A stretch of 64,000 bases of DNA, taken from contig CAMZOI010000002.1 in the NCBI GenBank assembly GCA_947331495.1, forward strand, positions 186,001-250,000, in the 5' to 3' direction. Under the pieces are notes generated by a model. The model was not told the origin of the DNA. It saw only the letters and a program-made list of their open reading frames with translations, and did not search any database. Below are positions 1-64,000 of this stretch, one piece after another. A program made the position numbers and the translations under genes. Origin of the DNA: Erythrobacteraceae bacterium Alg239-R51 (GTDB lineage: Bacteria; Pseudomonadota; Alphaproteobacteria; Sphingomonadales; Sphingomonadaceae). Position 1 is the stretch's first letter. Each line of letters opens with the position of its first letter.

Positions 1-47
1 GAACGAATACCGAAAAGTTTTCACACCAACCCAAGAGGGACTATTCC

Positions 48-659
48 ATGGCTTTCGAACTGATCGACCTGCCTTACGAGGACACTGCGCTTGAACCTGC
101 CGTTTCGGCCAAGACGCTGTCCTATCATCACGGCAAGCACCACAAGGCCTACATCGACAAGACCAACAAGGCGGTCGACGGCGGTGACCTTGACGGCAAG
201 CCTCTCGAAGACGTTATCGCGTCGGCTCGCAACAGCGACCAGGGCCTGTTCAACAACGCCGCCCAGAGCTGGAACCACGGTTTCTACTGGCATTCGATGG
301 CCGGAAAGGAAACGAACGCTTCGGGCGAACTGAAGAGCATGATCGAGGACGCTTTCGGCTCGCTCGACAGCCTGAAGGAAAAACTTGCAGAGCGCGGCGC
401 CGGACACTTCGCTAGCGGCTGGGTCTGGTTGGCGGTCAAGGACGGCAAGCTGTCGATCGAGGAAACGCATGATGGCGACACCCTGGCCGATCAGGATGGC
501 ACCGTTCCGCTGCTCGTGATCGACCTGTGGGAACACGCCTACTACCTCGATCACCAGAACGCGCGGCCCGAATATCTCGACGCCGTGAAGGGCAAGCTCA
601 ACTGGAGCTTCGCCAGCGAGAACCTCGCTCGTGGCACGACCTGGACCTATCCGAACTGA
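48..659 (+). CDS. sodB: Fe-type superoxide dismutase
   Basis: Cytoplasmic enzyme that dismutates superoxide to oxygen and hydrogen peroxide. The 203-residue length is usual for the Fe/Mn family. The four metal ligands are visible: His27 in the YHHGKHH stretch, His77 in SWNHGFYW, Asp159 and His163 in DLWEHAYYLD. Gln73 in the AAQSWNH segment is the position typical of the iron form, so Fe is preferred over Mn, though cambialistic use cannot be excluded. The ATG at 48 follows an AAGAGGGA stretch about eight bases upstream. It is a single gene closed by a strong hairpin terminator at 682-713. Only 47 bases of upstream sequence are in the window, so its promoter is not seen. Confidence 0.95.
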   Translation: MAFELIDLPYEDTALEPAVSAKTLSYHHGKHHKAYIDKTNKAVDGGDLDGKPLEDVIASARNSDQGLFNNAAQSWNHGFYWHSMAGKETNASGELKSMIEDAFGSLDSLKEKLAERGAGHFASGWVWLAVKDGKLSIEETHDGDTLADQDGTVPLLVIDLWEHAYYLDHQNARPEYLDAVKGKLNWSFASENLARGTTWTYPN

Positions 660-681
660 TCATTACGATCTGCGTTTGAAT

Positions 682-713
682 GGCCCGCCCCGTATCGACG
701 GGGCGGGCCTTTT
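682..713. terminator. Bidirectional intrinsic terminator after sodB
   Basis: Perfect 11-bp GC-rich inverted repeat (682-692 and 699-709, GGCCCGCCCCG arm) with a six-base loop, followed by TTTT. It lies between the convergent sodB and AI-2E permease genes and overlaps the permease stop codon region. Confidence 0.85.
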
Positions 714-1882
714 CATGAAGCGGCCGGGTCGCGTTCCGCCGTCAGTATCTCGGTTGCAAACAGCGGCTCGCCGAATATGAAGCCAACCAAATTGGGCCGA
801 CCGATATGGTCGAACAGTGCGGTCAGCATCAGTAGGATCGGAACCGACAGAAGGGCACCGAACACACCCCATATCCAGGTGAAGTAGGACAACGTGATCA
901 GGATGACGACCGGGTTCATGGTAAAGCGAGCGCCAAGTATCGATGGGGTCACGACATTGGCTTCGACCGTATGCAGGCCGAGATACGCTGCGGCGGGAAC
1001 CAGGCCGAGAAATATCGTTTCACTGGTCCCGATGCCGAACAGGGACAACAGGACGACCATCACGATCGGTCCGATATAGGGCAGGAAGTTGAGCAGCGCG
1101 GCAAGCCCACCCCACATGACCGGGGCATCGACCCCCAGGGCCCAGGCGCCCAGCGCGACCACCACGCCTACCACCGCGTTGATCGCCCCGACCGTCAGGA
1201 TATAGGCTGCAACCCGGTCCTGCACTTCGCGCAACACGCGGGCGGCCTTGATGCTGGTGCCGAAACTGGACCGTCCGAAAAGCAGCCGCTGCCGCAGGCG
1301 CACCCGGGCTTCCACCATGAAATAGGCCATGAGCAGCGTCAGCACGGCTTCGATCACAAAGCTCGGCGTGGCGAAGGCCAGTTCTTCTATCAGGCTGGGA
1401 CTAGCCAGGACGACCTCCCGCTCGCCATCATTGTCGAACAGCTCTGCCAGCTGCTCATTGATCTGCGCGACCCAGGCGAACTGCTCGCGCAATTCGCCGA
1501 AGCGTAGCATGACCTGTTCGGTCATGGCGGGAACATCCTCGAACAAGACTGTCGCCGGCTGAAGGATGAGGGCGAGCGCCAGCAGCAGGATGGCGAAGAA
1601 GATGAGCAGCGAAACGAGCGAAGCGAGCGCGTTGGGCAACCCCCAGCCGTTCAGCTTGTCCGCAAGGGGTGACAGGATCACGGTCAGCACGAGCGCCGTT
1701 ACGACCGGCAGGAACACCACCGAGCCGATCGACAGGACGAAGGGGAGGGCCAGAAACAGCCCAAGCCCGATCAGCAGCACGAGGGAGGAAATGAGACGCA
1801 ATTCCTGTTCGGCGAACGCAAGGCGCCGAGAACGTTGCGCGGATGCGGGATCTGCGTGCGTTGAGGGATCGATTTCGCTCAT
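713..1882 (-). CDS. AI-2E family (PerM-like) transporter
   Basis: Polytopic inner-membrane protein of 389 residues. An N-terminal hydrophilic stretch of about 30 residues precedes a pair of transmembrane helices (about 35-75), a central soluble segment with repeated acidic and Gln residues (about 115-165), and a hydrophobic C-terminal half with several helices, which is the AI-2E/PerM layout. Members of the family have been linked to autoinducer-2 export or to Na+/H+ exchange, so the substrate here cannot be stated. It is transcribed on the minus strand, directly downstream of ecfG with 64 bases between them, so it may be read through from the stress-response operon. It converges on sodB. Confidence 0.8.
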   Translation of the reverse strand: MSEIDPSTHADPASAQRSRRLAFAEQELRLISSLVLLIGLGLFLALPFVLSIGSVVFLPVVTALVLTVILSPLADKLNGWGLPNALASLVSLLIFFAILLLALALILQPATVLFEDVPAMTEQVMLRFGELREQFAWVAQINEQLAELFDNDGEREVVLASPSLIEELAFATPSFVIEAVLTLLMAYFMVEARVRLRQRLLFGRSSFGTSIKAARVLREVQDRVAAYILTVGAINAVVGVVVALGAWALGVDAPVMWGGLAALLNFLPYIGPIVMVVLLSLFGIGTSETIFLGLVPAAAYLGLHTVEANVVTPSILGARFTMNPVVILITLSYFTWIWGVFGALLSVPILLMLTALFDHIGRPNLVGFIFGEPLFATEILTAERDPAAS

Positions 1883-1946
1883 CGAATTACATCTGCACCG
1901 GGTGCGCTAGACTAGCAAGATGACGCTCGGCGAGGAACAGCCGTTG

Positions 1947-2555
1947 TCAGTTGCGGGCTGCGATACCTTGTCCCGCCGCGACATCATCGAGTTCTTCGAG
2001 AATGGCGCGATGGGCGGTCGCGTCATCGAGCGAGCGTTTCGGGATCGAACCATCGGCAAGCATCGAGTTGAGCGCCGAACGTGCGCGGCCAACCCTGCTC
2101 TTGATCGTACCCACTGCGCAACCGCAGATATTCGCCGCCTCTTCATAGGAAAACCCTCCGGCACCGACCAGAAGAAGCGCTTCGCGGCGTTCAGGCGGCA
2201 GAGTGAGCAGCGCGCGGTGCATGTCGGAAAGATGGATCGGCTCTTCCTGGCCGGCAGGCGCGGTGAGGATGCGTTCGGCGACCGTTTCGTCGTATTCGCC
2301 GCGAAAACGGTTGCGTCGCATGTCGGTAAGATAGGCGTTACGCAGAATCACGAATGTCCATGCGCGCATGCTGGTGCCGGGCTGGAAGCGTTCCTGCGCC
2401 GCCCAGGCCTTCAGCAGCGTTTCCTGTACGAGATCGTCGGCCATGTCGGCACGCCCGCACAATCCGCGGGCAAAGGCACGCAGATGCGGGACCACTTCGG
2501 TCAATTCGCGTTTGAAGTCGGCTTTTTCCGAGGCCGTCCGTTTATTTTCCCCCAT
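1947..2555 (-). CDS. ecfG: General stress response sigma factor EcfG
   Basis: ECF-type RNA polymerase sigma factor (group ECF15) that directs the alphaproteobacterial general stress response. The 202-residue protein has region 2 around residues 20-85, including DDLVQETLLKAW and the RNAYLTDMRRNRFRGEY stretch, and region 4 around 115-170 with the helix-turn-helix GFSYEEAANICGCAVGTIKS. Its start codon shares one base with the nepR stop (TGATG), indicating translational coupling with its own anti-sigma factor. The operon is preceded by a consensus promoter of the kind EcfG recognises (2814-2838), so positive autoregulation is expected. Known model: NepR sequesters EcfG until phosphorylated PhyR binds NepR. 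Confidence 0.93.
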   Translation of the reverse strand: MGENKRTASEKADFKRELTEVVPHLRAFARGLCGRADMADDLVQETLLKAWAAQERFQPGTSMRAWTFVILRNAYLTDMRRNRFRGEYDETVAERILTAPAGQEEPIHLSDMHRALLTLPPERREALLLVGAGGFSYEEAANICGCAVGTIKSRVGRARSALNSMLADGSIPKRSLDDATAHRAILEELDDVAAGQGIAARN

Positions 2556-2725
2556 CAGTCCTTCGCGTCCAATTTCGACAGCAGATCCTTGAATTGATCG
2601 GGGAGCGGTTCCTCGACTACCGAGTCATATAGGTTGCGCAGGCCGTTTGCCCACTCCGGATTGTTCTTCGCTGCGGCACGCTTCGGCTTGCCGGCCGAAA
2701 CGGGATTGGTTTCGTCAGGTTTCAT
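2555..2725 (-). CDS. nepR: Anti-sigma factor NepR
   Basis: Small (56-residue) anti-sigma factor that binds EcfG and is released by phosphorylated PhyR. The core is recognisable: a basic N-terminus with Lys/Arg/Ala runs, then WANGLRNLYDSVVEEPLP and DQFKDLLSKL, the two amphipathic helices with a Pro break typical of NepR. I chose the ATG at 2725 because the family is about 50-70 residues and the open frame further upstream runs through the promoter. The stop overlaps the ecfG start by one base. The kinase gene lies on the opposite strand beyond the shared intergenic region, so the usual phyR-nepR-ecfG-kinase neighbourhood is kept, with phyR on the far side of the kinase. Confidence 0.9.
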   Translation of the reverse strand: MKPDETNPVSAGKPKRAAAKNNPEWANGLRNLYDSVVEEPLPDQFKDLLSKLDAKD

Positions 2726-2813
2726 ATCGATCAAGAAACGTCCTTTTTTCGTCGTCGCGCGGCCCGTCAGTCCCTTCGCTGCGCAACGCAGTCGATCCCA
2801 TAAGTGCGGTCCC

Positions 2814-2838
2814 AACGTGGAACAGGGCGTTTGGTTCC
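2814..2838 (-). promoter_or_regulatory. Sigma-EcfG promoter for nepR-ecfG
   Basis: On the minus strand GGAAC (2838-2834), exactly 16 bases, then CGTT (2817-2814). This is the consensus of the alphaproteobacterial general stress sigma factor. The predicted leader to the nepR ATG is about 80 bases. It implies autoregulation of the locus. Confidence 0.85.
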
Positions 2839-2925
2839 CAGCAGAGAACAGGAACCAATCAGCACGCCTTTCATAGATACAGACGCACGAACGCACTAGG
2901 ACTTTTCGATTGCAGGGGCGACACG

Positions 2926-4602
2926 CTGAGTAGCGAAGACAACCGAACCAAGCCGGCTGGGCGTCGGTGGCTGCTAGAGTATCCGCGTGCAACACCCGTG
3001 GTCATTTTCATTCTTGTGATGGCAATGACGGTGTTGAGCGTATTCGCGATCGAGCGTGGCGAAACGCAGCGCGACGAGGCTGAAATCAACCGCCGCGCCC
3101 AGGCAATGACCATGGCGATCGAGCGGCGGGCATTCACCAGTTCCGCCTACCTTCGCGCGGGGGCCGCACTGCTTACCACGCAGGACGAAGTGACCGAAGA
3201 TGTCTTCCGCCGCTTCGTCACCGAATTGCGGCTGGATTCGGACTATCGCGGAGCGGAAGGGATCGGCTGGGCCCCAGCGATCAATCCCAATTCGCTCGAG
3301 GCTTTCGAAAACGATTTGAATGAAAATCGCATCAGCCCTCTGACGATCCGGCCAACGCTGAGCGAAACGCCTCGCTCGCTGATGACTCCGATTCTTTATC
3401 TGTTGCCCGACACGGCGCGCAATCGCCGGGCCATCGGGTTCGACATGTATTCCGAACCGGTCCGCCGCACCGCAATGGAGGAAGCAGTCGAGAATCAGCG
3501 GCCAACCGCCAGCGGACCGGTCGTGCTCGTCCAGGAAGGCGGCGCGGAAGATTTAGGGTTCCTTATATACATGCCGGTATTCGAAGGTTCGGGGGCCGGG
3601 CGGCAAATCAAGGGGTTCATCTACAGCCCCTTCAACGCGCAGCAATTCCTGTCGTCGGCTTCGGACCTGGTGAGTTACGAGCAGCTGGGCGTCCGGTTGT
3701 ACGATGCGGCTGGCCTTGGGCGCGACCTGCTTGCTCAGACGGCCGGGTGGCAGGAAACCGGCGCCACGGTCGAACGGGAAGTGGAGCTTGCCAATCGCGA
3801 AATGATTGTCGTCGTACAGTCCGACCGTTCGGAAACGCTCTCCTCGATGTCGATGATCACGCTTTTGTTCGGGTTGGCCGTTGCCAGCCTGTTGATGCTG
3901 GTCGCGCGCCTGCTGACGCAGCAGGCCGCGGAAGACCATCGCTCGCTGCAATGGTTCGCCGAACAGAATTCCATTCGCAACTCGCTTACCCGCGAACTTA
4001 ATCACCGCGTCAAGAATACGCTCGCCAACGTTCTTTCGATCGTGTCCCTGACCCGGCGCCGCGCGGAAACGGTGGAGGAATTCGCAAACGGGCTCGATGG
4101 CCGCATCCGGGCCCTTTCGGCCACGCACGACCTCCTGACCCAATCGGAATGGGGCACCACGCCGATCCGTTCGGTGGTCGAAGTGGAAGTGGCGCCTTAT
4201 GCTCGCGACGATGACAGCGAGGTCGACTTTGGCGGGCCGGATGTCGAACTGGCGCCCAACGATGCTCTTTCCCTGGGTCTTGCACTGCACGAACTGTCCA
4301 CAAACGCGGCGAAATACGGTGCCCTGAGCGAGTCGGGCGGAAAGGTCCGGGTTCACTGGACCAATGTCAGCGATACCTTGGCGAAGGTCGAATGGGTCGA
4401 AAGCGGCGGACCGCCTGTCGCGGCGCCCGACCGTCGGGGATTTGGAATGGAACTGATCGAGAAGATTGTAGCGCACGAACTGCGTCACCCGGTCGATCTG
4501 AGCTTTGAACGCGGCGGGGTGCGGTGCACTCTGCTGGTGCCGATACGCGAACCCAGCGAGTTCGAGTTGAGAACCAAGCGGCCGGACGCTCGCGCTCGCT
4601 GA
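2926..4602 (+). CDS. CHASE-domain HWE/HisKA_2 sensor histidine kinase (PhyK-like)
   Basis: Membrane sensor kinase next to phyR and nepR-ecfG, hence the probable PhyR phosphodonor. A short cytoplasmic leader is followed by a first membrane helix (about 3000-3055), a periplasmic CHASE-type domain (coded by about 3110-3700, with the YRGAEGIGWAPAIN segment), a second helix (about 3845-3910), then a HisKA_2 dimerisation box with the phospho-acceptor in RELNHRVKNTL and an ATPase domain with N-box HELSTNAAKYGA and G-box GFGMELIEKIV. Start uncertain: no ATG/GTG/TTG lies in frame before the first helix. A CTG at 2926 has AGGGG seven bases upstream and gives 558 residues. GTG 2998 or ATG 3019 would cut into the first helix. 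Confidence 0.85.
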   Translation: MSSEDNRTKPAGRRWLLEYPRATPVVIFILVMAMTVLSVFAIERGETQRDEAEINRRAQAMTMAIERRAFTSSAYLRAGAALLTTQDEVTEDVFRRFVTELRLDSDYRGAEGIGWAPAINPNSLEAFENDLNENRISPLTIRPTLSETPRSLMTPILYLLPDTARNRRAIGFDMYSEPVRRTAMEEAVENQRPTASGPVVLVQEGGAEDLGFLIYMPVFEGSGAGRQIKGFIYSPFNAQQFLSSASDLVSYEQLGVRLYDAAGLGRDLLAQTAGWQETGATVEREVELANREMIVVVQSDRSETLSSMSMITLLFGLAVASLLMLVARLLTQQAAEDHRSLQWFAEQNSIRNSLTRELNHRVKNTLANVLSIVSLTRRRAETVEEFANGLDGRIRALSATHDLLTQSEWGTTPIRSVVEVEVAPYARDDDSEVDFGGPDVELAPNDALSLGLALHELSTNAAKYGALSESGGKVRVHWTNVSDTLAKVEWVESGGPPVAAPDRRGFGMELIEKIVAHELRHPVDLSFERGGVRCTLLVPIREPSEFELRTKRPDARAR

Positions 4603-4633
4603 AGCCGGCCGGAACGGTTGAGTGACTTACAAG

Positions 4634-4668
4634 AAAAGGCCGCCAGGCGTTACACCCGGCGGCCTTTT
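4634..4668. terminator. Bidirectional terminator between kinase and phyR
   Basis: Perfect 11-bp inverted repeat, AAAAGGCCGCC (4634-4644) and GGCGGCCTTTT (4658-4668), 13-base loop, T run on the plus strand and matching A run on the left, so it can serve both convergent genes. Confidence 0.85.
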
Positions 4669-4697
4669 TGCGTTGGTATTGCGGGCTGGTCCTCGGC

Positions 4698-5486
4698 CTA
4701 GCCGAGCGGGCGGCTCGATCCGAAGAACAGTGCCTGGCTGATTGCGGCGCGAACGGTCTGTTCCTGGAACGGCTTGGTTACCAGGTAGGTCGGCTCGGGA
4801 CGATCGCCCGTAAGAAGCCGCTCGGGATAGGCGGTGATGAAGATGACCGGCACGCTGCTGATCGCGAGAATGTCGTCGACAGCATCGAGTCCTGAAGAAC
4901 CATCGGCCAACTGGATATCGGCCAGCACGAGGCCGGGCGTCGTCTCTGCAACGACTTCCTGCGCTTGCGTACGCGTCGCAGCAGTGCCGCAAACCTCGTG
5001 GCCGAGCGATGTCACGAGATCTTCAAGCTGCATGGAGATAAGCGGCTCGTCCTCGATGATGAGAACACTGGTGGAAGATTCTCGGTCGATTTCCGAAACC
5101 GCTTCCTGAACGAGCTTTTCGATCTCTTCGGCTTCCATCTCCATGATCTCTCCGGCCTGTTCGACCGAGAAATCTTCAAGGGTCGTAAGCAGCAGCGCCT
5201 GGCGATTGAGCGGCGTGATCGATTTCAGACGATCCTGCGCGGCATTCTCGTGTCCCTCTCCATCGGTTTCGGGCACATCCATGTAGGCGCTGGCCCAGAC
5301 CTTGTTGAACGCGCGGTAGAGCGGGACGCGGCCGCCTTCGAGTGATTCCTTCAGATTTTCGTCCGCCAGAGCTGCTTCCAGCGTGGCGCGAACAAACGCA
5401 TCGCCCGTTGCCTGCGAGCCGGTCAGGGCTCGGGCGTAACGGCGAAGATATGGCAGATTTCGAGCAATTTGGTCACCAAGCGACAT
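4698..5486 (-). CDS. phyR: PhyR, anti-anti-sigma response regulator
   Basis: Master switch of the general stress response. The 262-residue protein has an N-terminal EcfG-like decoy (about 1-135, lacking DNA-binding function in the family) and a C-terminal receiver domain (about 139-255). Receiver landmarks: acidic pocket IIEDEP near 144-148, phospho-acceptor Asp190 in LVLADIQLADG, the FITAYPE signature of PhyR-type receivers at about 217, and Lys238 in TKPF. When phosphorylated the decoy domain is exposed and sequesters NepR. The gene is convergent with the kinase, and its own promoter at 5516-5540 fits sigma-EcfG, closing a positive feedback loop. ATG at 5486 follows a GGAAGGGG sequence. Confidence 0.95.
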   Translation of the reverse strand: MSLGDQIARNLPYLRRYARALTGSQATGDAFVRATLEAALADENLKESLEGGRVPLYRAFNKVWASAYMDVPETDGEGHENAAQDRLKSITPLNRQALLLTTLEDFSVEQAGEIMEMEAEEIEKLVQEAVSEIDRESSTSVLIIEDEPLISMQLEDLVTSLGHEVCGTAATRTQAQEVVAETTPGLVLADIQLADGSSGLDAVDDILAISSVPVIFITAYPERLLTGDRPEPTYLVTKPFQEQTVRAAISQALFFGSSRPLG

Positions 5487-5515
5487 AAAACCCCTTCCAT
5501 TAGGTGCGCGCCTAG

Positions 5516-5540
5516 AACGTCCGGTCTCTTCTTCGGTTCC
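5516..5540 (-). promoter_or_regulatory. Sigma-EcfG promoter for phyR
   Basis: Minus-strand GGAAC (5540-5536), 16-base spacer, CGTT (5519-5516). It sits 30 bases before the phyR ATG, giving a leader of roughly 20-25 bases. It is the same motif and spacing as at nepR. Confidence 0.87.
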
Positions 5541-5636
5541 TAGGGCTTACAACAGCGCACGAATGTTTGACAAATCGAGATGTTCGGGCGACGGCTAGAG
5601 CGCGGGAAACAATAATAAAAGGGGGTTTGCGCAGCG

Positions 5637-6383
5637 ATGGAACAGGTAAGCGATCCGGTACCTTGCACGCAATGTCCGTTGGGCCAGCATCCGGGACTGC
5701 GTCCGATGGGCGAAAAGCGGCTCGCATTCATGAAGGATTTCAAGGATAGTGAAGTCCTGCTCCGGCGCGGTGATACTCTTGTAGAGGAAGGCCAGGACAG
5801 CACACAGCTGTACACCATTCTCACCGGTGTGATGATCCGGTTCCATTCGCTCGAAGATGGGCGCAGGCAGATCGTCAACTTTATGTTCCCGGGCGATCTG
5901 GTCGGGCTTCAGGGCGCTTACGATGAACCGGCTCGTCATTCCGTCGAGTGCCTCGTCGAAGCCAGGCTCTGTGTGTTCCGCAAACAGCATTTCATGAACC
6001 TTGTCGCGGAGCATCCACAGTTCGGATATGACCTGACCTGGCTTGCGGCCAAGGAAGAGACGGCGCTTGAGGAACACATCGTTTCGCTGGGCCAGCGCAG
6101 CGCCAAGGAGCGGGTCGCCTACCTCGCCGTCTGGCTGCTCGACCGCGCGGTCGCGACGGGCGTTGCTGACAACGACAACGCAGTTCACCTGCCGATCACG
6201 CAAACCCGGATCGCGGACATGCTGGGCGTATCGCTCGTCCATGCCAATCGCACCATCCGGCAGCTTGAGCGCGAAGGTCTGGTGAACTGGAAGTCAAGGG
6301 AGATACGGATTCCGGACATGCAGAAAGCCTGCGAGTACGCGCATTTCGACAGGAGCGAGGTCCGGCCTAGGCCATTCATTTAA
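5637..6383 (+). CDS. Crp/Fnr-family transcriptional regulator (Fnr-like)
   Basis: Cytoplasmic DNA-binding regulator of 248 residues. A cyclic-nucleotide-binding-type beta roll (about 35-150, with SVECLVEARLCVF) is followed by a C-terminal Crp-type helix-turn-helix (about 190-235, ITQTRIADMLGVSLVHANRT). The N-terminus carries a CTQC pair (Cys10, Cys13), as in Fnr/FixK relatives, but the third N-terminal cysteine of the canonical 4Fe-4S set is not there. Cys105 and Cys112 lie in the beta roll, so cluster binding is uncertain. It is divergent from phyR across a 150-base gap. There is an AGGGGG stretch about nine bases before the ATG. It might act in oxygen or redox control, but targets are unknown. 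Confidence 0.85.
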   Translation: MEQVSDPVPCTQCPLGQHPGLRPMGEKRLAFMKDFKDSEVLLRRGDTLVEEGQDSTQLYTILTGVMIRFHSLEDGRRQIVNFMFPGDLVGLQGAYDEPARHSVECLVEARLCVFRKQHFMNLVAEHPQFGYDLTWLAAKEETALEEHIVSLGQRSAKERVAYLAVWLLDRAVATGVADNDNAVHLPITQTRIADMLGVSLVHANRTIRQLEREGLVNWKSREIRIPDMQKACEYAHFDRSEVRPRPFI

Positions 6384-6516
6384 CCCGATTTTTGAAGCTA
6401 CAATCGAATTTCGAAAAAAAATGTGAGAGGCGGGAACCCCATTCCAATCGGGTCATTTAGTCTATGTCACCGCCGAGACCCCCCCTCCCGTCCAAGCGGC
6501 TGGTGATACGATCCCG
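6384..6516. other. Untranslated stretch before a strong terminator
   Basis: This stretch between the Fnr-like gene and the strong terminator at 6517 holds no convincing ORF. It begins AT-rich (an A8 run near 6413-6420) and becomes C-rich. It is either a long 3-prime UTR of the Fnr-like gene or a short RNA gene ending at the terminator. Confidence 0.3.
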
Positions 6517-6552
6517 AAAGGCCTTCGCTCTATACGAGCGAAGGCCTTTTTT
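6517..6552 (+). terminator. Strong intrinsic terminator
   Basis: Fourteen-bp perfect inverted repeat (6517-6530 and 6536-6549), loop TATAC, then a T run through 6552. It points to transcripts on the plus strand and ends about 130 bases after the Fnr-like stop codon. Confidence 0.88.
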
Positions 6553-6644
6553 CTTGGTCGAGCTTTTCTTCGATAGACGGCTTCATGACAGTTTAGCCGG
6601 GCGATGTGTCGGATTATGTCCGGCGCGTTCGCGCTGCGAGATGG

Positions 6645-7073
6645 TCAGCGCAACGCGCCGCGCAGGCGCGCTATGATCCCGCGGCGTTCCGGTTCGCGCA
6701 AAACCTGGATGAGTGCTTCGGGCGCATAAGGCTTGGCAAGGACACAGCCCATCTCGGCCACATCTTCAGGAATATCGTTGGGCGCTCCGGTGGAAAATAC
6801 GATACGTGGGCTGTCCGGGCCCAGCGTTCGTACCAGTTCGGCAATGGCCCAGCCATCGTCACGGTCCGCCAGGTGAACGTCGAGCACGATTGCATCGGGC
6901 TGTTCGCGGCGCAGGGCCGCCAGCGCCTCGTCGGTCGTCGGGCAGATTTCGACGTTGGCCACGCCTGCGTCGAGCAAGGCCTGTTCGATCGTCAGACCCA
7001 GTATCGCATCGTCTTCCACGACGAGAACGCGGGCGGGCAATGCTTTTGCAGTGTCGGTTTTCTTGGTGGCCAT
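6645..7073 (-). CDS. Single-domain response regulator under sigma-EcfG control
   Basis: Stand-alone receiver of 142 residues with no output domain. It contains the acidic pocket VVEDDAI, phospho-acceptor Asp in IVLDVHLADRDDGW, the FSTGAP stretch at the fourth beta strand, and the conserved Lys in LAKPYAPE. The FSTG segment resembles the FAT-GUY receivers that tune PhyR signalling in sphingomonads (for example SdrG of Sphingomonas), although the match is not exact. Start choice: ATG 7073 rather than ATG 7127, because a sigma-EcfG consensus promoter at 7088-7113 sits between them and would leave a leader of about eight bases. It probably exchanges phosphate with HWE kinases of the same network. 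Confidence 0.85.
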   Translation of the reverse strand: MATKKTDTAKALPARVLVVEDDAILGLTIEQALLDAGVANVEICPTTDEALAALRREQPDAIVLDVHLADRDDGWAIAELVRTLGPDSPRIVFSTGAPNDIPEDVAEMGCVLAKPYAPEALIQVLREPERRGIIARLRGALR

Positions 7074-7087
7074 CGATTCAAACACCC

Positions 7088-7113
7088 AACGGCAGCGCGC
7101 CCTGCGCAGTTCC
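7088..7113 (-). promoter_or_regulatory. Sigma-EcfG promoter for the single-domain receiver
   Basis: Minus-strand GGAAC (7113-7109), 17-base spacer, CGTT (7091-7088), 15 bases before the ATG at 7073. The spacer is one base longer than at nepR and phyR, which is still within the reported 16-17 range. Confidence 0.72.
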
Positions 7114-7164
7114 CGCTGGATCGCCATTGTTCGCCAGCGTGGCTGCTTGGCAACAATGTCAGTA

Positions 7165-8319
7165 CTACAGCGGTTTCTGATAGATTGCGTATTCGCGGTT
7201 GACGTCGCTCTTGATCGCCTCGGCGATGGCCTTCATTCCCTGATTGTCGTCGAGGATCCAGCCTATTTCCCCCCGACTGGCCTGGTAGTTGTTGACCGCG
7301 TTTTCCCGAATACGCTCGATCAGCATGAAGGCTAGCTGACTGGCCATGCGTGAATTCTGCAGTTCCTTCAGAACGCCCATGAGCGGCACGCGCATGTCGG
7401 ATCCGGTAGGTTTGCGCAACCAACGCAGCATGCGAAACCAGCCGAACGGCAGCAACTTCCCGTCGATGGCCTTGAGCGTCTTGTTCATATCCGGAAAGGT
7501 CAGCATGAAAGCGACCGGACGCCCGTCGAGTTCGGCGATCATGTTGAGGTCCGGGCGGATGATCGGCTTGAGCTTCTTACCGGCATAGGCGATCTCACGA
7601 TCGGTAAACGGCACGAAACCCCAATTCTGCGACCAGGCATCGTTCAGGATCGAAAGGATCACTGCGGCCTCCTCGTCCCAGCGTTTCGGATCGACCTCAC
7701 GCACCGCAATGCGTTCGTTGCGTTCGCCCGACTGGATTATCCGCTTGATGAGGGGAGGGAATTCGCATTCGATATCCAGTTCATAGGTCGTCAGCCGCTT
7801 TGTCTCGGCATATCCCGCGCTTTCTATCCATCCGGCATAATGCGCTGGATGATGACCCATCATGATGGTTGGCGAATGATCCTGACCACGCACGAGCAGG
7901 CCCGGCTCCTCCCAGATCGAGAGCGAGATCGGGCCGAGCACGCGGGTCATTCCCTGACCGCGCAGCCATTCCGCGGCACGGGCCAGCAGCTGGTGAGCTG
8001 TCTGCTCATCCTCGGCATCGAAATATCCGAACATTCCCGTTCCCGGACCGAAGCCCTGTTCGCGCGGGAGTTCCAGCGCGAGACGATCGATATGCGCTGA
8101 AATGCGCCCGAGGGCCTTTGGGCCTTGGCGGGCGACGAAGAATTGATGGCTGGCATGGCCAAAGAACGGGTTCTTGTCCGGATCGACCAGCTCGAGCTGT
8201 TCGGAGCGCAATTGCGGGACCGCATGCGGCTCACGCGCGGCGAAGGCGCGTCCGATGTCGACGAATTCCGCACGGCCCTTCTTGCCGGAAACCGGTTCGA
8301 TAACCATCTGCTCTGCCAC
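7165..8319 (-). CDS. GNAT-like conserved protein, function unknown
   Basis: A soluble 384-residue protein that I recognise only as a widespread alphaproteobacterial family with acetyltransferase (GNAT)-like character. Visible segments are PDKNPFFGHASHQFFVARQ near residue 47, GPISLSIWEEPGLLV near 130, and NDAWSQNWGFVPFTDRE near 230. The C-terminal half has the alternating beta and helix pattern of an acyltransferase (for example PVAFMLTFPDMNK), ending with an ERIRENAVNNYQASRGEIGW stretch. No signal peptide or membrane helix is present. It is divergent from the desaturase gene at 8473. Related genes often sit near lipid genes, so a role in acyl transfer is possible but unproven. Confidence 0.75.
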   Translation of the reverse strand: MAEQMVIEPVSGKKGRAEFVDIGRAFAAREPHAVPQLRSEQLELVDPDKNPFFGHASHQFFVARQGPKALGRISAHIDRLALELPREQGFGPGTGMFGYFDAEDEQTAHQLLARAAEWLRGQGMTRVLGPISLSIWEEPGLLVRGQDHSPTIMMGHHPAHYAGWIESAGYAETKRLTTYELDIECEFPPLIKRIIQSGERNERIAVREVDPKRWDEEAAVILSILNDAWSQNWGFVPFTDREIAYAGKKLKPIIRPDLNMIAELDGRPVAFMLTFPDMNKTLKAIDGKLLPFGWFRMLRWLRKPTGSDMRVPLMGVLKELQNSRMASQLAFMLIERIRENAVNNYQASRGEIGWILDDNQGMKAIAEAIKSDVNREYAIYQKPL

Positions 8320-8472
8320 TGGCGATACTCCCGTTCAGCCGTCATTAGCCCTGCGTTTGCTGTAGGAAACTTGTCAAGCAAGGCCGCCGCCGTCGCCGAT
8401 TACTATGATCGCAAACCTCATGGTGTCGTGGCGCGCCAAAATCGGCTATCGGCCTCTCAAGGACAATCGATC

Positions 8473-9567
8473 ATGACCGCACAACAGTCGATCACTGCCG
8501 CTGAAATCGTATCGCGCCGAAACGCGGGATCGGGTTGGCATGCTCAGATTCCCGATGACAAGGCGATGCTGCGCGCGGCGCGCGACCTGACCAAAGACAT
8601 CGCGTCTGCGCGACCAGGCGTATACTGGACGGATATGCTGATCTCGGCGCTGCTGGGCTATGGTTCGCTGGCAGGGACGATCCTGGTCGATAACGTTCCG
8701 GTCGCCTTGGGGCTCGGGCTGGTTTCGGCGCTGTCCCTGTATCGCGCCTTGCTCTTCATTCACGAGATTTCGCACATTCGTCGCGACGCATTGCCCGGTT
8801 TTCGAACGGGCTGGAACCTGCTGATCGGTATTCCGCTGCTGACGCCATCCTTCATGTATGAAGGCGTGCATACCCTGCACCACAAGCGCACGCAGTACGG
8901 AACGATCGAGGACCCCGAATATCTGCCGCTCGCGCTGATGAAGCCATGGAGCCTGCCACTGTTCGTCCTCATCGCGCTGCTGGCGCCCGTGGCCTTGCTG
9001 CTGCGTTTCGCGGTCCTCGTTCCACTGGGCGCGGCCATTCCTGCGATACGCCAGCTGACATGGCAGCGTTTCAGTGCGCTGGCGATCAATCCGGAATTTC
9101 GCCGCCGTCCCGCCGAGGGAGATCTGAAGCCGCGCGTCCTCTGGCAGGAACTGGGAGGTCTCGTGTGGTCGTGGATGTTGATCGGCAGCGTCTTCATGCT
9201 GGGCTGGCGCCCGCTGCTGATCGCATTGGCGATCGTTTCGGTGACCGCCACGCTGAACCAGCTGCGCACGCTGGTCGCCCATCTGTGGGAAAATGAGGGC
9301 GAGCCGATGACGGTGACTGCGCAATTTCTTGATTCGGTCAATGTTCCGCCGCCCGGCCGCATCGCGGAAATCTGGGCGCCTGTCGGCCTGCGCTACCATG
9401 CGCTGCATCACCTGATGCCGTCCATGCCCTATCACTCGCTACCCGAAGCGCACCGGCGCCTGGTGCGCGAACTGGGAGAATCCTCGAGTTATCACGGCGC
9501 CAACCATGCCGGCATGGGCGTGCTGGTCGCCCGGATCGCCCGCAACACGATGGGTGGCCGGCGCTGA
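8473..9567 (+). CDS. Membrane fatty acid desaturase
   Basis: Di-iron integral-membrane desaturase or hydroxylase of 364 residues that would introduce a double bond (or hydroxyl) into acyl chains. The three histidine clusters are present: HEISHIR (about 96), HTLHHKRTQYG (about 132) and YHALHHLMP (about 308). Hydrophobic helices flank the first two clusters, around 55-95 and 155-190, with another pair at 230-265. I placed the start at ATG 8473, which has AAGGA ten bases before it. A longer open frame upstream overlaps the divergent neighbour and lacks family similarity. The exact substrate (fatty acid, sterol-like or carotenoid) cannot be decided. Confidence 0.85.
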   Translation: MTAQQSITAAEIVSRRNAGSGWHAQIPDDKAMLRAARDLTKDIASARPGVYWTDMLISALLGYGSLAGTILVDNVPVALGLGLVSALSLYRALLFIHEISHIRRDALPGFRTGWNLLIGIPLLTPSFMYEGVHTLHHKRTQYGTIEDPEYLPLALMKPWSLPLFVLIALLAPVALLLRFAVLVPLGAAIPAIRQLTWQRFSALAINPEFRRRPAEGDLKPRVLWQELGGLVWSWMLIGSVFMLGWRPLLIALAIVSVTATLNQLRTLVAHLWENEGEPMTVTAQFLDSVNVPPPGRIAEIWAPVGLRYHALHHLMPSMPYHSLPEAHRRLVRELGESSSYHGANHAGMGVLVARIARNTMGGRR

Positions 9568-9575
9568 TCCGAACC

Positions 9576-9818
9576 TCAGTCGGCGGTTTCATGCGGGTCC
9601 GGTAGCTGCGCATCGCCGGCATACTGGTCGTCGATCCGTTCGTCGGGACCGCCTTCGATGGAATCGTTGTCGGGAACTGAGGCGATCCCATCGCCACCCT
9701 CCGGCACGGGGGCGGGCAATTGCTGCTCGTAAGCGGTGTCGGGCTCTTCCACCTCGTCATTGCATGCCGCGAGGGCCAGAGGGGTCGTCATCATCGCCAG
9801 CATTGCCGAATATTTCAT
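9576..9818 (-). CDS. Small acidic lipoprotein
   Basis: An 80-residue exported lipoprotein of unknown function. The N-terminal signal has a hydrophobic run and the lipobox LAAC (Cys19). The mature part is acidic, rich in Asp, Glu and Pro, with no recognisable domain. An AAAGGAG Shine-Dalgarno lies seven bases before the ATG at 9818, which makes a real gene likely despite the small size. It converges with the desaturase gene with eight bases between the stops. A pair of GGAAC and CGTT motifs upstream has a 19-base spacer, which is too long for a sigma-EcfG promoter. Confidence 0.75.
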   Translation of the reverse strand: MKYSAMLAMMTTPLALAACNDEVEEPDTAYEQQLPAPVPEGGDGIASVPDNDSIEGGPDERIDDQYAGDAQLPDPHETAD

Positions 9819-9879
9819 GGGAAACTCCTTTTGTATTGCCGGAACGACGCAGCGAAGCGCCGCATGTTCCGGGTCGGGG

Positions 9880-10401
9880 TCAGTTCAGAAACTTGATCAT
9901 CGCGCAACGCTGCTCTCTGGGCAGACCCGCCTGAACCGCCGCGTCGAGCGCCTCGGACAGTCGGGGATAGCCTTCAAGGTTGTCGATGATGACATAGCCG
10001 TGCCGGGCATAGAAGGGCGCATTCCACGCCACGTCGCGGAACGTGTCGAGCGTGATCGCCCTGAAGTTCGACGCCCGGGCATCGGCTTCCACGGCGTATA
10101 GCAATCGCCTTCCGATACCGCGGCCCTGGCGACTTCGGCAAACGCTGAGCTCGTGCAGATGGAGTTCGCTGCCCACTGCCCGGCAGGCGGCAAACCCGAT
10201 CACCTTGTCGCCCGCGATGGCAACGATGCACCGGGCCCTGGCGATAAGGGCGCGATAGGTCTGGGGTGTACGGGGCGCAGGAATGGTCAGCTCGGCCAAC
10301 AAGGGTTCTGCGGCATACAGTTGCGCGGCATCATTCTCGACGCGGGTCATGGCTTCGGCATCGTCCGGGAGGGCCAGCCTGATGCTGAACGCCTCGGTCA
10401 T
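9880..10401 (-). CDS. GNAT family N-acetyltransferase
   Basis: A 173-residue cytoplasmic acyl-CoA-dependent N-acetyltransferase. Acetyl-CoA binding motif A is visible as VCRSRQGRGIGRRLL (about 105-119), preceded by the ELHLHELSV strand, and the C-terminal motif FYARHGYVIID follows. The substrate is unknown. Its start overlaps the stop of lptG by four bases (ATGA), so it is the third gene of an lptF-lptG operon on the minus strand. That placement may only reflect co-transcription. Confidence 0.85.
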   Translation of the reverse strand: MTEAFSIRLALPDDAEAMTRVENDAAQLYAAEPLLAELTIPAPRTPQTYRALIARARCIVAIAGDKVIGFAACRAVGSELHLHELSVCRSRQGRGIGRRLLYAVEADARASNFRAITLDTFRDVAWNAPFYARHGYVIIDNLEGYPRLSEALDAAVQAGLPREQRCAMIKFLN

Positions 10402-11495
10402 TCCTCGGTGCGGACGAGCACAGTCTCGCCGATCAGCAGGAACAGAAGGAACGGCGCCCAGGCGGCAAGGAGGGGTGGGTAGCCGCCGAAACTACCCATC
10501 GCCAGCGCGGCATTGTCGACGACGAAGAAAGCAAAACCAAGCGCCATTCCGATGATCGCGCGCACGAAAAGCTGGCCTGACCTTGCAAGACCAAAAGCGG
10601 CTACGGCACCCAGCAAGGGCATGAGGAAGGAGGCAAGCGGCCCCGATAGTTTGTGCCACCACTTGGCGCGCAGTTCGGAGGTGCGGCGACCCGCTTCCTC
10701 ATATGCCTCGATCGAGCTCGACAAGTCCCAGAATGGCAGGGCATCTGGATCGACATTAGCCAGATCGATCTGTTCCGGCGTCAGGCCTTGCGCGACGACT
10801 ACGTCACCTGTCGGTTCGGTCGTGGCGTTCTGGACGCGGAAACGCGTGGCCTCTTCCAGCCGCCATCCGGGCGATGCGTAAGTGGCGCGGGCGGCATCGA
10901 TCTGCTCGATGATCGCGCCGCTTTCGTTGCGTTCGTACCAGGTCACGTCGCGCATCGCCATCCGGGGGCCGGTTCCGGTGGCGACGGCTGCGGTCAGGAC
11001 GCCGCGACCATCGGTCAGGTACAGGTTCGAGCGCACGTCGCTTTCTTCTGGGATCGGCCCGAATTCGGCCGCTTCCCAAGCTTTCAGCGTAGCCGTCGAG
11101 CGCGTCACGACCGTCTCGTTGAAAACGAAGCTGAATGCGGACACGAGGCCAGCGGTCAACAGCAAGGGTGCGAGAACCTGGTGCGCCGACAGGCCGGCCG
11201 CTTTCATCGCGATGACTTCGCTGTTCTGGTTGAGCGTCACCAGCGTGATGAGGGTGGCAAGCAAGACCGAATAATGCAGGAAGGACGAGACCAGCTGCGG
11301 TATTCGCAAGCCCGCATAGGTCAACAGCTCGCCCTGTCCGTTGCCTTCGACCGCCAGGATGTCGCCGCTGCTCGACAGCAGGTCGAGCATCAGCAGGACG
11401 AGGACCAGTGTCGCGAGCATGGCGACAATCCGGACCACGAAAAGCTTGGACAGATAAATTGTCAGGGTCCGGGACGGGAAGAAATCGAATTGCAT
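10398..11495 (-). CDS. lptG: LPS export permease LptG
   Basis: Inner-membrane permease of the LptB2FG ABC exporter that extracts lipopolysaccharide from the inner membrane. It has 365 residues with three N-terminal membrane helices (about 15-35, 60-85, 100-125), a periplasmic beta-jellyroll domain (about 135-260) and three C-terminal helices (about 285-360), the standard YjgP/YjgQ layout. The N-terminal RTLTIYLSKLFVVRI and the GPLASFLMPLLGAVAAF stretch fit LptG. It is directly downstream of lptF (nine-base gap), the conserved gene order. The separate ATPase lptB is not in the window. Confidence 0.92.
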   Translation of the reverse strand: MQFDFFPSRTLTIYLSKLFVVRIVAMLATLVLVLLMLDLLSSSGDILAVEGNGQGELLTYAGLRIPQLVSSFLHYSVLLATLITLVTLNQNSEVIAMKAAGLSAHQVLAPLLLTAGLVSAFSFVFNETVVTRSTATLKAWEAAEFGPIPEESDVRSNLYLTDGRGVLTAAVATGTGPRMAMRDVTWYERNESGAIIEQIDAARATYASPGWRLEEATRFRVQNATTEPTGDVVVAQGLTPEQIDLANVDPDALPFWDLSSSIEAYEEAGRRTSELRAKWWHKLSGPLASFLMPLLGAVAAFGLARSGQLFVRAIIGMALGFAFFVVDNAALAMGSFGGYPPLLAAWAPFLLFLLIGETVLVRTEE

Positions 11496-11504
11496 GCCAG
11501 CGCC

Positions 11505-12734
11505 CTATTCGGCCGGAGCCGGATGGAGGTCGATGTCGCGCCGCCGACGCCGCCCGAACAGTTTTCCGAGCCGTTTGCTCAGCTTGTCGAACCAGACTTC
11601 CAGCGCACCGATCGCCTGTCCGCCGGGGACGAAAGCAACCCGCCAGTACATCCATATGATGAGCGCGGCGAACAATACGAACGGTCCCCACAATGCCAGC
11701 AAGGGATCAACCCTGCCCAGCGCGGCGATGTCTTCGCCGTACTGATTGACCTTGTGATAGGCGACCACCATCACGATCGATACGAATACCCCGAGCGCGC
11801 TGGTAGATCGTTTTGGCGGAATGCCGAGCGCCACGGCGAGCAGGGGCAACAGGGCCATCATGACCACTTCGACCAGGCGGAAATTGAAGCTTGCCTGGCT
11901 GGCATCGCGAACCTCCTGCGCTACCTCCCCGCTCCAGCCGATGCGCAGCAGTTCGGGCAGGATATATTCGCGCTCGGCATCGCCGCGGGCGCGAAACTGT
12001 TCGATCTGCGGCAGATCGATCGGCAGATCATGACGCGTGAAGGTCAGCACGCGCGGTGTCTGGCCATTGGAATTCTGCACGATCGTGCCGTCGGTAAGGC
12101 GCAAGATGATGGTATCCGCGCTATCCGTGGTGGCCAGGAACGCGCCTTCTCTTGCGGAAATCGACAGCACCTGCCCGCTATCATTGGCGACGCGCGCGAA
12201 TATTCCCTTGAGTTGGCGGCCGTCATCCTCACTTTCCTCGATGCGCAAGGCCATCCGGTCTGCCAGCGTCGTGAACTCGCCGACCTTGATCGAAGCGCCC
12301 AGAGCGCCAGAGCGCAATTCGTATTCGAGCTGTTCGTAATAATAGCGGCTGACCGGCTGGACGTAGAACACCAGCGCGACGTTCAGGCCCATCAGAAGCA
12401 CAGTCAGGATGTAAGGTACGCGAAGCAGCCGTCCGTAGCCAAGTCCCACGGCGTTGAAGATGTCCAGTTCGCTGCTCGTGGCTATTTTCCGGAAGGCGAG
12501 CAGGATGCCCAGCAGCAGCCCGAGCGGTATCGCCAGGCTCGCATATTCGGGGATCAGCGCGGCGAGCATCTTGAACACGACGCCCACCGGTCCGCCCTCG
12601 ACCGCGACGAAATCGAACAGACGCAACATCTTGTCGAGGATCAGCAGCGATGCGGCCACGGCAAACACGCCCATCATCGGCACGATGACGAGCTTGAAGA
12701 TATATCGGTCGATGCTTGGGATGAACTTGAACAA
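11505..12734 (-). CDS. lptF: LPS export permease LptF
   Basis: Partner permease of LptG in the LptB2FG complex. It has 409 residues: N-terminal DRYIFKLVIVPMMGVFAV helix 1, helices around 55-80 and 95-125, a periplasmic domain of about 170 residues with the YILPELLRIGW segment, then three C-terminal helices including LPLLAVALGIPPKRS. The C-terminus ends with an unusual basic run (RRRRRDIDLHPAPAE). It is first gene of the lptF-lptG-GNAT operon. Upstream lies the DUF427 gene, also on the minus strand, with a 79-base gap that may contain the operon promoter, though no clear motif was found. Confidence 0.92.
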   Translation of the reverse strand: MFKFIPSIDRYIFKLVIVPMMGVFAVAASLLILDKMLRLFDFVAVEGGPVGVVFKMLAALIPEYASLAIPLGLLLGILLAFRKIATSSELDIFNAVGLGYGRLLRVPYILTVLLMGLNVALVFYVQPVSRYYYEQLEYELRSGALGASIKVGEFTTLADRMALRIEESEDDGRQLKGIFARVANDSGQVLSISAREGAFLATTDSADTIILRLTDGTIVQNSNGQTPRVLTFTRHDLPIDLPQIEQFRARGDAEREYILPELLRIGWSGEVAQEVRDASQASFNFRLVEVVMMALLPLLAVALGIPPKRSTSALGVFVSIVMVVAYHKVNQYGEDIAALGRVDPLLALWGPFVLFAALIIWMYWRVAFVPGGQAIGALEVWFDKLSKRLGKLFGRRRRRDIDLHPAPAE

Positions 12735-12813
12735 GGGTACGCCGGTTTGCTGCCTGTATCCCGTCCTAGCGCGCTTTGCCGCTCAGGTCATGTCCCAAAG
12801 CGCGCGGCGCAAG

Positions 12814-13317
12814 TTACCAGAACCGGCTGCCGGGAACGCCCTTGAACGGGCCTGCCTCGCGCGAGGTGATCCAGCCACCATAAAAGCCACCGGGCTGCGG
12901 GATCACTTTTTCTCCGTCGACGAGAACGGTATCGAACGGTTCGGGATAAAAGGCGATATGACCTGCAATGCCCGCAAAGGTCGGCGTTGGGTCGGGATAG
13001 GACCAGCCGACCGCCCGCACCACGTCATCCGCGATGGCCACGTCCCAATAACGCGCCTGGCCCTTCCATTCGCACAGTGACCGGCGCGAATTGGGTGACA
13101 GCAGTTCCATCGCGATGTCCGCTTGCGGAAGATAATAGGTTGGCGGGTGACTGGTTTCCAGCGTCCGCCAGGCGCTTGTCGTGTCGGCGAGCGTGACACC
13201 CCGATGAGCAATGACGATATGGCGATCGGTCTGCTCGGCAATTGCCGGACGCGGATAGTCCCAGACGCTTTCCTGACCCCTGGCGACAGGATCGGGCCGG
13301 GGGTGGCGAAACGCTAT
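12814..13317 (-). CDS. DUF427 domain protein, non-standard start
   Basis: Small soluble DUF427 protein of unknown biochemical function. Family landmarks are WDYPRPAIAE, the ETSHPPTYYLP segment, SLCEWKGQARYWDV and IAFYPEPFD. The first ATG in frame (13110) would give 98 residues and drop about 48 conserved residues, including the WDYPRP and TSHPPTYYLP motifs. Between the upstream stop (about 13335) and 13110 there is no ATG, GTG or TTG. The best candidate is ATA at 13317-13315, with AAAAGG nine bases before it, giving 167 residues. A sequencing error, another rare start or translation coupled to clpS (which ends at 13322) are alternatives. It follows clpS by four bases, so the two are probably co-transcribed. 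Confidence 0.7.
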   Translation of the reverse strand: MAFRHPRPDPVARGQESVWDYPRPAIAEQTDRHIVIAHRGVTLADTTSAWRTLETSHPPTYYLPQADIAMELLSPNSRRSLCEWKGQARYWDVAIADDVVRAVGWSYPDPTPTFAGIAGHIAFYPEPFDTVLVDGEKVIPQPGGFYGGWITSREAGPFKGVPGSRFW

Positions 13318-13321
13318 TTGC

Positions 13322-13684
13322 TCAGGCCTTTTCTAGGGTGCATTGCAGAGGATGCTGGTTCTGCCGGGCGAAATCCATCACCTGGTTCACCTTGGTTTCG
13401 GCGACTTCGTAAGGAAAGATACCGCACACGCCCACACCCTTCTGGTGAACGTGCAGCATGACCCTGGTCGCTTCTTCCATGTCCATCCGGAAGAAGCGCT
13501 TGAGCACGATCACGACGAATTCCATGGGGGTGTAATCGTCGTTCAGCAACAGCACCTTGTACTGGCTGGGTTTCTTCGGTTTTGTCCGGGTCTTGGTGGC
13601 AGTGCCAACCTGGCCATCGCCCTCGCGGTTTTCGTCGTCGTCTTCGCTGGAGCGGACGGGCAGGGGGAGGGCGGTAAACATCAT
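13322..13684 (-). CDS. clpS: ClpS, adaptor for ClpAP protease
   Basis: N-end rule adaptor that delivers substrates with bulky hydrophobic N-termini to ClpAP. The 120-residue reading starts at the first of two adjacent ATG codons (13684 and 13681). A flexible Asp/Glu-rich N-terminal extension (about 30 residues) precedes the fold. Landmarks: [17 protein letters not shown] with the substrate-pocket Asn-Asp, the [24 protein letters not shown] stretch with its conserved HxxGxG (described here by parts), and a C-terminal [11 protein letters not shown] longer frame begins at 13744 but has no family support. The DUF427 gene follows within four bases. clpA is not in this window. Confidence 0.9.
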
Positions 13685-13878
13685 TGCGTCGGCAATATCG
13701 TATCGATCATGGAATTCGCAAGCTTGCTGCCTCGAGCCGGGCAAAGAAATCGTCCGTCTGCACGATGCCGCAGCATGCAGGAAAACGGGCCGGACAGCTG
13801 TTCAGCCATCCGACCCGCCGTGTCCAATCGCCGGGCTGGGAGAGAGGAGAGGGTGCCCGGCGGATTGAAGTTCATAAT

Positions 13879-14688
13879 TTACGCAGCTGTGCGTACCTTT
13901 TCGGCCGCCAGGCTCATGCGGTTGGAAACCGGTGCGAAAGCTTCGTTGGCCAGCTTCATCATCGCTTCGGTGTTCTTCGAAGCGGTCGAAACCATGGCAT
14001 CGAAATTGCGACGCGCGATTTCGCCCTGCAGCTGGAACAGCTCGGTCGGCGACTTGACGGCGGCGAACTTCTTGACGTCGGCCTGCATGGTGTCGGCAGC
14101 GCTCTTGGCTTCCTCGACATAGGTCCGGCCCATGTCCTGCATGCCACTGGCCAGGATCTTGCCCGACTGGACGAGTGCTTCAAGGTTGCCCTTCTGGAAC
14201 TCGACGGCGTCCTGGGTCATCTCGTTGCCCTTCTCGTAGGCAGCCTTGGCGCGCGTCTGCATGTCGGCAGCAACGTCCTTCGCCTTGGTGGAATAGTCGT
14301 TGGTGGCGGTCTTCTTGGCAGTGGCCATGATCGTATCCTTCAGATTGGAAATGGGGGTTGTCTTCGTATCGCGAGGTTTTTTGCTGGCGGGCTTGGCCGT
14401 CCGGGAAGCTGCCTTCTTGGCGGAAGTCTTTTTCGGTGCCGCCTTGACGGCAACCTTCTTGGCTTTCGCCGGAGCTTTCGCCTCGGCAGCAGGCTCTTCG
14501 CTTGCAGGAGCGGCAATGGCTTCGGCGACGGCCGCGGCCTTTACCGGCGCAGTCTCGTCGGCCTCGACCGCCCGTTCGACAGCCTTGACGTTCACATCGT
14601 CACTGGCCGTATCGGCAGTTTTCTTCTCCGCTGCGTCGGCATATGCCTTCTCGGCAGCGGCATCGATCTTGTTCTGGCTGTCTGCCAT
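13879..14688 (-). CDS. phaP: Phasin family protein with Ala/Lys-rich extension
   Basis: Coat protein of polyhydroxyalkanoate granules. The C-terminal part (about residues 120-269) is a normal phasin: helical, with the EFQKGNLEALVQSGKILA and ELFQLQGEIARRNFDAM segments. The first 120 residues are unusual, rich in Ala, Lys and acidic residues and resembling histone H1-like tails (KAAPKKTSAKKAASRTAK). Two starts look usable: ATG 14688 with GAGG nine bases upstream, and internal ATG 14328 with GAAGGA seven bases upstream. The latter gives 149 residues, the standard phasin size. Two palindromic sites at 14704-14765 lie in the promoter. phaC is upstream on the same strand. Confidence 0.85.
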   Translation of the reverse strand: MADSQNKIDAAAEKAYADAAEKKTADTASDDVNVKAVERAVEADETAPVKAAAVAEAIAAPASEEPAAEAKAPAKAKKVAVKAAPKKTSAKKAASRTAKPASKKPRDTKTTPISNLKDTIMATAKKTATNDYSTKAKDVAADMQTRAKAAYEKGNEMTQDAVEFQKGNLEALVQSGKILASGMQDMGRTYVEEAKSAADTMQADVKKFAAVKSPTELFQLQGEIARRNFDAMVSTASKNTEAMMKLANEAFAPVSNRMSLAAEKVRTAA

Positions 14689-14703
14689 GGGAAACCTCGC
14701 TTA

Positions 14704-14765
14704 TGTTGCAGTGCACAAAATAGGCATTGCGTCTGCGAAGTCAAGCATTTTTGTGCACTGCACAA
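14704..14765. promoter_or_regulatory. Paired TGCA-type palindromes upstream of the phasin gene
   Basis: Two copies of one 15-base dyad: TGTTGCAGTGCACAA (14704-14718) and TTGTGCACTGCACAA (14751-14765), in opposite orientation with 32 bases between. The second is a perfect palindrome about one central base. The position before phaP and the TGC...GCA content make a PhaR-type repressor operator plausible. No phaR gene is in the window. Confidence 0.5.
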
Positions 14766-14795
14766 TATCCAGCGATGGGCCGTGCCCTGCCTGGG

Positions 14796-16658
14796 TCAGC
14801 GCGTGGCGACGTAGCGTCCCGGTGCGTTCTCGATCACCAAGTCGCCCTTGCCGCCGGGTTTGCGTTTGCCCTTTGCAGCTACGGTCTCGCCGTCCTGTTC
14901 GCGCAGCCAGTCGATCCAGTCGGGCCACCAGCTTCCGGGATGTTCTTCCGCTCCGTCGCGGAATTCCGCAAGACTGCGCGGGGCATCGTCATTGAGCCAG
15001 TACTGGTATTTCCCGGCCTCGGGCGGATTGACCACGCCGGCAATATGGCCCGAGCCAGCCAGCACGAACTTGATCGGTCCCTTGAAGTGTTCGGTGATCT
15101 TCCAGACACTTTCTGCTGGGGCGATATGGTCTTCCTTGCCCGCCTGTACGTAAGTCGGCGTTTCAACCTGGCCAAGGTCGATTGGCGTGCCGTCGACGCT
15201 CAGCGCATCGGCTTCGACCAGACGGTTGTCGCGGTAGAGATCGCGGAGATATTGGCCGTGCCACTTGGCCGGCAGATTGGTGACATCCCCGTTCCAGTGA
15301 AGCAGGTCGAAGGCCGGGTAATCTTCGCCCAGCAGGTAGTTGTTGACCACGTAGTTCCAGATCAGGTCCGTGCCCCGCAACATGTTGAACGTTGCCGCCA
15401 TGACCCGCCCGTCGAGATAGCCGTCGGGACTCATCGCCCCGACCATGCCCAATTGCTGGTCGTCGACGAAGTTCAGCAATTCGCCTGCCTTCTCGAAATC
15501 GACCTGCGCGGTGAAGAAGGTTGCGCTTGCCACCCTGGCCTGTTCGCCGCGCCGATGCATTACCGCCAGCGTGGCGGCCAGCGTGGTTCCGGCGACGCAG
15601 TATCCGATGGCGTGCACACGCGGCACGTCGAGCCGGTCGCGCACGTGATCGATCGCATCCATCTGCGCGCGGACATAGTCGTCCCACACCACGTCCTTCA
15701 TGCTGGCATCGGCCGATTTCCAGCTGACCATGAACACGGTCACCCCCTGGTCGACAGCCCATTTCACGAAGCTCTTCTTGGCGTTCAGGTCGAGGATGTA
15801 GAACCGGTTGATCCATGGCGGGAATATCACGAGTGGCACTTCCAGCACGTCGTCCGTTGTCGGCGAATACTGGATCAACTGGTAGAGCGGGGTTTCGTGG
15901 ACGACCTTGCCCGGCGTGACGGCGATGTTCTCGCCCAGGGTAAAGGCGCTGGCATCGGTATGGCTGAGCTGCCCCCGGCGCATGTCGGCAAGCAGGTGCT
16001 CCATGCCCTTGACCAGATTGTCGCCCCGCGTCTCCAGCGTGCGCTCCATCACCACCGGATTGAGCAGCGGGTAGTTGGCCGGGCTCGCCGCCTCGGTAAT
16101 CGCGCGGGTGGTGAAACGCAATTGTTCGCGCTTGTCTTCGGGCAGGCCGTCCATGTCGTCGACCATGGCGTTCACCCGCTCGGCCAGAAACAGATAGGTC
16201 TGGTGGATCAGTGCGAAGGCGGGGTGGGTGCGCCATTTCTCGTCGGCGAAGCGGCGGTCCTTGCGCGGCAGGTCCGGATCGCCCTCGGCCTTCTCGTCCG
16301 CCTTGGGGCCGAGCCCGTATTGCCCGAGCACGTCTTCCCACAGGCGCATGCCTTCGGCCCACAAGGCCTGCTGCTGCTCGACCTGCGCCAGCGGCATCTG
16401 CCGGTACCAGTCGCCGGCCAGCGCCATCCAGCGCGTCGGATCGAAAAAGGGCACCAGGGCCTGCGGATTGGTCATCTGTTCCGCCTGGTACTGCAGCCAC
16501 AACCCCTGCAGCTTCGTGCCGACTTCGGCCCAGTGCTGCGCATCTTCGGGCTTCAGCGTCGGTGCGTTCATCCCCCCGGCCATGGGGGCGAACATTGCCC
16601 GCGCCAGCTTGGCCGGCGCTTCGTACATATTGGTGAAGGGATCGGGCGTTTCGGTCAT
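14796..16658 (-). CDS. phaC: Class I poly(hydroxyalkanoate) synthase
   Basis: Polymerises short-chain hydroxyacyl-CoA into granules. The 620-residue length fits class I (PhaC alone, without PhaE or PhaR subunits). The lipase-like box GYCVAG carries the nucleophile Cys353, and the downstream Asp and His of the triad lie in the YVQAGKEDHIAP and GSGHIAG segments. The N-terminal domain (about 1-270) has the FFDPTRWMALAGDW segment of PhaC. It is transcribed toward the phasin gene with a 107-base gap holding the palindromic sites, so both can be controlled together. It is divergent from alaC. No phaA or phaB gene is seen nearby. Confidence 0.95.
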   Translation of the reverse strand: MTETPDPFTNMYEAPAKLARAMFAPMAGGMNAPTLKPEDAQHWAEVGTKLQGLWLQYQAEQMTNPQALVPFFDPTRWMALAGDWYRQMPLAQVEQQQALWAEGMRLWEDVLGQYGLGPKADEKAEGDPDLPRKDRRFADEKWRTHPAFALIHQTYLFLAERVNAMVDDMDGLPEDKREQLRFTTRAITEAASPANYPLLNPVVMERTLETRGDNLVKGMEHLLADMRRGQLSHTDASAFTLGENIAVTPGKVVHETPLYQLIQYSPTTDDVLEVPLVIFPPWINRFYILDLNAKKSFVKWAVDQGVTVFMVSWKSADASMKDVVWDDYVRAQMDAIDHVRDRLDVPRVHAIGYCVAGTTLAATLAVMHRRGEQARVASATFFTAQVDFEKAGELLNFVDDQQLGMVGAMSPDGYLDGRVMAATFNMLRGTDLIWNYVVNNYLLGEDYPAFDLLHWNGDVTNLPAKWHGQYLRDLYRDNRLVEADALSVDGTPIDLGQVETPTYVQAGKEDHIAPAESVWKITEHFKGPIKFVLAGSGHIAGVVNPPEAGKYQYWLNDDAPRSLAEFRDGAEEHPGSWWPDWIDWLREQDGETVAAKGKRKPGGKGDLVIENAPGRYVATR

Positions 16659-16796
16659 CTGGGTTCCTCAGGTCGCGCAAGCGGCGCTTGTCGCGTCATA
16701 AGTTATTTCGTCCCGCAGCGATAGCGAGTGTCTTTGCGCTTGCGCCGCGAACAGCTAATCAATGGACGCACAAGCCACCGCGTTCCGGGAGAATGC

Positions 16797-17987
16797 ATGT
16801 CCGACGAATTTTACCGCATCAAGCGCCTGCCGCCCTATGTCATCGCCGAAGTCAACGCGATGCGGCATGCGGCGCGGCGGGCGGGGCGCGACATCATCGA
16901 TCTCGGCATGGGCAATCCCGACCAGCCTCCGCCCGCTCACGTGATCGAGAAATTGCGCGAGGTCGCTGCCAAGCCGGATGCGCATGGCTATTCGCAGTCC
17001 AAGGGTATCCCCGGCCTGCGCAAGGCCCAGGCGAACTACTATGCGCAGCGCTTCGGGGTCGAGCTCGATCCCGAACGCGAGGTCGTGGTTACCATGGGTT
17101 CGAAGGAAGGCCTGTCATCGATGGCGACCGCGATCACCGCGCCGGGCGACGTGGTGCTGGCGCCCAGCCCGTCCTATCCGATCCACACCTTTGGCTTCAT
17201 CATCGCGGGCGCCACGATCCGCAGCGTGCCCAGCACCCCGGACGAGCATTACTGGAAGGCGCTGGACAATGCGATGGCCTTCACCGTGCCGCGCCCGACC
17301 GTGCTGGTGGTGAATTATCCCAGCAATCCCACGGCCGAAGTGGTCGATGCGGCATTCTACCAGCGGCTGGTCGACTGGGCGCGCGAAAACGAGGTCTGGG
17401 TGATGTCCGACCTCGCCTATTCCGAACTCTATTACGATGGCAATCCGACGCCCTCGATCCTGCAGGCGAACGGTGCGAAGGATGTCGCGGTCGAGTTTAC
17501 CTCGATGTCGAAGACCTATTCCATGGCCGGATGGCGGATGGGCTTTGCAGTCGGCAACCCCCGGCTGATCTCGGCGCTGACGCGGGTAAAATCCTATCTC
17601 GACTATGGTGCCTTCACACCGATCCAGGCGGCGGCCTGCGCGGCGTTGAACGGGCCGCAGGACGTGGTCGAACAGAACCGTCAACGCTACCAGGCGCGGC
17701 GCGACGTGATGGTCGAAAGCTTCGCCCGGGCCGGGTGGGATATCCCGACGCCGCCTGCCAGCATGTTCGCCTGGGCCAGGCTCCCGCCCGGGTTCGAGGA
17801 CATGGGCAGCCTGGAGTTTTCCAAGCAATTGCTCGAACACGCCGATGTCGCGGTGGCGGCAGGCGTGGGCTATGGCGAGGAGGGCGAGGGATTTGTCCGC
17901 ATCGCCATGGTCGAAAACGAACAGCGCATCCGCCAGGCTGCACGCAACGTGAAGCGCTTTCTGGCCGAACATCGCGCCAGGCACTGA
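16797..17987 (+). CDS. alaC: AlaC-type alanine/glutamate-pyruvate aminotransferase
   Basis: Class I/II PLP-dependent aminotransferase of 396 residues that most resembles E. coli AlaC: the RIKRLPPYVIAEVNAMRHA N-terminus and GMGNPDQPPPAHVIEKL correspond closely. The PLP Lys is in SMSKTYSMAGWRMGF, the cofactor Asp/Tyr pair in MSDLAYSELYY, and the substrate Arg in the C-terminal RIAMVENEQRIRQ. The start is ATG 16797 with GGGAGA five bases upstream; longer frames have no family support. It would interconvert pyruvate and alanine using glutamate. The crotonase gene follows with 17 bases between. Confidence 0.85.
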   Translation: MSDEFYRIKRLPPYVIAEVNAMRHAARRAGRDIIDLGMGNPDQPPPAHVIEKLREVAAKPDAHGYSQSKGIPGLRKAQANYYAQRFGVELDPEREVVVTMGSKEGLSSMATAITAPGDVVLAPSPSYPIHTFGFIIAGATIRSVPSTPDEHYWKALDNAMAFTVPRPTVLVVNYPSNPTAEVVDAAFYQRLVDWARENEVWVMSDLAYSELYYDGNPTPSILQANGAKDVAVEFTSMSKTYSMAGWRMGFAVGNPRLISALTRVKSYLDYGAFTPIQAAACAALNGPQDVVEQNRQRYQARRDVMVESFARAGWDIPTPPASMFAWARLPPGFEDMGSLEFSKQLLEHADVAVAAGVGYGEEGEGFVRIAMVENEQRIRQAARNVKRFLAEHRARH

Positions 17988-18004
17988 TAAAGAGGATTAC
18001 TGCC

Positions 18005-18805
18005 ATGCCCACGAATGACCGCATATCCATCGACCTCGCCGACAACGGCGTTGCGCAGGTGCGTTTCACCCGCGGCGACAAGATGAACGCGCTCGACCCT
18101 GAACAGTTCGAAGCGATCATCGCGGCGGGCGAGGAATTGCGCGAGATGAAAGGTCTGCGCGCTGTCGTTCTTTCGGGCGAGGGCAGGGCGTTCTGCGCCG
18201 GCCTCGACATATCCAGCTTCACCGCCGCGCCTCCGGGCGATGCGAAACCGCTGACCGAGCGCACGCATGGCAATGCCAACAAGTTCCAGGAAGTCGCCAT
18301 GACCTGGCGCAAGTGCCCGGTTCCCGTTATCGCCGCGGTGCACGGCGTGTGCTTCGGCGGTGGGCTGCAGATCGCCAGCGGTGCCGATATCCGCGTGGTT
18401 CATCCCGACACGCGCATGGCGATCATGGAGATGAAATGGGGCCTCGTTCCCGACATGGGCGGCTATGCCCTGTGGCGGGGGCTGGTGCGCGACGATTCCT
18501 TGCGCGAACTGGTCTATACCAATCGCGAATTTACTGGGGTCGAGGCGAAGGAACTGGGCTTGGCAACCTTCGTGGAGGAGGATCCGCTGGCCCGCGCCAC
18601 CGAGATCGCCGAGACCATCGCCCAGCGCAATCCCGAAGCGATCCGTGCCGCAAAGCGGCTGGCCGCGACCATGATGGAGGGGGATGGGAACGCGATCCTG
18701 CTGGCCGAAAGCGAGGAACAGGCGGCGGTGATCCGCAAGCCCAACCAGGTCGAGGCGGTAACCGCAGGCATGCAGAAACGCGCGCCGAACTTCACCGACG
18801 CCTGA
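18005..18805 (+). CDS. Enoyl-CoA hydratase/isomerase (crotonase family)
   Basis: Crotonase-fold CoA enzyme of 266 residues. The two oxyanion-hole segments are VLSGEGRAFCAGLDISSF (about 56-73) and AAVHGVCFGGGLQIASGADI (about 112-131). The second catalytic segment reads MEMKWGLVPDMGGYALWRG, in which the usual hydratase glutamates are partly replaced, so hydratase, isomerase and hydrolase activities all remain possible. ATG 18005 is preceded by AGAGGA. It lies in the same direction between alaC and the MsrQ-like gene, with gaps of 17 and 10 bases, suggesting one transcript. Confidence 0.82.
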   Translation: MPTNDRISIDLADNGVAQVRFTRGDKMNALDPEQFEAIIAAGEELREMKGLRAVVLSGEGRAFCAGLDISSFTAAPPGDAKPLTERTHGNANKFQEVAMTWRKCPVPVIAAVHGVCFGGGLQIASGADIRVVHPDTRMAIMEMKWGLVPDMGGYALWRGLVRDDSLRELVYTNREFTGVEAKELGLATFVEEDPLARATEIAETIAQRNPEAIRAAKRLAATMMEGDGNAILLAESEEQAAVIRKPNQVEAVTAGMQKRAPNFTDA

Positions 18806-18815
18806 AAGCTGCCGT

Positions 18816-19400
18816 GTGAGAGCCGTCGTGCATTCGCGGCCGTTCCTGTGGCTGGTCCTGGCTCTACCCGGCGCGTGGATACTCGGCCGCTGGGGCGCGA
18901 CGCCCGATCTTTACGGATACGGCCATGCCATCGCCGATAGCGGGGACTGGGCGGCCTGGCTTCTGCTGGCGACGCTCGCGGTCACGCCGGTCCGGCTGCT
19001 GTTCCGGCGGCGGGCCTGGGCGCAATGGCTCATGCGGCACCGGCGCGATCTCGGCGTTGCCAGCTTCGCCTATGCCGCCGGACACACCGTCATCTATCTG
19101 GTCCGCAAGGCATCGCTGGAGACGATCGTGAACGAGCTGTCGACGCCGTACATCCTGATCGGGTGGCTGGCGTTCGTCCTGTTCGTGCCGCTCGCGATCA
19201 CGTCCAACGATATCGCGATGCGCAGGCTCAAGCGGTCATGGAAGCGGTTGCACCGGCTGGTTTACCCCGCCGCGATCCTGACCTTCGCGCATTGGGTGCT
19301 GTCCGCCTACGACCCGACCACGGCCTGGATCCACATCGCGATCCTGGCCGTGATCGAGCTCGTCAGGCTTGGCGCCCAATGGCGTCAGAGAGTGACGTAG
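18816..19400 (+). CDS. msrQ: MsrQ-like heme membrane protein (ferric reductase-like)
   Basis: Inner-membrane b-type heme protein of 194 residues with about six helices, family of MsrQ/YedZ, which passes electrons to the periplasmic methionine sulfoxide reductase MsrP. Visible heme-binding candidates are the histidines in YAAGHTVIYL, KRLHRLVY and TFAHWVLSAYD. The start is GTG 18816. No msrP gene is adjacent, so the partner is either elsewhere or different. The 3-prime end overlaps the convergent HhH lipoprotein gene by 16 bases, a tight antisense overlap. Confidence 0.78.
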   Translation: MRAVVHSRPFLWLVLALPGAWILGRWGATPDLYGYGHAIADSGDWAAWLLLATLAVTPVRLLFRRRAWAQWLMRHRRDLGVASFAYAAGHTVIYLVRKASLETIVNELSTPYILIGWLAFVLFVPLAITSNDIAMRRLKRSWKRLHRLVYPAAILTFAHWVLSAYDPTTAWIHIAILAVIELVRLGAQWRQRVT

Positions 19401-19897
19401 TTGCGGAACCGTGCCACTTCGGCCTCGTCGACATATTTGCCGATCTCGCGGTCGAACTCGGCCATGTCTTCATAGGGCCGGTATTCCTCGAATTCGTGGA
19501 CCATCTTGTCGGTCATGCCGGGGATCAGCCGGATTTCCTCTTCGCTGGCAGTGTTGAGATTGATCGGCACGAACACACTCGTGCGCACCATGGCCGCCTC
19601 GTCTTCGGAAAGCGTTTCCATGAGCATGGCGTTTAGATCGGTGACGCTGGCATAGGGTTGCCCGGCGACGATCGCTGCGGCGAGTTCGGGCGAAACGCCG
19701 TCCATGCTCGCGAGCTGCTCGGCCGTCGCGGTGTTGGCATCGACGACCGCACCGGTTTCGGAAGCCGTATCGATGCCGGTATCCATGTCGGCCTCGACCA
19801 TCGCTTCGGTCTCGACCGTGTCGTCGGCATCGTCCGCGCAGGCGGCGAGGGCGAGGGCGGTGCCGGACAGGGCGGCGACGAGTACGAGCTTGCGCAT
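19385..19897 (-). CDS. Exported lipoprotein with ComEA-like helix-hairpin-helix motifs
   Basis: A 170-residue lipoprotein: signal with lipobox ALAAC (Cys about 21), an acidic Asp/Glu/Thr-rich linker (about 22-55), then two helix-hairpin-helix segments. The first is VDANTATAEQLASMDGVSPELAAAI (given in part) and the second PINLNTASEEEIRLIPGM, both of the NxNxAxxEEL...PGI type found in ComEA. ComEA-type HhH domains bind DNA at the cell surface, but a structural role is as likely here since no other competence gene is near. ATG 19897 has AAAGGA before it; an upstream in-frame ATG at 20071 lacks a signal peptide. Confidence 0.75.
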   Translation of the reverse strand: MRKLVLVAALSGTALALAACADDADDTVETEAMVEADMDTGIDTASETGAVVDANTATAEQLASMDGVSPELAAAIVAGQPYASVTDLNAMLMETLSEDEAAMVRTSVFVPINLNTASEEEIRLIPGMTDKMVHEFEEYRPYEDMAEFDREIGKYVDEAEVARFRNYVTL

Positions 19898-20080
19898 ATG
19901 CGAATCCTTTTCCTGATAAAGGCTCGCATTAGCAGGCTTGCGGGAGATGCGAAGGGGTTGCGTTGAATTTCGAACAATCGGGTGGCGATTGTCGATCGGG
20001 GCACGATAAACCGACTGGGGCGTAAGGAGAGGTGATCGTCGCAACACGACGCCGAATACTATTTTCTTCAAGGAAAACCC

Positions 20081-20872
20081 ATGCGCCAGAAGCTTCCAGC
20101 CACCATCGCCCTCGTCCTGCTGTCGGGCATCGTGGCCGCCTGTTCGGCACGTGCGGACAATTCGTCGACGAGCGAGAACGGACGCGTTCAGGCAGCCGAC
20201 GGGCAGGCAGAAGATGTGGAGCGACCGGATTTCAGCGTCGTGAAATCGGCACCCGGCCCCTCGTCATTCGCGGGCGATATCGAACTGCGGCGTTACGAAC
20301 CTGTCATTGTCGCCGAAACAACTGTTCAGGCGCCGAACCGGTCGGTGGCGTCCAGTCGCGGGTTCGAACCGCTTGCGGCGTTCATTTTTGGCAAGAACCG
20401 ACCCAGCGCGGAAATCGCCATGACCGCGCCGGTCACGACTTCGGACGGCCGATCCGAAGAAATCGCCATGACTGCACCGGTAACGACCGCACCCGCCCAA
20501 TCCGAAGAGATCGCGATGACCGCCCCGGTCACGACGAGCCCGGCCGGCGCCGATAGTACCGGCGAAGGCGGCGGAACCGAAAGGACCTACACCGTGCGCT
20601 TCACCATGCCTTCCAAATATACGATGGAAACGCTGCCGCGCCCGATCGATCCGGCTGTCAACATAGTTCCGCTGCCCGCACGCCAGATCGTCGCGCTTCG
20701 ATTTGTCGGACGGCCCCCGCCCGAAAGGATCGCTACGGCCGAACGCGCAATATCGTCATTCGTGCAGGAAAACGATCTGTCCCCGACCGGTCCGTTCGCG
20801 ACAGCCGGATATGACGGGCCAAGCGTGCCGCGATCGCGCCAACGCTGGGAAGTGCATCTTCCGGTCGAGTAG
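20081..20872 (+). CDS. SOUL heme-binding family lipoprotein with a triplicated motif
   Basis: A 263-residue exported lipoprotein (lipobox VAAC, Cys about 21) with a SOUL/HBP domain. The domain starts at about residue 65 (GDIELRRYEPVIVAET), with GFEPLAAFIFGKNRP, the conserved IAMTAPV element, then RFTMPSKYTMETLPRP and the C-terminal RQRWEVHLP. The IAMTAPVTT element, normally one short loop, occurs three times (20411-20539), lengthening the domain by about 33 residues. SOUL proteins bind heme or other tetrapyrroles in some members; binding here is not shown. AAGGAAA precedes the ATG. It is divergent from the HhH lipoprotein gene. Confidence 0.85.
   Translation: MRQKLPATIALVLLSGIVAACSARADNSSTSENGRVQAADGQAEDVERPDFSVVKSAPGPSSFAGDIELRRYEPVIVAETTVQAPNRSVASSRGFEPLAAFIFGKNRPSAEIAMTAPVTTSDGRSEEIAMTAPVTTAPAQSEEIAMTAPVTTSPAGADSTGEGGGTERTYTVRFTMPSKYTMETLPRPIDPAVNIVPLPARQIVALRFVGRPPPERIATAERAISSFVQENDLSPTGPFATAGYDGPSVPRSRQRWEVHLPVE
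20411..20539 (+). repeat. In-frame triplication of the EIAMTAPVTT coding unit
   Basis: Three 30-base copies at 20411, 20459 and 20510 with spacers of 18 and 21 bases. The encoded decapeptide EIAMTAPVTT is identical in all three, while synonymous codons differ, so the duplication is old or selected. Confidence 0.9.
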
Positions 20873-21302
20873 CCGATATTGTCGCAAGGCCGACCATATT
20901 TGCGGGCAGTTTCAAGGAGGCGAGGGCGGCGCACCGGTTGCGCGTCAGCCACTTTGCGAAGAATGACCATCGTGACCCATCTCGCTGGCCGTATTTCCAA
21001 TCTCTCACGCCTGCCAGAACGGGCCGCGCCAGCGGGGTAGCTCTTTCCTACAGGTCGTCGCATGTGCCAGTTGCAATCGCATGCCCGCGAGCTTCGCCCA
21101 TCCTTATCATGCCTCGAAACCGTTTACCGATTGTGCAAACGTTCCGAAGCCGGTCTCGAAGGGCGCGAAACGCGGCACGGCGGAAGGTGACACCATCGGC
21201 GCGGAAACCGGGTGCAACCATTGGAAACGAAACGCAAAAGTGGCTGAAGAAAGTTTTTTAAAACGCCCTTGTGAGCGGTCCACCGAAGGTTACGGGCGCG
21301 GT
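20873..21302. other. Gene-free interval
   Basis: No ORF with family similarity, RNA gene or strong terminator is seen between the convergent SOUL and thioesterase genes. Only a short TTTTTTAAAA run near 21250-21260 stands out. It may be decayed sequence. Confidence 0.5.
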
Positions 21303-22082
21303 TTACCCGAACACTGCCACGCATTGCATTCCATCCATCACCTGCTGACCATCGGCGTTCCACAGCCGCAGCCGCTCGCTCGAATAGCCCTTGTCGGCGT
21401 GCTGGCTGGCGTTTTCCGACAGCCACCAGCCGTCGCGCGTTTCGGGCGCGGTGTCGAGCAGGTTGAAGCTCCAGTTGATCGAGCTGATCGGCCCCTGCCG
21501 CTGCATCGCTCGCATCGCGCCGGGCGGCATCACGTCGCCGAGCAGGATCAGCTCGCTTACCGGGTCGAGCATGTCGCGTCCGGCAACGCGCGCCCAGCGG
21601 CGCACCACCGGCGCGCCCGGTCCGCTGAAGTCCTGTGCGCGGCGCAGTTCGAAATTGGTCCGGATGAAGGCCGGTCCCTTGTCGGCCATCACCGATTCGG
21701 CGTCTTCGGGTGGGCCGGGCCAGTCGTCGGGGCGGTCGGCCGCATGCACCGCATTGGGCTCGCGCTCGGTTCCGAACAACCAGAAGGCGGTCAGCGTGCA
21801 CTTGCCCTCGCACCAGATCTCGCTGCGCACCTGCGCCACGTTGCGCCCCTGGCGGACGATCTCGCGGCGCAGTTCCACGTCCGGTCCGGTCGGCGCGACA
21901 AAGGCAATCTGCGCGGCGCGCAGCGGCGGCAGATCGGAGAAGGCCCGGATCGCGGCAGTATACGCAATCAGGGCCGATGCGCCGCCATAGAGCGTGCGCC
22001 CCTGCATCCAGCCGTCGAGGTTTTCGAAACGGGTCTGGCCCCCTGTGGCGGCGATCGGGTCAAGCAGATTGGCAACACTCAT
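21303..22082 (-). CDS. Acyl-CoA thioesterase domain protein (double hotdog, TesB-like)
   Basis: A soluble 259-residue protein of the thioesterase-like superfamily, with two hotdog halves. The N-terminal half begins NLDGWMQGRTLYGGASA and has the AQIAFVAPTGPDVELRREIV strand; the C-terminal half has MLDPVSELILLGDVMPPGAM and SSINWSFNLLD. It probably hydrolyses acyl-CoA thioesters of unknown chain length. The start is ATG 22082; a longer open frame to 22253 runs into the tRNA-Cys region and lacks similarity. The gene starts about 125 bases from the divergent tRNA-Cys. Confidence 0.8.
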   Translation of the reverse strand: MSVANLLDPIAATGGQTRFENLDGWMQGRTLYGGASALIAYTAAIRAFSDLPPLRAAQIAFVAPTGPDVELRREIVRQGRNVAQVRSEIWCEGKCTLTAFWLFGTEREPNAVHAADRPDDWPGPPEDAESVMADKGPAFIRTNFELRRAQDFSGPGAPVVRRWARVAGRDMLDPVSELILLGDVMPPGAMRAMQRQGPISSINWSFNLLDTAPETRDGWWLSENASQHADKGYSSERLRLWNADGQQVMDGMQCVAVFG

Positions 22083-22207
22083 GATTCGGCTTCTTGCCGG
22101 TTGCTCGCGCCGCGTCCAGACTGACGTTACGGAAGGCAAGCATACCCGATTGCCTTTGGCGCGCAGAGTCGCTACGGCCCCGCTTCCCGTGTCGCAAGGC
22201 CGGGCGA

Positions 22208-22281
22208 GGCCCGATGGCGGAGTGGTTACGCAGAGGACTGCAAATCCTTGCACGCCGGTTCGATTCCGGCTCGGGCCTCCA
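22208..22281 (+). tRNA. tRNA-Cys (GCA)
   Basis: Complete cloverleaf of 74 bases including encoded CCA. The acceptor stem pairs GGCCCGA with TCGGGCC, the anticodon loop is CTGCAAA (anticodon GCA), and the T loop is GGTTCGATTCC. Confidence 0.95.
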
Positions 22282-22313
22282 CTCTTCCAGCGCGAATGCG
22301 CGCCCGAAGACGT

Positions 22314-22389
22314 GCCGCTTTAGCTCAGTTGGTAGAGCACATCATTCGTAATGATGGGGTCAGGTGTTCGAGTCACCTAAGCGGCACCA
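22314..22389 (+). tRNA. tRNA-Thr (CGT)
   Basis: Cloverleaf of 76 bases with encoded CCA. The acceptor stem pairs GCCGCTT with AAGCGGC, the D arm is AGCTCAGTTGGTAGAGC, the anticodon loop is TTCGTAA (anticodon CGT), and the T loop is TGTTCGAGTCA. It lies 32 bases after tRNA-Cys, probably in one transcript. The amyloid operon begins 48 bases beyond its 3-prime end. Confidence 0.95.
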
Positions 22390-22437
22390 CTTCGGACTTC
22401 GCAGTCGGTCTTCGGGGCGAGATCGCGTCGACACGCT

Positions 22438-23874
22438 CTAGAATTGGTACGGCACGCGAACCGAGAAGGAAAAGTCGGGCGATTCGTCGGTCAGGCCGGC
22501 GGCGGTGGACAGCACCAGCGACATCCTGTCGGTCAGACCCACCGAGGCGCCGAGGGAAAGCCGGGCGTCATGCGTTCCTGAGCCCGGTATCTTCTCGCCA
22601 TTCGACGAGGTGGCGAAGCGTTGCTTGTCGAGGAACGAGAAGTTCATCGACACACCCTGGTTGATCGACATGTTCAGTCCGGTGAAGAATTCGAAACCAT
22701 GACCGGGTTCGATATAGCCGAACTGGTCGAAGCTTCGGCCGAAGGTGTAATTGTACGCCCCGCCAGCGAACAGCACGACCGGGTCGATCGGCCAGACGAA
22801 GGTCACCCCCGGAGATACGGTATAGAAACCGGACCCGGTGGGAGCCTCGACCAGAACGAGTTCCGGGCTGTCTTCGGAAGGCGGTACACGGTCAATCTCG
22901 AAAGCGCTCTTGCCGCTAGGAAATTCCGCCTGCACCCGCAGAATGGTCGCTGGGCGCCCACCCTTGGCGGTGAGCGCCTGATAGGCGAGCGTCAGTCCTA
23001 TATCGCCGAGACCGTGGCCCGACGTCCTTCGCTCCAGCGCATCGCCGGTCCCGATCCCGGTGGTTTCGGTATCGTTACGGTAGACGAAGGGAACGCGCAG
23101 ATCGACCTGACTCCGGCGTCCGGTACCATAGCGCGCCGTAATCGCACCGGTCAGGATATCCCGGTTGATATCGTCCACCCGGATGGTGCCGATCAGGATC
23201 GCGTTGAAGATCGAGAAACCCGACAGGTTTACCCGGTCGCTGGAGATGGAGGTGTAGTCGAGGCTGGGCTCGATCTGCAGCTTGCCGCTCGGAAGCAGAA
23301 CGCCTCCCTGATCCAGAAGAAGCTGATCGACTGCCTTGTCCGATTGAGGTCGTTCGGCAGCAGCTACGGTCTGGTTCGCCGTGCTGTCCGCAGGAACGGT
23401 GTTCTGGACAGGCTCATCCTGTACCGAAGGATCCTGTGCAGTAGCGGCGCCACCGGATGCCTGCGCCGTATAGAACCTGGCGCCCGAGGGTTGCGATAGC
23501 CCGTCGCGATCGGCCAATGCGAGGTTCAGGCGCTGGACTTCGACGTTAGCGGCATGGATCTGCTGGTCGCGCGAACTAATCTCTGAGGATTGCCAGGTGA
23601 CCGTCTGCTCCAGCTCGGAAATTCTGCGCTCCTGATCGTCGAGCCGTCGCTCGAGCCGGGCTAGAATATCGTCCTCGCGCCTCTCCGCCTTCTTGCCGGA
23701 TCGAGTGCCGTCACGCGACTGTTCGCCAATGGACGAATGGAATTGCGGACCCTCCTGGGCCAGTACGCTGCCTGGAGACAGGAAGATGCTGATGGCGATT
23801 GCACTGCAACATGCCTTCCCCGCTTTGCCGAAATTTGAAGTCTTTCTCCGATAACCCTTTGTTGAACAATGCAT
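22438..23874 (-). CDS. FapF-like outer-membrane pore with N-terminal coiled coil
   Basis: A 478-residue outer-membrane protein. It has a signal peptide (about 1-40, cut after VLAQ), a strongly heptad-like charged region (about 60-115, including LERRLDDQERRISELEQTV), a Gln/Ala/Pro-rich linker, then a beta barrel from about 195 to the end. The barrel begins GGVLLPSGKLQIEPSLDYT, contains ITARYGTGRRSQVDLRVPF, and ends with the aromatic signal RVPYQF. Coiled coil plus barrel is the architecture of FapF, the trimeric channel that secretes amyloid subunits in Pseudomonas. Pfam might label it phenol-degradation MetA-type. It is the last gene of the operon; GGAGGGG precedes ATG 23874. Confidence 0.78.
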   Translation of the reverse strand: MHCSTKGYRRKTSNFGKAGKACCSAIAISIFLSPGSVLAQEGPQFHSSIGEQSRDGTRSGKKAERREDDILARLERRLDDQERRISELEQTVTWQSSEISSRDQQIHAANVEVQRLNLALADRDGLSQPSGARFYTAQASGGAATAQDPSVQDEPVQNTVPADSTANQTVAAAERPQSDKAVDQLLLDQGGVLLPSGKLQIEPSLDYTSISSDRVNLSGFSIFNAILIGTIRVDDINRDILTGAITARYGTGRRSQVDLRVPFVYRNDTETTGIGTGDALERRTSGHGLGDIGLTLAYQALTAKGGRPATILRVQAEFPSGKSAFEIDRVPPSEDSPELVLVEAPTGSGFYTVSPGVTFVWPIDPVVLFAGGAYNYTFGRSFDQFGYIEPGHGFEFFTGLNMSINQGVSMNFSFLDKQRFATSSNGEKIPGSGTHDARLSLGASVGLTDRMSLVLSTAAGLTDESPDFSFSVRVPYQF

Positions 23875-23951
23875 GTGCCCCTCCCCGCTTTCGTATGCTG
23901 CTTTTCGCCAGACTTTTTTCGCTTTCGCGCTGTTCCAATCGGCCTTCGCGC

Positions 23952-24428
23952 TCAGAATCCGAATATCGCTCCGTTGGCAATGTTGCTGGTATCGGCCACG
24001 CCACCTTCGAGGAAATAGACGTTCAGAACCAGATTGTTGTTCACGATATTGTTGTTTCCGACAACGGACGCAAACTGGATGAACCCGCCAGTGTTGGGCA
24101 GGCTCGCAAGCCCGAGGTTCATGCTGACGAGGTCGGCGGATTGCGAGGCAAGGGTTACCCCTTCCGGAAGTCCGCTGCCTACTTGGTTGATGTCGCCATA
24201 GCCGAAGAGGGTGAAATAAACGCCGCCAAAGCCACCGCGCTCTATGCCCAGCTCCTCTTCGCTCAGCACCCGGCCATCGGTAAGGTTTGTCTCACCGAAC
24301 ACGAGCTGCGAAAGGTTACCGGTCACGTTTGAATTGGGCGGATATTCGTTGGCCTGGGCCGGTGAGCCGATAGCGCCAGCGACAAACGCTGCGCACAGGC
24401 TGGTTTTGCAAATATGCTTCCTAATCAT
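23952..24428 (-). CDS. Small exported protein with a double-glycine-like motif
   Basis: A 158-residue protein with a signal peptide (about 1-27, cut near AQA-NE). After about 28 mature residues comes LSEEELGIERGG (55-66), resembling the LSxxELxxIxGG leader recognised by C39 peptidases, followed by a Gly- and aromatic-rich FGGVYFTLFGYGDI segment and an Asn-rich NNNIVNNNLVLNVYFLEGG strand near the C-terminus. I do not recognise a named family. Position between the C39 peptidase and the pore genes suggests it is a minor subunit, chaperone (FapA-like role) or peptidase substrate. AAGGAG lies nine bases before the ATG. Confidence 0.7.
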   Translation of the reverse strand: MIRKHICKTSLCAAFVAGAIGSPAQANEYPPNSNVTGNLSQLVFGETNLTDGRVLSEEELGIERGGFGGVYFTLFGYGDINQVGSGLPEGVTLASQSADLVSMNLGLASLPNTGGFIQFASVVGNNNIVNNNLVLNVYFLEGGVADTSNIANGAIFGF

Positions 24429-24481
24429 GACGTTTGCTCCTTGTCTGAATTTGCGAACCGAAATGAAAGTCGGTCTTCATT

Positions 24482-25183
24482 TCAATATTCCCCCGGAAAG
24501 GTGATTTCCGCTGTTCCCAGGGCAAAGGCGATCGATCGCAAGTCGCCGGGTCGAGCCAGGATCGTCGGATCTTCCATGAACTGCGGATCAGGAGGGGTGT
24601 CAGCCTTCGCAACGGCAAGAATGATGCCGTCCCATTGACTGGCGAACTCGTCCAGCGTCGGGCGACTGTTTCCAAAGGCGGGATCCGCAATCAGAACTCT
24701 GCCCTCATGGACGCGCTTGATGACCACGAAGTGGTTGTAGCCCCGGACATTGATCAGCGCGATCACCGGAACCTGAAGGTTTTCGAGCTTTGCCACCGAA
24801 TCGAGTTTGAAGCCGCCAGCAGCGAAGCCGCGGGTTTCGATATATCGCTTGAGTTCGAGCAGCGAGAAGCCTTCCTCGGCAATCTTCTGCCTGTTGTCCT
24901 CGGGGGTTATGTCGAAGATGTTGTCGATGACCGAGCCTTCGGTCGCGTCCAGCCCATATCCGTGCGCAAGCAAGGTCGAGACCGCGGCTGCGCCACAACT
25001 GAGATCGCGCGACTGGCGTGTCATGTTGCGAAAACGCATGTCCGCCAGCGAAGTCACCTTTACCTGCAACGAACCCGCGCCCGGCACATAGACCGGCTCG
25101 GCTACGGACGGAGTGGGAACAGCTGCTGCGAGGAAAACAAGGGCCGCAGCCAGACCGGGACCAAGGATGAAGGGCTTGCTCAT
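24482..25183 (-). CDS. Periplasmic C39-family cysteine peptidase (FapD-like)
   Basis: A 233-residue exported peptidase: signal peptide (about 1-28), then a C39 domain with oxyanion Gln57 in TRQSRDLSCG, catalytic Cys63, His151 in RGYNHFVVIKR and Asp167 in IADPAFGN. It lacks ABC transporter domains, so it is a free-standing enzyme like FapD of the Fap amyloid system, which processes secreted components. The family usually cuts after Gly-Gly, and the next gene encodes a suitable site. Its ATG is two bases past the stop of the upstream repeat-protein gene, with AGGAAG as ribosome binding site, so the two are translated together. Confidence 0.85.
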   Translation of the reverse strand: MSKPFILGPGLAAALVFLAAAVPTPSVAEPVYVPGAGSLQVKVTSLADMRFRNMTRQSRDLSCGAAAVSTLLAHGYGLDATEGSVIDNIFDITPEDNRQKIAEEGFSLLELKRYIETRGFAAGGFKLDSVAKLENLQVPVIALINVRGYNHFVVIKRVHEGRVLIADPAFGNSRPTLDEFASQWDGIILAVAKADTPPDPQFMEDPTILARPGDLRSIAFALGTAEITFPGEY

Positions 25184-25185
25184 GC

Positions 25186-26226
25186 TCAGCTTCCTGGCCC
25201 GGCGCCGATCGATACAGAGATCGTGTTCGCCGTCTGGTTGCCGTAGCCCACGACTTGCGAAACCTGGCCGACCCCGATGAACCCTTCGAAGGAGTTCTGC
25301 ATCTCGGTTTGCCCTTCGAGCGCTGCGTTCTCGACGTCTTCGGCATTTAATACGGGGGACCGAACGTCGCCGAGCCCTGTGTCCGATATTGTCGTGGCGT
25401 CCGCATACGAGCCGAAGGCCTTAGCAATGAGGTTGGTCTGTCGGTTGTCCGCGCCGGTCGCCTGATTGATCTGAGCAAGGCCGACTGCCCCGTTCAGACT
25501 ATCGCGGAGGGACGCCGTGGAAACCAAAGGCGGCGGCGCACCCTCGTCGGTCGATGTGTCGTCGGGCCTCGCCTGGAGCGATGCGGCGTTCGCAAGCGCG
25601 ATGCCGTCGCTGGCAGAAGCAAGGGCGACGATGTTCGATTGTTGACCGCCTATACCCGCGAGCTGGTTCGCCTGGATGATACCTACCGCGCCGTTGCCGA
25701 ACGAGGCTATTCCCACGTCCGGCGCGTTATTCGCAGACATGCGATAGGCAATCGAGGATGTGGAACTGACTGCCGAAGCGTATGCCACGCTCGCAGCGTC
25801 GTCAGACACTGCCAGGGCAACCAGATTGCCTTGCGAGGATCCTGATGCGGTCGACTGGTTGATGCCCACGAGGCCGCTCGCTCCGTTGGCGACTTCCGTC
25901 ATCACGGCAGCCGAACTCGGTACGGCGAGAGTGGGTGAAAATGTACGTTGGGAATTGCCGGCATCGGCAATCGCGGCGCCTGCTTGCTCGACAGCGGAGA
26001 CGACCAGCACGTTGTCCTGGTTCGTGGCGTCGGCAGCTGACTGGTTCAGGTGGAAAATGCCCGTCCCCTCGTTACCGACCTGTTCCAGTCCCGTCTGCTC
26101 GGGTTCCGGTTCGGGCTCAGGTTCGCTGGTCTGGGCTGCGAGCCCTGGGCCAGTACCCATCACGAGGAGGCACAGGAAACCCGATGCGATGCGGGTGAAA
26201 AAGCTGGTGGTTTGATGAGTTTGCAT
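25186..26226 (-). CDS. Secreted five-repeat amyloid-like protein (FapE/FapC-like)
   Basis: A 346-residue exported protein. After a signal peptide (about 1-31) and an EPEPEPEPEQ spacer come five divergent repeats of the form G-x-x-G-hydrophobic-x-x-x-NQ-x8-(N/Q)Q-x-N-hydrophobic. They include GTGIFHLNQSAADATNQDN, SGLVGINQSTASGSSQGN, VGIIQANQLAGIGGQQSN, VGLAQINQATGADNRQTN and IGVGQVSQVVGYGNQTAN, separated by Ala/Ser-rich linkers. This resembles FapC/FapE repeats. It may be a minor fibre subunit or an extracellular cap. The start is ATG 26226, because the frame back to 26304 would put a basic stretch before the signal. Confidence 0.75.
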   Translation of the reverse strand: MQTHQTTSFFTRIASGFLCLLVMGTGPGLAAQTSEPEPEPEPEQTGLEQVGNEGTGIFHLNQSAADATNQDNVLVVSAVEQAGAAIADAGNSQRTFSPTLAVPSSAAVMTEVANGASGLVGINQSTASGSSQGNLVALAVSDDAASVAYASAVSSTSSIAYRMSANNAPDVGIASFGNGAVGIIQANQLAGIGGQQSNIVALASASDGIALANAASLQARPDDTSTDEGAPPPLVSTASLRDSLNGAVGLAQINQATGADNRQTNLIAKAFGSYADATTISDTGLGDVRSPVLNAEDVENAALEGQTEMQNSFEGFIGVGQVSQVVGYGNQTANTISVSIGAGPGS

Positions 26227-26315
26227 TGTTCGGTCGCTTGTTCGGATCAGTAGTGAGGCTGGCGAGAGAGACGGGGACTTCTGTTCTCTCACCAGCCTCA
26301 CCATCTGACGCGTGC

Positions 26316-27206
26316 TTACTGGCCCAGTCCGACTGAACTGGTCAGCGCCGCGACGGAGATAACGGTTGCCTGATTGTTGAAGGCACCCGTCGACTGGTTC
26401 ACGGCGACGATACCGGTGTTCCCGTTCATCGAGTTCGTGACGGTCGCAGTCTTCAGCGTGTTCACGTCATTCAGGACGTTGCCGCTGTTTTCCTGGCCAA
26501 GGCCCGCATCCGAGAGCGCCACCAGAGCATTGTCGCCTACTGCCAGCGACAGCAGATTGTGCTGGTTGTTGGCATTGCCGACGTTCTGGTTGCCCATCAC
26601 GACACCGGCATTGCCATTGTAGGAATTGGTGATTTCGGCCGTGAGATCGAAGTCGAAGTCACCATCCAGATCGACAACGAATTCGCCATCCACCAGATCG
26701 ACCAGACCGGCAAGGTTGTCGAAATCTTCCTCGTGGGTGGATTCGGAATCACTGATGCGTTGATCGGCATAGGCTTCGGACATCACCACCTGGCTATCAT
26801 CTGAATCCACGGCGGTGAACACCGCTGCCGCAGCCATTACGTTACCCTGGTTGGAAACGTTGCCGGCGTCCTGGTTGAACTGGACGATACCGGTGTTTCT
26901 GTTGACGGAATCCGTCGTGCTGGCGGTCTTGTCGATGCCTTGGTCGGTAACCGAATCGTTGATCGCTCCGACGGACACGTCGTCGATCGTCGCATTGATG
27001 GCGGCATTGGATTGGGCCGAGCCATCGAGGATGACGTCCATTTCAACGCCGACGACGATGCTCTTGTCCTTGGTGGTGTCGACATCGATCGTGATATCCT
27101 TGTCGATATCGAGCGTGCCTGTGACCTGGATATCGGCCATTGCGGGGGTCGCTAGCCCTGCTGCCATTATCAGCGCAAGGGACGAACTTTTCAGAAAATG
27201 CGTCAT
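26316..27206 (-). CDS. Secreted three-repeat amyloid-type subunit (FapC/FapB-like)
   Basis: A 296-residue exported protein: signal peptide (about 1-24), an N-terminal Val/Asp-rich region, then three repeats of about 32 residues separated by long linkers. Repeat cores are SVNRNTGIVQFNQDAGNVSNQ, described by parts as NRNTGIVQFNQ then AGNVSNQ; NGNAGVVMGNQ then VGNANNQ; NGNTGIVAVNQ then TGAFNNQ. Repeat-linker-repeat-linker-repeat with Asn/Gln ladder positions is the FapC architecture. The first linker is very acidic (DGEFVVDLDGDFDFDL). Spacing to the next gene is 89 bases and AAGGA precedes the ATG. It is likely a fibre or nucleator protein. Confidence 0.8.
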   Translation of the reverse strand: MTHFLKSSSLALIMAAGLATPAMADIQVTGTLDIDKDITIDVDTTKDKSIVVGVEMDVILDGSAQSNAAINATIDDVSVGAINDSVTDQGIDKTASTTDSVNRNTGIVQFNQDAGNVSNQGNVMAAAAVFTAVDSDDSQVVMSEAYADQRISDSESTHEEDFDNLAGLVDLVDGEFVVDLDGDFDFDLTAEITNSYNGNAGVVMGNQNVGNANNQHNLLSLAVGDNALVALSDAGLGQENSGNVLNDVNTLKTATVTNSMNGNTGIVAVNQSTGAFNNQATVISVAALTSSVGLGQ

Positions 27207-27244
27207 TTCAGAAAATCCTTCTGTTCAAGTTGTTGGGTGAGCGA

Positions 27245-28129
27245 TCAGAACGTCGGCAAGTTGGATCCGACGGCTGCGATCGAAACGATGTTCGCCTGGT
27301 TCGACATATTGCCGACCGACTGGTTCACACCGACGATGCCGACATTGCCATTCAGCGAATTGCTGACGCTCGCGACCTTGAGGACGCCAAAGCCGTCATT
27401 CTCGCTGCTCGATTCACGAACTTCGTTGTTGGCATTGACCTGCCCCAAATCGGCTTCGGAAATCGCCACGCCATTGTCATCGAGCGCGAAGGCGAGCGAG
27501 AGAACATTAACCTGGTTGGCCATGTTGCCTGTCGCCTGGTTTCCGTAGACCAAACCGGTATTCCTGTTGAACGAGCCCGTGATATCCGCGCTGCGGAAAA
27601 GGATGTTCACGGTGTCGACCTCGTTTCCGCCGCCGCTGAAGGAATCGTCGTCACCGGCCAGCGCATCTGGTGTGCCATTGCGTTGGTCGGCTGCCGCCAG
27701 GGATTCAGCGAACCCGCTATTGCCCGGATCCACGCCTGGCGGTACTTCACCCGGGAAATCCTGGGCCGCATCCACGGCCACGCTGACCAGCGTACCCTGG
27801 TTGTTCAGATTGCCCGACGATTGGTTGATCGACGCGATGCCTTCGTTGCCATTGACCGAATTCGTGATGAAATCTTCTTTTTCGGCGCAATTGGTGCAGG
27901 CTTCGTTGTCGAAATTGCTCTGATTGGCGATCGCGATCGATTCCGCGAATTTCTCCGCTAGCAGAGCGACTGCTACGTCGAGATCGACATCGGTGTCGAT
28001 AGTGATCGTTTCGACAACATTGATCGTTTTTTCGAGATCGATTTCGCCGGTCACGGTAACGTCGGCAAGTGCCGGGCCCGAGAGGCAGAGGGCAACTGTC
28101 GCGGCCCCCGCAAATAGTCCATACTTCAT
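27245..28129 (-). CDS. Secreted three-repeat amyloid-type subunit with CxxC
   Basis: A 294-residue paralogue of the downstream gene and first of the operon. Signal peptide (about 1-22), then the same three-repeat plan: NGNEGIASINQSSGNLNNQ, NRNTGLVYGNQATGNMANQ and NGNVGIVGVNQSVGNMSNQ, with a Gly/Asp/Pro-rich first linker and an acidic second linker. A CTNC pair (Cys78, Cys81) sits just before repeat 1. Pseudomonas Fap fibre proteins also carry a CxxC, but near the C-terminus. GGAG lies eight bases before the ATG. Two fibre-type genes in tandem recall the fapB-fapC pair (nucleator and main subunit). Confidence 0.8.
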   Translation of the reverse strand: MKYGLFAGAATVALCLSGPALADVTVTGEIDLEKTINVVETITIDTDVDLDVAVALLAEKFAESIAIANQSNFDNEACTNCAEKEDFITNSVNGNEGIASINQSSGNLNNQGTLVSVAVDAAQDFPGEVPPGVDPGNSGFAESLAAADQRNGTPDALAGDDDSFSGGGNEVDTVNILFRSADITGSFNRNTGLVYGNQATGNMANQVNVLSLAFALDDNGVAISEADLGQVNANNEVRESSSENDGFGVLKVASVSNSLNGNVGIVGVNQSVGNMSNQANIVSIAAVGSNLPTF

Positions 28130-28283
28130 GATAAAAACTCCTGTTTAGAGGGCTGCTCAAGGTTTGAACGCCGCCGAGTATTATGCAGAAGCTTTGGGGG
28201 TTTAATCAATTGTGTGTAGATAATACTGAAAATAAAATGATTAAAAAATTTGAATCAATTTAATAAACGAACAAGATAAGCTT
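28130..28283 (-). promoter_or_regulatory. AT-rich leader of the amyloid operon
   Basis: This 154-base gap is far more AT-rich than the rest of the window (especially 28190-28275) and contains several TTGATT/AATCA half-sites, for example the TTGAATCAA dyad near 28250-28258. The regulator gene just upstream makes a Crp/Fnr-type operator plausible, but no full TTGAT-N4-ATCAA box is present. Promoter elements cannot be placed reliably. Confidence 0.4.
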
Positions 28284-29021
28284 TTACGTGTTTCCGTATT
28301 TTAGCCTTAGAGACTTCAATTGATTGATTATAATTTTACCTGATTTTATGGAGAGGAAGCCAGAAGCTTTAAATTCTTTAATTATCTGGTTTAGGTACAC
28401 CGGGCTCATGCCCAAGGCGGACGCGAGTTCCACCTGGGTGAGATCGATAGGAGTATGCGTGCCGCCTTCCGAGTCGCTGCTCGGCGTTTCATAGGCGGAC
28501 GCTAGGTTTGCCAGGAGATAGGCAACTCTTTCGGCACCATGCCGACACAACAGGTTCGACAGATAATCGTTCGCGCGCCTGAGCGTTTTTCCAAGATTAA
28601 TCTCGATTGCCAAGCCGAGCCTGTTGCCGCTCATGAGCCGCATCATCGCGCGACGCGAAACAGTGTAGAATTCCGACTGCCCGAGGCATTCAATCGAATA
28701 GATTGCTTTCCCTTGGGAATCGATCGGGGGAACCATCAGTCCCGGAGGCGTGAGGAAGAAAAGATAATGTCTCGTGGCGTGGTCGCAGTGGACGGCAACA
28801 CCGGCGATGCCGGAAGTCATGGCGTAAACGTCAGACGCCACCTCTCCTTCGCGACAAAGAAAGTCTCCCTTCTTTTTGGAGACATGAACCCCTTCGGCCA
28901 GGATCCGATCGTGGAGTAGATCGTCGGCCGGTCTTTCCGAATTATCAATTGCCTGGATGTCGTTCGGCAGGACTGTCCTCGAGGCCACCGATAAGCCTCC
29001 TTGTACCCCCTGGTGCGTCAT
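28284..29021 (-). CDS. Crp/Fnr-family regulator upstream of the amyloid operon
   Basis: A 245-residue regulator. The central beta roll (about 40-150, with KKGDFLCREGEVASDVYAM) lacks the cyclic-AMP phosphate-binding Arg/Ser pattern that I would expect for Crp, and there is no N-terminal cysteine set for an Fe-S cluster, so its signal is unknown. The C-terminal winged helix (about 175-235) contains LTQVELASALGMSPVYLNQI, the DNA-recognition helix. It is on the same strand as, and 154 bases upstream of, the amyloid operon, so it is the best candidate controller. Its 3-prime end has lower GC than neighbouring genes, hinting at transfer of the block. Confidence 0.82.
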   Translation of the reverse strand: MTHQGVQGGLSVASRTVLPNDIQAIDNSERPADDLLHDRILAEGVHVSKKKGDFLCREGEVASDVYAMTSGIAGVAVHCDHATRHYLFFLTPPGLMVPPIDSQGKAIYSIECLGQSEFYTVSRRAMMRLMSGNRLGLAIEINLGKTLRRANDYLSNLLCRHGAERVAYLLANLASAYETPSSDSEGGTHTPIDLTQVELASALGMSPVYLNQIIKEFKASGFLSIKSGKIIINQLKSLRLKYGNT

Positions 29022-29475
29022 AATGCCCTCTCGCTAGGTGCTTCGGATCATTCGACCTTATTTTTATGAACCAACGTATATCACACAATCATCAAGACCG
29101 CACGGGTGAGGAGGCGATCTTAAAATACTTTAATGGCTTCAAGTTCGATGTCACGAAAACCAAATGCACTTTGCAATCGAGACTGGTTATTCAAAGAGCG
29201 TAGCATTGATTTTGAATGATGGATCCGCTCCGCGCGCACCGACTCGTACTCGCGCGTCGTTATTAAGAAAGTTTTTGTCTTTCTTGATAATTGCCTGCAC
29301 CTCCCAAGTGCTTTGAAGACAATGCCGAACCGACCGGGAGCGAAGCGCGACCGATACGGAACGACACAGGCAGACTGCGGGTGCTGATCTGCCGTTCATC
29401 GATTGAAGTGGGCGGAACAGTTGCGCGAGGCGAGGGGCCCGCTAGAAGGCTAACGGGATCTCAAGGGGGGCGGTC
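29022..29475. other. AT-rich intergenic region with a hairpin
   Basis: No protein gene is supported between the divergent regulator and the efflux operon. A 12-bp imperfect inverted repeat (29260-29271 and 29279-29290, TTATTAAGAAAG arm, one mismatch, seven-base T-rich loop) could be a terminator or operator. The first half of the interval is AT-rich. Confidence 0.45.
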
Positions 29476-30930
29476 ATTCCAAAACGATGGTTACGCGTCA
29501 GGCGTCGCGCGGCGCTGCTCGCCGGGGCGTTGTTGTCGCTCGGCGCCTGCGGAACACTGCGGGTAGAACCGCCGGCTCCCGAAGTCGCGGTGCCTGCCGA
29601 CTGGTCTTTGGCCGACGCCGCTCCGGTTTCGACCGACCTTACTCGATACTGGGGGATGCTGGGCGATCCTCTGCTCAGCAGTTTTGTCGAACAAGCTATC
29701 ATGCAGAATCGAGATCTGGCGGTCGGTGTTGCCCGTCTGGATCAGGCTCGTGCCGGCTTGCGGCTGGCCCGCGCCCGTCTGTTCCCTTCGCTGGACGGCC
29801 GGGCAGGCGTCAGTCGCGACGTTGGCGATTTCGCCGATGACGATTTTCAGTTCACCATCGGTGCCGATGCTTCATGGGAACTGGACCTGTTCGGGCAGAT
29901 CTCGAATGATGTTGCGGCAAGTCGTGCGGAGATCCTGGCAGCAGGCTATGCACTGGCGGACATTCAGCGATTGATTGTTGGCCAGGTCGCCGTTCAGACC
30001 ATCACTGCTCGCGCAATCGCCGAACAACTCGCGATTGCGCGTTCGACGCTCGCTTTTCAGGACGATAATCTCCAGGTTGCGCGTTGGCGTAATCAGGCCG
30101 GGCTGGTTTCCAGCCTTGATGTCGAGCAGGCGCGTACTCAGCGGGCACAGACCGCAGCGACTATTCCCCTCCTCGAAGCCAATCTGGCTGCTACGGCCAA
30201 TGCCGTATCAGTACTGATCGGTGAACCGCCGGGCCGCGTGCTCGCTGCGCTTGTGGCAACCGAACCGGCGCCGGTTCCGCTTCCTCCGCTGCTGACGCAA
30301 TATGAAGCACCCGCCGAGGTGCTGGAACGCCGACCTGATGTCCGCGCGGCACAGGCAGATCTATTTGCCAGCGCGGCGCGCATTGGCGTCGCGCGTGCCG
30401 ACCTGTTCCCGGCAGCCAGGATCACCGGATCGATTGGCACCGGAGGCACGTCTTTCGGTAGTTTGTTCGATCTTATTACGGGAAATTTGTTCGCCGGGCT
30501 CAGCCAACTGATTTTCGACGGTGGCCGCACTGTTGCACGCATCGACAGTGCCGAAGCTGCCATGCGCGCCACGCTTGCCAGTTACGAGCAGACAATCCTG
30601 CGGGCTTTCGAGGAAGTCGAAACCACAGCAGTCAACCAGCGCACTGCAGCGGAGCGGGTAGCGATCACCGAAGAGGCGCTGGATGCGGCAGAAAACTCTG
30701 CTTTTCTCGCGCGCAGTCAGTACGAGGCCGGATTGACCGATTTCCAGACGCTTCTCGTAGTAGAAAACCAGTTGCTCTCTGCACGAAACCAGCTGGTCGG
30801 CGCGCAGGCAGACCGTGCCACTGCCTTCGTGCGACTGACCCAAGCGTTGGGCGGCGGCTGGAGTAGCGCCGAGTACGATTTTCCCTTGTCCGTGCCCGAT
30901 CCGCGGCAAATTAGCAGGATAGCTGAATGA
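29476..30930 (+). CDS. NodT-type outer-membrane efflux lipoprotein (TolC family)
   Basis: Outer-membrane factor for the MacAB-like exporter that follows. It is TolC-like with two OEP repeats; recognisable parts are DWSLADAAPV, YWGMLGDPLLSSFVEQA, the EVLERRPDVRAAQADLFA signature of NodT proteins, and ALGGGW near the end. It has a lipobox LGAC. The first standard start, TTG 29530, would leave only six residues before the lipid-anchored Cys, too short for a signal peptide. The frame is open upstream, and ATT 29476 with GGGGGG seven bases before it would supply a proper basic and hydrophobic signal (484 residues). The stop overlaps the next start (ATGA). Confidence 0.85.
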   Translation: MPKRWLRVRRRAALLAGALLSLGACGTLRVEPPAPEVAVPADWSLADAAPVSTDLTRYWGMLGDPLLSSFVEQAIMQNRDLAVGVARLDQARAGLRLARARLFPSLDGRAGVSRDVGDFADDDFQFTIGADASWELDLFGQISNDVAASRAEILAAGYALADIQRLIVGQVAVQTITARAIAEQLAIARSTLAFQDDNLQVARWRNQAGLVSSLDVEQARTQRAQTAATIPLLEANLAATANAVSVLIGEPPGRVLAALVATEPAPVPLPPLLTQYEAPAEVLERRPDVRAAQADLFASAARIGVARADLFPAARITGSIGTGGTSFGSLFDLITGNLFAGLSQLIFDGGRTVARIDSAEAAMRATLASYEQTILRAFEEVETTAVNQRTAAERVAITEEALDAAENSAFLARSQYEAGLTDFQTLLVVENQLLSARNQLVGAQADRATAFVRLTQALGGGWSSAEYDFPLSVPDPRQISRIAE

Positions 30931-32222
30931 GCGACACCGACACCGCTGGTGAGCAGGATATCGAAACCTATCTCGAGAGCGGCAAGCCGAAAAAGTGGTT
31001 CAAGCGAAAGCGGGTCTGGGCGGCCCTGATCCTGGTATTGCTGCTGATCTTCGCTGTATCGCGCTGCACGGGTGAAGATCCGACGCCCAACTATATTACC
31101 GCCGAGGTGCAGGCCCGCTCGCTCGACCTGTCCGTCACGGCAACCGGCAATCTGCGACCGACCAACCAAGTGGAAGTAGGGTCAGAAGTATCTGGCCGGA
31201 TCGACCGCGTGTTGGTCGATGTGAACGATCAGGTGAGCCGTGGGCAGGTTTTGGCAGTCATCAACACAGACGTCATCCAGGATCAGATCAACCAGAACCG
31301 CGCAAACCTCAATGCGGCCCGCGCGCAAGTTGCGCAGGCCGAGGCGACGCTTGACGCCGACGCTGCACAGCTGGAGCGGCTCAGAGAGGTCGAGCGCCTC
31401 TCGGGCGGCCGCGTACCGTCAGACGCCGAACTCGAACAGGCGATAGCCGCCGTGCGTCGCGGGCAGGCTGCCGTTGCGTCGGCACGGGCCAACGTGGCAG
31501 CGGTACAGGCGCAACTTTCGACCGCGCAGACCCAGTCACAAAGGGCGGTTATCCGCGCTCCTGTTGCGGGTGTGGTATTGGCCCGGCAGGTCGAACCGGG
31601 ACAGACCGTGGCCGCAAGCTTCAACACGCCCACACTGTTCGTGCTGGCCGAAAATCTTGCGACGATGCAATTGCGAGTAGATCTTGACGAAGCGGACGTC
31701 GGACAGGTCGAACTCGGACAAACCGCGACTTTCACCGTAGATGCTTATCCCGGGCGCCGCTTTCCTGCACGAGTGGAGCGGGTCGATCTTGCCTCCAACA
31801 ATATCGCGCAGACCCAGCAGCAGGCACAGCCTGGCCAGCAGGTCGTGAGTTACGAGGCGCGGCTTATCGTCGATAACGGCCAAGGTTTGCTTAGGCCGGG
31901 TATGACCGCCACGGCCACGATCGCGACGGAAAGCACCGGGAATCGGTTGCTGGTGCCCAACGCCGCGTTGCGCTTCGACCCCGAAGAGGAAGAGGACGAG
32001 GGTGGTCTGTTCGGTGAGCCCGACATCGGACTAAACCAGGAAGAGGAAGCCACGATCGGAGTGGGCAGCCGTCAGACGGTCCACGTGACCGAGGAAGATG
32101 GCAGCTTGCGTGCGATCAATGTCGTCACAGGCCAGAGCGATGGCCGTTTCACGGTCGTTACCTCGGATGATCTGACTCGCGGTATGCAGGTTGTTACCGG
32201 TGTCGGCACGGGTACGGAGTGA
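30927..32222 (+). CDS. Periplasmic adaptor (MacA/HlyD family)
   Basis: Membrane-fusion protein of 431 residues linking the inner-membrane ABC transporter to the outer-membrane factor. One N-terminal membrane helix (about 30-48), a biotinyl-lipoyl half with EVGSEVSGRIDRVLVDVNDQ, a long helical hairpin (about 115-205, Ala/Gln/Arg-rich), the second lipoyl half RAPVAGVVLARQVEPGQTV, a beta barrel, and a C-terminal membrane-proximal domain interrupted by a very acidic EEEEDEGG loop. It overlaps the preceding gene by four bases. The family exports macrolides, peptides, heme precursors or siderophores; the substrate is not deducible. Confidence 0.9.
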   Translation: MSDTDTAGEQDIETYLESGKPKKWFKRKRVWAALILVLLLIFAVSRCTGEDPTPNYITAEVQARSLDLSVTATGNLRPTNQVEVGSEVSGRIDRVLVDVNDQVSRGQVLAVINTDVIQDQINQNRANLNAARAQVAQAEATLDADAAQLERLREVERLSGGRVPSDAELEQAIAAVRRGQAAVASARANVAAVQAQLSTAQTQSQRAVIRAPVAGVVLARQVEPGQTVAASFNTPTLFVLAENLATMQLRVDLDEADVGQVELGQTATFTVDAYPGRRFPARVERVDLASNNIAQTQQQAQPGQQVVSYEARLIVDNGQGLLRPGMTATATIATESTGNRLLVPNAALRFDPEEEEDEGGLFGEPDIGLNQEEEATIGVGSRQTVHVTEEDGSLRAINVVTGQSDGRFTVVTSDDLTRGMQVVTGVGTGTE

Positions 32223-32229
32223 GCAGAAC

Positions 32230-32940
32230 TTGACCGACGGCCCACTGATCGAACTGGAAGGCATAACCAAGACCTTCGGGACCGGGGCAGCAGCCTTTCA
32301 GGCTCTCAAGGGAGTCGATCTTGCCATCCAGGGCGGTGACTTCGTAGCGATCATGGGACCGTCCGGTTCGGGCAAGTCGACGACGATGAACATTCTTGGT
32401 TGTCTCGATACCCCCACGAGTGGAACTTTCAGGTTCCACGGCGTGGAAGTGCAGGCGCTTACTCGTGATCAGCGTAGCTTGCTCCGACGCCGCTATCTCG
32501 GGTTCGTATTTCAGGGCTTCAATCTGTTGGCACGAACAACTGCCTTGGAAAATGTCGAACTTCCCTTGCTGTATCGCGGTGAACCGAAAGCAGCGCGGCG
32601 AAAAGCTGCTGAACGTTCGCTCGACAAGGTTGGCTTGCTACCATGGGCAAGCCATACGCCGGCTGAACTTTCAGGCGGTCAGCAACAACGGGTCGCGATA
32701 GCCCGTGCGCTGGTGACCGATCCCGACGTGTTGCTTGCCGACGAACCGACGGGCAATCTCGATACTGAACGCTCGATCGAGATTATGGAACTGCTTAGCG
32801 ATCTAAGCAGAACGGGCATTACGGTACTCATGGTCACACACGAGGAGGAAATGGCCGAATTCGCCAGAACGATCGTTCGTTTCCGGGATGGGCTGGTCGA
32901 GAATGTCGAGCAGGGCGCACTTCGCGAGGTCATCACATGA
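32230..32940 (+). CDS. ABC transporter ATP-binding protein (MacB/LolD type)
   Basis: ATPase of about 236 residues. Walker A GPSGSGKST, Q-loop VFQGFNL, signature LSGGQQQR, Walker B VLLADEPTG and switch His in MVTHEEEMAE are all intact. I placed the start at TTG 32230 with GGAG ten bases upstream; an in-frame ATG at 32191 lies inside the adaptor gene. It drives the permease encoded next (four-base ATGA overlap). Unlike E. coli MacB, in which both halves are fused, ATPase and permease are separate proteins here. Confidence 0.9.
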   Translation: MTDGPLIELEGITKTFGTGAAAFQALKGVDLAIQGGDFVAIMGPSGSGKSTTMNILGCLDTPTSGTFRFHGVEVQALTRDQRSLLRRRYLGFVFQGFNLLARTTALENVELPLLYRGEPKAARRKAAERSLDKVGLLPWASHTPAELSGGQQQRVAIARALVTDPDVLLADEPTGNLDTERSIEIMELLSDLSRTGITVLMVTHEEEMAEFARTIVRFRDGLVENVEQGALREVIT

Positions 32941-34145
32941 GGCTACGAATGTTCGGCGCAACCTTCCTGCTGGCCTTGCGCGAGATCAGGCGTCATCTGC
33001 TCCGCAGCTTTCTGACAACGCTTGGAATTATCATTGGCGTCGCCGCTGTGATCACCATGGTCACGCTGGGCCGTGGCCTGACTGCAAACGTGCAGGAAGA
33101 CATCGCCGGGCTGGGATCGAATGTTTTCATCGTCTTTCCCGAAGGTGTCGACGAACGGCCGCCCTCGCCATTCGACGACGCGGATATTGTTGCGGTCGAA
33201 CAGCAGATCCCGGGCGTCACGAATGCTGCCGGGTCTGCCCAGACCAGTGCGACGGCGTTTCACAACGGACAGGACTGGTCGACAACCGTCCAGGGTGGCG
33301 ATGCCGGGTTCTTCTCAGCGCAATCGATTGAAGTGGTCGAAGGCCGCGGCTTCAGCGCCGAAGAAAGCGCCAGGGGTGATGCCGTATGTATCCTGGGCCC
33401 GAAGATCGTAGAGGAAATCTTCATCGAGGGTGAGGTGCTGGGCGAGCAGATGCGGATCGGCAATGTCAGTTGCCAGGTAATTGGTGTTATCGATGAACGG
33501 TCCAGTTCGATTGGCGGTGGCCAAGATGCCAACGATGTCGTCTTCATGCCTCTGCAGACCGTGCAGCGCCGTTTTACCGGAAGCGCGAACGTGCAGTTCT
33601 TCGTGGTGAAGTACGATGGCTCCTATTCCAGCGCGTCGATCCAGCAGCAGCTTATAGATCTGCTGCGGGAACGCCGAGTAATCCAGGATGGCGAGGCGAA
33701 CAATTTCAATATCATCGATACCGCCGACATCAACGAAACAGTCAATACGGTGACTGGAACCATGACGGCCGTGGTGACAGTCATCGCTGCGATCAGCCTG
33801 CTGGTCGGTGGTATCGGGATCATGAATATCATGCTGGTCAGCGTGACAGAGAGAACGCGCGAAATTGGCATTCGGCTTGCCATCGGAGCGCTCGCCAAAG
33901 AGGTGCGGATGCAGTTCCTTACAGAAGCAGTGGTGCTTTGCTGCTTTGGCGGACTGATCGGGATAATCCTGGCTTTCGGCTTGTCGGTACTGCTGGCCGG
34001 CGCAATCGACCTGCCGTTCGTTTTCGATCCTGTGGTCAATACCATAAGCTTCGTATTCAGCGCGATCATGGGAATGGTCTTCGGCTATTATCCGGCCCAC
34101 CAAGCCAGCAAACTCGACCCGATCGATGCACTGCGCCACGAATAA
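32937..34145 (+). CDS. MacB-type ABC transporter permease
   Basis: Inner-membrane permease of 402 residues with the MacB fold: first helix after the EIRRHLLRSFLTTLGIIIGV segment, a large periplasmic domain (about 60-275, MacB_PCD), then the FtsX domain with three helices and the MLVSVTERTREIGIRLAIGA coupling motif (about 299-320). The C-terminal YYPAHQASKLDPIDALRHE is the classical ending. It completes a TolC-MacA-ATPase-permease operon. A 7-bp hairpin without T run (34140-34158) overlaps the stop and may weakly terminate the transcript. Confidence 0.92.
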   Translation: MRLRMFGATFLLALREIRRHLLRSFLTTLGIIIGVAAVITMVTLGRGLTANVQEDIAGLGSNVFIVFPEGVDERPPSPFDDADIVAVEQQIPGVTNAAGSAQTSATAFHNGQDWSTTVQGGDAGFFSAQSIEVVEGRGFSAEESARGDAVCILGPKIVEEIFIEGEVLGEQMRIGNVSCQVIGVIDERSSSIGGGQDANDVVFMPLQTVQRRFTGSANVQFFVVKYDGSYSSASIQQQLIDLLRERRVIQDGEANNFNIIDTADINETVNTVTGTMTAVVTVIAAISLLVGGIGIMNIMLVSVTERTREIGIRLAIGALAKEVRMQFLTEAVVLCCFGGLIGIILAFGLSVLLAGAIDLPFVFDPVVNTISFVFSAIMGMVFGYYPAHQASKLDPIDALRHE

Positions 34146-34368
34146 CAACGCGTTATTCGAGTTCTTGAAGTGGGATGATTCCGTTGGCAGGTATGTCGGA
34201 GAGAACCACAACGCGTGTCGGGGAAAACGTTTGTCTGCGGGGGTTCTCGAGCCGTTCGGGAGCGCTGGCGTCTATCACGAAATCCCCTGTCCGTAAGATT
34301 TCCTGACAGTTTGCCATCAAAAATTCTCAAGTCCTGAACCTTTAGCCGGGCTGCTGCATTGGTCAGGC

Positions 34369-35187
34369 ATGAGCACGAAACACAATCTGCCCGACGGGGA
34401 CGGAGCACCTTGGAATTGTATCGTGGGGGGTGGCCCGGTTGTCGCGACCGCGATCCACGCAGGCCATGTCATACGGAAGGAACTCGAGCCATCGCTTGCC
34501 ATCGAAGCGGAGGATCGCCGCCGCGAAGAGGACCCTCTGACGGACTACTTCCTTTCGCTCAGCGACAATCTTGTGCGCGTCAACCGATCTCGCTTCGAAT
34601 GCGATATGAACCGACCGCGCGAGAAATGCATAAGCGATGACCCGGATGACACGTGGGGCCTGAAAATCTGGCGGGATGATCTGAGCGGGGAGCAGAAAGA
34701 AACCTCCCGGCAACTGCATGATCGGTTCTATGGCGAGATGCGCTCGCTATTCGATGGCCTGCTGGAAAAACACGGACGGCTTCTGGTTCTGGATATTCAC
34801 AGCTACAACCATCGACGCGATGGACCCGCTGCCGAGCCGGCAGACGAACGGGAAAATCCGGATATCGATATCGGGGCGACCACGCTCGACAAATCCGTAT
34901 TCGGGGAGTTGCTGAATGTCTTCACCGGCGAACTGGCGAAGAGCCCGGTTAGAGGGCGTTTGCCGACCGTGGGTGAAAACATCCGTTATCCGGATGGGGG
35001 AAATTTTCCCGAATGGCTGTTCGATGTCTACGGCAAACGCGCCTGCGTAATGACGCTCGAATACAAGAAGATTTTCATGGATGAGTGGACCGGGGCGCTC
35101 GACATCGGTGCGGTTCAGGATTTGCGCACGGGACTGATGCATGCGCTCCGGGCGGCGCGACGCGAACTCGAAGAAATGAACCGATGA
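34369..35187 (+). CDS. N-formylglutamate amidohydrolase-like enzyme
   Basis: Soluble zinc-dependent hydrolase of 272 residues (FGase family, the fold also related to carboxypeptidases). Visible segments: IVATAIHAGHVI-type metal loop (here VVATAIHAGHVI), VNRSRFECDMNRPRE, the LVLDIHSYNHRRDG metal site and NIRYPDGGNFPEW. Canonical enzymes release formate from N-formylglutamate in His degradation, but no hut genes are near. It is the first of three overlapping genes with a DUF1704 peptidase and an ATP-grasp ligase, suggesting work on a peptide-like amide. The stop overlaps the next start by four bases. Confidence 0.82.
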   Translation: MSTKHNLPDGDGAPWNCIVGGGPVVATAIHAGHVIRKELEPSLAIEAEDRRREEDPLTDYFLSLSDNLVRVNRSRFECDMNRPREKCISDDPDDTWGLKIWRDDLSGEQKETSRQLHDRFYGEMRSLFDGLLEKHGRLLVLDIHSYNHRRDGPAAEPADERENPDIDIGATTLDKSVFGELLNVFTGELAKSPVRGRLPTVGENIRYPDGGNFPEWLFDVYGKRACVMTLEYKKIFMDEWTGALDIGAVQDLRTGLMHALRAARRELEEMNR

Positions 35188-36368
35188 GCGGCGAAGTGGT
35201 CTTCAACGAGACGGCCCGCGAATCCGATCGTGCTCTGGCCGATATCGATGGCCGGATCGATTGGCTCTCTCGTCTTACCCCCGTCAATCTGGATGAAGTG
35301 AGGGAAGGATTTCGTCAGAGTGGCTACCGGGTCTTGCCGCAACTCGCTTATCCGGACCTTCCGGATGGTTTTGAGAATCTTCGCGACCGCTTGCTCGGAC
35401 TTTCCATGCGGGGCCTTGGAAATTCGGACATCGAGGCATTGCTGATCGAAAAGCAACGCGAGCTCGACCGCCAGATCGAACTGGTACGGCTTCGCGGTCG
35501 TTCGGGCTTCACGATGGCCGCGATCGACCTATTCGGCAACGTCGGAGCAAGGTTGCTTGCGGCAGCGGAAAAGATCTTGGCTACCGTGCCCACGCGCGAC
35601 CAGCCACTAGACCGCGATGTCGACGCACAAGCTTTCATTGCGGTCGCGCAGGAAGAGATGGACCGGTATCGCGAATGTGACGAGCGATTCGATTTCAGGG
35701 TGGTCGAAGAAAGTGCTTCGGGAACTCACCTGTTCACGTCTGCGGGCAATCTGCACGTTGCACACGATTATACGTGCCCTTCGTCGCGCGTCGATCCGCT
35801 GATCCAGCATGAAGTGGGCACTCATACTCTCACCCGTTTCAACGGCCGGTGTCAGCCGCTCGCTACGCTCGAGTGCGGGCTGGCCGATTACGATGCATTG
35901 CAAGAAGGCATTGCGGTTGTCACTGAATACCTTGCTGGCAACTTGCCCCCGTCACGCCTGCGCGTGCTCGCAGCGCGCGTCGTCGCCGCTCGCATGGCGA
36001 TAGACGAACGCTCTGCGGCAGACATTTATTCCGCAATGCACGAGGAACACGCTCTCGACGTAGAAGCGGCCTTCGATACAACTGTTCGCGCACTCCGCGG
36101 CGGAGGCATGACAAAGGACGCGTTATATCTCGACGGCCTGATAGATCTGCTTGCGTATCTCAAACGCGGTGGCGACATCTCCTTCCTGTTTATCGGAAAG
36201 TTCGCACTCAAACAGCGTGCTACGCTGCAACGTTTGCTTGCGGCCGGTTTTCTCGAACAACCCGCATTACTGCCCCCCAATTTCATTGGTCCTGAGGGAA
36301 GGCGGCGTGTTTCTGAAATCAGCCGTCTGAACGTGGAGCAATTCTACAAGGAAAATGTTGCTGCATGA
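35184..36368 (+). CDS. DUF1704 (QEGLA-motif) metallopeptidase, MATCAP-like
   Basis: A 394-residue protein of the DUF1704 family (older name: flavohemoglobin expression-modulating QEGLA motif protein). Putative zinc site: HExxxH as HEVGTH at 209-214 and the glutamate of LQEGIAVVTEY (QEG at 240-242; Ile replaces the Leu of QEGLA). The eukaryotic relatives (MATCAP/KIAA0895L) are metallocarboxypeptidases that remove the C-terminal tyrosine of tubulin, so carboxypeptidase activity is a reasonable inference. No signal peptide, so it is cytoplasmic. Start ATG 35184 gives the four-base overlap with the preceding gene; its own stop overlaps the ATP-grasp gene the same way. Confidence 0.82.
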   Translation: MSGEVVFNETARESDRALADIDGRIDWLSRLTPVNLDEVREGFRQSGYRVLPQLAYPDLPDGFENLRDRLLGLSMRGLGNSDIEALLIEKQRELDRQIELVRLRGRSGFTMAAIDLFGNVGARLLAAAEKILATVPTRDQPLDRDVDAQAFIAVAQEEMDRYRECDERFDFRVVEESASGTHLFTSAGNLHVAHDYTCPSSRVDPLIQHEVGTHTLTRFNGRCQPLATLECGLADYDALQEGIAVVTEYLAGNLPPSRLRVLAARVVAARMAIDERSAADIYSAMHEEHALDVEAAFDTTVRALRGGGMTKDALYLDGLIDLLAYLKRGGDISFLFIGKFALKQRATLQRLLAAGFLEQPALLPPNFIGPEGRRRVSEISRLNVEQFYKENVAA

Positions 36369-37408
36369 AACTTGCATTCGTCGTCAACCAGGTCGCCACA
36401 GAAAAGGCTGACTACACCACCATCAGGCTTGCCCGCAAAGCCGCGGGCCGGGGACACGAGCTGGCCTTCATAAGCCTGGGGGATTTCATCTACGAGTCGT
36501 CCGGTCGCATCTGCGCTCGAGCGGTGGTTCCCGCTGCGGGCGATTACGAAGATGATGCGGGGTTTCTTAAATATCTGCAGAACGATGCACCGGAGAGCCG
36601 CATCGTCGTGGAAGATTACGATATTGTTATGCTGCGCAGCGATCCCGCTGACGAACTGGTGTCACGCCCATGGGCGCCTGCCTCATCCCTGTTGTTCGCG
36701 CAATTGGCCGCAGCACGCGGCACCATTGTCCTCAACGATCCGAGCCATCTTACGGATGCGGTCAACAAGACCTATTTTCAGCATTTTCCAGAGGAAGTGC
36801 GGCCCTCCACCTGTATAACCCGACACGCGGAGGAAGTAAGCGAATTCCTCGACGAACATGGTGGCAAGGGGGTCATCAAGCCATTGCAGGGATCGGGCGG
36901 ACAGGGCGTTTTCCTCATTGACAAGAAGAACCGGCAGAATCTGAACCAGATCATCGAATCCGTTATTCGCGATGGTTACGCGATCGTGCAGGAGTATCTC
37001 CCGGCAGCCGCCGATGGTGACCTCAGAATAATCACCATGAACGGTCGCCCTCTCAAAGTGGATGGCACTTACGCATCCTTGCGTCGTTCCAGCACGACCG
37101 AGGATCACCGCTCCAATATTTCTGCGGGGGGAAAGGCCGATCTTCAGCAGCCCGACGAGGCCGCGCTGCGCGTTGCTGAATTGTGTGCGCCAAAACTGAT
37201 CGACGATGGCATGTATCTGGCTGGGCTAGATGTCGTGGGCGATCGGATGATCGAGGTGAACGTCGATACGCCCGGCGCGTTAAACTATATGGAAGATCTC
37301 AGCGGGGTTGATTTCAGCGGGGCGATTCTCGACGATCTGGAACGCAAAGTCCGCTTGCAGAGAAACTATAGCGGGAAATTGTCCAATCGACATCTCGCAG
37401 TCGTCTAG
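36365..37408 (+). CDS. GshB-like ATP-grasp ligase
   Basis: A 347-residue cytoplasmic ATP-grasp protein resembling glutathione synthetase. N-terminal pre-ATP-grasp domain (about 1-125), then the ATP-binding loop KGVIKPLQGSGGQGVFLI (about 166-183), VQEYLPAAADGDLRIITM (about 211-228) and the metal-binding EVNVDTPGALNYMEDL near 298. It differs from typical GshB in the flanking residues and has no gshA beside it, so a dedicated amino acid or peptide ligase is more likely than glutathione synthesis. Third gene of the overlapped trio; a hairpin terminator follows at 37436. Confidence 0.8.
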   Translation: MKLAFVVNQVATEKADYTTIRLARKAAGRGHELAFISLGDFIYESSGRICARAVVPAAGDYEDDAGFLKYLQNDAPESRIVVEDYDIVMLRSDPADELVSRPWAPASSLLFAQLAAARGTIVLNDPSHLTDAVNKTYFQHFPEEVRPSTCITRHAEEVSEFLDEHGGKGVIKPLQGSGGQGVFLIDKKNRQNLNQIIESVIRDGYAIVQEYLPAAADGDLRIITMNGRPLKVDGTYASLRRSSTTEDHRSNISAGGKADLQQPDEAALRVAELCAPKLIDDGMYLAGLDVVGDRMIEVNVDTPGALNYMEDLSGVDFSGAILDDLERKVRLQRNYSGKLSNRHLAVV

Positions 37409-37435
37409 AAGGTTGAGTATCGGGGTTTGTTGAGA

Positions 37436-37459
37436 GCAGACTGAACCAGTCTGCCTTTT
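37436..37459 (+). terminator. Terminator after the ATP-grasp operon
   Basis: Perfect 8-bp inverted repeat GCAGACTG (37436-37443) and CAGTCTGC (37447-37454) with loop AAC, then CTTTT. Confidence 0.75.
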
Positions 37460-37539
37460 AGAAGACCGAAGCGAACCGATCATCGTCGCCGATGAACCAT
37501 TCGCAAGAAAGCAGAGGCTTAATTGCTTCCGGTCATTCC

Positions 37540-37830
37540 AAACCTACAGCTGCGTAGAATGACACGTACGAGCCGGCCCGCGCTGCCTCGCTGTCGATGA
37601 GATCCTGGCGGCTGGCGATCAGCTGACGCTGCGCGTCGGGCACGTCGAACAGGGACGAGAGCCCTACACGATAGAGGGCATTTTATTATGCCGGCGCATT
37701 CTCGCTCTGCTCGATTGCTTGTTCGAGTTCGGCATTGCGCTGGTGATAGGCGTCGATCGAAACAAGCAAATTTTTCAGTTCGTCCAATGCTTGCAGGAAG
37801 ATCGCGCGATACTCAGCCAAGGCGCGCGTC
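37540..37830 (-). pseudogene. Remnant of a TolC/NodT-type efflux protein
   Basis: Minus-strand translation gives two pieces of an outer-membrane factor C-terminus. The first, from about 37828 to 37690, reads ALAEYRAIFLQALDELKN and so on; the second, from about 37683 to 37555, contains ALYRVGLSSLFDVPDAQRQL and SEAARAGSYVSFY. A stop and frame change separate them, and neither has a start, so this is a decayed C-terminal fragment. It lies between the ATP-grasp operon and the IS element, which suggests that a second efflux locus was broken up here. Confidence 0.65.
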
Positions 37831-37960
37831 GCCGTCTATTCAGTTGCTCGCGAATGATCGCATCCAACCAAGTGGGACATTCCGACCGATTCACGCCGAA
37901 TGACAAGGCCGTCCGTCAGCTTTCGGGCTTGGCCGTTCGGATAGTGAGCGACCGTAATTA

Positions 37961-39499
37961 GGGCGTATTCTGTTGAAAAACTCCGCTTGCAGAGGGGCCA
38001 AGCTGCTGATTCAGTGATCTCGGCAAGTAAGCGGAGACATGCTGATGATGGGCGAGCGGACAGTGATGCAGGAGGCGCTGTTTTACAGCTTCCGCATCGA
38101 GGATCATGTTCCGGCAGATCACCTGCTTCGGTCGATCGACCGGTTCGTCGATCTTGACGGCATCCGCGAGCACCTGAAGCCGTTCTACAGCACGATGGGT
38201 GGCCCTCGATCGATCCCGAACTGATGATCCGGATGCTGATCATCGGCTATTGCATGGGCATCCGATCGGAGCGGCGGCTGTGCGAGGAGGTTCACCTCAA
38301 TCTCGCCTATCGCTGGTTCTGCCGTCTCGATCTCGACGGCACGGTGCCCGATCACTCGACCTTCTCGAAGAACCGCCATGGCCGGTTCCGCGACAGCGAT
38401 CTGTTACGCAAGCTGTTCGAGATGACCGTTGAACGGTGCATGTCCGAGGGACTGGTAGGTGCCGAGGGCATTGCGGTCGACGCCAGCTTGATCCGCGCCG
38501 ACGTTCACCGCCAGCGCTCGGTGCCGGGAGATCAAGGCCTGCCACCCGAGGCGGTAGGTCGCGCGGTCGCTGAGTATCTCGACGTGCTCGACGATGCCGC
38601 GTTCGGCGGTGCCACGCCGATAACCCCCAAGCGTATCAACCTGACCGATCCTGCTTCGCGCTGGACCGCAGCAACGCGCGAGGCGGCCTTCTACTCATAC
38701 AGCACCAACTATCTGATCGATCTCGATCATGCGGTGATCGTCGATGTCGAGGCGACGACATCCGTGCGGCAGGCAGAGGTGACAGCCCAACGCCGGATGA
38801 TCGAGCGATCGCAGGAGCGCTTCGGTCTGTGGCCCGAACGGCTCGTGGCCGATACCGCATATGGCTCCGCGCCGAACCTCGCGTGGCTGGTCGAGGATCA
38901 GGGCATCGAGCCGCACATACCCGTGTTCGACAAGTCCGCCCGAAGCGACGATACCTTCGCGCGATCCGACTTCACCTTCGATCACGAGGACGACAGTTAC
39001 GTCTGCCCTGGCGGCAAACGCCTGAGACCATCCAACCGCAACTTCAAGACGCCGCGTCCGCTCGCTAATGCCGATGGCTTTATCCGCTATCGCGCGCGCC
39101 AGCAGGACTGCTCAACCTGCGATCTCAAGCCGCGCTGCACACCCAAAATGCCAGCTCGCAAGATCATGCGTTCGGTCCACGAACGCGCACGCGATCTGGC
39201 CCGCGATATCGCCACCACCGACGCTAATGTCGTCTCACGTCGCCAGCGAAAGAAGGTCGAGATGCTTTTCGCTCACCTCAAGCGAATACTGAAGCTGGAT
39301 CGCTTGCGCCTGCGCGGCCCCAACGGAGCAAAAGACGAGTTCCACCTCGCCGCAGCAGCCCAGAACCTCCGCAAAATGGCCAAGATGCGACCGATACCAG
39401 GCCTCGCGATGGCCTGAGAGGGGCGGCGGCCCCGCTCGCCCGCAATCCCGAGAGCCTATCGACCGCGACCAGCACCGACTTCTTCAACAGAATAGGGCC
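37961..39499 (+). mobile_element. IS1182-family insertion sequence
   Basis: Imperfect terminal inverted repeats enclose one transposase: left end GGGCGTATTCTGTTGAAAAA at 37961 and, as reverse complement of 39480-39499, right end GGCCCTATTCTGTTGAAGA. The shared core is TATTCTGTTGAA. No clear target duplication is seen. Length about 1.54 kb. The transposase carries a frameshift, so the copy is probably not autonomous. Confidence 0.8.
38039..39417 (+). pseudogene. IS1182-type transposase, frameshifted
   Basis: DDE transposase with an InsH-like N-terminal domain (VPADHLLRSIDRFVDL, then HLKPFYSTMG) and a C-terminal part starting at LMIRMLIIGYCMGIRSE. The coding frame breaks near 38200-38204: the upstream frame ends at a TGA at 38222-38224, while the rest continues one frame over. 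One base appears to be missing, because related proteins read GRPSIDPELM at this point. The C-terminal cysteine cluster DCSTCDLKPRC is typical of the IS1182 family. The TGATG at 38222-38226 would permit reinitiation, so a split but functional protein cannot be fully excluded. Confidence 0.78.
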
Positions 39500-39599
39500 G
39501 TAAGCGGAACTTCCGGTATTAAGCCTTTGGATGTTCGTTTCAGACGTTAGGAGAACCTAAAGGAAAAGGCACTGGTGCAGGCCAGAAGTTACCCGCAAC

Positions 39600-40349
39600 C
39601 TATCGCTTGAGCCATTCGAGCGCCTCGCTTTCCTCATCGAGGTCGAACCCCTTAATATCGATATCCACTGCCGGACTGATGGTCTCGGCGAGCGGGCGCA
39701 TCCATCCTGGACCACCTACAATCGCATATCGATCAAGGAGCTTGATGAAGTCCATTTTTGCTTTCGCGATTTTCCCGGATGCAAGCAGCGACGGATCGAA
39801 TCCATGCCAGTTCTTTATCCGTGCCATCATCCGACGGGCGCCTGTCTTTTCCAGAGCTAGTCTGGCGTCCTTGATCATCGTCGCGGCATTATCCTCGTCG
39901 ATCCGGCCATCGAGTTCGAATGCCACGATCGAGCTGTCGCCGACATCGATCAACCGCACCGCATCTGCATGGGGGCGGTCGATTTCGCCCTTCGCCCAGG
40001 CGCGGGCATGCTCCGCCTTGTCGCGGGAAAAGACTTCGTAGGTCACACCTGGCAGCAGCGCACTTTCTATCCGCGCGCCCGTTCGCATCCACGCCTGGTC
40101 GGCGATGACGGCGATCCGATCCAGCTTGGTCAGAACCCGCAACATCAGCGGCAGATGTTTCAATTCTTCACCAACAGCGGACCATTCGAAGTCGTGGACA
40201 TTCTCGATGTTGAAGACGAGGCTGGCCTTGTCGGACTCCTTGTCAATCGTTCCAGCCAGCTCGATCACCGGCGGCATATCTTCGGATTTCAGTTTGCCGG
40301 TAACTTTGATCTGATGAACGTTTGGGGCAAGCTTGCTAATCGTAATCAT
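39600..40349 (-). CDS. Tandem SpoIIAA-like (STAS-fold) protein
   Basis: A 249-residue soluble protein made of two SpoIIAA-like domains (about 1-125 and 126-249). Both halves have the strand-rich start (VHQIKVTGKLKSEDMPPV and SSIVAFELDGRIDEDNAATM), a central helical segment, and the VIxxxxWMR element (AVIADQAWMRTGARI and AIVGGPGWMRPLAET), ending in an Asp/Glu-rich helix with Trp (EHARAWAKGE and ESEALEWLKR). SpoIIAA-like single-domain proteins are common and poorly understood; they have been suggested to bind lipids or membranes. The gene is divergent from the RND operon and close to the IS element. No upstream motif was recognised. Confidence 0.8.
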   Translation of the reverse strand: MITISKLAPNVHQIKVTGKLKSEDMPPVIELAGTIDKESDKASLVFNIENVHDFEWSAVGEELKHLPLMLRVLTKLDRIAVIADQAWMRTGARIESALLPGVTYEVFSRDKAEHARAWAKGEIDRPHADAVRLIDVGDSSIVAFELDGRIDEDNAATMIKDARLALEKTGARRMMARIKNWHGFDPSLLASGKIAKAKMDFIKLLDRYAIVGGPGWMRPLAETISPAVDIDIKGFDLDEESEALEWLKR

Positions 40350-40429
40350 TCGTAGACCTTTCAGAACTTTCAGTTGCTATTGAATTAATTTACGCATAAG
40401 CGCTCGGCCCGTTCCCAAAGGAGTCTACC

Positions 40430-41938
40430 CTGCCTTTTCATCGGTCATCATTTCTGGATCGCAAGTACCTGCTGGTACTGACGAGCGCGAGCCTTCTGGC
40501 TGCTTGCGCCTCGCCGTCGCTCGATCGCCCGGAACTGGCACAGAACCTTCCGGTAAACTTTGCTGCCGGTGGTGTTCCCGCCCAGCCGGACGATCAATGG
40601 TGGACCCGCTTTGGGGACGAACGGCTCACCAGCTTGATCGATGAAGCGGTGACGGAAAGTCCGCAGGTCGGACAGGCGCTCGCTAGGGTTGAACAAGCGA
40701 GAGCGCAGGCGCGTATCCAACGCGCGGACCAACTCCCGCAGATTTCCGCGTCGGGGAGCGCTTCGCGTTCGCGTCAGACGCTTGGTGGTCTTGGTCCGGT
40801 CGGAGCCATTCCGGGAGTCCCGGAAGGTGAAGAAGGACCGTCGGGCTTCGTGGTCGAAAATTACGCTCTCTCACTCGATGTGAGCTGGCAAACCGACCTG
40901 TTCGGGGCGCTTCGGGCCCGGAGCGCCGCGGCGCGGGCCGACTTTCTTGCCAGCGAAGCCAATCTTCGGGCTGCGCGCCAAGCTATCGCGGCGGAAACCG
41001 CGCGCGCCTACTTCAGCCTGGTCGAGGCGCGAGCGCAGGTCGCCCTGTCGCAGGAGGTCGTGGAGACCTTCGGTGAAATCGCCCGACAGGTCGGCAATCG
41101 CGCAGACATCGGTATCGCCCCGCCGAACGACAAGCTGCTTGCCATCTCCAACCTGCAATCGGCGATCGCCGGTTTGCAGCAGCGCGAGGAAACGGTCGAG
41201 CGTCTCACCCGTCAGCTCGAAACCCTGCTGCGCGATTATCCCGCCGGGTCCCTGCCCACGGCGACAGTTCTTCCGGCGATCCCTGCACAGCCGCCCGTTG
41301 GATTGCCGGTCGATCTGCTCACGCGCAGGCCGGACGTGGCGGCTGCCGAATACAACTTGCGCGCGGCTGGCTTTCGCACTGCCGCCGCACAAAGGTCGCT
41401 CTTGCCCTCGCTCAACCTGACCGGGTCGGCCGGCACCGCGAGCGACGAACTGGGCAATCTGCTGGATGGTGATTTCTTCGTCTGGTCGATTGCCGGCGCC
41501 TTGCTCCAGCCGATCTTCCAGGGTGGGCGGCTTCGCGCGCAGGTCCGGCTCGCCGAAGGGCAGCGGGACGAAGCTGTCGAACTGTACGTCGATACCCTCC
41601 TGACTGCACTGTCCGAGGTGGAAACCGCGCTGGCGGTAGACGATGAACTGGCCGCCCGCGAAGCAGCACTGGTCAGCGCCGCCGAAGCATCCCAGCAGTC
41701 GGTCGATATATCCTTCAATCGCTATCGCGCAGGCATAGACCCGTTTCTGACCGTGCTGCAGAGCCAGCAAAGCGCGCTTGATGCCCGCAGCGCGGTCATT
41801 GCAACCCGGCGGGCCCGGCTCGAAAACCGGATCGCCCTCCATCTCGCTCTTGGGGGCGGCTTCGGTTCGCCCTCCACCACTCCAGTCTTCATTGGCGACG
41901 GCCTTGCTGCGCCCAGCCCTCAGGATACCTACCGATGA
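40430..41938 (+). CDS. NodT-type outer-membrane factor of an RND pump
   Basis: Outer-membrane lipoprotein of the RND pump encoded downstream, about 502 residues. It has a signal with lipobox LLAAC, then PDDQWWTRFGDERLTSLIDEA, two OEP repeats, the LTRRPDVAAAEYNLRAAG signature and HLALGGGF near the end. No ATG, GTG or TTG lies in frame before the lipobox; the first standard start would be ATG 40634, deep inside the mature protein. CTG 40430 has a perfect AAAGGAG six bases upstream and gives a normal signal peptide, so I take it as the start. Its stop overlaps the adaptor ATG (ATGA), the first of a long series of overlaps. Confidence 0.87.
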   Translation: MPFHRSSFLDRKYLLVLTSASLLAACASPSLDRPELAQNLPVNFAAGGVPAQPDDQWWTRFGDERLTSLIDEAVTESPQVGQALARVEQARAQARIQRADQLPQISASGSASRSRQTLGGLGPVGAIPGVPEGEEGPSGFVVENYALSLDVSWQTDLFGALRARSAAARADFLASEANLRAARQAIAAETARAYFSLVEARAQVALSQEVVETFGEIARQVGNRADIGIAPPNDKLLAISNLQSAIAGLQQREETVERLTRQLETLLRDYPAGSLPTATVLPAIPAQPPVGLPVDLLTRRPDVAAAEYNLRAAGFRTAAAQRSLLPSLNLTGSAGTASDELGNLLDGDFFVWSIAGALLQPIFQGGRLRAQVRLAEGQRDEAVELYVDTLLTALSEVETALAVDDELAAREAALVSAAEASQQSVDISFNRYRAGIDPFLTVLQSQQSALDARSAVIATRRARLENRIALHLALGGGFGSPSTTPVFIGDGLAAPSPQDTYR

Positions 41939-43269
41939 AACCCCTATACGCCATTCCAGCCAGCCTGTTGCTGGTGCTGTCGGCCTGCGGAGGCGGCAGT
42001 GACGAACCGGATGCCGATGAAGCCGCAACCGCCGAAGAGGCGCAAGCTGTCAGTGTGCGCGTCGCCCGCGTCGAGGAAGGCTCAATCCAGTCCTGGGTCT
42101 ATGCGCAGGGCACGGCTCGAGCCGCGCAGCGTGAGTTTCTGTCGTTCGAAAGCGCTGGCCGCGTCGCCTATGTCAATCCGCGCCTCGAGGAAGGCGACAG
42201 GGTTCGCCGCGGTCAGGTGATTGCCTATCAGCAACAAGCTCGCGCCGAGGCCGGAGTGGCGAGTGCGCGTGCGAACCTGGCCAATGCACGCACCGAAGTC
42301 CAGGTGGCACAGGCCAACCAGCGGCAGGCGGCAGCGAGCCTGGAACTGGCGCGCGAGACTTTCGAGCGATATCGCCAGCTGCTGGCGCTCAATTCGGCGT
42401 CCGAGCAGGAATATGATCAGGCCGAAGCGCAGCTCGCCGAAGCGCGTGCCGCCAAGGAAAAGGCCGATGCGCAGCTCGCCGCTGTTCGCGCCAATGTCAA
42501 CGCCGCGCAGGCCGGGATCGACGAGGCGCAGGTCAGCGTTAGCGAGAGCCGCATTGTCTCGCCGATCAACGGCGTAATTGCTCGCCTGAATATCGAGCAG
42601 GGTCAGTATTTCTCGCCGCAGGCCATACAGACGACCAGTGAATCGGGCGCATTGGCCACTGTTCCGGTGGTCATCATCAATCCTTCGAGTTTCGAGGTTA
42701 CCGTCCAGCTCCCGGCCTTCGAACGCGATGCGGTCGAGATCGGCTCCGAGGTCCTGATCGATGCCGGCAACGGCACGGCGGGGACCGCAAGGCAGGCCGA
42801 AGCGCGGCCGGGTATCGGTGCAGGACGGGCGCCGGGTCTTAACGTAAGCGATTTCGCCGTGCGCGGGCGCGTGGTGGCGATTTCGCCTTCGCTCGATCCA
42901 GAGCGCCGCTCGTTCCAGGTGACGGTCCGCACGAACAGCGGCGCTGTTCGTTTGCAGGACGGCGAGTTTGTCACGATCTGGATTGCAGGCCGACAGGCTG
43001 AGAATGTCGCTATCGTGCCGTATGATGCCATTCGGTTCGAGGATAATCAGGCGTTCGTTTTCGTCTACGATCCCCAAACCAGAAACGCTCGCAGAACCTC
43101 GGTGCAATTGGGACTGCAGGGTATTGAGGGCGTGGCGATCGCCTCAGGTCTTGAAGCTGGCACTCCGATCGTGACGAGCGGCGTCGAACGCCTGTCCGAT
43201 GGCGACCGAGTTCGCCGAATCGGCGAAACGCCCAGGCAGTCCGGTAGCCGTACAGGTGCTGCCCAGTGA
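41935..43269 (+). CDS. RND periplasmic adaptor lipoprotein
   Basis: Membrane-fusion protein of 444 residues. Lipobox LSAC after about 17 residues, then an acidic linker, lipoyl half VYAQGTARAAQREFLSFESAG, a long Ala/Gln-rich helical hairpin (about 95-200), second half SRIVSPINGVIARLNIEQGQ, beta-barrel and membrane-proximal domains (TIWIAGRQAENVAIVPYDAI). It links the RND permease to the NodT-type factor and overlaps both neighbours by four bases. The drug or metabolite exported is unknown. Confidence 0.9.
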   Translation: MKPLYAIPASLLLVLSACGGGSDEPDADEAATAEEAQAVSVRVARVEEGSIQSWVYAQGTARAAQREFLSFESAGRVAYVNPRLEEGDRVRRGQVIAYQQQARAEAGVASARANLANARTEVQVAQANQRQAAASLELARETFERYRQLLALNSASEQEYDQAEAQLAEARAAKEKADAQLAAVRANVNAAQAGIDEAQVSVSESRIVSPINGVIARLNIEQGQYFSPQAIQTTSESGALATVPVVIINPSSFEVTVQLPAFERDAVEIGSEVLIDAGNGTAGTARQAEARPGIGAGRAPGLNVSDFAVRGRVVAISPSLDPERRSFQVTVRTNSGAVRLQDGEFVTIWIAGRQAENVAIVPYDAIRFEDNQAFVFVYDPQTRNARRTSVQLGLQGIEGVAIASGLEAGTPIVTSGVERLSDGDRVRRIGETPRQSGSRTGAAQ

Positions 43270-46200
43270 ACGATCAGCAATCCGGCGACGGTCTCCAGCA
43301 AGACGAAGGTCAGGTCGAGGGAGCGGCCACCGGCGAGGAGGGCCGAGAAAGCGAAGCGGTGGCCAATGCCAGCGGCTTCAAGAAGTTCTTCTTCCTCAAA
43401 ACGACGTTCGGCATCCTGCTGACCACGCTGTTCGTGGTTGGCGGGATCATGGCCTATTTCAGCCTGGTCAAGGAATCGCTGCCCGATCTCGACATTCCGC
43501 AGGCAACTATCACCACCACCTGGCCTGGGGCCGACCCGACCACGATGGAAGAACAGGTCACGCAGGAGATCGAGGACGAGCTGACCACACTCGCCGACGT
43601 CAAAGCGATCAACAGCGCATCCTTCGACAGCTTCTCGCTGATTTCCGTCGAGTTCGAGGCCAGCGCGGATTCGGGCGAAGCCATCGCCCGCCTGCGCGAA
43701 ACCGTGGCCGATGCCGAGGCAAACCTGCCGTCGGAAGCCGAAAAGCCCGCGATCGAACAGGTCTCCGTGGATGATCGACCCGTACTCACGGTCGCCCTAT
43801 ATGGCGACGCGGGCCCGGCGGCGTTCAGCGCACTGGGCGAGGACTTGCAGGACCGGCTCGAGCGGATCGGCGGAGTCAACGAGGTCGATGTGGCCGGCGT
43901 GCGCGAGGAGATCGTCCAGGTTCTGCTCGAACCTCAGCGCCTGCTGGCGCTCGGTCTGTCGCCGGTACAGGTGCGCGATGCCATCACCCGCGCCAATCTC
44001 GAACAACCATTTGGTGAGATCGAAAGCGAGGAAATCGGAGCGGTTGTTCGACTTGAGGGGCAGTTCCAGACCGTTGATGACCTGCGGGCTCTTCCCGTAG
44101 CACGTTTCGGCCAAGGGGCTTCAGGTCGCCCCGTATTGCTGGGCGAGATCGCGACCGTGCGCCGTCAGCTGGAAACCGAGGATTCGCGAACGTTTTACAG
44201 CGAGGGTGGCGAACGCTTCCGGCCCTCCGTCAGTCTGTCTGTCAAGAAGGTGCCCGGTGCCGATACGATCCAGCTGATCGAGGACGTGCTGGCGGACATC
44301 GAGGCCTATTCGCAAACCACCGCCTGGCCGCAAGGTGTCGAGCATACCGTGGTCCAGAATGAAGCCGAGACGATCTGGGATTCGCTGATCAGCGTCTTCA
44401 ACAACGGCTGGCAGGCGATGCTAGCGGTATTCATTATTCTGTTCCTCGTGCTGACCTGGCGCGAGGGGCTGATCGCGGGCCTGTCGATCCCGGTGACCTT
44501 TTGCGGGGTGCTGGTCGTCATCCTATTGATGGGCTATTCGCTCAACGAACTTGTCATCATCGGCATGGTGCTCGCGCTCGGCCTGCTGGTCGATGTGTTC
44601 ATCCTGATGATGGAAGGCCTCCACGAGGACATCTACACCAACAACAAGAGCTTCGGGGAAGCAGCGCTCAGTACTATCGACCGCTATGCCATGCCGGCCT
44701 TCGCCGGTCAGTTGACCACCATCCTCGCGCTCGCCCCCCTTATGGCGATCGGGGGCGTGTCCGGCAAATTCATCCGCGTCCTGCCAATCACGGCAATCGC
44801 CTGCCTCATACTCGCTTACATTGTGGCGCTGTTCGCGGCGGTTCCCCTGTCGCGCTATCTGCTCCAGCGCGTTGCCGACGGGGATACCAAGGAAGAAACG
44901 AGCAAAGCCGACGCCATGGCCGCTGACGCTTCGGGCTGGCTGGAACGCTTCACGCAGGCGAACATCATTTCCAGCCGCAAACGCGCCTGGACCTGGGTCG
45001 GCGGCGCGGTGGGGGTATTCCTGCTGTCGTGCGTGGCCATCGCACAGACGTCGCTTGTGCTCTATCCCAAGACAGATGGCGAAAACCTTGGCATCAATAT
45101 CGAGCTTCCCGCCTCTACCCAGCTCGAGACGTCACAGAGGATTACAGACGAAGTTGGCGAGCTACTTCTTGAAAAGCCTTACTTCGCCGACGTTCTGAAG
45201 CTGGTGGGTAGCAAGAGCCCGTTCGCTGGCGGCTCGGTCGCCGCCTCGCTACAACCCTCGACGGCCGAAAACTTCATCGGTTTTTCGGCGACCTTCGTGG
45301 AGCGCGAGGAGCGAAGTGCCGCGGGTTATGAACTGGCCGACGATCTGCGCGAGGAATTGCAGGCCTATCTCGATGCCAATGTCGCGGGCGCAGACTTGCT
45401 CGTGGTGCCGGAAACCGGCCAGCCGACCACGGGCGATCCGATCGAAATCATCCTGACCGGTCCCGAAATGACCGAGCTGCAGGAACTGTCCGAAGAGGTG
45501 CAGGCGATCCTGGAAGAAGAGCCGGGCGTAGTCGACGTGCGGGACAATCTGGGCAGCGTGACCGGCGAAATTGCCCTTCGACCCAATCGCGAGGCGCTCG
45601 ATTTCTTCGGTCTGACGCAGGCCGATCTCGCGGCACAGATCCGGTTCGCGTTGTCGAACGATCAGGTCGGCGAATTCGTCACGCCCGGGCCGGAGGACGA
45701 TCTGGAAATCCGCGTCGGTACCGACTGGCCCAGTCGCGGCGGATTCGAAGCCGGTGGGCCGTCGCGGTACGAAGAACTGGCAATGGTGCGCGCCTTCACG
45801 CCGAGCGGGGAAAGCGTCGCCCTGCTGTCCCTGCTCGAGCCCGTCCAGTCCGAAGCGGCCGTCGCGATCAGTCACAAGGACGGAGAGCGGGCGCTGACGG
45901 TGCTTGCCAAGGATCAGGGGCGACCCGTGACGGAGATTGTCGAAGCGGTGAGACCGCAGCTGGAAGCCGCCATGCAGGAATGGCCTCCGGGCTATTCTTT
46001 CGCGGTTGGCGGCGAAGCGGAAGAGACTGCGGAAACCTTCGGCTCCGCCGGCATCGCGCTGGCGGTTGCGATAATCATGGTGTTCGGCGTGCTGGTGATC
46101 GTCTTCGACAGTTTCCCGCAGGCCTTCATTCTTCTCACCACCATGCCGATGGCTCTGATCGGGACGTTCCTCGGCTTCTTCGCGTTCGGTCTAAGCCTGT

Positions 46201-46541
46201 CGTTCTTCGCGGTCGTCGGCGTGATCGCACTGATCGGGATCGTGGTGAACAACGGCATCGTCATGGTGGATACGATGAATTCGCGGTTGCTCGAAGGGTT
46301 CACCATCGCCGATGCCGCCGCGAGAGGGGCAGCGGACCGGCTGCGGCCGATCCTGACCACTTCGGTCACCACCATCGTCGGGCTCGTTCCGCTGGCGATC
46401 GGCAGCCCGATGTATCGCCCGCTGTGCTTCGCGATCATGTTCGGGCTTGTCTCCTCGACCATCCTTTCGCTGTTCATCATCCCGGCGCTCTACACCCTGC
46501 TGACGCGAAAGAGCCGCGCGCAGGCGGAGGCGTTGGACTGA
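43266..46541 (+). CDS. RND efflux permease (AcrB/MmpL-type)
   Basis: Proton-driven inner-membrane pump of 1091 residues with 12 helices and two large periplasmic loops. N-terminal cytoplasmic extension of about 40 residues, then helix 1 with FFFLKTTFGILLTTLFVVGG, porter subdomains (PDLDIPQATITTTWPGADP), and C-terminal SFFAVVGVIALIGIVVNN and GAADRLRPILTTSVTTIVGL. In helix 4 the motif reads LLVDVFILMMEG: the first Asp of the proton-relay pair is kept but the second position is Val, as in CusA-like pumps; helix 10 has NN in place of the AcrB Lys. GTG 43266 overlaps the adaptor stop, and its own stop shares one base with the patatin start. Confidence 0.9.
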   Translation: MNDQQSGDGLQQDEGQVEGAATGEEGRESEAVANASGFKKFFFLKTTFGILLTTLFVVGGIMAYFSLVKESLPDLDIPQATITTTWPGADPTTMEEQVTQEIEDELTTLADVKAINSASFDSFSLISVEFEASADSGEAIARLRETVADAEANLPSEAEKPAIEQVSVDDRPVLTVALYGDAGPAAFSALGEDLQDRLERIGGVNEVDVAGVREEIVQVLLEPQRLLALGLSPVQVRDAITRANLEQPFGEIESEEIGAVVRLEGQFQTVDDLRALPVARFGQGASGRPVLLGEIATVRRQLETEDSRTFYSEGGERFRPSVSLSVKKVPGADTIQLIEDVLADIEAYSQTTAWPQGVEHTVVQNEAETIWDSLISVFNNGWQAMLAVFIILFLVLTWREGLIAGLSIPVTFCGVLVVILLMGYSLNELVIIGMVLALGLLVDVFILMMEGLHEDIYTNNKSFGEAALSTIDRYAMPAFAGQLTTILALAPLMAIGGVSGKFIRVLPITAIACLILAYIVALFAAVPLSRYLLQRVADGDTKEETSKADAMAADASGWLERFTQANIISSRKRAWTWVGGAVGVFLLSCVAIAQTSLVLYPKTDGENLGINIELPASTQLETSQRITDEVGELLLEKPYFADVLKLVGSKSPFAGGSVAASLQPSTAENFIGFSATFVEREERSAAGYELADDLREELQAYLDANVAGADLLVVPETGQPTTGDPIEIILTGPEMTELQELSEEVQAILEEEPGVVDVRDNLGSVTGEIALRPNREALDFFGLTQADLAAQIRFALSNDQVGEFVTPGPEDDLEIRVGTDWPSRGGFEAGGPSRYEELAMVRAFTPSGESVALLSLLEPVQSEAAVAISHKDGERALTVLAKDQGRPVTEIVEAVRPQLEAAMQEWPPGYSFAVGGEAEETAETFGSAGIALAVAIIMVFGVLVIVFDSFPQAFILLTTMPMALIGTFLGFFAFGLSLSFFAVVGVIALIGIVVNNGIVMVDTMNSRLLEGFTIADAAARGAADRLRPILTTSVTTIVGLVPLAIGSPMYRPLCFAIMFGLVSSTILSLFIIPALYTLLTRKSRAQAEALD

Positions 46542-47695
46542 TGCATCGCATGCTTGCCCTGCTGTTGCCGCTGTCGCTCGCGCTGGGTGGCTGCGCCACC
46601 TGGCCGGACCGCGTCCCGCACGGTGAAGCACAGGCCGCGAGCGCTGAAGTTCCCGGCTTCGAGGCCATCCGCTACTGGTCCGATGCGCCCCCAGCAACAT
46701 TCGCCGCCATGCGCGAGGAAATGGCGCGAAATGCTCCCGAAAGCCAAGGCGACAGCTTGCTCGCGCTATCGGGTGGGGCGGACGACGGCGCCTACGCCGC
46801 AGGATTTCTGAAGGGTTGGAGCGACAGCCGAAATCGGCCGCAATTCACCATCGTTTCAGGCGTCAGCACCGGCGCGCTGATCGCGCCCTTTGCGTTCCTC
46901 GGTCCGCAATACGATGAGCGCCTGCGCGCTTTCTACACCGAAATCTCGCGCAAGGATATCTACCGGCAGCGCGGCATCGTCGGGCTGCTGACCCAGCCGA
47001 GCTTTGCCGATGCAACGCCGCTTGGCGAATTGATCGCGGCGAATATCGATTATTCGGTACTAGACGCGATCGCGACCGAGCACGGCAAGGGTCGAAGGCT
47101 GCTGGTTCAGACGACCAACCTCGATGCCGCGCGCGGAATGATCTGGGATATGGGCGCTATCGCCCGAAGCAGCGATCCGCAGCGGCTCCAACTCTTTCGC
47201 CGCGTGCTGCTCGCTTCCGCCAGCGTGCCGGGTCTCTTCGCGCCCGTCATGATCAAAGTTTCGGACGGGGCCACAAGTTTCGCCGAAATGCATGTCGACG
47301 GGGCGGTCACCGCAGGTTTTCTAGCGGTTCCCGAAAGCATGGCTATATCCGGCGAGATTCGGCCGGGGACAGGACGGGATCGCATATTCATCATCCTCAA
47401 CGGTCGTTTGCGCCCGCGTTACGAGACCATCGCCCCTTCCACATTTTCGATTGTTGGGCGCGCCCTCGATACCGTCCTGTCGGCCTACGACCGGGCAAGC
47501 CTGGCCAACGCGCAGCACTTCGCTGCCAGCAACAATATCGACCTAGCTATCAGCTATATTGGCCCCGAGTTCGATGTGGAAACCGAAGAGCTTTTTTCCC
47601 AGCCCTATATGAATGCACTCTACGAACACGGTATCGAACGTGGTCGCACCGGGGCTTGGTCTGGCAGTCTCGAGGAAACGGCGGAAAGCCGGTGA
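46541..47695 (+). CDS. Patatin-like phospholipase lipoprotein
   Basis: A 384-residue exported lipoprotein (lipobox LGGC, Cys about 17) with a patatin domain (about 60-300). The oxyanion stretch SGGADDGAYAAGFL is followed by the nucleophile elbow SGVSTGALIAP (Ser in GVSTG) and the catalytic Asp in HVDGAVTAGF. Such enzymes hydrolyse acyl esters of phospholipids. The C-terminal 80 residues carry RPRYETIAPSTFSIVGRAL and end in a Ser/Glu-rich tail. ATG 46541 shares a base with the RND stop (TGATG) and its stop overlaps the next gene by four bases, so it is firmly tied to the pump operon, which is unusual for a lipase. Confidence 0.85.
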   Translation: MHRMLALLLPLSLALGGCATWPDRVPHGEAQAASAEVPGFEAIRYWSDAPPATFAAMREEMARNAPESQGDSLLALSGGADDGAYAAGFLKGWSDSRNRPQFTIVSGVSTGALIAPFAFLGPQYDERLRAFYTEISRKDIYRQRGIVGLLTQPSFADATPLGELIAANIDYSVLDAIATEHGKGRRLLVQTTNLDAARGMIWDMGAIARSSDPQRLQLFRRVLLASASVPGLFAPVMIKVSDGATSFAEMHVDGAVTAGFLAVPESMAISGEIRPGTGRDRIFIILNGRLRPRYETIAPSTFSIVGRALDTVLSAYDRASLANAQHFAASNNIDLAISYIGPEFDVETEELFSQPYMNALYEHGIERGRTGAWSGSLEETAESR

Positions 47696-48201
47696 CGATT
47701 GCCGGGCAACTTCTTCTAGGTGGCATCGTGACTGCTCTCGCGATAATCGCGCAAGCGGGCTTTATCGCCTTCGCTTTCGCCATCGCGCACCGGATTGTTC
47801 CACTACGTTTTCGGCAGACGCGAACCGGCGGAACCGCGATGCTGGCAGCGGCAACTCTCTGGATGCTCGGCGCATTGACTGTCGCTGCTTGGCTCTGGGC
47901 AGGCCTGTTCATGTATCTCGGCGCGTTCGATGCCTTGGAGCCTTCGCTCTATTTCGCAACGGTATCCCTCACGACGCTGGGTTTTGGTGACGTCATCCTC
48001 TCGGACGATGTGCGTTTGCTTTCGGCTATCGTCGCAGCGAATGGCCTTCTCATGTTCGGACTCAGCACGGCGTTCATGATAGAATTCGTCGGCGGGGTAC
48101 GGCGGGAAGAGGACGAGGAACAGGGTCCGGGTTCTGCTTCGTCGTCGAGTTCGCCACGAAGCCGACCTGCCCCCAACTCAAGAAACGGTATTACCCAATG
48201 A
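47692..48201 (+). CDS. Two-transmembrane ion channel (K+ channel type)
   Basis: A 169-residue membrane protein. One hydrophobic helix near the N-terminus, another at about 50-75, then the pore helix and selectivity filter ATVSLTTLGFGDVILSDD (filter TLGFG in place of the canonical TVGYG), a last helix (about 110-135), and a flexible Ser/Glu/Pro-rich C-terminus with no RCK domain. It is likely a potassium-selective channel; the Leu and Phe substitutions could alter selectivity. The start is GTG 47692, which overlaps the preceding stop; the same overlapping arrangement occurs with the next gene. Confidence 0.8.
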   Translation: MTIAGQLLLGGIVTALAIIAQAGFIAFAFAIAHRIVPLRFRQTRTGGTAMLAAATLWMLGALTVAAWLWAGLFMYLGAFDALEPSLYFATVSLTTLGFGDVILSDDVRLLSAIVAANGLLMFGLSTAFMIEFVGGVRREEDEEQGPGSASSSSSPRSRPAPNSRNGITQ

Positions 48202-48989
48202 AAACAGCATATACTTTATTGATTTGCGCAATCGGCCTCGGCTTCACGATGACCGCGCCCGCGGCCGCACAAGACGAAACCGAGAAACCCGGCCGTACAC
48301 GCGTAGCGCTGGGTCCCCAGCTGGTTCCCAGCTATCCTGGTTCCGACACGCTCGCCATTCGGCCATTGATCGATGTCTCACGAGCGGATGCCAGCGAGGA
48401 TTTCAAGTTCGAGGCACCTGACGAAAGCTTCGGTTTCGCGGTTATTCGCGGCAGCAATTTGTCACTGGGCCCGTCGCTCGGATTCGAGGGAAAACGATCT
48501 TCCGACGATGTGGATGGGCTGCCGGAAGTAGGCTTTTCGTTCGAGCTGGGCGGCTTTGCGCAACTGGAAATGGGCGAGAACCTTCGCTTCCGCGCGGAGG
48601 CACGCCAGGGGGTCACCGGCCATGATGGCTTCATCTCCGTGCTGAGCGCGGACTACGTCTTGCGCGAGGGCGACCAGCAGTTGCTGTCTTTTGGCCCCCG
48701 CGTCACGATTACCGACAGTAAGTATCAGGATGCGTACTTCGGTATTCGGCCGGAGGACTCGTCGGTCGGCCTGCCCGCATTCGATGCGGGCGGGGGCGTG
48801 CAATCGGTCGGCGCAACAATCGGGTACATCCAGCAATTCAGTCCGCGATGGGGATTCTATAGCTACGCGAAATACGATCGTCTTGTCGGCGATCCGGCAG
48901 ATTCCCCGGTAGTCGCTGCGTTTGGTTCGCGCGACCAGTTCGCCGGCGGAATTGCCCTGACCTATACTTTTGGGACAGGTATCGAATGA
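48198..48989 (+). CDS. MipA/OmpV-family outer-membrane protein
   Basis: A 263-residue protein with a signal peptide (about 1-24, cut after AAAQ) and the MipA/OmpV beta-barrel pattern: PQLVPSYPGSDTLAIRPLID, alternating amphipathic strands, GGVQSVGATIGYIQQFSPRW and a strand ending ALTYTFGTGIE. MipA is a scaffold for peptidoglycan enzymes in E. coli, while other members are porin-like, so the role here is open. Four-base overlaps with both neighbours. Confidence 0.82.
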   Translation: MKTAYTLLICAIGLGFTMTAPAAAQDETEKPGRTRVALGPQLVPSYPGSDTLAIRPLIDVSRADASEDFKFEAPDESFGFAVIRGSNLSLGPSLGFEGKRSSDDVDGLPEVGFSFELGGFAQLEMGENLRFRAEARQGVTGHDGFISVLSADYVLREGDQQLLSFGPRVTITDSKYQDAYFGIRPEDSSVGLPAFDAGGGVQSVGATIGYIQQFSPRWGFYSYAKYDRLVGDPADSPVVAAFGSRDQFAGGIALTYTFGTGIE

Positions 48990-49450
48990 GCGACAAACCG
49001 GTAACTCTTACCCCTGCTGAGATCGATTTTATCGAACGGATGGGGATCAACGCGGAGGCCGATGGTCAGGCGCGCATCACCGGTCGAATATGGGGATTGC
49101 TGATGGTGATGGGGCGGATGCTCACCTCGGCCGAAATCGCCGAGACGCTTCAGGTCAGCCGGGGCAGTGTCAGCACCAATCTTCGGCTGCTGGAAGGGCT
49201 CGATATCATCGAACGTCGGTCGAAACCGGGCGAGCGCGAAATCTACTTCGCCATGTGCCCGAACCCCTACACATCTCTCACGAGACAGTTCGCCAAGCGC
49301 TCTGCAAACCACAGGCGCATGGTAGAGGAGGCCGCAGCCAGGATCGAGCGGCAGGAAAGCCAGCAAAACCTCGCCAATCTGGCGCGTTATTACGAGCTTA
49401 TGGAACAATCCCATCTCGACCTGCTCCGGAAACTGGACGACGCCGAATGA
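48986..49450 (+). CDS. GbsR/MarR-family transcriptional regulator
   Basis: A 154-residue winged-helix regulator. Residues 25-90 contain ITGRIWGLLMVMGRMLTSAE and the helix-turn-helix AETLQVSRGSVSTNLRLLEG, then a wing KPGEREIYFAM and a helical C-terminal dimerisation part. GbsR-type proteins control osmoprotectant genes in Bacillus and relatives. Its position inside the operon, between the MipA-type and MscS genes with overlaps on both sides, suggests that it regulates the whole unit. No operator motif was identified at the start of the operon. Confidence 0.82.
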   Translation: MSDKPVTLTPAEIDFIERMGINAEADGQARITGRIWGLLMVMGRMLTSAEIAETLQVSRGSVSTNLRLLEGLDIIERRSKPGEREIYFAMCPNPYTSLTRQFAKRSANHRRMVEEAAARIERQESQQNLANLARYYELMEQSHLDLLRKLDDAE

Positions 49451-51105
49451 AAGCTGCGCTGGCTCCTCTCCGGTTCCTGATTGCTGCGATCGCGCTTGCC
49501 TTTGCATCCTTTGCAGGCGCGCAATCGGTGCCGGGAGCCGAACCGGTTCCCGAAGATGCGGCCACCACGCCCACGCCCGATCCGTTCGGTCGCGAAACAC
49601 CGCGCGGCGCAATCACTGAACTGCTTCGGGCTCTGGCCGATGGGGATTACCTGCGCGCGGCCCAATACTTTCCGGCCGGGGAGAATCTCGAGGCGCAGTC
49701 GGAGAGCACGACTTCGGATGAGGGCGAAGAAGCCCGGACAGCAGGCGCGCAGTCAGACCTGGATCAAGGGGCAGAACTGGCGCGGAAATTTCAGATCGCG
49801 CTTGATAGCGGCGGAAGCCTCTTGGCGTTCCCACTCCTATCGAACGAGGCGGCAGGCGTCGTCGATGACGGCTTGGCGCAAAACCTCGAACAGGTCGGCA
49901 CACTTTCCAGTGGAGAAGGTGCCGCTCCGATCCTGTTGCAGCAGATCACCGCTGCTGATGGCAGCATGCAATGGCGCATAGCTCCCGAAACGGCTGAAGA
50001 AATCGCCGACTTCGTTCCTGCCGAGGCGGTTGAAGAGACTATCACCGAAGAGGGGATCGCTCTCGCTGGCGCTCCCCTGATCGACTGGCTTAAACTGGTC
50101 GCCCTTGCGCTGCTTGCCTTTGCCGCCTTCCGGTTATTGGCCGAGCTGGTGATGGCAATTTTACGGCGGGCTATAACCGACCACGATGCAAGTCCCATCT
50201 ACCGGTTCCTGCATGCAGCCCTGCCGCCGCTGTCGCTCTATCTGGCGGTCCTGACCTTCTATGCCACTGCCGACAACCTTGGAGTGTCGATCGTCGCGCG
50301 ACAGACTTTGCTGCGCTACGCCGCCATCGTTGCCTGGATAGCACTGGCCTGGTTCGCGTTGCGGCTTGTCGATGCCATTGCCCGCATCGTGACGGGGCGC
50401 ATGCACCGGGCCGAACGCCGTCAGGCTGTCACAATCGTCAGCTTCCTTCGCCGCGGCGCCAAAGTGTTGCTGCTGGCTATCGCATTCGTGGCTGTGCTGG
50501 ATACGGTCGGGCTGGATGTGACGACCGGCATCGCAGCACTCGGCATTGGCGGCCTTGCACTGGCGTTGGGAGCGCAGAAGACCATCGAAAACCTGGTCGG
50601 TTCGGTCACGCTGATCGCCGACAGGCCCGTGCAGGTGGGTGACGCCGCGCAGATCGGCGAGGTCTTCGGGACGGTCGAGGATATCGGAATGCGTTCGACT
50701 CTCGTGCGGACGCTGAATCGCACCCTGGTGTCGATCCCGAACGGATACCTCGCATCGGAGCGGATCGAGAATTTCGCGCTGCGGGACCGTTTCCTTTTCC
50801 ATCAGACCATAGGCGTCACCTACGATACCGATGCCCAACAGATGGAGCGATTGCTCGGCGAATTGCGAGATATCATTGCCGATGACGGCCACATTCTCGA
50901 CGATGCCCGCGTGCGGTTTCACGGTTTTGGTGACAGCGCACTGCAGATTGAGATATTCGCCTACTTCAACACCCGTTCCTATCCGGAATCGCTTGCAATG
51001 CAGGAAACGCTGCTGTTCGCGATCATGCGCAAGCTGGACGAACTCGGGATCGACTTTGCCTTCCCGACGCAGACCATCCATCTGCAAAACGATATCGCCG
51101 ATTGA
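49447..51105 (+). CDS. MscS-family mechanosensitive channel
   Basis: A 552-residue protein: signal-like N-terminus (about 1-25), a periplasmic domain of about 190 residues (AAQYFPAGENLEAQSES), then membrane helices at about 205-230, 250-275 and 295-320, the pore helix GIAALGIGGLALALGAQKTIENLVG (given in part), and the cytoplasmic beta domain with SIPNGYLASERIENFALRDR. MscS channels open under membrane tension to release solutes. It overlaps the regulator gene by four bases. The large periplasmic extension places it among the bigger MscS-like proteins (YnaI/MscM type). Confidence 0.85.
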   Translation: MKAALAPLRFLIAAIALAFASFAGAQSVPGAEPVPEDAATTPTPDPFGRETPRGAITELLRALADGDYLRAAQYFPAGENLEAQSESTTSDEGEEARTAGAQSDLDQGAELARKFQIALDSGGSLLAFPLLSNEAAGVVDDGLAQNLEQVGTLSSGEGAAPILLQQITAADGSMQWRIAPETAEEIADFVPAEAVEETITEEGIALAGAPLIDWLKLVALALLAFAAFRLLAELVMAILRRAITDHDASPIYRFLHAALPPLSLYLAVLTFYATADNLGVSIVARQTLLRYAAIVAWIALAWFALRLVDAIARIVTGRMHRAERRQAVTIVSFLRRGAKVLLLAIAFVAVLDTVGLDVTTGIAALGIGGLALALGAQKTIENLVGSVTLIADRPVQVGDAAQIGEVFGTVEDIGMRSTLVRTLNRTLVSIPNGYLASERIENFALRDRFLFHQTIGVTYDTDAQQMERLLGELRDIIADDGHILDDARVRFHGFGDSALQIEIFAYFNTRSYPESLAMQETLLFAIMRKLDELGIDFAFPTQTIHLQNDIAD

Positions 51106-51109
51106 TCAT

Positions 51110-52615
51110 ATGTTACTACCGAGATCACGGCAGGAAAAGACGCGCAGACCCAGCAGCGCATTAGGCAATACCGGACTTTCCACGTTGGGATTGGGTGCGT
51201 CGCAAAGAGCTTCCGAATATCCTGGCATGACCGGTATCGAATTGCTTGACGACGGCCTTGATGCTTTTGCAATTCGCAAGGTGTTATTGGAATATGCAGA
51301 GCGGTCGATCGATCTACAATATTACATCTGGCACGATGACCTGACAGGCAATCTGATGCTGGAACAGGTTCGCAGGGCGGCGGAGCGGGGTGTTCGGGTT
51401 CGGCTGCTCCTCGATGACAATGGTATTGCAGGATTGGATGATGTGCTCCGCTCGATGGCGGACCTGCCCAACATTGAGATTAGGCTGTTCAACCCCTTCC
51501 GCAGCCGCCGTTTCAAACCGCTCGATTTTCTGTTCCGCTTCCGCCGCGCAAACCGGCGGATGCATTCGAAAAGCTTCACGGTCGACAATCAGGTAACGAT
51601 CGTGGGTGGACGCAATATTGGCGACGAATATTTCGCCGCCAAGCGCGAGGGAATGTTTGCCGATCTCGATGCCGTCTGCATCGGTCCGGTGGTGCAGGAA
51701 GTTTCCGACTGCTTCGATCGATTCTGGAACTCGCCACTCGCTGTGCCGATAGATGCAATCGTTCCCGAGGTTGCCGAGACAAGAACACAGAAGCTAGAAA
51801 CTCGTATCAAGCGGCTCACCGGTGGGACGCAATCCGTCACCTACGGCAAGCAGGTTGCAGAAGGGTCATTGCTCGGCCGCATCGAGCGGGGGGAGATCGA
51901 ACTGACTTGGGCGCCGGTTCAGCTGGTCAGCGATCCCCCGGAAAAAGTGCTTGCAGCGCGCGAAACGGGCGGCCCGTTACTCGATGCCCTTACCGGGATA
52001 ATCGGTGAGCCGACGAAAGAACTGCTGCTCGTATCGGCATACTTCGTCCCCACCAGAAATGGGGCCAACGCCCTTGCAGGAATGGCGCAACGAGGCGTCG
52101 ACGTGCGGGTGCTGACGAATTCCTACGCTTCCACGGATGTCGGTGCGGTCCACGCGGGTTACGCCAAACATCGCACGCTGCTCCTCGAAGCCGGAGTGCA
52201 GCTGTTCGAAGTGCCAGCACCCGATGACGAACCGAAAACCGCCCGTAAGTTCGTGCGCACCGGTTCCCGGGAACAAGACGGCACCCCAGGTTCGACCTTG
52301 CATGCCAAAGCCTTTTCCGTGGACGGAACCCGTCTATTTGTAGGTTCGCTCAATTTCGATCCCCGCTCTTTTTCGCTGAATACAGAGTTGGGCATCGTGA
52401 TCGACAACGTCGCGTTGGCAAAACAGATGCGCCAGGCTTTCGACGACACCATAGCGCGCAACACATATCGTGTCGTTCTGGAGGGCGACGAGCTTGGTTG
52501 GATCGACACGCGCGATGATGATCCGGTAATCGAGCGGATAGAACCAGGGACTACATTCCTGTCGCGGATAGTCGTCCGGGCGTTGGAGCGCTCACCGATC
52601 GATTGGCTGTTATAA
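51110..52615 (+). CDS. Phospholipase D-family protein (cardiolipin synthase-like)
   Basis: A 501-residue protein with two HKD motifs: MHSKSFTVDNQVTIVGGRN in the N-terminal half and LHAKAFSVDGTRLFVGSLNFD in the C-terminal half (listed in parts). The N-terminal LDAFAIRKVLLEYAERSIDL and LQYYIWHDDLTG are typical of bacterial ClsC-like or PLD-like phosphatidyltransferases. It could make or remodel cardiolipin. It follows the MscS gene by four bases. A 7-bp inverted repeat (52615-52621 and 52634-52640) lies at its 3-prime end and may terminate the nine-gene unit weakly. Confidence 0.85.
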   Translation: MLLPRSRQEKTRRPSSALGNTGLSTLGLGASQRASEYPGMTGIELLDDGLDAFAIRKVLLEYAERSIDLQYYIWHDDLTGNLMLEQVRRAAERGVRVRLLLDDNGIAGLDDVLRSMADLPNIEIRLFNPFRSRRFKPLDFLFRFRRANRRMHSKSFTVDNQVTIVGGRNIGDEYFAAKREGMFADLDAVCIGPVVQEVSDCFDRFWNSPLAVPIDAIVPEVAETRTQKLETRIKRLTGGTQSVTYGKQVAEGSLLGRIERGEIELTWAPVQLVSDPPEKVLAARETGGPLLDALTGIIGEPTKELLLVSAYFVPTRNGANALAGMAQRGVDVRVLTNSYASTDVGAVHAGYAKHRTLLLEAGVQLFEVPAPDDEPKTARKFVRTGSREQDGTPGSTLHAKAFSVDGTRLFVGSLNFDPRSFSLNTELGIVIDNVALAKQMRQAFDDTIARNTYRVVLEGDELGWIDTRDDDPVIERIEPGTTFLSRIVVRALERSPIDWLL

Positions 52616-52733
52616 CATTCGCCCAAAGCGAACCGAATGTCTTCTTATGGGTAACGGGCCCCTCTTTCGGAATGGCAGAAATTGGGGCGCGAAGCTGCCT
52701 TCCGTCGCGAGTATCTTCTGCTAGCTTATTCCG

Positions 52734-53522
52734 ATGTCCAATAAAATTTCTCCGTGGTCGCCATATGAAGGGCGGACACATATGATCTCTAGTGGGCGTA
52801 TTGCGCTGACTGCAGCATTTTCGGATCTGGTGCGCGTGCGAGCTGGGTTCCCGTCGCACGAGCGGCCGGAGATCTTTTCAGCTCTTCCTGATGATGGAGA
52901 GAATGACGCTGCTCGCGACCTTGTGAGGCTTGACGCTGAGCATATGGCGCGGATGTTCGCGTACGGCCGCATAGCGACGTCCGTGCGACCACTTGGTGGT
53001 GGCGATGTCGTCGGCATTCCGCCAGCGGCTTGGGAAATCGATGACCCCCTTCCCCGTTTCGCAATCGGCTCATTGAACCTCGATCTTTGGTCGGAACCTG
53101 AGGCACCACCTACTCACCATATCTTCGTCGATCGTCACCAGTTCGACGACTGGTTAGCCGCGCTGAAACCGCTAGGCTTCCTAACCAATCGCCAGGTCGA
53201 TGAAGTAGTCGATCCACAGTTGCGCGCGCAGCGAGCCGTTGCCGAGCGACGTTTACAAAGCGAGGATGTGCAAAGCGTGGAATTTGGATCTGCAGGATCC
53301 CGTAATAACCAAACGGCAGCTGATCCTCCCGGCATCGGTCCGTTGTTGCTTTCGGTCGAGCAAGTCAGCGACCTGATCGGTAGAAGTAATTCGACAATCT
53401 ACGCTGATGTGAAGAAGGGTGCCTTCCCGGAAGGTATCAAGCTTGGCTCAAGCACCAGATGGAAGAAATCGGAGGTCCTGGCTTGGGTCGAAGAACAGGC
53501 GGCCAAGCGCGGAGACCGTTAG
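52734..53522 (+). CDS. AlpA-type DNA-binding protein with N-terminal extension
   Basis: A 262-residue protein. The C-terminal 70 residues form an AlpA/excisionase-like winged helix: LSVEQVSDLIGRSNSTIYADVKKG followed by FPEGIKLGSSTRWKKSEVLAWVEEQ. The first 180 residues have no domain that I recognise, but contain WEIDDPLPRFAIGSLNLDLW and RHQFDDWLAALKPLG. AlpA proteins usually regulate integrative-element excision, and the convergent integrase remnant supports that origin. Start uncertain between ATG 52734 and ATG 52782, which has GGCGG upstream. Confidence 0.75.
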   Translation: MSNKISPWSPYEGRTHMISSGRIALTAAFSDLVRVRAGFPSHERPEIFSALPDDGENDAARDLVRLDAEHMARMFAYGRIATSVRPLGGGDVVGIPPAAWEIDDPLPRFAIGSLNLDLWSEPEAPPTHHIFVDRHQFDDWLAALKPLGFLTNRQVDEVVDPQLRAQRAVAERRLQSEDVQSVEFGSAGSRNNQTAADPPGIGPLLLSVEQVSDLIGRSNSTIYADVKKGAFPEGIKLGSSTRWKKSEVLAWVEEQAAKRGDR

Positions 53523-54019
53523 CGGCGCTTCCGACGCGGACTATCGATGATTTCTACAGGTGCGATAGACCCCTCCATAATCATGTCGGCCCAGCGCTGA
53601 GCGAGTTCACGACGGCGCGGCATGTATGCGGCACGGTTGTAGCGAAGCTCGCTGGCACTCATTCCCTTAGGCGTATGTGCGAGCATCAGGTCGATGATCA
53701 TGCGATCGGCCAGTAACCGCACATTGCTGCCGAGATCGCGCTCGGCCTGTTCGTTCATGATGGTCGAGAAGCTTGAGCGCCAGCCATGTGGCACGTGCCG
53801 CCCCTTGTAGCCTTCTCGGTTGTATAGATAGCCAATAGCGTTCTCGCTGATCGGCTTGAGCCCCGATCGCGCCCCCGGAAAGACGAATGGCGATCGTCCC
53901 GTGAGCCAGCGGACTGCCCTTAGCGCTTCGACCGCCTGGCTGGATAGCGGAACAGGGTGCTCGAATCGGCTTTCGAATAGGGAAGTTTCGGGTCGCGGAT
54001 CCACATTCCCTCGACGCAT
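53519..54019 (-). pseudogene. C-terminal remnant of a P4-type tyrosine integrase
   Basis: The frame encodes the C-terminal part of a phage integrase: HPVPLSSQAVEALRAVRWL, PFVFPGARSG, the catalytic HGWRSSFSTIMNE element and ELRYNRAAYMPRRRELAQRWAD. The N-terminal half with the SAM-like and first catalytic Arg regions is missing. Homology appears to start near 53970, where it is joined in another frame to the 3-prime end of the 53920-54255 gene. It overlaps the convergent AlpA-like gene by four bases. Its expression as a functional recombinase is unlikely. Confidence 0.75.
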
Positions 54020-54255
54020 GTCTGCTCATCCGTCGGAGCCAAGTGATTCTTGCTTAGCCTAATGCCTAACCGTCCATGGCGCGGCAGGTGCACATTGGAA
54101 TAGAGAATGTCATTTTCATCAGACAGCTCCCCGCAAACCCTAACACTTTGGTCGCGAAATTTCGCTGGTGCATTGCGTAAGGTTTCGATCGCCACTGGGG
54201 GTGAACCTTGTGCGACTAGAGCAAGAACGATCGAAAGCATGCGGGTTAATATCAA
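53920..54255 (-). CDS. Hypothetical exported protein, fused at its 3-prime end
   Basis: A 111-residue frame with a short hydrophobic N-terminus (ILTRMLSIVLALVAQG) and a compact body (QSVRVCGELSDENDILYSN, then HGRLGIRLSKNHL and TCVEGMWIRDPKL) that looks like a genuine small secreted domain. Its last residues run into the integrase remnant, so the natural C-terminus may have been replaced. I do not recognise the family. No ribosome binding site is clear. Confidence 0.45.
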   Translation of the reverse strand: MILTRMLSIVLALVAQGSPPVAIETLRNAPAKFRDQSVRVCGELSDENDILYSNVHLPRHGRLGIRLSKNHLAPTDEQTCVEGMWIRDPKLPYSKADSSTLFRYPARRSKR

Positions 54256-54425
54256 TTTTCAAGTCATTTAACCACCGCGATATCGAACGTCCACAGAGGA
54301 TCGTAAACTGAATGGCAGCGAAGGGTGTTAGTTCGCTCAAAGCGGATAGGCAGCATTCGGACCCCTCTCGGCCGTTCAGCAGATCGTCAGGACGTTCCAA
54401 AACCGGCCATTCGAGATAAGTAAGG

Positions 54426-54740
54426 TCAACCAGGTGAAGCAGCAGAGCCGGCAAGCAGCCCGCCATCGATGCTCACTTCTGTACCCGTTACGTAAGTCGC
54501 CTCATCCGAGGCAAGCGTCGCTGCTATGGCCGCAACCTCATCCGGCATGCCAAACCGCTTCAGCGGTGTATCGGCTACGAGAGCCTGCATCTTTGCCTCC
54601 CGATCTGCCCCGTTGCCAAGCATAGGCTCCCATATGGGCGTAAGGATAGCGGCTGGGTGAATGGAGTTGCAGCGTATCTTCCAGCCTTGCTGCGCGCAGT
54701 AAAGCGCGACCGATTTACTGTGGTTGCGGATCGCTGCCTT
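54426..54740 (-). pseudogene. C-terminal fragment of a short-chain dehydrogenase
   Basis: In-frame remnant of an SDR oxidoreductase lacking the NAD-binding N-terminus and catalytic Tyr. Readable parts are [58 protein letters not shown] and [16 protein letters not shown]. Homology begins abruptly near 54740, so the 5-prime two thirds were lost. An ATG at 54623 could express 65 residues, but that would not be an enzyme. Confidence 0.8.
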
Positions 54741-54806
54741 GAATGTGCCTTGCCACTTTAGCGGTGACGCTGGGTCATTTCGAAAACTCCCGAGAACGCT
54801 ACTATG

Positions 54807-55301
54807 CTACTTCATTAAGCCGTTGGCTGCAATCCAACCGATCTTTCGTAGATCCTCAAGAGATCTATTGGCATTCACATGATGAATGAATGTTCCGCCC
54901 ATCTCTTCCCACAAATGCCGATGCCGAAGAGTGTCATCGACGAGAACGTCACCGGGCCTGCCGTGTTGGCGCTTGTCCCGCGCGAAACAAGTGATGATAC
55001 GTGTCCCCGGGAAATGGTTTGCAGCCCAGCAGACTTTCTGCGCTTCTGCCCATCTTCCCCTCGGACAGCCAGTCAGTATGATTGGCTCCAGATGTCTGAC
55101 TGCATCGAACAATCGCCGCGCGTCAGACATAACCGTAAGAGAGCCGTAGAAATCCGGACTTCGCGCGAGACGGGACCAGAATGTCGACAATCCGAACTGC
55201 TTCTCAAATTGCCTGGGAGGCATGCCAAAGAGGGCTTCGGCGGCCCGGTCGAAGTCGGCAAGAACGCCGTCGCAATCGAGGAAGAGCTGGTTCACGGCCA
55301 T
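54807..55301 (-). CDS. HAD-family 5-prime nucleotidase-like protein
   Basis: A 164-residue soluble phosphatase of the HAD superfamily. Motif I FLDCDGVLADFD carries the nucleophile Asp; motif II Thr lies in IILTGCPRG; Lys in AQKVCW or FARDKRQHG could be motif III; and motif IV is DVLVDDTL. Sequence resembles deoxyribonucleotidases of the NT5C type. ATG 55301 overlaps the stop of the upstream 2H-like gene by ten bases, so they are translated together. The substrate could be a nucleotide or an RNA 5-prime or 3-prime phosphate. Confidence 0.8.
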   Translation of the reverse strand: MAVNQLFLDCDGVLADFDRAAEALFGMPPRQFEKQFGLSTFWSRLARSPDFYGSLTVMSDARRLFDAVRHLEPIILTGCPRGRWAEAQKVCWAANHFPGTRIITCFARDKRQHGRPGDVLVDDTLRHRHLWEEMGGTFIHHVNANRSLEDLRKIGWIAANGLMK

Positions 55302-55666
55302 TGTGTCGGAATGAGCTCGATAAGGATCGGCGACCTGAGCTGTTCCCATCCCCGCTGCGCCAGAACCTCATTGCTCTCTTCCGGCTTGCGGCCGCCTTCG
55401 CGATCTATGGACCATGTTATGTGATAGGTGCTGCCGTCGGGCCGGTCAGTAGAGCCGTTAATTGAAACGACTAGCGCCTGTAGTCCTTTGCCATCATTCA
55501 CATGGCCGAAAATTTTTCCGCGGTTGGCATCTGGAAGAGTTGTGGTCGATGTAGCTGACGCGTCGAGAGTTACATGATCGGCGATGAGATCGGGCCAGAC
55601 CGGTGGAATACGCTGGAGTAATGCGACGCGGTGCTCAGGGTCGAGTTTCCAACCAGTTACACGCAT
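55292..55666 (-). CDS. 2H phosphoesterase-like protein
   Basis: A 124-residue protein without assigned family, but with two HxT motifs about 55 residues apart: IADHVTLDA near the N-terminus and STYHITWSID near the middle. That spacing and pattern are the hallmark of the 2H phosphoesterase superfamily (LigT, tRNA ligase phosphodiesterases), which open 2-prime,3-prime-cyclic phosphates. The stop overlaps the HAD nucleotidase start. A 7-base gap separates it from the small membrane protein gene upstream, giving a three-gene operon. Confidence 0.6.
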   Translation of the reverse strand: MRVTGWKLDPEHRVALLQRIPPVWPDLIADHVTLDASATSTTTLPDANRGKIFGHVNDGKGLQALVVSINGSTDRPDGSTYHITWSIDREGGRKPEESNEVLAQRGWEQLRSPILIELIPTQWP

Positions 55667-55673
55667 CGATTTC

Positions 55674-55865
55674 TCAACTATTGTTGGATTGTCCGATAGC
55701 GGGCGGTCCAGCCGTCGGACTAACCTGAGCTCTCTGGCTCAGCGGCCCACCAGCCACCTTGTTTTTGGAGGCGGTCGCCTCGCGGTCCGCGCTATGATAA
55801 ACGTTCTTTTGATAGTACTTATACCCTGCGTAACCGAGTACCCCAAGGGCGGCTAGTTTGAGCAT
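55674..55865 (-). CDS. Small membrane protein
   Basis: A 63-residue protein with one N-terminal membrane helix (LKLAALGVLGYAGYKYYQKN) and a polar tail with Asn, Ser and Pro. AAAGGAA lies before the ATG at 55865. Small proteins of this form are common in sphingomonads; function unknown. It leads the 2H-HAD operon. Confidence 0.65.
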   Translation of the reverse strand: MLKLAALGVLGYAGYKYYQKNVYHSADREATASKNKVAGGPLSQRAQVSPTAGPPAIGQSNNS

Positions 55866-56281
55866 GTCTGTTCCTTTCTAATTCCCCCCTCAACTCCTGT
55901 TCACAAAAAAGGGTCCGATGGCCCAGCATTGCCGTAGCATGAATGCCGGAAGTGCAGTTGTTCGTAATGGTGCGATCGAGGTTCAAGCAGGTAAGTTTTC
56001 CGAAATGTCCGCAGTTGGGCCGTTAGCGGTCTGACCGCTTTTGGTCCTGAAATCTGAAAAGCGGACCTACCGCTTCCGAACCAATTTTGGCCAGAAGGGC
56101 CGCGGCTCCATGTGGGCCGGAAGCCGAACGACAGCTATTGCCGACTCGGGCATGACGACCGGCAATTTATAGGAGTCTCGGCTAACACGAGAACGTAAAC
56201 CGAAACGCAAGTTCGCCTCGTCGAAATGCGTAAGCGCACTGAGCTCACAAGATGTCTAAATAAGTGCGCGCGATAGCATCG
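55866..56281. other. Gene-free interval with small hairpins
   Basis: No coding potential is seen. An AGCGGT-CTG-ACCGCT hairpin with a TTTT tail (56025-56042) and related AGCGG-type words at 56060-56080 recur, possibly an intergenic repeat family of this lineage. Confidence 0.35.
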
Positions 56282-57310
56282 CTAATTGGCGACAATAGCA
56301 GCAATCCCCGCAGAATATACAATCAGGATGGCAATGCTGTCATAGCCCATGCGAAGAGCATATTTGTCGCGCCGTTCGATAAGGCCGATCAGGACAAGGG
56401 TTGTTAGCAGTACGCCGAGCAGTGCCGCCGTCATCGAGGAATCGTCGACTTGTCTTAGCACCGGCTCGCCCTGATCGAGAATGTCGATCAACAGGATCAG
56501 CACAACGTCGAACATGTTGCCGCCCAGTATGTCGCCGATCGCCAGTTCCGCGCGGCGCAATTTGACGGCCGCTATCGCCGTGCTGAGTTCGGGCAGCGAG
56601 GTGGCGAAGGCCAGAAGGGTAAGGCCAACAAGCCCCGTCCCCGTTCCGGTTTGGTCGGCGATCCCCTCGGCGCTCAATGTGACTAGGGTTCCCCCGATCA
56701 ATATCAGTAGACCCATTGCGGCCGTCAGCATCATAAGACGCGGGTTCGAGGTGGACAGCCTCTCGAGTTCGCTGCGCTCGACATCTGCTTCCTTGGCCGG
56801 GACCCAGCCTTCGACGGCGACCTCCCGGCTCAGCTGACGGATGCACACGATATACGTGACTGCAATAAGCACCGGGAAAAAGCCGACACCGCCGGGAAGC
56901 GACCAGTCTCCAAGCATCACACCGATAGCGGCTAGACTGAGTAGGACGATGCTCACCAGCGCATTGAGGATCGTGCGCGGACCGGGCACCATGTTCGTCA
57001 ATGCCTGTTTGCCGACAAACAAATCGGCTAGCGCGATAACCACGACCTGAAAGGCTATTCCGCCCAGCATGTTGTTGATCGCCATGTCCGGATTGCCGGA
57101 TAGGGTGGCAACAGTGGTGGTAGAGATTTCTGGAAGCGAGGTAATCGCGCCGAGTAGAAGAACGCCGATCGTTGCCTGTCCTATGCCGGTCCGCTGGGCA
57201 ATCTCGTCAGCATAGCGGGCCAGCTTCCGCCCCGCGTACCAGACGAGCATGGCGCCAACAGCGAACACCGCAGCGAGAACAGGCAACGGCAGGTGCGTGA
57301 AATCAGGCAT
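56282..57310 (-). CDS. Ca2+/cation antiporter (CaCA family)
   Basis: A 342-residue inner-membrane exchanger with ten to eleven helices and the two inverted alpha repeats of the family: LLGAITSLPEISTTTVATLS with the N-x-L-G-G continuation (INNMLGG), and LLAFATSLPELSTAIAAVKL with GDILGGNMFD. The SLPE acidic residues bind the cation. A polar loop (about 165-190) joins the halves. It probably exchanges Na+ or H+ for Ca2+, or K+-dependent variants. It is downstream of, and on the same strand as, the epimerase-membrane gene, with a 136-base gap. Confidence 0.88.
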   Translation of the reverse strand: MPDFTHLPLPVLAAVFAVGAMLVWYAGRKLARYADEIAQRTGIGQATIGVLLLGAITSLPEISTTTVATLSGNPDMAINNMLGGIAFQVVVIALADLFVGKQALTNMVPGPRTILNALVSIVLLSLAAIGVMLGDWSLPGGVGFFPVLIAVTYIVCIRQLSREVAVEGWVPAKEADVERSELERLSTSNPRLMMLTAAMGLLILIGGTLVTLSAEGIADQTGTGTGLVGLTLLAFATSLPELSTAIAAVKLRRAELAIGDILGGNMFDVVLILLIDILDQGEPVLRQVDDSSMTAALLGVLLTTLVLIGLIERRDKYALRMGYDSIAILIVYSAGIAAIVAN

Positions 57311-57446
57311 AAGTCATCATTTCTCTCCGGTCGCTAAGCGTCTTCGGGCGGCGCAATTGGTTCGCACCATCCTGATAGGGGGCGCTATAGAGACGACTGC
57401 ATCCGGCTGGCCCGCCTCCCCTTTCCTAATGCGCTGCCGCGCACGG

Positions 57447-59945
57447 TCAGCGGATGATCCGATCCAGTGAGCCATAGCCTTCCACGATCTTTCCTCGCGG
57501 TAACGCGAGTGCCGCAATCGCAAGACCGCCCGCAATGCTGACAACGATGTGGCCCGTGTCACCTCCGTACAGGAACGGCGCCGCAACGATCACGAGGCCC
57601 AATGGCACCAGCGCGAAGCGCGCTGCGCGCGTTACCTCTGCAGCGGCGATTGCCAGAACGGTGATTACCAGTGAGCCCAGCAGGTGATCGGCATTGGCCA
57701 TCGAACCGTCCGCGCCGAGCGTGACGCGGGTGAAGAGGAAGGATAGCCCGATGGCTCCGGCCAGCCAGAGGTTCCAAGGCAGGTTCACCGCGCCGGTCCA
57801 CATTTCCTTGAAGACTGCCCATGGTCCTCGCTCGAACTCGTGCTCGTGCGGAGTCAGCTTCTCGCCATCGTCGGTGTCTCCGAACAGGATGACACGCAGC
57901 ATACTCTTTCCTGCCTTGCGGCGACGGTTCAGGAAACTGAGCGATGCCGCCAGTTCGTCCATCGAATACGGTATCTGTATGAGCATTGCCGCCGCGCCGA
58001 TCAGCGCCAGCGTGCTCCAGGTACCGATCACGATCGGCTGGATGATGATGAAAGTGATGGATACGATGCCCAGCGGCACGATCATCAGGCCAAAAAGCAG
58101 GACGAGCCATGGCATAGTGCGCCAGCGCGCCCGACTGCCCACGATGCCTGTCAGGATTTCAAGCATGTAGGTATATGCACCGACGGCGGCATCGGGGACG
58201 GGCCATGCCTCCGAAACACTGGAGGTTATGATCTCTTCCGTGCCATTTTGCGGGTCGATCGCGCTACCTGCAAAGAACGGCTCCCAAACCCCATCTAACT
58301 GGCCCATCTGGTAGGCAGCGAGGTATCGCGAAAACAACAGTCCCACGATGGCTAGCGCAATGATGGGAAGTCGCTGGGTCCACGCGCTCGGGTTGAAGCT
58401 CCACCCTGGAGGCACTTCGGGCGCTCTTTTGCGGGCGAGGATGCTCGGCCCGACTTCGGGCGGGGTCGCGACGGCGAGGCCGAAGATCAGTGCGCCTACA
58501 AGGGTATCGGAAAGGTAAGCAGCTGCATTCGGCGTAACGAACAGCATGGGCAAAGCCATTACGATCATGCCGATGCCGGCAGTCAGCCAGCGTGCGGGTG
58601 CCAGTCGCCAGCTGAGCGACGCCGTAGCGGTGACAAGGAGAGCAACGCCTGCAGCCACCTCCGACCAGGCGTAAAAACTGTTGTCGATGCCGATCAGCGG
58701 CGGCTGTGTGATGAGCCAGAACGCAAGGCCGATGTTTACCCAATGTGCCCAGCGGAACTGGCGGTGCTGAGCGATCCTGTGGTTTTCTATTTGCGAGCGA
58801 AGGGCTTCCGCTTCGTCGATGTCTTCATTATCCTCCGCGTCCTGCAACCAATGCGGCGGAGTAATGCCGTTTCGTTCGTACCAGCCGAGCGGATCGCGCT
58901 TCAGACTGGCGATCATCGCCGGGAGTTCGTCTTCAAGACGATGGCGCGGACGCCAGCCCAGCCAGTCTTCGGCGCGCTTGATATCGAGCGCGTAGTGATC
59001 GTCTGCCATGGAAATCATGAACGGCTGGATGAAGGGCTTTTCGCCTTGGTCGATGGCATCCGGCACCAGCGGCTCTGCTGCGTTCTGAACGGCCGCGCCC
59101 GCCTTCGCGACAGGGGCGGGAACCTTGATCGTCTTCCATTCATCCGCGCCGTGGACGAGTTCGCCGATACGATCCTGCAATGTGTCGTAGCCCGGGGCAA
59201 AGGGTTCCCCGACAAGGATCTCGGCATCAGGCGGCAATGTCGTGCGGCGGTCAACGGTCCGGCGCATTGCATCGATCATGTCGTCGCGATGCAGCATCGA
59301 TTGTCCGGCGTTCAGGGGCCCAGAATACAGATGCGACTGGAAGCTGCGCTCGTAAATTCGGGCGATCTGCTGCGACAGCGTCGGGACTGCGCTTTTGCTA
59401 TCGTAAATGCCAGCCAATCGCAGGATCGCGTAAGGCATTTCCGCCTCACTGCGGATAAGATACTCGACCCTCTTCTTTGATTGCGGATACTCCCAGCGCG
59501 GGTCGAACGGCGTGCTCTCGTTGATCCTCTCGCCGGGATCCTGCGGTTCGTGCACGAGCATTGTGCTGGCGTAAATAAATCTTTCGACATCGAAGCCATG
59601 AAGAGCCTGAAGCAGGTTACGCGTGCCCTCGACATTCACCTTCTCATAGAGCGGGCTTGGTTCTCCGGAAAAGTCGAAGAAGGCGACGAGGTGGATGACA
59701 GCGGCGATGCTGCGGCCATGCTCGTCCGCGATCTTTTCCAGCGCCGTGTTCATCGATTGCGGGGAAGTGATATCGATTTCGACGATTTGCGGTCCGCCCT
59801 CGTGCTCCTTGTCGCGGTCGAGCCCCACCACGGTGAAATCATCGCCGAATGCCTTGCCCAGGGAGCGCCCGATATTGCCATCGGCGCCGGTGATCAGGAT
59901 CAACGGTTTGGCATCGCGGGTGGTATCATTCGCTGTTTCCACCAA
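57447..59945 (-). CDS. NAD-dependent epimerase fused to a polytopic membrane domain
   Basis: An 832-residue fusion. Residues about 15-340 form an extended SDR domain: glycine loop LITGADGNIGRSLG, ending with SKKRVEYLIR where the catalytic Tyr/Lys pair would be (YPQSKK), then AGIYDSKSAVPT. Residues about 385-832 hold ten or more membrane helices in at least two blocks, including WVNIGLAFWLITQPPLIGID and FTRVTLGADGSMANADHLLG, resembling SPW-type repeats. Start placed at TTG 59945 with AAAGGAG nine bases before it. The catalytic domain probably acts on a nucleotide sugar or lipid-linked polyol at the inner membrane. It is divergent from the ASRT-like gene. Confidence 0.75.
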   Translation of the reverse strand: MVETANDTTRDAKPLILITGADGNIGRSLGKAFGDDFTVVGLDRDKEHEGGPQIVEIDITSPQSMNTALEKIADEHGRSIAAVIHLVAFFDFSGEPSPLYEKVNVEGTRNLLQALHGFDVERFIYASTMLVHEPQDPGERINESTPFDPRWEYPQSKKRVEYLIRSEAEMPYAILRLAGIYDSKSAVPTLSQQIARIYERSFQSHLYSGPLNAGQSMLHRDDMIDAMRRTVDRRTTLPPDAEILVGEPFAPGYDTLQDRIGELVHGADEWKTIKVPAPVAKAGAAVQNAAEPLVPDAIDQGEKPFIQPFMISMADDHYALDIKRAEDWLGWRPRHRLEDELPAMIASLKRDPLGWYERNGITPPHWLQDAEDNEDIDEAEALRSQIENHRIAQHRQFRWAHWVNIGLAFWLITQPPLIGIDNSFYAWSEVAAGVALLVTATASLSWRLAPARWLTAGIGMIVMALPMLFVTPNAAAYLSDTLVGALIFGLAVATPPEVGPSILARKRAPEVPPGWSFNPSAWTQRLPIIALAIVGLLFSRYLAAYQMGQLDGVWEPFFAGSAIDPQNGTEEIITSSVSEAWPVPDAAVGAYTYMLEILTGIVGSRARWRTMPWLVLLFGLMIVPLGIVSITFIIIQPIVIGTWSTLALIGAAAMLIQIPYSMDELAASLSFLNRRRKAGKSMLRVILFGDTDDGEKLTPHEHEFERGPWAVFKEMWTGAVNLPWNLWLAGAIGLSFLFTRVTLGADGSMANADHLLGSLVITVLAIAAAEVTRAARFALVPLGLVIVAAPFLYGGDTGHIVVSIAGGLAIAALALPRGKIVEGYGSLDRIIR

Positions 59946-60042
59946 GAGACTTGGCTCCTTTGCTATCTCCCTACTCAATAGACCAGACGCCAAAGTGTTT
60001 CGAAATTGCGGAACGATCGCCCGATACGTTCGCTCCCTTTCA

Positions 60043-60420
60043 ATGGCAGAGATCGGAAAACGTCGCTGGGCTATTGCCGAGGGGTATATCCCTTCAGGAA
60101 GCGCAGACCCGGACGATCCGGCCCTGGTGAGCCACGAAACGGCCTGCATTCTTAATGCGGGTGAGGACGAGGCGCAGGTTACGCTGACCCTTTACTTCAA
60201 GGATCGCGAGCCAGCAGGTCCGTATCGCGTAACGGTAGGTGCGCGCCGCACCCTTCATTTGCGCTTCAACGATCTTGACGATCCCGAACCGGTGCCGCGC
60301 GACACCGACTATGCAAGCGTGATCGAAGCGGACAGGCCTATCGTGGTGCAACACACGCGGCTCGACTCGAGACGATCCGAAATCGCCCTTCTCTCGACGA
60401 TGGCTTTTGGCGATGGTTAG
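60043..60420 (+). CDS. Anabaena sensory rhodopsin transducer-like protein
   Basis: A 125-residue soluble beta-rich protein nearly superimposable on Anabaena ASRT: RRWAIAEGYIPSG, SHETACILNAGEDEAQVTLT, PAGPYRVTVGARRTLHLRFN, and ASVIEADRPIVVQHTRLDSR. ASRT superfamily members have been proposed to bind small molecules, most likely sugars, and many hosts have no sensory rhodopsin; none is visible in this window. Neighbouring sugar genes (an epimerase fusion, glucose dehydrogenase-like SDR, GH13 enzymes) fit a sugar-sensing role. The divergent promoter region has a GGAAC and CGTT pair with a 12-base spacer, judged not a sigma-EcfG site. Confidence 0.88.
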   Translation: MAEIGKRRWAIAEGYIPSGSADPDDPALVSHETACILNAGEDEAQVTLTLYFKDREPAGPYRVTVGARRTLHLRFNDLDDPEPVPRDTDYASVIEADRPIVVQHTRLDSRRSEIALLSTMAFGDG

Positions 60421-60504
60421 GCAGCTTCCCGGCACATCGCGCCGCAGCAAGAAGGGCAGAGGCCGCTCATCGAAGCGGTATTCCGGCTTCAAGGGACAGG
60501 AGGC

Positions 60505-61305
60505 ATGAGCAAGAGGCTGGAGGGGCGTACTGCCCTCGTCACAGGTGGAGATAGCGGCATCGGCGCTGCCATCACGCGTGAACTCGCATCGCAAGGCGCC
60601 GACGTTGCCATCAACTGGCACAGCGATAACGGTCCGGCGCAGGAACTAGGGGAAGAAATCTCGCGAGGGGGCGTGCGGGCTTTTGGCGTGGGCGGAGACG
60701 TATCGAAGGAAGAAGACGCCACGCGAATGGTGGAAGAGACCGTGGCCCGGTTCGGACGGATCGACATCCTCATTTCCAACGCAGGAATTCAGATCGATGC
60801 CCCGGCCCTTGAAATGACCGCTGACGAGTGGCGCAAGGTACTCGATGTCAATCTTACGGGGCAGTTCCTTGTCGCTCGCGCGGCCGCCCGCCATTTCATC
60901 GAGCAGGGCGTGGGCGAGGGTCGCCGCAGCGCAGGTGTCATCGTGTGCATGAGTTCGGTCCACGATGTCGTGCCATGGGCAGGACATGCCAACTATGCCG
61001 CCGCGAAGGGAGGCGTCGACATGATGATAAAGACGCTTGCGCAAGAGCTTGCGAAACACCGCATACGCGTAGTCGGGATCGCACCGGGCGCGATCAAGAC
61101 CGATATCAATAAAGAGGTATGGGGCGACGAAGAAAAGGCCGATGAATTACGCGAACTGATACCTTATGGCAGGATCGGAGAGGTCGACGACGTTGCCGGG
61201 CCTGTGTCATGGCTTTGCAGCGACGAGGCCGATTATGTGACTGGTACCACGCTGTATGTCGACGGCGGGATGACGCTCTACCCCGGCTTTATCGGGAACG
61301 GCTGA
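60505..61305 (+). CDS. SDR-family oxidoreductase (glucose 1-dehydrogenase-like)
   Basis: A classical SDR of 266 residues: NAD(P) loop TGGDSGIGAAITREL, NAG motif SNAGIQ, catalytic Ser in CMSSVHDVVPW, Tyr-x-x-x-Lys in YAAAKGG, and the PG motif GIAPGAIKTDINK. It ends with GTTLYVDGGMTLYPGF. The family includes Bacillus glucose 1-dehydrogenase, and this member likely oxidises an aldose or polyol. AGGAGG precedes the ATG by two bases. It sits 84 bases after the ASRT-like gene and may be co-transcribed with it. A 34-base gap separates it from the convergent trehalose synthase-like gene. Confidence 0.85.
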   Translation: MSKRLEGRTALVTGGDSGIGAAITRELASQGADVAINWHSDNGPAQELGEEISRGGVRAFGVGGDVSKEEDATRMVEETVARFGRIDILISNAGIQIDAPALEMTADEWRKVLDVNLTGQFLVARAAARHFIEQGVGEGRRSAGVIVCMSSVHDVVPWAGHANYAAAKGGVDMMIKTLAQELAKHRIRVVGIAPGAIKTDINKEVWGDEEKADELRELIPYGRIGEVDDVAGPVSWLCSDEADYVTGTTLYVDGGMTLYPGFIGNG

Positions 61306-61339
61306 CGGCGAGTGCTTTTTTGGTGCGGCGATGAGGTCT

Positions 61340-63031
61340 TCATTGCACGACGCGTACAGGCGTGTCGGCCGCCGGACCTCCATTTACGATCATGTCTTCA
61401 AGACCGCCGAGCCGGAACCAGCGGTATCCCAGGGGCTCGAGCACCAGATCGTGGCTACCGTCATCGCTGGCGGGTATCGATCTGTTCGTTTGCAGGCACA
61501 CGAGGGGGCGGACCGACTCCGACTTGTCATCGAGCTTTACAGCAAATTCCACTTTGCGATCGGATAGGTTGTGCGTGAATAACGAGGTGCGCCCCTCGTA
61601 GGTGTACTGCATGGCGAGGATATGGCTCTTGGTGTCGAGGATGGTGAACTCGCCATGCCCGATCTCGGTCAACTCCTTGCGCATGCGCAACATGCGCTCG
61701 ATCCAGCGTAGAAAAGAACCGTCGTCGGCGCGCTGCATGGCGACATTCACCTTGCGGTATCCGTAAGGTCCATGATCGATAACCGGTCGCACCGGCTCGT
61801 CGCAAGGCGTGAAGCCGGCATTCACCTCGGCCGACCACTGCATCGGCGTGCGCGCTGCCTCGCGTTCGGGAAGCGACAGGTCTTCGCCCATGCCAATCTC
61901 GTCGCCATAGCGGATCACGGGCGTACCTGGCATGGTTAGCATCAGCGAATAGGCGAGCTCCAGCTTCGCCCGACTACCCCCGAGCATCGGAGCCAGTCGG
62001 CGGCGGATTCCCCGGTCATAAAGTTGCATCTCCTCATCGGGGCCGAATGTAGAAAACACGGCTTTCCGCTGCTCGTCTGGAAGGCGCGCGATGTCTAGCT
62101 CGTCGTGGTTGCGAAGGAAATGCGCCCATTGGGCAATAGGCGGTAAGTCGCGCGAGGCCTGCAACTTTTCGCGCAGCGGCGCGGTGTCGCCGCTCGCGAG
62201 GGCATAGAACAGCGTCTGGTTTACCGGGAAATTGAACATCATCTGCAGTCGGTCACCTGTTTCGCCGAAGTAGCGCACGCAATCCTCGGGCGGGATGTTC
62301 GCCTCGGCCAGGAATACAGCATCGCCTTTCCGCCATTGGGCAAACTCTCGCAGATGACGCAGGAACTCGAAGGCGGGCTCCGGGTCCTTCACGTTGATGC
62401 CATCGGCTGCGATCAGGAACGGAACGGCATCGACCCGGAAGCCGGAAATACCGAGTTCCAGCCAGAACCCCACAATCTTAAGCATCTCTGCTTGGACCTG
62501 GGGATTGGCAAGGTTTAGATCGGGCTGAAAGTCGTAGAAGCGGTGGAAATAATAGGCCTGAGCGTGCCGGTTCCAAGTCCAGGTTGTTTCCTGCACGCCC
62601 GGAAAGATCAGCCCTTCATCAGCATCTTCGGGCCGTTTGTCTGCCCAGATGAAAAAATCGCGATACTTGCAATTCCGGTCCGCAAGCGCCGCCTGGAACC
62701 AGGGGTGTTCGGTCGAGGTGTGATTCAATACGAGGTCCATCAGCACCCGGATGCCGCGCTGGCGACAGGCCTGCGTGAATTCGACGAAATCGCCCAGTGT
62801 GCCGTAGCGCGGATCGACCCCGTAATAGTCCGAAACATCGTAACCGTGATCGCGGCGGGGCGATGGGTGGAACGGCATCAGCCAGATCGCGGTCACGCCC
62901 AGACCTTGCAGATAATCAATGCGATCGAGCAGCCCTGCAAAATCGCCGATGCCGTCACCGTTTGAATCGAGGAAACTGTCGAGCGAAAGCGAATAGATCA
63001 CTGCATTCTTATACCAGCGGTCGGCGCTCAT
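61340..63031 (-). CDS. treS: GH13 alpha-amylase-family enzyme, trehalose synthase-like
   Basis: A 563-residue (beta/alpha)8-barrel enzyme. Conserved GH13 regions: region I DLVLNHTSTEHPWF, region II GFRVDAVPF with nucleophile Asp, region III LAEANIPPE with the acid Glu, region IV LRNHDELDIAR with the transition-state Asp. The sequence closely follows trehalose synthase (maltose to trehalose isomerase) in WLMPFHPSPRRDHGYDVSDY, YDRGIRRRLAPMLGGSR and RYGDEIGMGEDLSLPERE. It would supply trehalose as a stress protectant, consistent with the osmotic theme. The alpha-glucosidase gene upstream overlaps its start by four bases. Confidence 0.82.
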   Translation of the reverse strand: MSADRWYKNAVIYSLSLDSFLDSNGDGIGDFAGLLDRIDYLQGLGVTAIWLMPFHPSPRRDHGYDVSDYYGVDPRYGTLGDFVEFTQACRQRGIRVLMDLVLNHTSTEHPWFQAALADRNCKYRDFFIWADKRPEDADEGLIFPGVQETTWTWNRHAQAYYFHRFYDFQPDLNLANPQVQAEMLKIVGFWLELGISGFRVDAVPFLIAADGINVKDPEPAFEFLRHLREFAQWRKGDAVFLAEANIPPEDCVRYFGETGDRLQMMFNFPVNQTLFYALASGDTAPLREKLQASRDLPPIAQWAHFLRNHDELDIARLPDEQRKAVFSTFGPDEEMQLYDRGIRRRLAPMLGGSRAKLELAYSLMLTMPGTPVIRYGDEIGMGEDLSLPEREAARTPMQWSAEVNAGFTPCDEPVRPVIDHGPYGYRKVNVAMQRADDGSFLRWIERMLRMRKELTEIGHGEFTILDTKSHILAMQYTYEGRTSLFTHNLSDRKVEFAVKLDDKSESVRPLVCLQTNRSIPASDDGSHDLVLEPLGYRWFRLGGLEDMIVNGGPAADTPVRVVQ

Positions 63032-63999
63032 CCTTCGTGCTCCTCTGCTTGCAGGATAACGCCCTCGGCCGGTTTCAGGCGAAGGCTATGCGCAGGAAGG
63101 CCGGATCGACTTTCTCCTACAGAGGAAAACAGCGTCTTCGCCTTTCGGTAGCGATCCGGCAGGTCAGGCAGAGGAGCTTCCTCCTCGGAAAAGTTGAGAA
63201 TGACCGCCAGACGTTTCGCTTCGATTTCTCTTTCGAACGCGAATATCGAAGGGTCGCAATAAAGCTCATGATAGGTACCGCTGCGAAGCGCCTGTTCCGT
63301 TCGGCGGAAGGCAAGGAGACGGCGATAAAGCTGCAACAGGGATTGGTCTTCCTCGTCCAGCGAAGCGACGTTGCGCTCTTGCCAGTCATCGCTAACTGGC
63401 AACCAAGGCTGGGCCGACGAGAAACCGGCATTCTCTTTACCTGACCACTGCATCGGTGTGCGTGCCTTGTCCCTGTTGAAGCTGGTGTCGGGTTCCTGTT
63501 TCGCCCAGGGATCCTGCACCCGTTCGGGCGGGATGGTGATATCGGCGAGACCGATCTCGTCTCCGTAATAGAGTGTCGGTGTTCCGCGCAACGTAAGCAG
63601 CAGCGTGGCGGCGATCCGCGCCTGCGACGGACCTGTTCGCGCCGCTATTCTCGGCTGGTCATGATTGCTCAGCACCCAGTTCGGCCAGCCGTGCTCTGGC
63701 AGTGATGCTTCATATTCCGTGACAAGAGAGGCGATTGCCTGCGTCTGCCACGGGCATTGCAACAGCTGAAAGTTGAACGGCAAATGCACGCCGCTGTCGT
63801 GGGTCTTTCCGTAGTAGTTGACCAAACGTTCCATAGGGAGGTAGATCTCGCCAATCATAAGGCGGTTATCGTACTCCTCGATGACACCGCGCATCTCCGC
63901 AATGAGATCGTGAACTTCAGGCTGGTCTGCCGAATGAACCTGGAGGTTCTTTTCGATTTCCGGCTGGTCCGCGTGATAGTTGGGGTTGGGCGGATTATC
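63028..63999 (-). CDS. Alpha-glucosidase (GH13), 5-prime end outside window
   Basis: C-terminal 323 residues of a GH13 alpha-glucosidase or oligo-1,6-glucosidase; the frame is open to the window edge (PNPNYHADQPEIEKN at the edge), so the gene continues beyond 64000 and the nucleophile Asp lies outside. The acid Glu is in LMIGEIYLP and the transition-state Asp in LSNHDQPRIAAR. The segments YYGDEIGLADITIPPER and KARTPMQWSGKENAGFS are typical. It hydrolyses alpha-glucosides and precedes the trehalose synthase-like gene with a four-base overlap, which suggests a maltose/trehalose route. Confidence 0.85.
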   Translation of the reverse strand, partial: DNPPNPNYHADQPEIEKNLQVHSADQPEVHDLIAEMRGVIEEYDNRLMIGEIYLPMERLVNYYGKTHDSGVHLPFNFQLLQCPWQTQAIASLVTEYEASLPEHGWPNWVLSNHDQPRIAARTGPSQARIAATLLLTLRGTPTLYYGDEIGLADITIPPERVQDPWAKQEPDTSFNRDKARTPMQWSGKENAGFSSAQPWLPVSDDWQERNVASLDEEDQSLLQLYRRLLAFRRTEQALRSGTYHELYCDPSIFAFEREIEAKRLAVILNFSEEEAPLPDLPDRYRKAKTLFSSVGESRSGLPAHSLRLKPAEGVILQAEEHEG

Positions 64000-64000
64000 G

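Follow-up and report, generated by a model that had tools for sequence, protein, structure and literature searches.

A probable Fap-type secretion operon with a double-glycine leader gene in an alphaproteobacterium

Organization and conservation of the locus

Six open reading frames, all on the minus strand at 22438..28129 of the window (the whole 64,000-nucleotide stretch analysed, from Erythrobacteraceae bacterium Alg239-R51), were found where a first-pass annotation had placed six same-strand genes, with intergenic gaps of 38, 11, 2, 53 and 77 bases. The gene order is C1-C2-B-D-E-F, that is, two FapC-like genes (rep1 and rep2) followed by FapB-like (rep3), FapD-like, FapE-like and FapF-like genes, and the annotation's assignment of a Fap-type operon was borne out by family matches for the FapB/FapC-, FapD- and FapF-like genes and by profiles for the small FapE-like gene. 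The features are as follows:

22208..22389, plus strand: tRNA-Cys(gca) and tRNA-Thr(cgt), at the operon 3' end
22438..23874, minus strand: FapF-like outer-membrane protein, 478 aa (PDB FapF 5o67, 2e-37; NCBIfam FapF, 5e-48)
23952..24428, minus strand: small exported FapE-like protein, 158 aa (profile block matches; L188 homologue, 7.5e-45)
24231..24266, minus strand: double-glycine leader core of the small protein, LSEEELGIERGG, residues 55-66 (leader matrix, 18.2 bits)
24482..25183, minus strand: FapD-like periplasmic C39 peptidase, 233 aa (Pfam Peptidase_C39, 2e-22; NCBIfam FapD, 3e-43)
25186..26304, minus strand: rep3, FapB-like subunit, 372 aa as called (NCBIfam FapB, 1e-13; FapC, 3e-13; five repeats)
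26316..27206, minus strand: rep2, FapC-like subunit, 296 aa (NCBIfam FapC, 6e-16; three repeats)
27245..28129, minus strand: rep1, FapC-like subunit, 294 aa (NCBIfam FapC, 4e-10; three Fap-type repeats)
28284..29021, minus strand: Crp/Fnr-family regulator gene (Pfam HTH_Crp_2, 8e-12; cNMP_binding, 7e-6)

A search with FapC, FapD and FapF profiles, which the annotation had suggested as a check, matched all three, but every match lay under its curated NCBIfam equivalog cut-off (FapF 164 against 700 bits, FapD 148 against 330, FapC 59 against 195), as did that of FapB (51 against 190). The same seven-gene block, Crp-like gene included, is kept in the same order at a locus of a second genus (L188), and the block is therefore far beyond chance; L188, the one close homologous operon, retains both the peptidase and the pore, parts on which the first-pass reading depended. 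The Crp-like gene lies 154 bases upstream of rep1, the first subunit gene, has a 34% identical homologue at the equivalent position in L188 and, judged by its position, is probably a local regulator. The tRNA flank was matched, at least partly, in 60 of 60 genomes of the genus, and the operon was not matched in them; plasmid searches returned two short matches to the operon. Promoter and terminator scans gave no signal above shuffle level, and FapA had no match among the nine window proteins scanned (NCBIfam). FapA is frequently absent, according to PMC6173800.

Repeat proteins

Rep1 and rep2 each begin with a signal peptide, as judged by eye; in rep3, the alternative start Met27 (26226) would give a better placement of the signal peptide. 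Rep1 shares a CTNC motif in its N-terminal part with its L188 homologue (7.5e-136), rep2 matches the Pseudomonas protein in L146 that is FapC by position and length (2.5e-11), and rep3 matches the Pseudomonas protein in L133 that is FapB by position and length (1.4e-11). The NCBIfam FapC/FapB matches of rep1-rep3, 4e-10 to 6e-16, all fall under curated cut-offs. The FapB and FapC proteins of L058 and L119 likewise score under these cut-offs.

The repeats, all on the minus strand, were located by repeat alignment and matrix in rep1 and rep2 and by the repeat matrix in rep3:

27779..27868, minus strand: rep1 repeat 1
27494..27583, minus strand: rep1 repeat 2
27278..27367, minus strand: rep1 repeat 3
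26829..26918, minus strand: rep2 repeat 1
26544..26633, minus strand: rep2 repeat 2
26352..26441, minus strand: rep2 repeat 3
25999..26088, minus strand: rep3 repeat 1
25813..25902, minus strand: rep3 repeat 2
25621..25710, minus strand: rep3 repeat 3
25420..25509, minus strand: rep3 repeat 4
25213..25302, minus strand: rep3 repeat 5

A first repeat regular expression had no match in any sequence, and a first repeat profile, with two copies out of register, gave weak matches only (best E 0.024). Alignment at the Asn-Gln anchor, together with a matrix trained only on the six rep1/rep2 repeats so aligned, upheld the first-pass count of three, three and five repeats: in the held-out rep3, five places scored 13.0 to 28.9 bits and a sixth -8.8, while the best of 1000 shuffled versions reached 10.4 bits. 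The same matrix found nothing above chance in the small protein, peptidase or barrel; for the small protein as a Fap-type repeat carrier, the best score of -0.4 bits was unsupported against shuffles (p 0.18). The structure model of rep2 (pLDDT 39.9) was too poor to show a fold, and although Foldseek ranked FapC 9u4u first, it did so at E 2.5; with FapC sequences also present in the model's alignment, this rank proves nothing. Searched by itself, rep2 had no PDB match up to E 10, and the profile that matched PDB FapC entries already contained Pseudomonas FapC.

The FapD-like peptidase and FapF-like barrel

The peptidase carries a signal peptide by eye, and its residues Gln57, Cys63, His151 and Asp167, which the annotation had described as intact, are invariant when the window peptidase is aligned with 18 relatives (19 sequences in all). 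Peptidase_C39 was the only Pfam match; no ABC or membrane domain was found. A C39 peptidase and a double-glycine leader are hallmarks of bacteriocin and peptide-pheromone maturation loci, and the presence of both here, along with a C39 domain distantly resembling peptidase-bearing exporters (NCBIfam, 5.6e-14 and weaker), would fit a locus maturing a signal or toxin peptide with the repeat proteins incidental. We consider this highly improbable, given a lone 233-aa peptidase with a Sec-type signal and no ABC exporter domain, the FapF-like pore, and FapB/FapC-like genes kept alongside in a second genus.

The first-pass description of an outer-membrane barrel with a long coiled coil agreed with the PDB FapF match and with the structure model, in which the coiled coil (61-123) and the beta-barrel are confident. 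Following a signal peptide recognized by eye, the protein has the coiled coil, a linker, a helix at 178-188 and the C-terminal beta-barrel; the helix is plug-like by position and has a pLDDT under 50. FapF itself is characterized by a plug helix, 12 strands and a trimeric assembly. That the barrel might instead be an uptake channel of the COG4313 or Phenol_MetA_deg type, with the repeat proteins as unrelated adhesins, is very improbable, and uptake-porin identity was rejected; the barrel groups with FapF and not with an unrelated porin family, as the annotation had expected. In free trees of FapD plus FapF the window falls outside the canonical clade, but the AU test permits its grouping with canonical sequences, and the tree forcing it into that clade has an lnL 14.3 higher than the free tree. 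One FapD/FapF tree used 82 of 84 dereplicated rows (L070 and L112 omitted) and the other 53 chosen rows (L059 absent).

The double-glycine leader

The small protein has a signal peptide by eye, a double-glycine leader and a conserved Asn-rich C-terminal block, and matched no NCBIfam or Pfam family. Its C-terminal block compared with the FapE block at a profile probability of 76%, and its signal peptide plus leader with non-canonical FapE-like proteins at 94%. The leader was absent from the first-pass annotation; it was spotted by eye first, and leader patterns were written after the sequences had been seen. A leader matrix whose training left out both the window and L188 gave the 18.2 bits listed above, compared with 14.9 bits for the best of 11,039 shuffled ORFs, and placed the leader at rank 136 among 11,039 real ORFs, training proteins included. 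With a non-canonical-only matrix it scored 17.9 bits, and a single one of the 11,039 shuffled ORFs scored as high; with a matrix from beta/gamma canonical FapE only it scored 10.6 bits (p 0.002), short of the 11.55 bits that mark the 99.9% threshold. At E 0.01, the 44-position leader profile fails to detect the small protein of the window itself. Cleavage by the C39 peptidase is predicted after Gly66.

Because the 18.2-bit matrix was trained on FapD neighbours, the 118 adjacent ORFs are not independent of it; held-out and genome-wide tests used the non-canonical-only matrix and the 44-position profile search. Of the canonical loci among the matches listed, 38 of 52 from beta/gamma and 16 of 17 from alpha groups had a FapD-adjacent gene recognized by that matrix, compared with 13 of 4,503 ORFs in the control set lying more than 5 kb away. 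Across 200 genomes of the phylum, the profile matched at 15 places in 11 genomes, each of these places lying on the same strand as a FapD match and 115-237 bases downstream of it; G262 and G361 also gave training loci (only G262's being in profile A6, which used 43 of 45 training rows, with L062 and L148 (spurious) omitted), and other genomes among the 200 may be kin of training loci. Loci L079-L158 are the best 80 of at least 596 matches, so that distribution counts are not a census, and L119 and L194 are apparently one genome present in two collections. Among the matches listed, 64 of 142 loci were labelled non-canonical by nearest tree row, a simple leader pattern fails in 16 of 64 loci of the non-canonical kind and in 6 of 52 canonical ones, and 7 of 135 strong-barrel loci lack any ORF at 10 bits or more. 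L076, with a short barrel, has a 12.5-bit ORF upstream of the peptidase.

Proposed mechanism and significance

In our view the locus is likely a Fap-type operon for the secretion of functional amyloid, of a separate lineage, in which the FapD-like peptidase cuts the leader of the FapE-like protein and so licenses secretion. The operon's products would cross the inner membrane by Sec, and the repeat proteins would then leave through the FapF-like pore in the outer membrane; rep1 and rep2 would be the main subunits of the fibre, and rep3 a nucleator or a minor subunit. In the periplasm, the peptidase would cut the small protein after its double-glycine leader, and release of the mature part (FGGVYF...) may license or start secretion. 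In Pseudomonas, FapD C38A abolishes FapC secretion, Fap amyloid export requiring the active-site cysteine of FapD, and the FapD target was described as unclear in 2017, both in excerpts of PMC5557850; a 2025 account has FapE and FapF only "thought" to undergo processing (PMC12822426, in the portion available).

It is rather unlikely, in our judgement, that the peptidase of a Fap-type fibre operon acts elsewhere (FapF linker, or chaperone only) and that the leader is an uncut sorting signal. Cutting of the FapF linker has been proposed (in parts of PMC5557850 and PMC12822426), 15 of 135 barrels among the matches listed carry a stretch of at least 10 bits in their first ~120 residues, some perhaps by chance, and canonical FapE bears GK or GR at the leader end rather than GG; across lineages, however, the leader gene immediately follows that of the peptidase, the window type has GG, and the window barrel has no leader-like stretch at 10 bits or more. 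In favour of the main reading, mass spectrometry of Pseudomonas FapE saw no peptides from the first ~70 residues, according to PMC5557850; the leader, however, is over by about residue 45 (G44 in L110), and a cut there would account for only part of the gap.

Extending the leader-cutting reading, we suggest tentatively, as a nearly even call, that FapD is a periplasmic double-glycine-leader peptidase with FapE kin as dedicated substrates, that Fap is a branch of a wider C39 plus FapF family, that the canonical leader drifted from GG to GK/GR, and that the window and L188 form a third, deep branch. If so, the family would carry several kinds of repeat-protein cargo, the window and L188 would combine Fap-type subunits with an undrifted GG leader, and the canonical leader would have been hidden by this drift and by the inability of the published tryptic MS to distinguish cleavage after K or R from the action of trypsin. 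The divergent operon's plain double-glycine leader and the related leader across the family offer an exact residue to test and suggest which protein the Fap-system protease cuts. They also suggest a broad family of leader-gated outer-membrane export systems of which Fap is one member. The window operon, a variant without detected FapA, may be useful for study and for engineered fibres.

Comparison with known systems

The window shares with Pseudomonas fapABCDEF the FapB/FapC-type repeats, the periplasmic C39 FapD, the coiled-coil FapF pore and a leader-bearing gene downstream of fapD (FapE). The first-pass statement that it has exactly the Pseudomonas parts was nevertheless too strong: FapA was not found among the nine proteins scanned, the order is changed, the FapC-like gene is present twice, the FapB-like gene has five repeats, the FapE-like protein is just 158 aa with a leader ending in GG in place of GK/GR, the FapD/FapF lineage is separate in free trees, and a Crp-like gene lies upstream.

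The annotation's statement that described fap loci are in beta-, gamma- and deltaproteobacteria matches PMC3792158 (2013), but canonical-type loci occur in other Alphaproteobacteria, the same family included; Fap as new to Alphaproteobacteria is thereby ruled out, and class alone is not the novelty. Among the papers listed, no title or abstract opening named alphaproteobacterial Fap, though the genera added in PMC6173800 could include such bacteria, and none named a double-glycine leader in Fap proteins. The canonical-type loci L058, L059, L060 and L119, of the same class and partly the same family as the window, have FapB-, FapC-, FapD-, FapE- and FapF-like genes as it does, but unlike it group with Pseudomonas and Burkholderiales Fap (82-row tree). 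A gene occupies the FapA position in L119, where it has no NCBIfam match, and by eye also in L058, which has a peptidoglycan-binding protein gene before fapF. Non-canonical loci (e.g. L122, L067) have a FapD-like peptidase, a FapF-like barrel and mostly a GG-leader neighbour; the few inspected by eye have repeat proteins of an Asn/Asp-rich or QQNNG type in place of FapB/FapC.

Curlin repeats and CsgG were not found in the six proteins at E 0.1 (Pfam), so curli was set aside. The FilB/FilC pair of a putative Acinetobacter pilus system also combines a C39 peptidase with a barrel; its NCBIfam matches are weaker (FilB 2e-27 against FapD 3e-43, FilC 4e-15 against FapF 5e-48), and Fil identity was rejected, the FilB/FilC models being neither the best match nor above their cut-offs. 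Peptidase-containing ABC exporters (PCAT) share the C39 domain and double-glycine leader with the window and were rejected as its identity, since the window peptidase, at 233 aa, matched Peptidase_C39 only, without detected ABC or membrane domain, and its putative substrate bears its own Sec-type signal.

Operon Organization and Gene Products

The first-pass annotation had placed six same-strand genes of a Fap-like amyloid operon in the window, and six minus-strand ORFs were indeed present at 28129-22438, separated in order by 38, 11, 2, 53, and 77 bases.

Features of the operon and its flanks
28129-27245, minus strand, rep1 (FapC-like subunit), gene 1 of six
27206-26316, minus strand, rep2 (FapC-like subunit), gene 2 of six
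26304-25186, minus strand, rep3 (FapB-like subunit), gene 3 of six
25183-24482, minus strand, C39 peptidase (FapD-like), gene 4 of six
24428-23952, minus strand, small protein (FapE-like), gene 5 of six
23874-22438, minus strand, barrel (FapF-like), gene 6 of six
28284-29021, minus strand as the operon, Crp/Fnr-family gene, 154 bases upstream of rep1
22208-22389, tRNA-Cys and tRNA-Thr, just past the operon 3' end

By eye, a Sec signal peptide was apparent at the N-terminus of all six proteins, with a start at Met27 giving the better fit for rep3. The claim of two proteins with three Asn/Gln repeats and a third with five held: rep1 and rep2 carried three apiece, and a matrix of these six repeats found five places in rep3, each scoring above the best of 1000 shuffles, while the sixth-best place fell far under the shuffle best. 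We infer that rep1, rep2, and rep3 serve as fibre proteins and that the Crp-like gene controls the operon; the Crp-like gene of L188, the corresponding locus of the relative G548, was only 34% identical to that of the window. Separately, a SOUL heme-binding-family protein with three near-copies of SEEIAMTAPVTT was encoded at 20081-20872.

A Predicted Double-Glycine Leader in the FapE-Like Protein

C39 peptidases cut double-glycine leaders of a general consensus form. In the window small protein the signal peptide was followed by GRVLSEEELGIERGG-FGGVYF, and the L188 protein had RALSDEELSTKRGG-YGG at the corresponding place; judged by sequence, both stretches have the double-glycine leader form. 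We compared the gene directly 3' of the peptidase in 142 loci with both peptidase and barrel, classed as canonical (fapABCDEF-type), non-canonical (other C39 plus FapF-like), window-type (window and L188), or short-barrel. With the window and L188 kept out of the training set, a matrix scored their leader cores at 18.2 and 26.4 bits, respectively, against a best of 14.9 bits among 11,039 shuffled ORFs; 152 real ORFs, training proteins included, reached at least 16 bits. Trained on non-canonical loci only, the matrix recognised the peptidase neighbour in 38/52 beta/gamma canonical, 16/17 alpha canonical, 2/2 window-type, and 0/7 short-barrel loci; among distant control ORFs it picked out 13/4,503. 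With training restricted to beta/gamma canonical loci, it recognised 16/17 alpha canonical, 34/64 non-canonical, 1/2 window-type (the window itself narrowly missed at 10.6 bits), and 0/7 short-barrel neighbours, with 7/4,503 controls. A simple pattern, composed after the sequences had been viewed, found GK or GR in 46/52 beta/gamma and 17/17 alpha canonical loci, GG in 47/64 and GK in 1/64 non-canonical loci, GG in 2/2 window-type loci, and 0/7 short-barrel loci; other ORFs of the same loci yielded 23 matches in 10,261, some being second leader genes. The leader gene of the Pseudomonas locus L110 was FapE by NCBIfam (354 bits, above cut-off).

Additional leader genes were also seen: a second GG/GR-leader protein upstream of the fapA position (L096:6611-7171, similarly in other Paraburkholderia and Pandoraea loci) and, in several non-canonical loci, another small gene with a GG leader immediately upstream of the peptidase gene (L200:7072-7512, L105:9480-9965, L222:7018-7455, and others).

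A profile built from 43 leader regions, the window and L188 excluded, matched 15 places spread over 11 of 200 phylum genomes, all on the same strand and 115-237 bases downstream of a FapD match from a separate search, distances being taken from the two match tables. The FapD search itself returned 25 matches in 17/200 genomes at 1e-15; the 10 lacking a leader match comprised eight weaker ones (seven at 1e-54 to 2e-45, one at 5e-16), a short one (G931), and the window's own. Within the window's genus the profile matched G053 alone, twice, each time beside FapD. The profile's failure at E 0.01 to detect the window small protein counts against the leader reading and is probably explained by divergence of the post-leader part. 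By profile comparison the C-terminal block of the small protein resembled FapE (probability 76%, E 2.4e-5), and its signal peptide plus leader resembled non-canonical FapE-like proteins (94%).

Implications for the FapD Target

According to passages of PMC5557850, FapC secretion in Pseudomonas requires the FapD active-site cysteine, FapE is the sole Fap protein without N-terminal peptides (first ~70 residues) in mass spectrometry after in-gel trypsin, the FapF linker is named as another candidate target, and the FapD target is called unclear, the Fap proteins having no canonical C39 site. A 2025 review describes FapE and FapF as thought to be processed (PMC12822426). The leader supplies an exact predicted place for the suspected FapE processing. 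Because the predicted cut in canonical FapE follows K or R and trypsin was used, a tryptic peptide there would not show the cut. The L110 FapE leader ends near residue 45, so such a cut alone would not account for peptides missing to ~70. A leader-like stretch of at least 10 bits lay before or in the linker of 15/135 barrels, the window barrel not among them, and in some lineages FapF may therefore serve as an additional substrate.

The window probably carries a Fap-type secretion operon that would function as Fap does and whose FapD-like C39 peptidase would cut the FapE-like small protein at its leader. More tentatively, and at a little short of an even chance, FapD is a double-glycine-leader peptidase with FapE and its relatives as substrates, Fap being one branch of a wider family.

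Distribution and Variability of the Locus

Counting the window's genome each time, barrel matches occurred in 14/118 genomes of closest kin and 58/397 family genomes (33/96 genera), and FapF profile matches in 27/385 genomes of the class, 0 above cut-off. Among the 397 family genomes the single other close relative of the barrel (64% identity) was in G548, of a different genus. Its locus L188 had the window order (Crp-like, rep1, rep2, rep3, C39, small, barrel), rep3 again with five repeats by eye. Adjoining it (L188:6172-8411) were an HlyD-type fusion protein and a LapG-like BTLCP cysteine protease; these suggest a neighbouring adhesin system.

Within the window's genus 3 of 60 genomes had a strong FapD-type match: that of the window, G051 with a locus of the short-barrel type, and G053 with two non-canonical loci. 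Three more had weak matches only. The tRNA-bearing flank was matched in 60/60, some partially and G054 over a tRNA-sized piece alone; so the site is variable, the operon having been either gained or lost. In G007 and G038 the efflux genes that neighbour the operon (29530 onward) were inverted and on the opposite side, so the site is rearranged within the genus.

Phylogenetic Position and Comparison with Known Fap Systems

The first-pass annotation had held that known fap loci are beta-, gamma-, and deltaproteobacterial, which agrees with the 2013 survey (PMC3792158), and that an alphaproteobacterial, reordered one would be new; occurrence in the class did not prove new in itself. A 2018 update added 25 genera and names no Alphaproteobacteria in excerpts of its text (PMC6173800). 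Four alphaproteobacterial canonical-type loci (L058, L059, L060, L119) had FapB-, FapC-, FapD-, FapE-, and FapF-like genes and all clustered with Pseudomonas and Burkholderiales Fap in the FapD plus FapF tree; three of them did so in the second tree as well. In L058 (7410-8042), and by eye in L060, the fapE- and fapF-like genes flanked one for a peptidoglycan-binding, HdeA-like protein.

The window and L188 grouped in each of the two trees as a separate long branch, beside the non-canonical loci and outside the canonical clade (SH-aLRT 92 in the first; bootstrap/SH-aLRT 96/93 in the second). A tree constraining them with the canonical clade had a lnL 14.3 above the quick tree and was not rejected (p-AU 0.83). 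The window type is best described as a third deep lineage, its attachment differing between free and constrained trees.

Adjoining C39 and short-barrel gene pairs (L073-L078, L220), without a downstream leader gene, formed a deep outgroup; L076 had a leader-like ORF upstream of the peptidase. Non-canonical loci (L067:12004-18825, L064:3299-5815, L047:11029-12279, L122:8759-9493) encoded, by eye, very large QQNNG-repeat or Asn/Asp-rich secreted proteins instead of FapB/FapC; these proteins had 0 NCBIfam matches in L064 and L047 and 0 Pfam matches in L064 and L067. The chief new value of the window operon lies in the leader and what it hints about FapD. With Fap machinery in common with fapABCDEF loci, but not counted as a canonical locus, it is best called a Fap-type operon.
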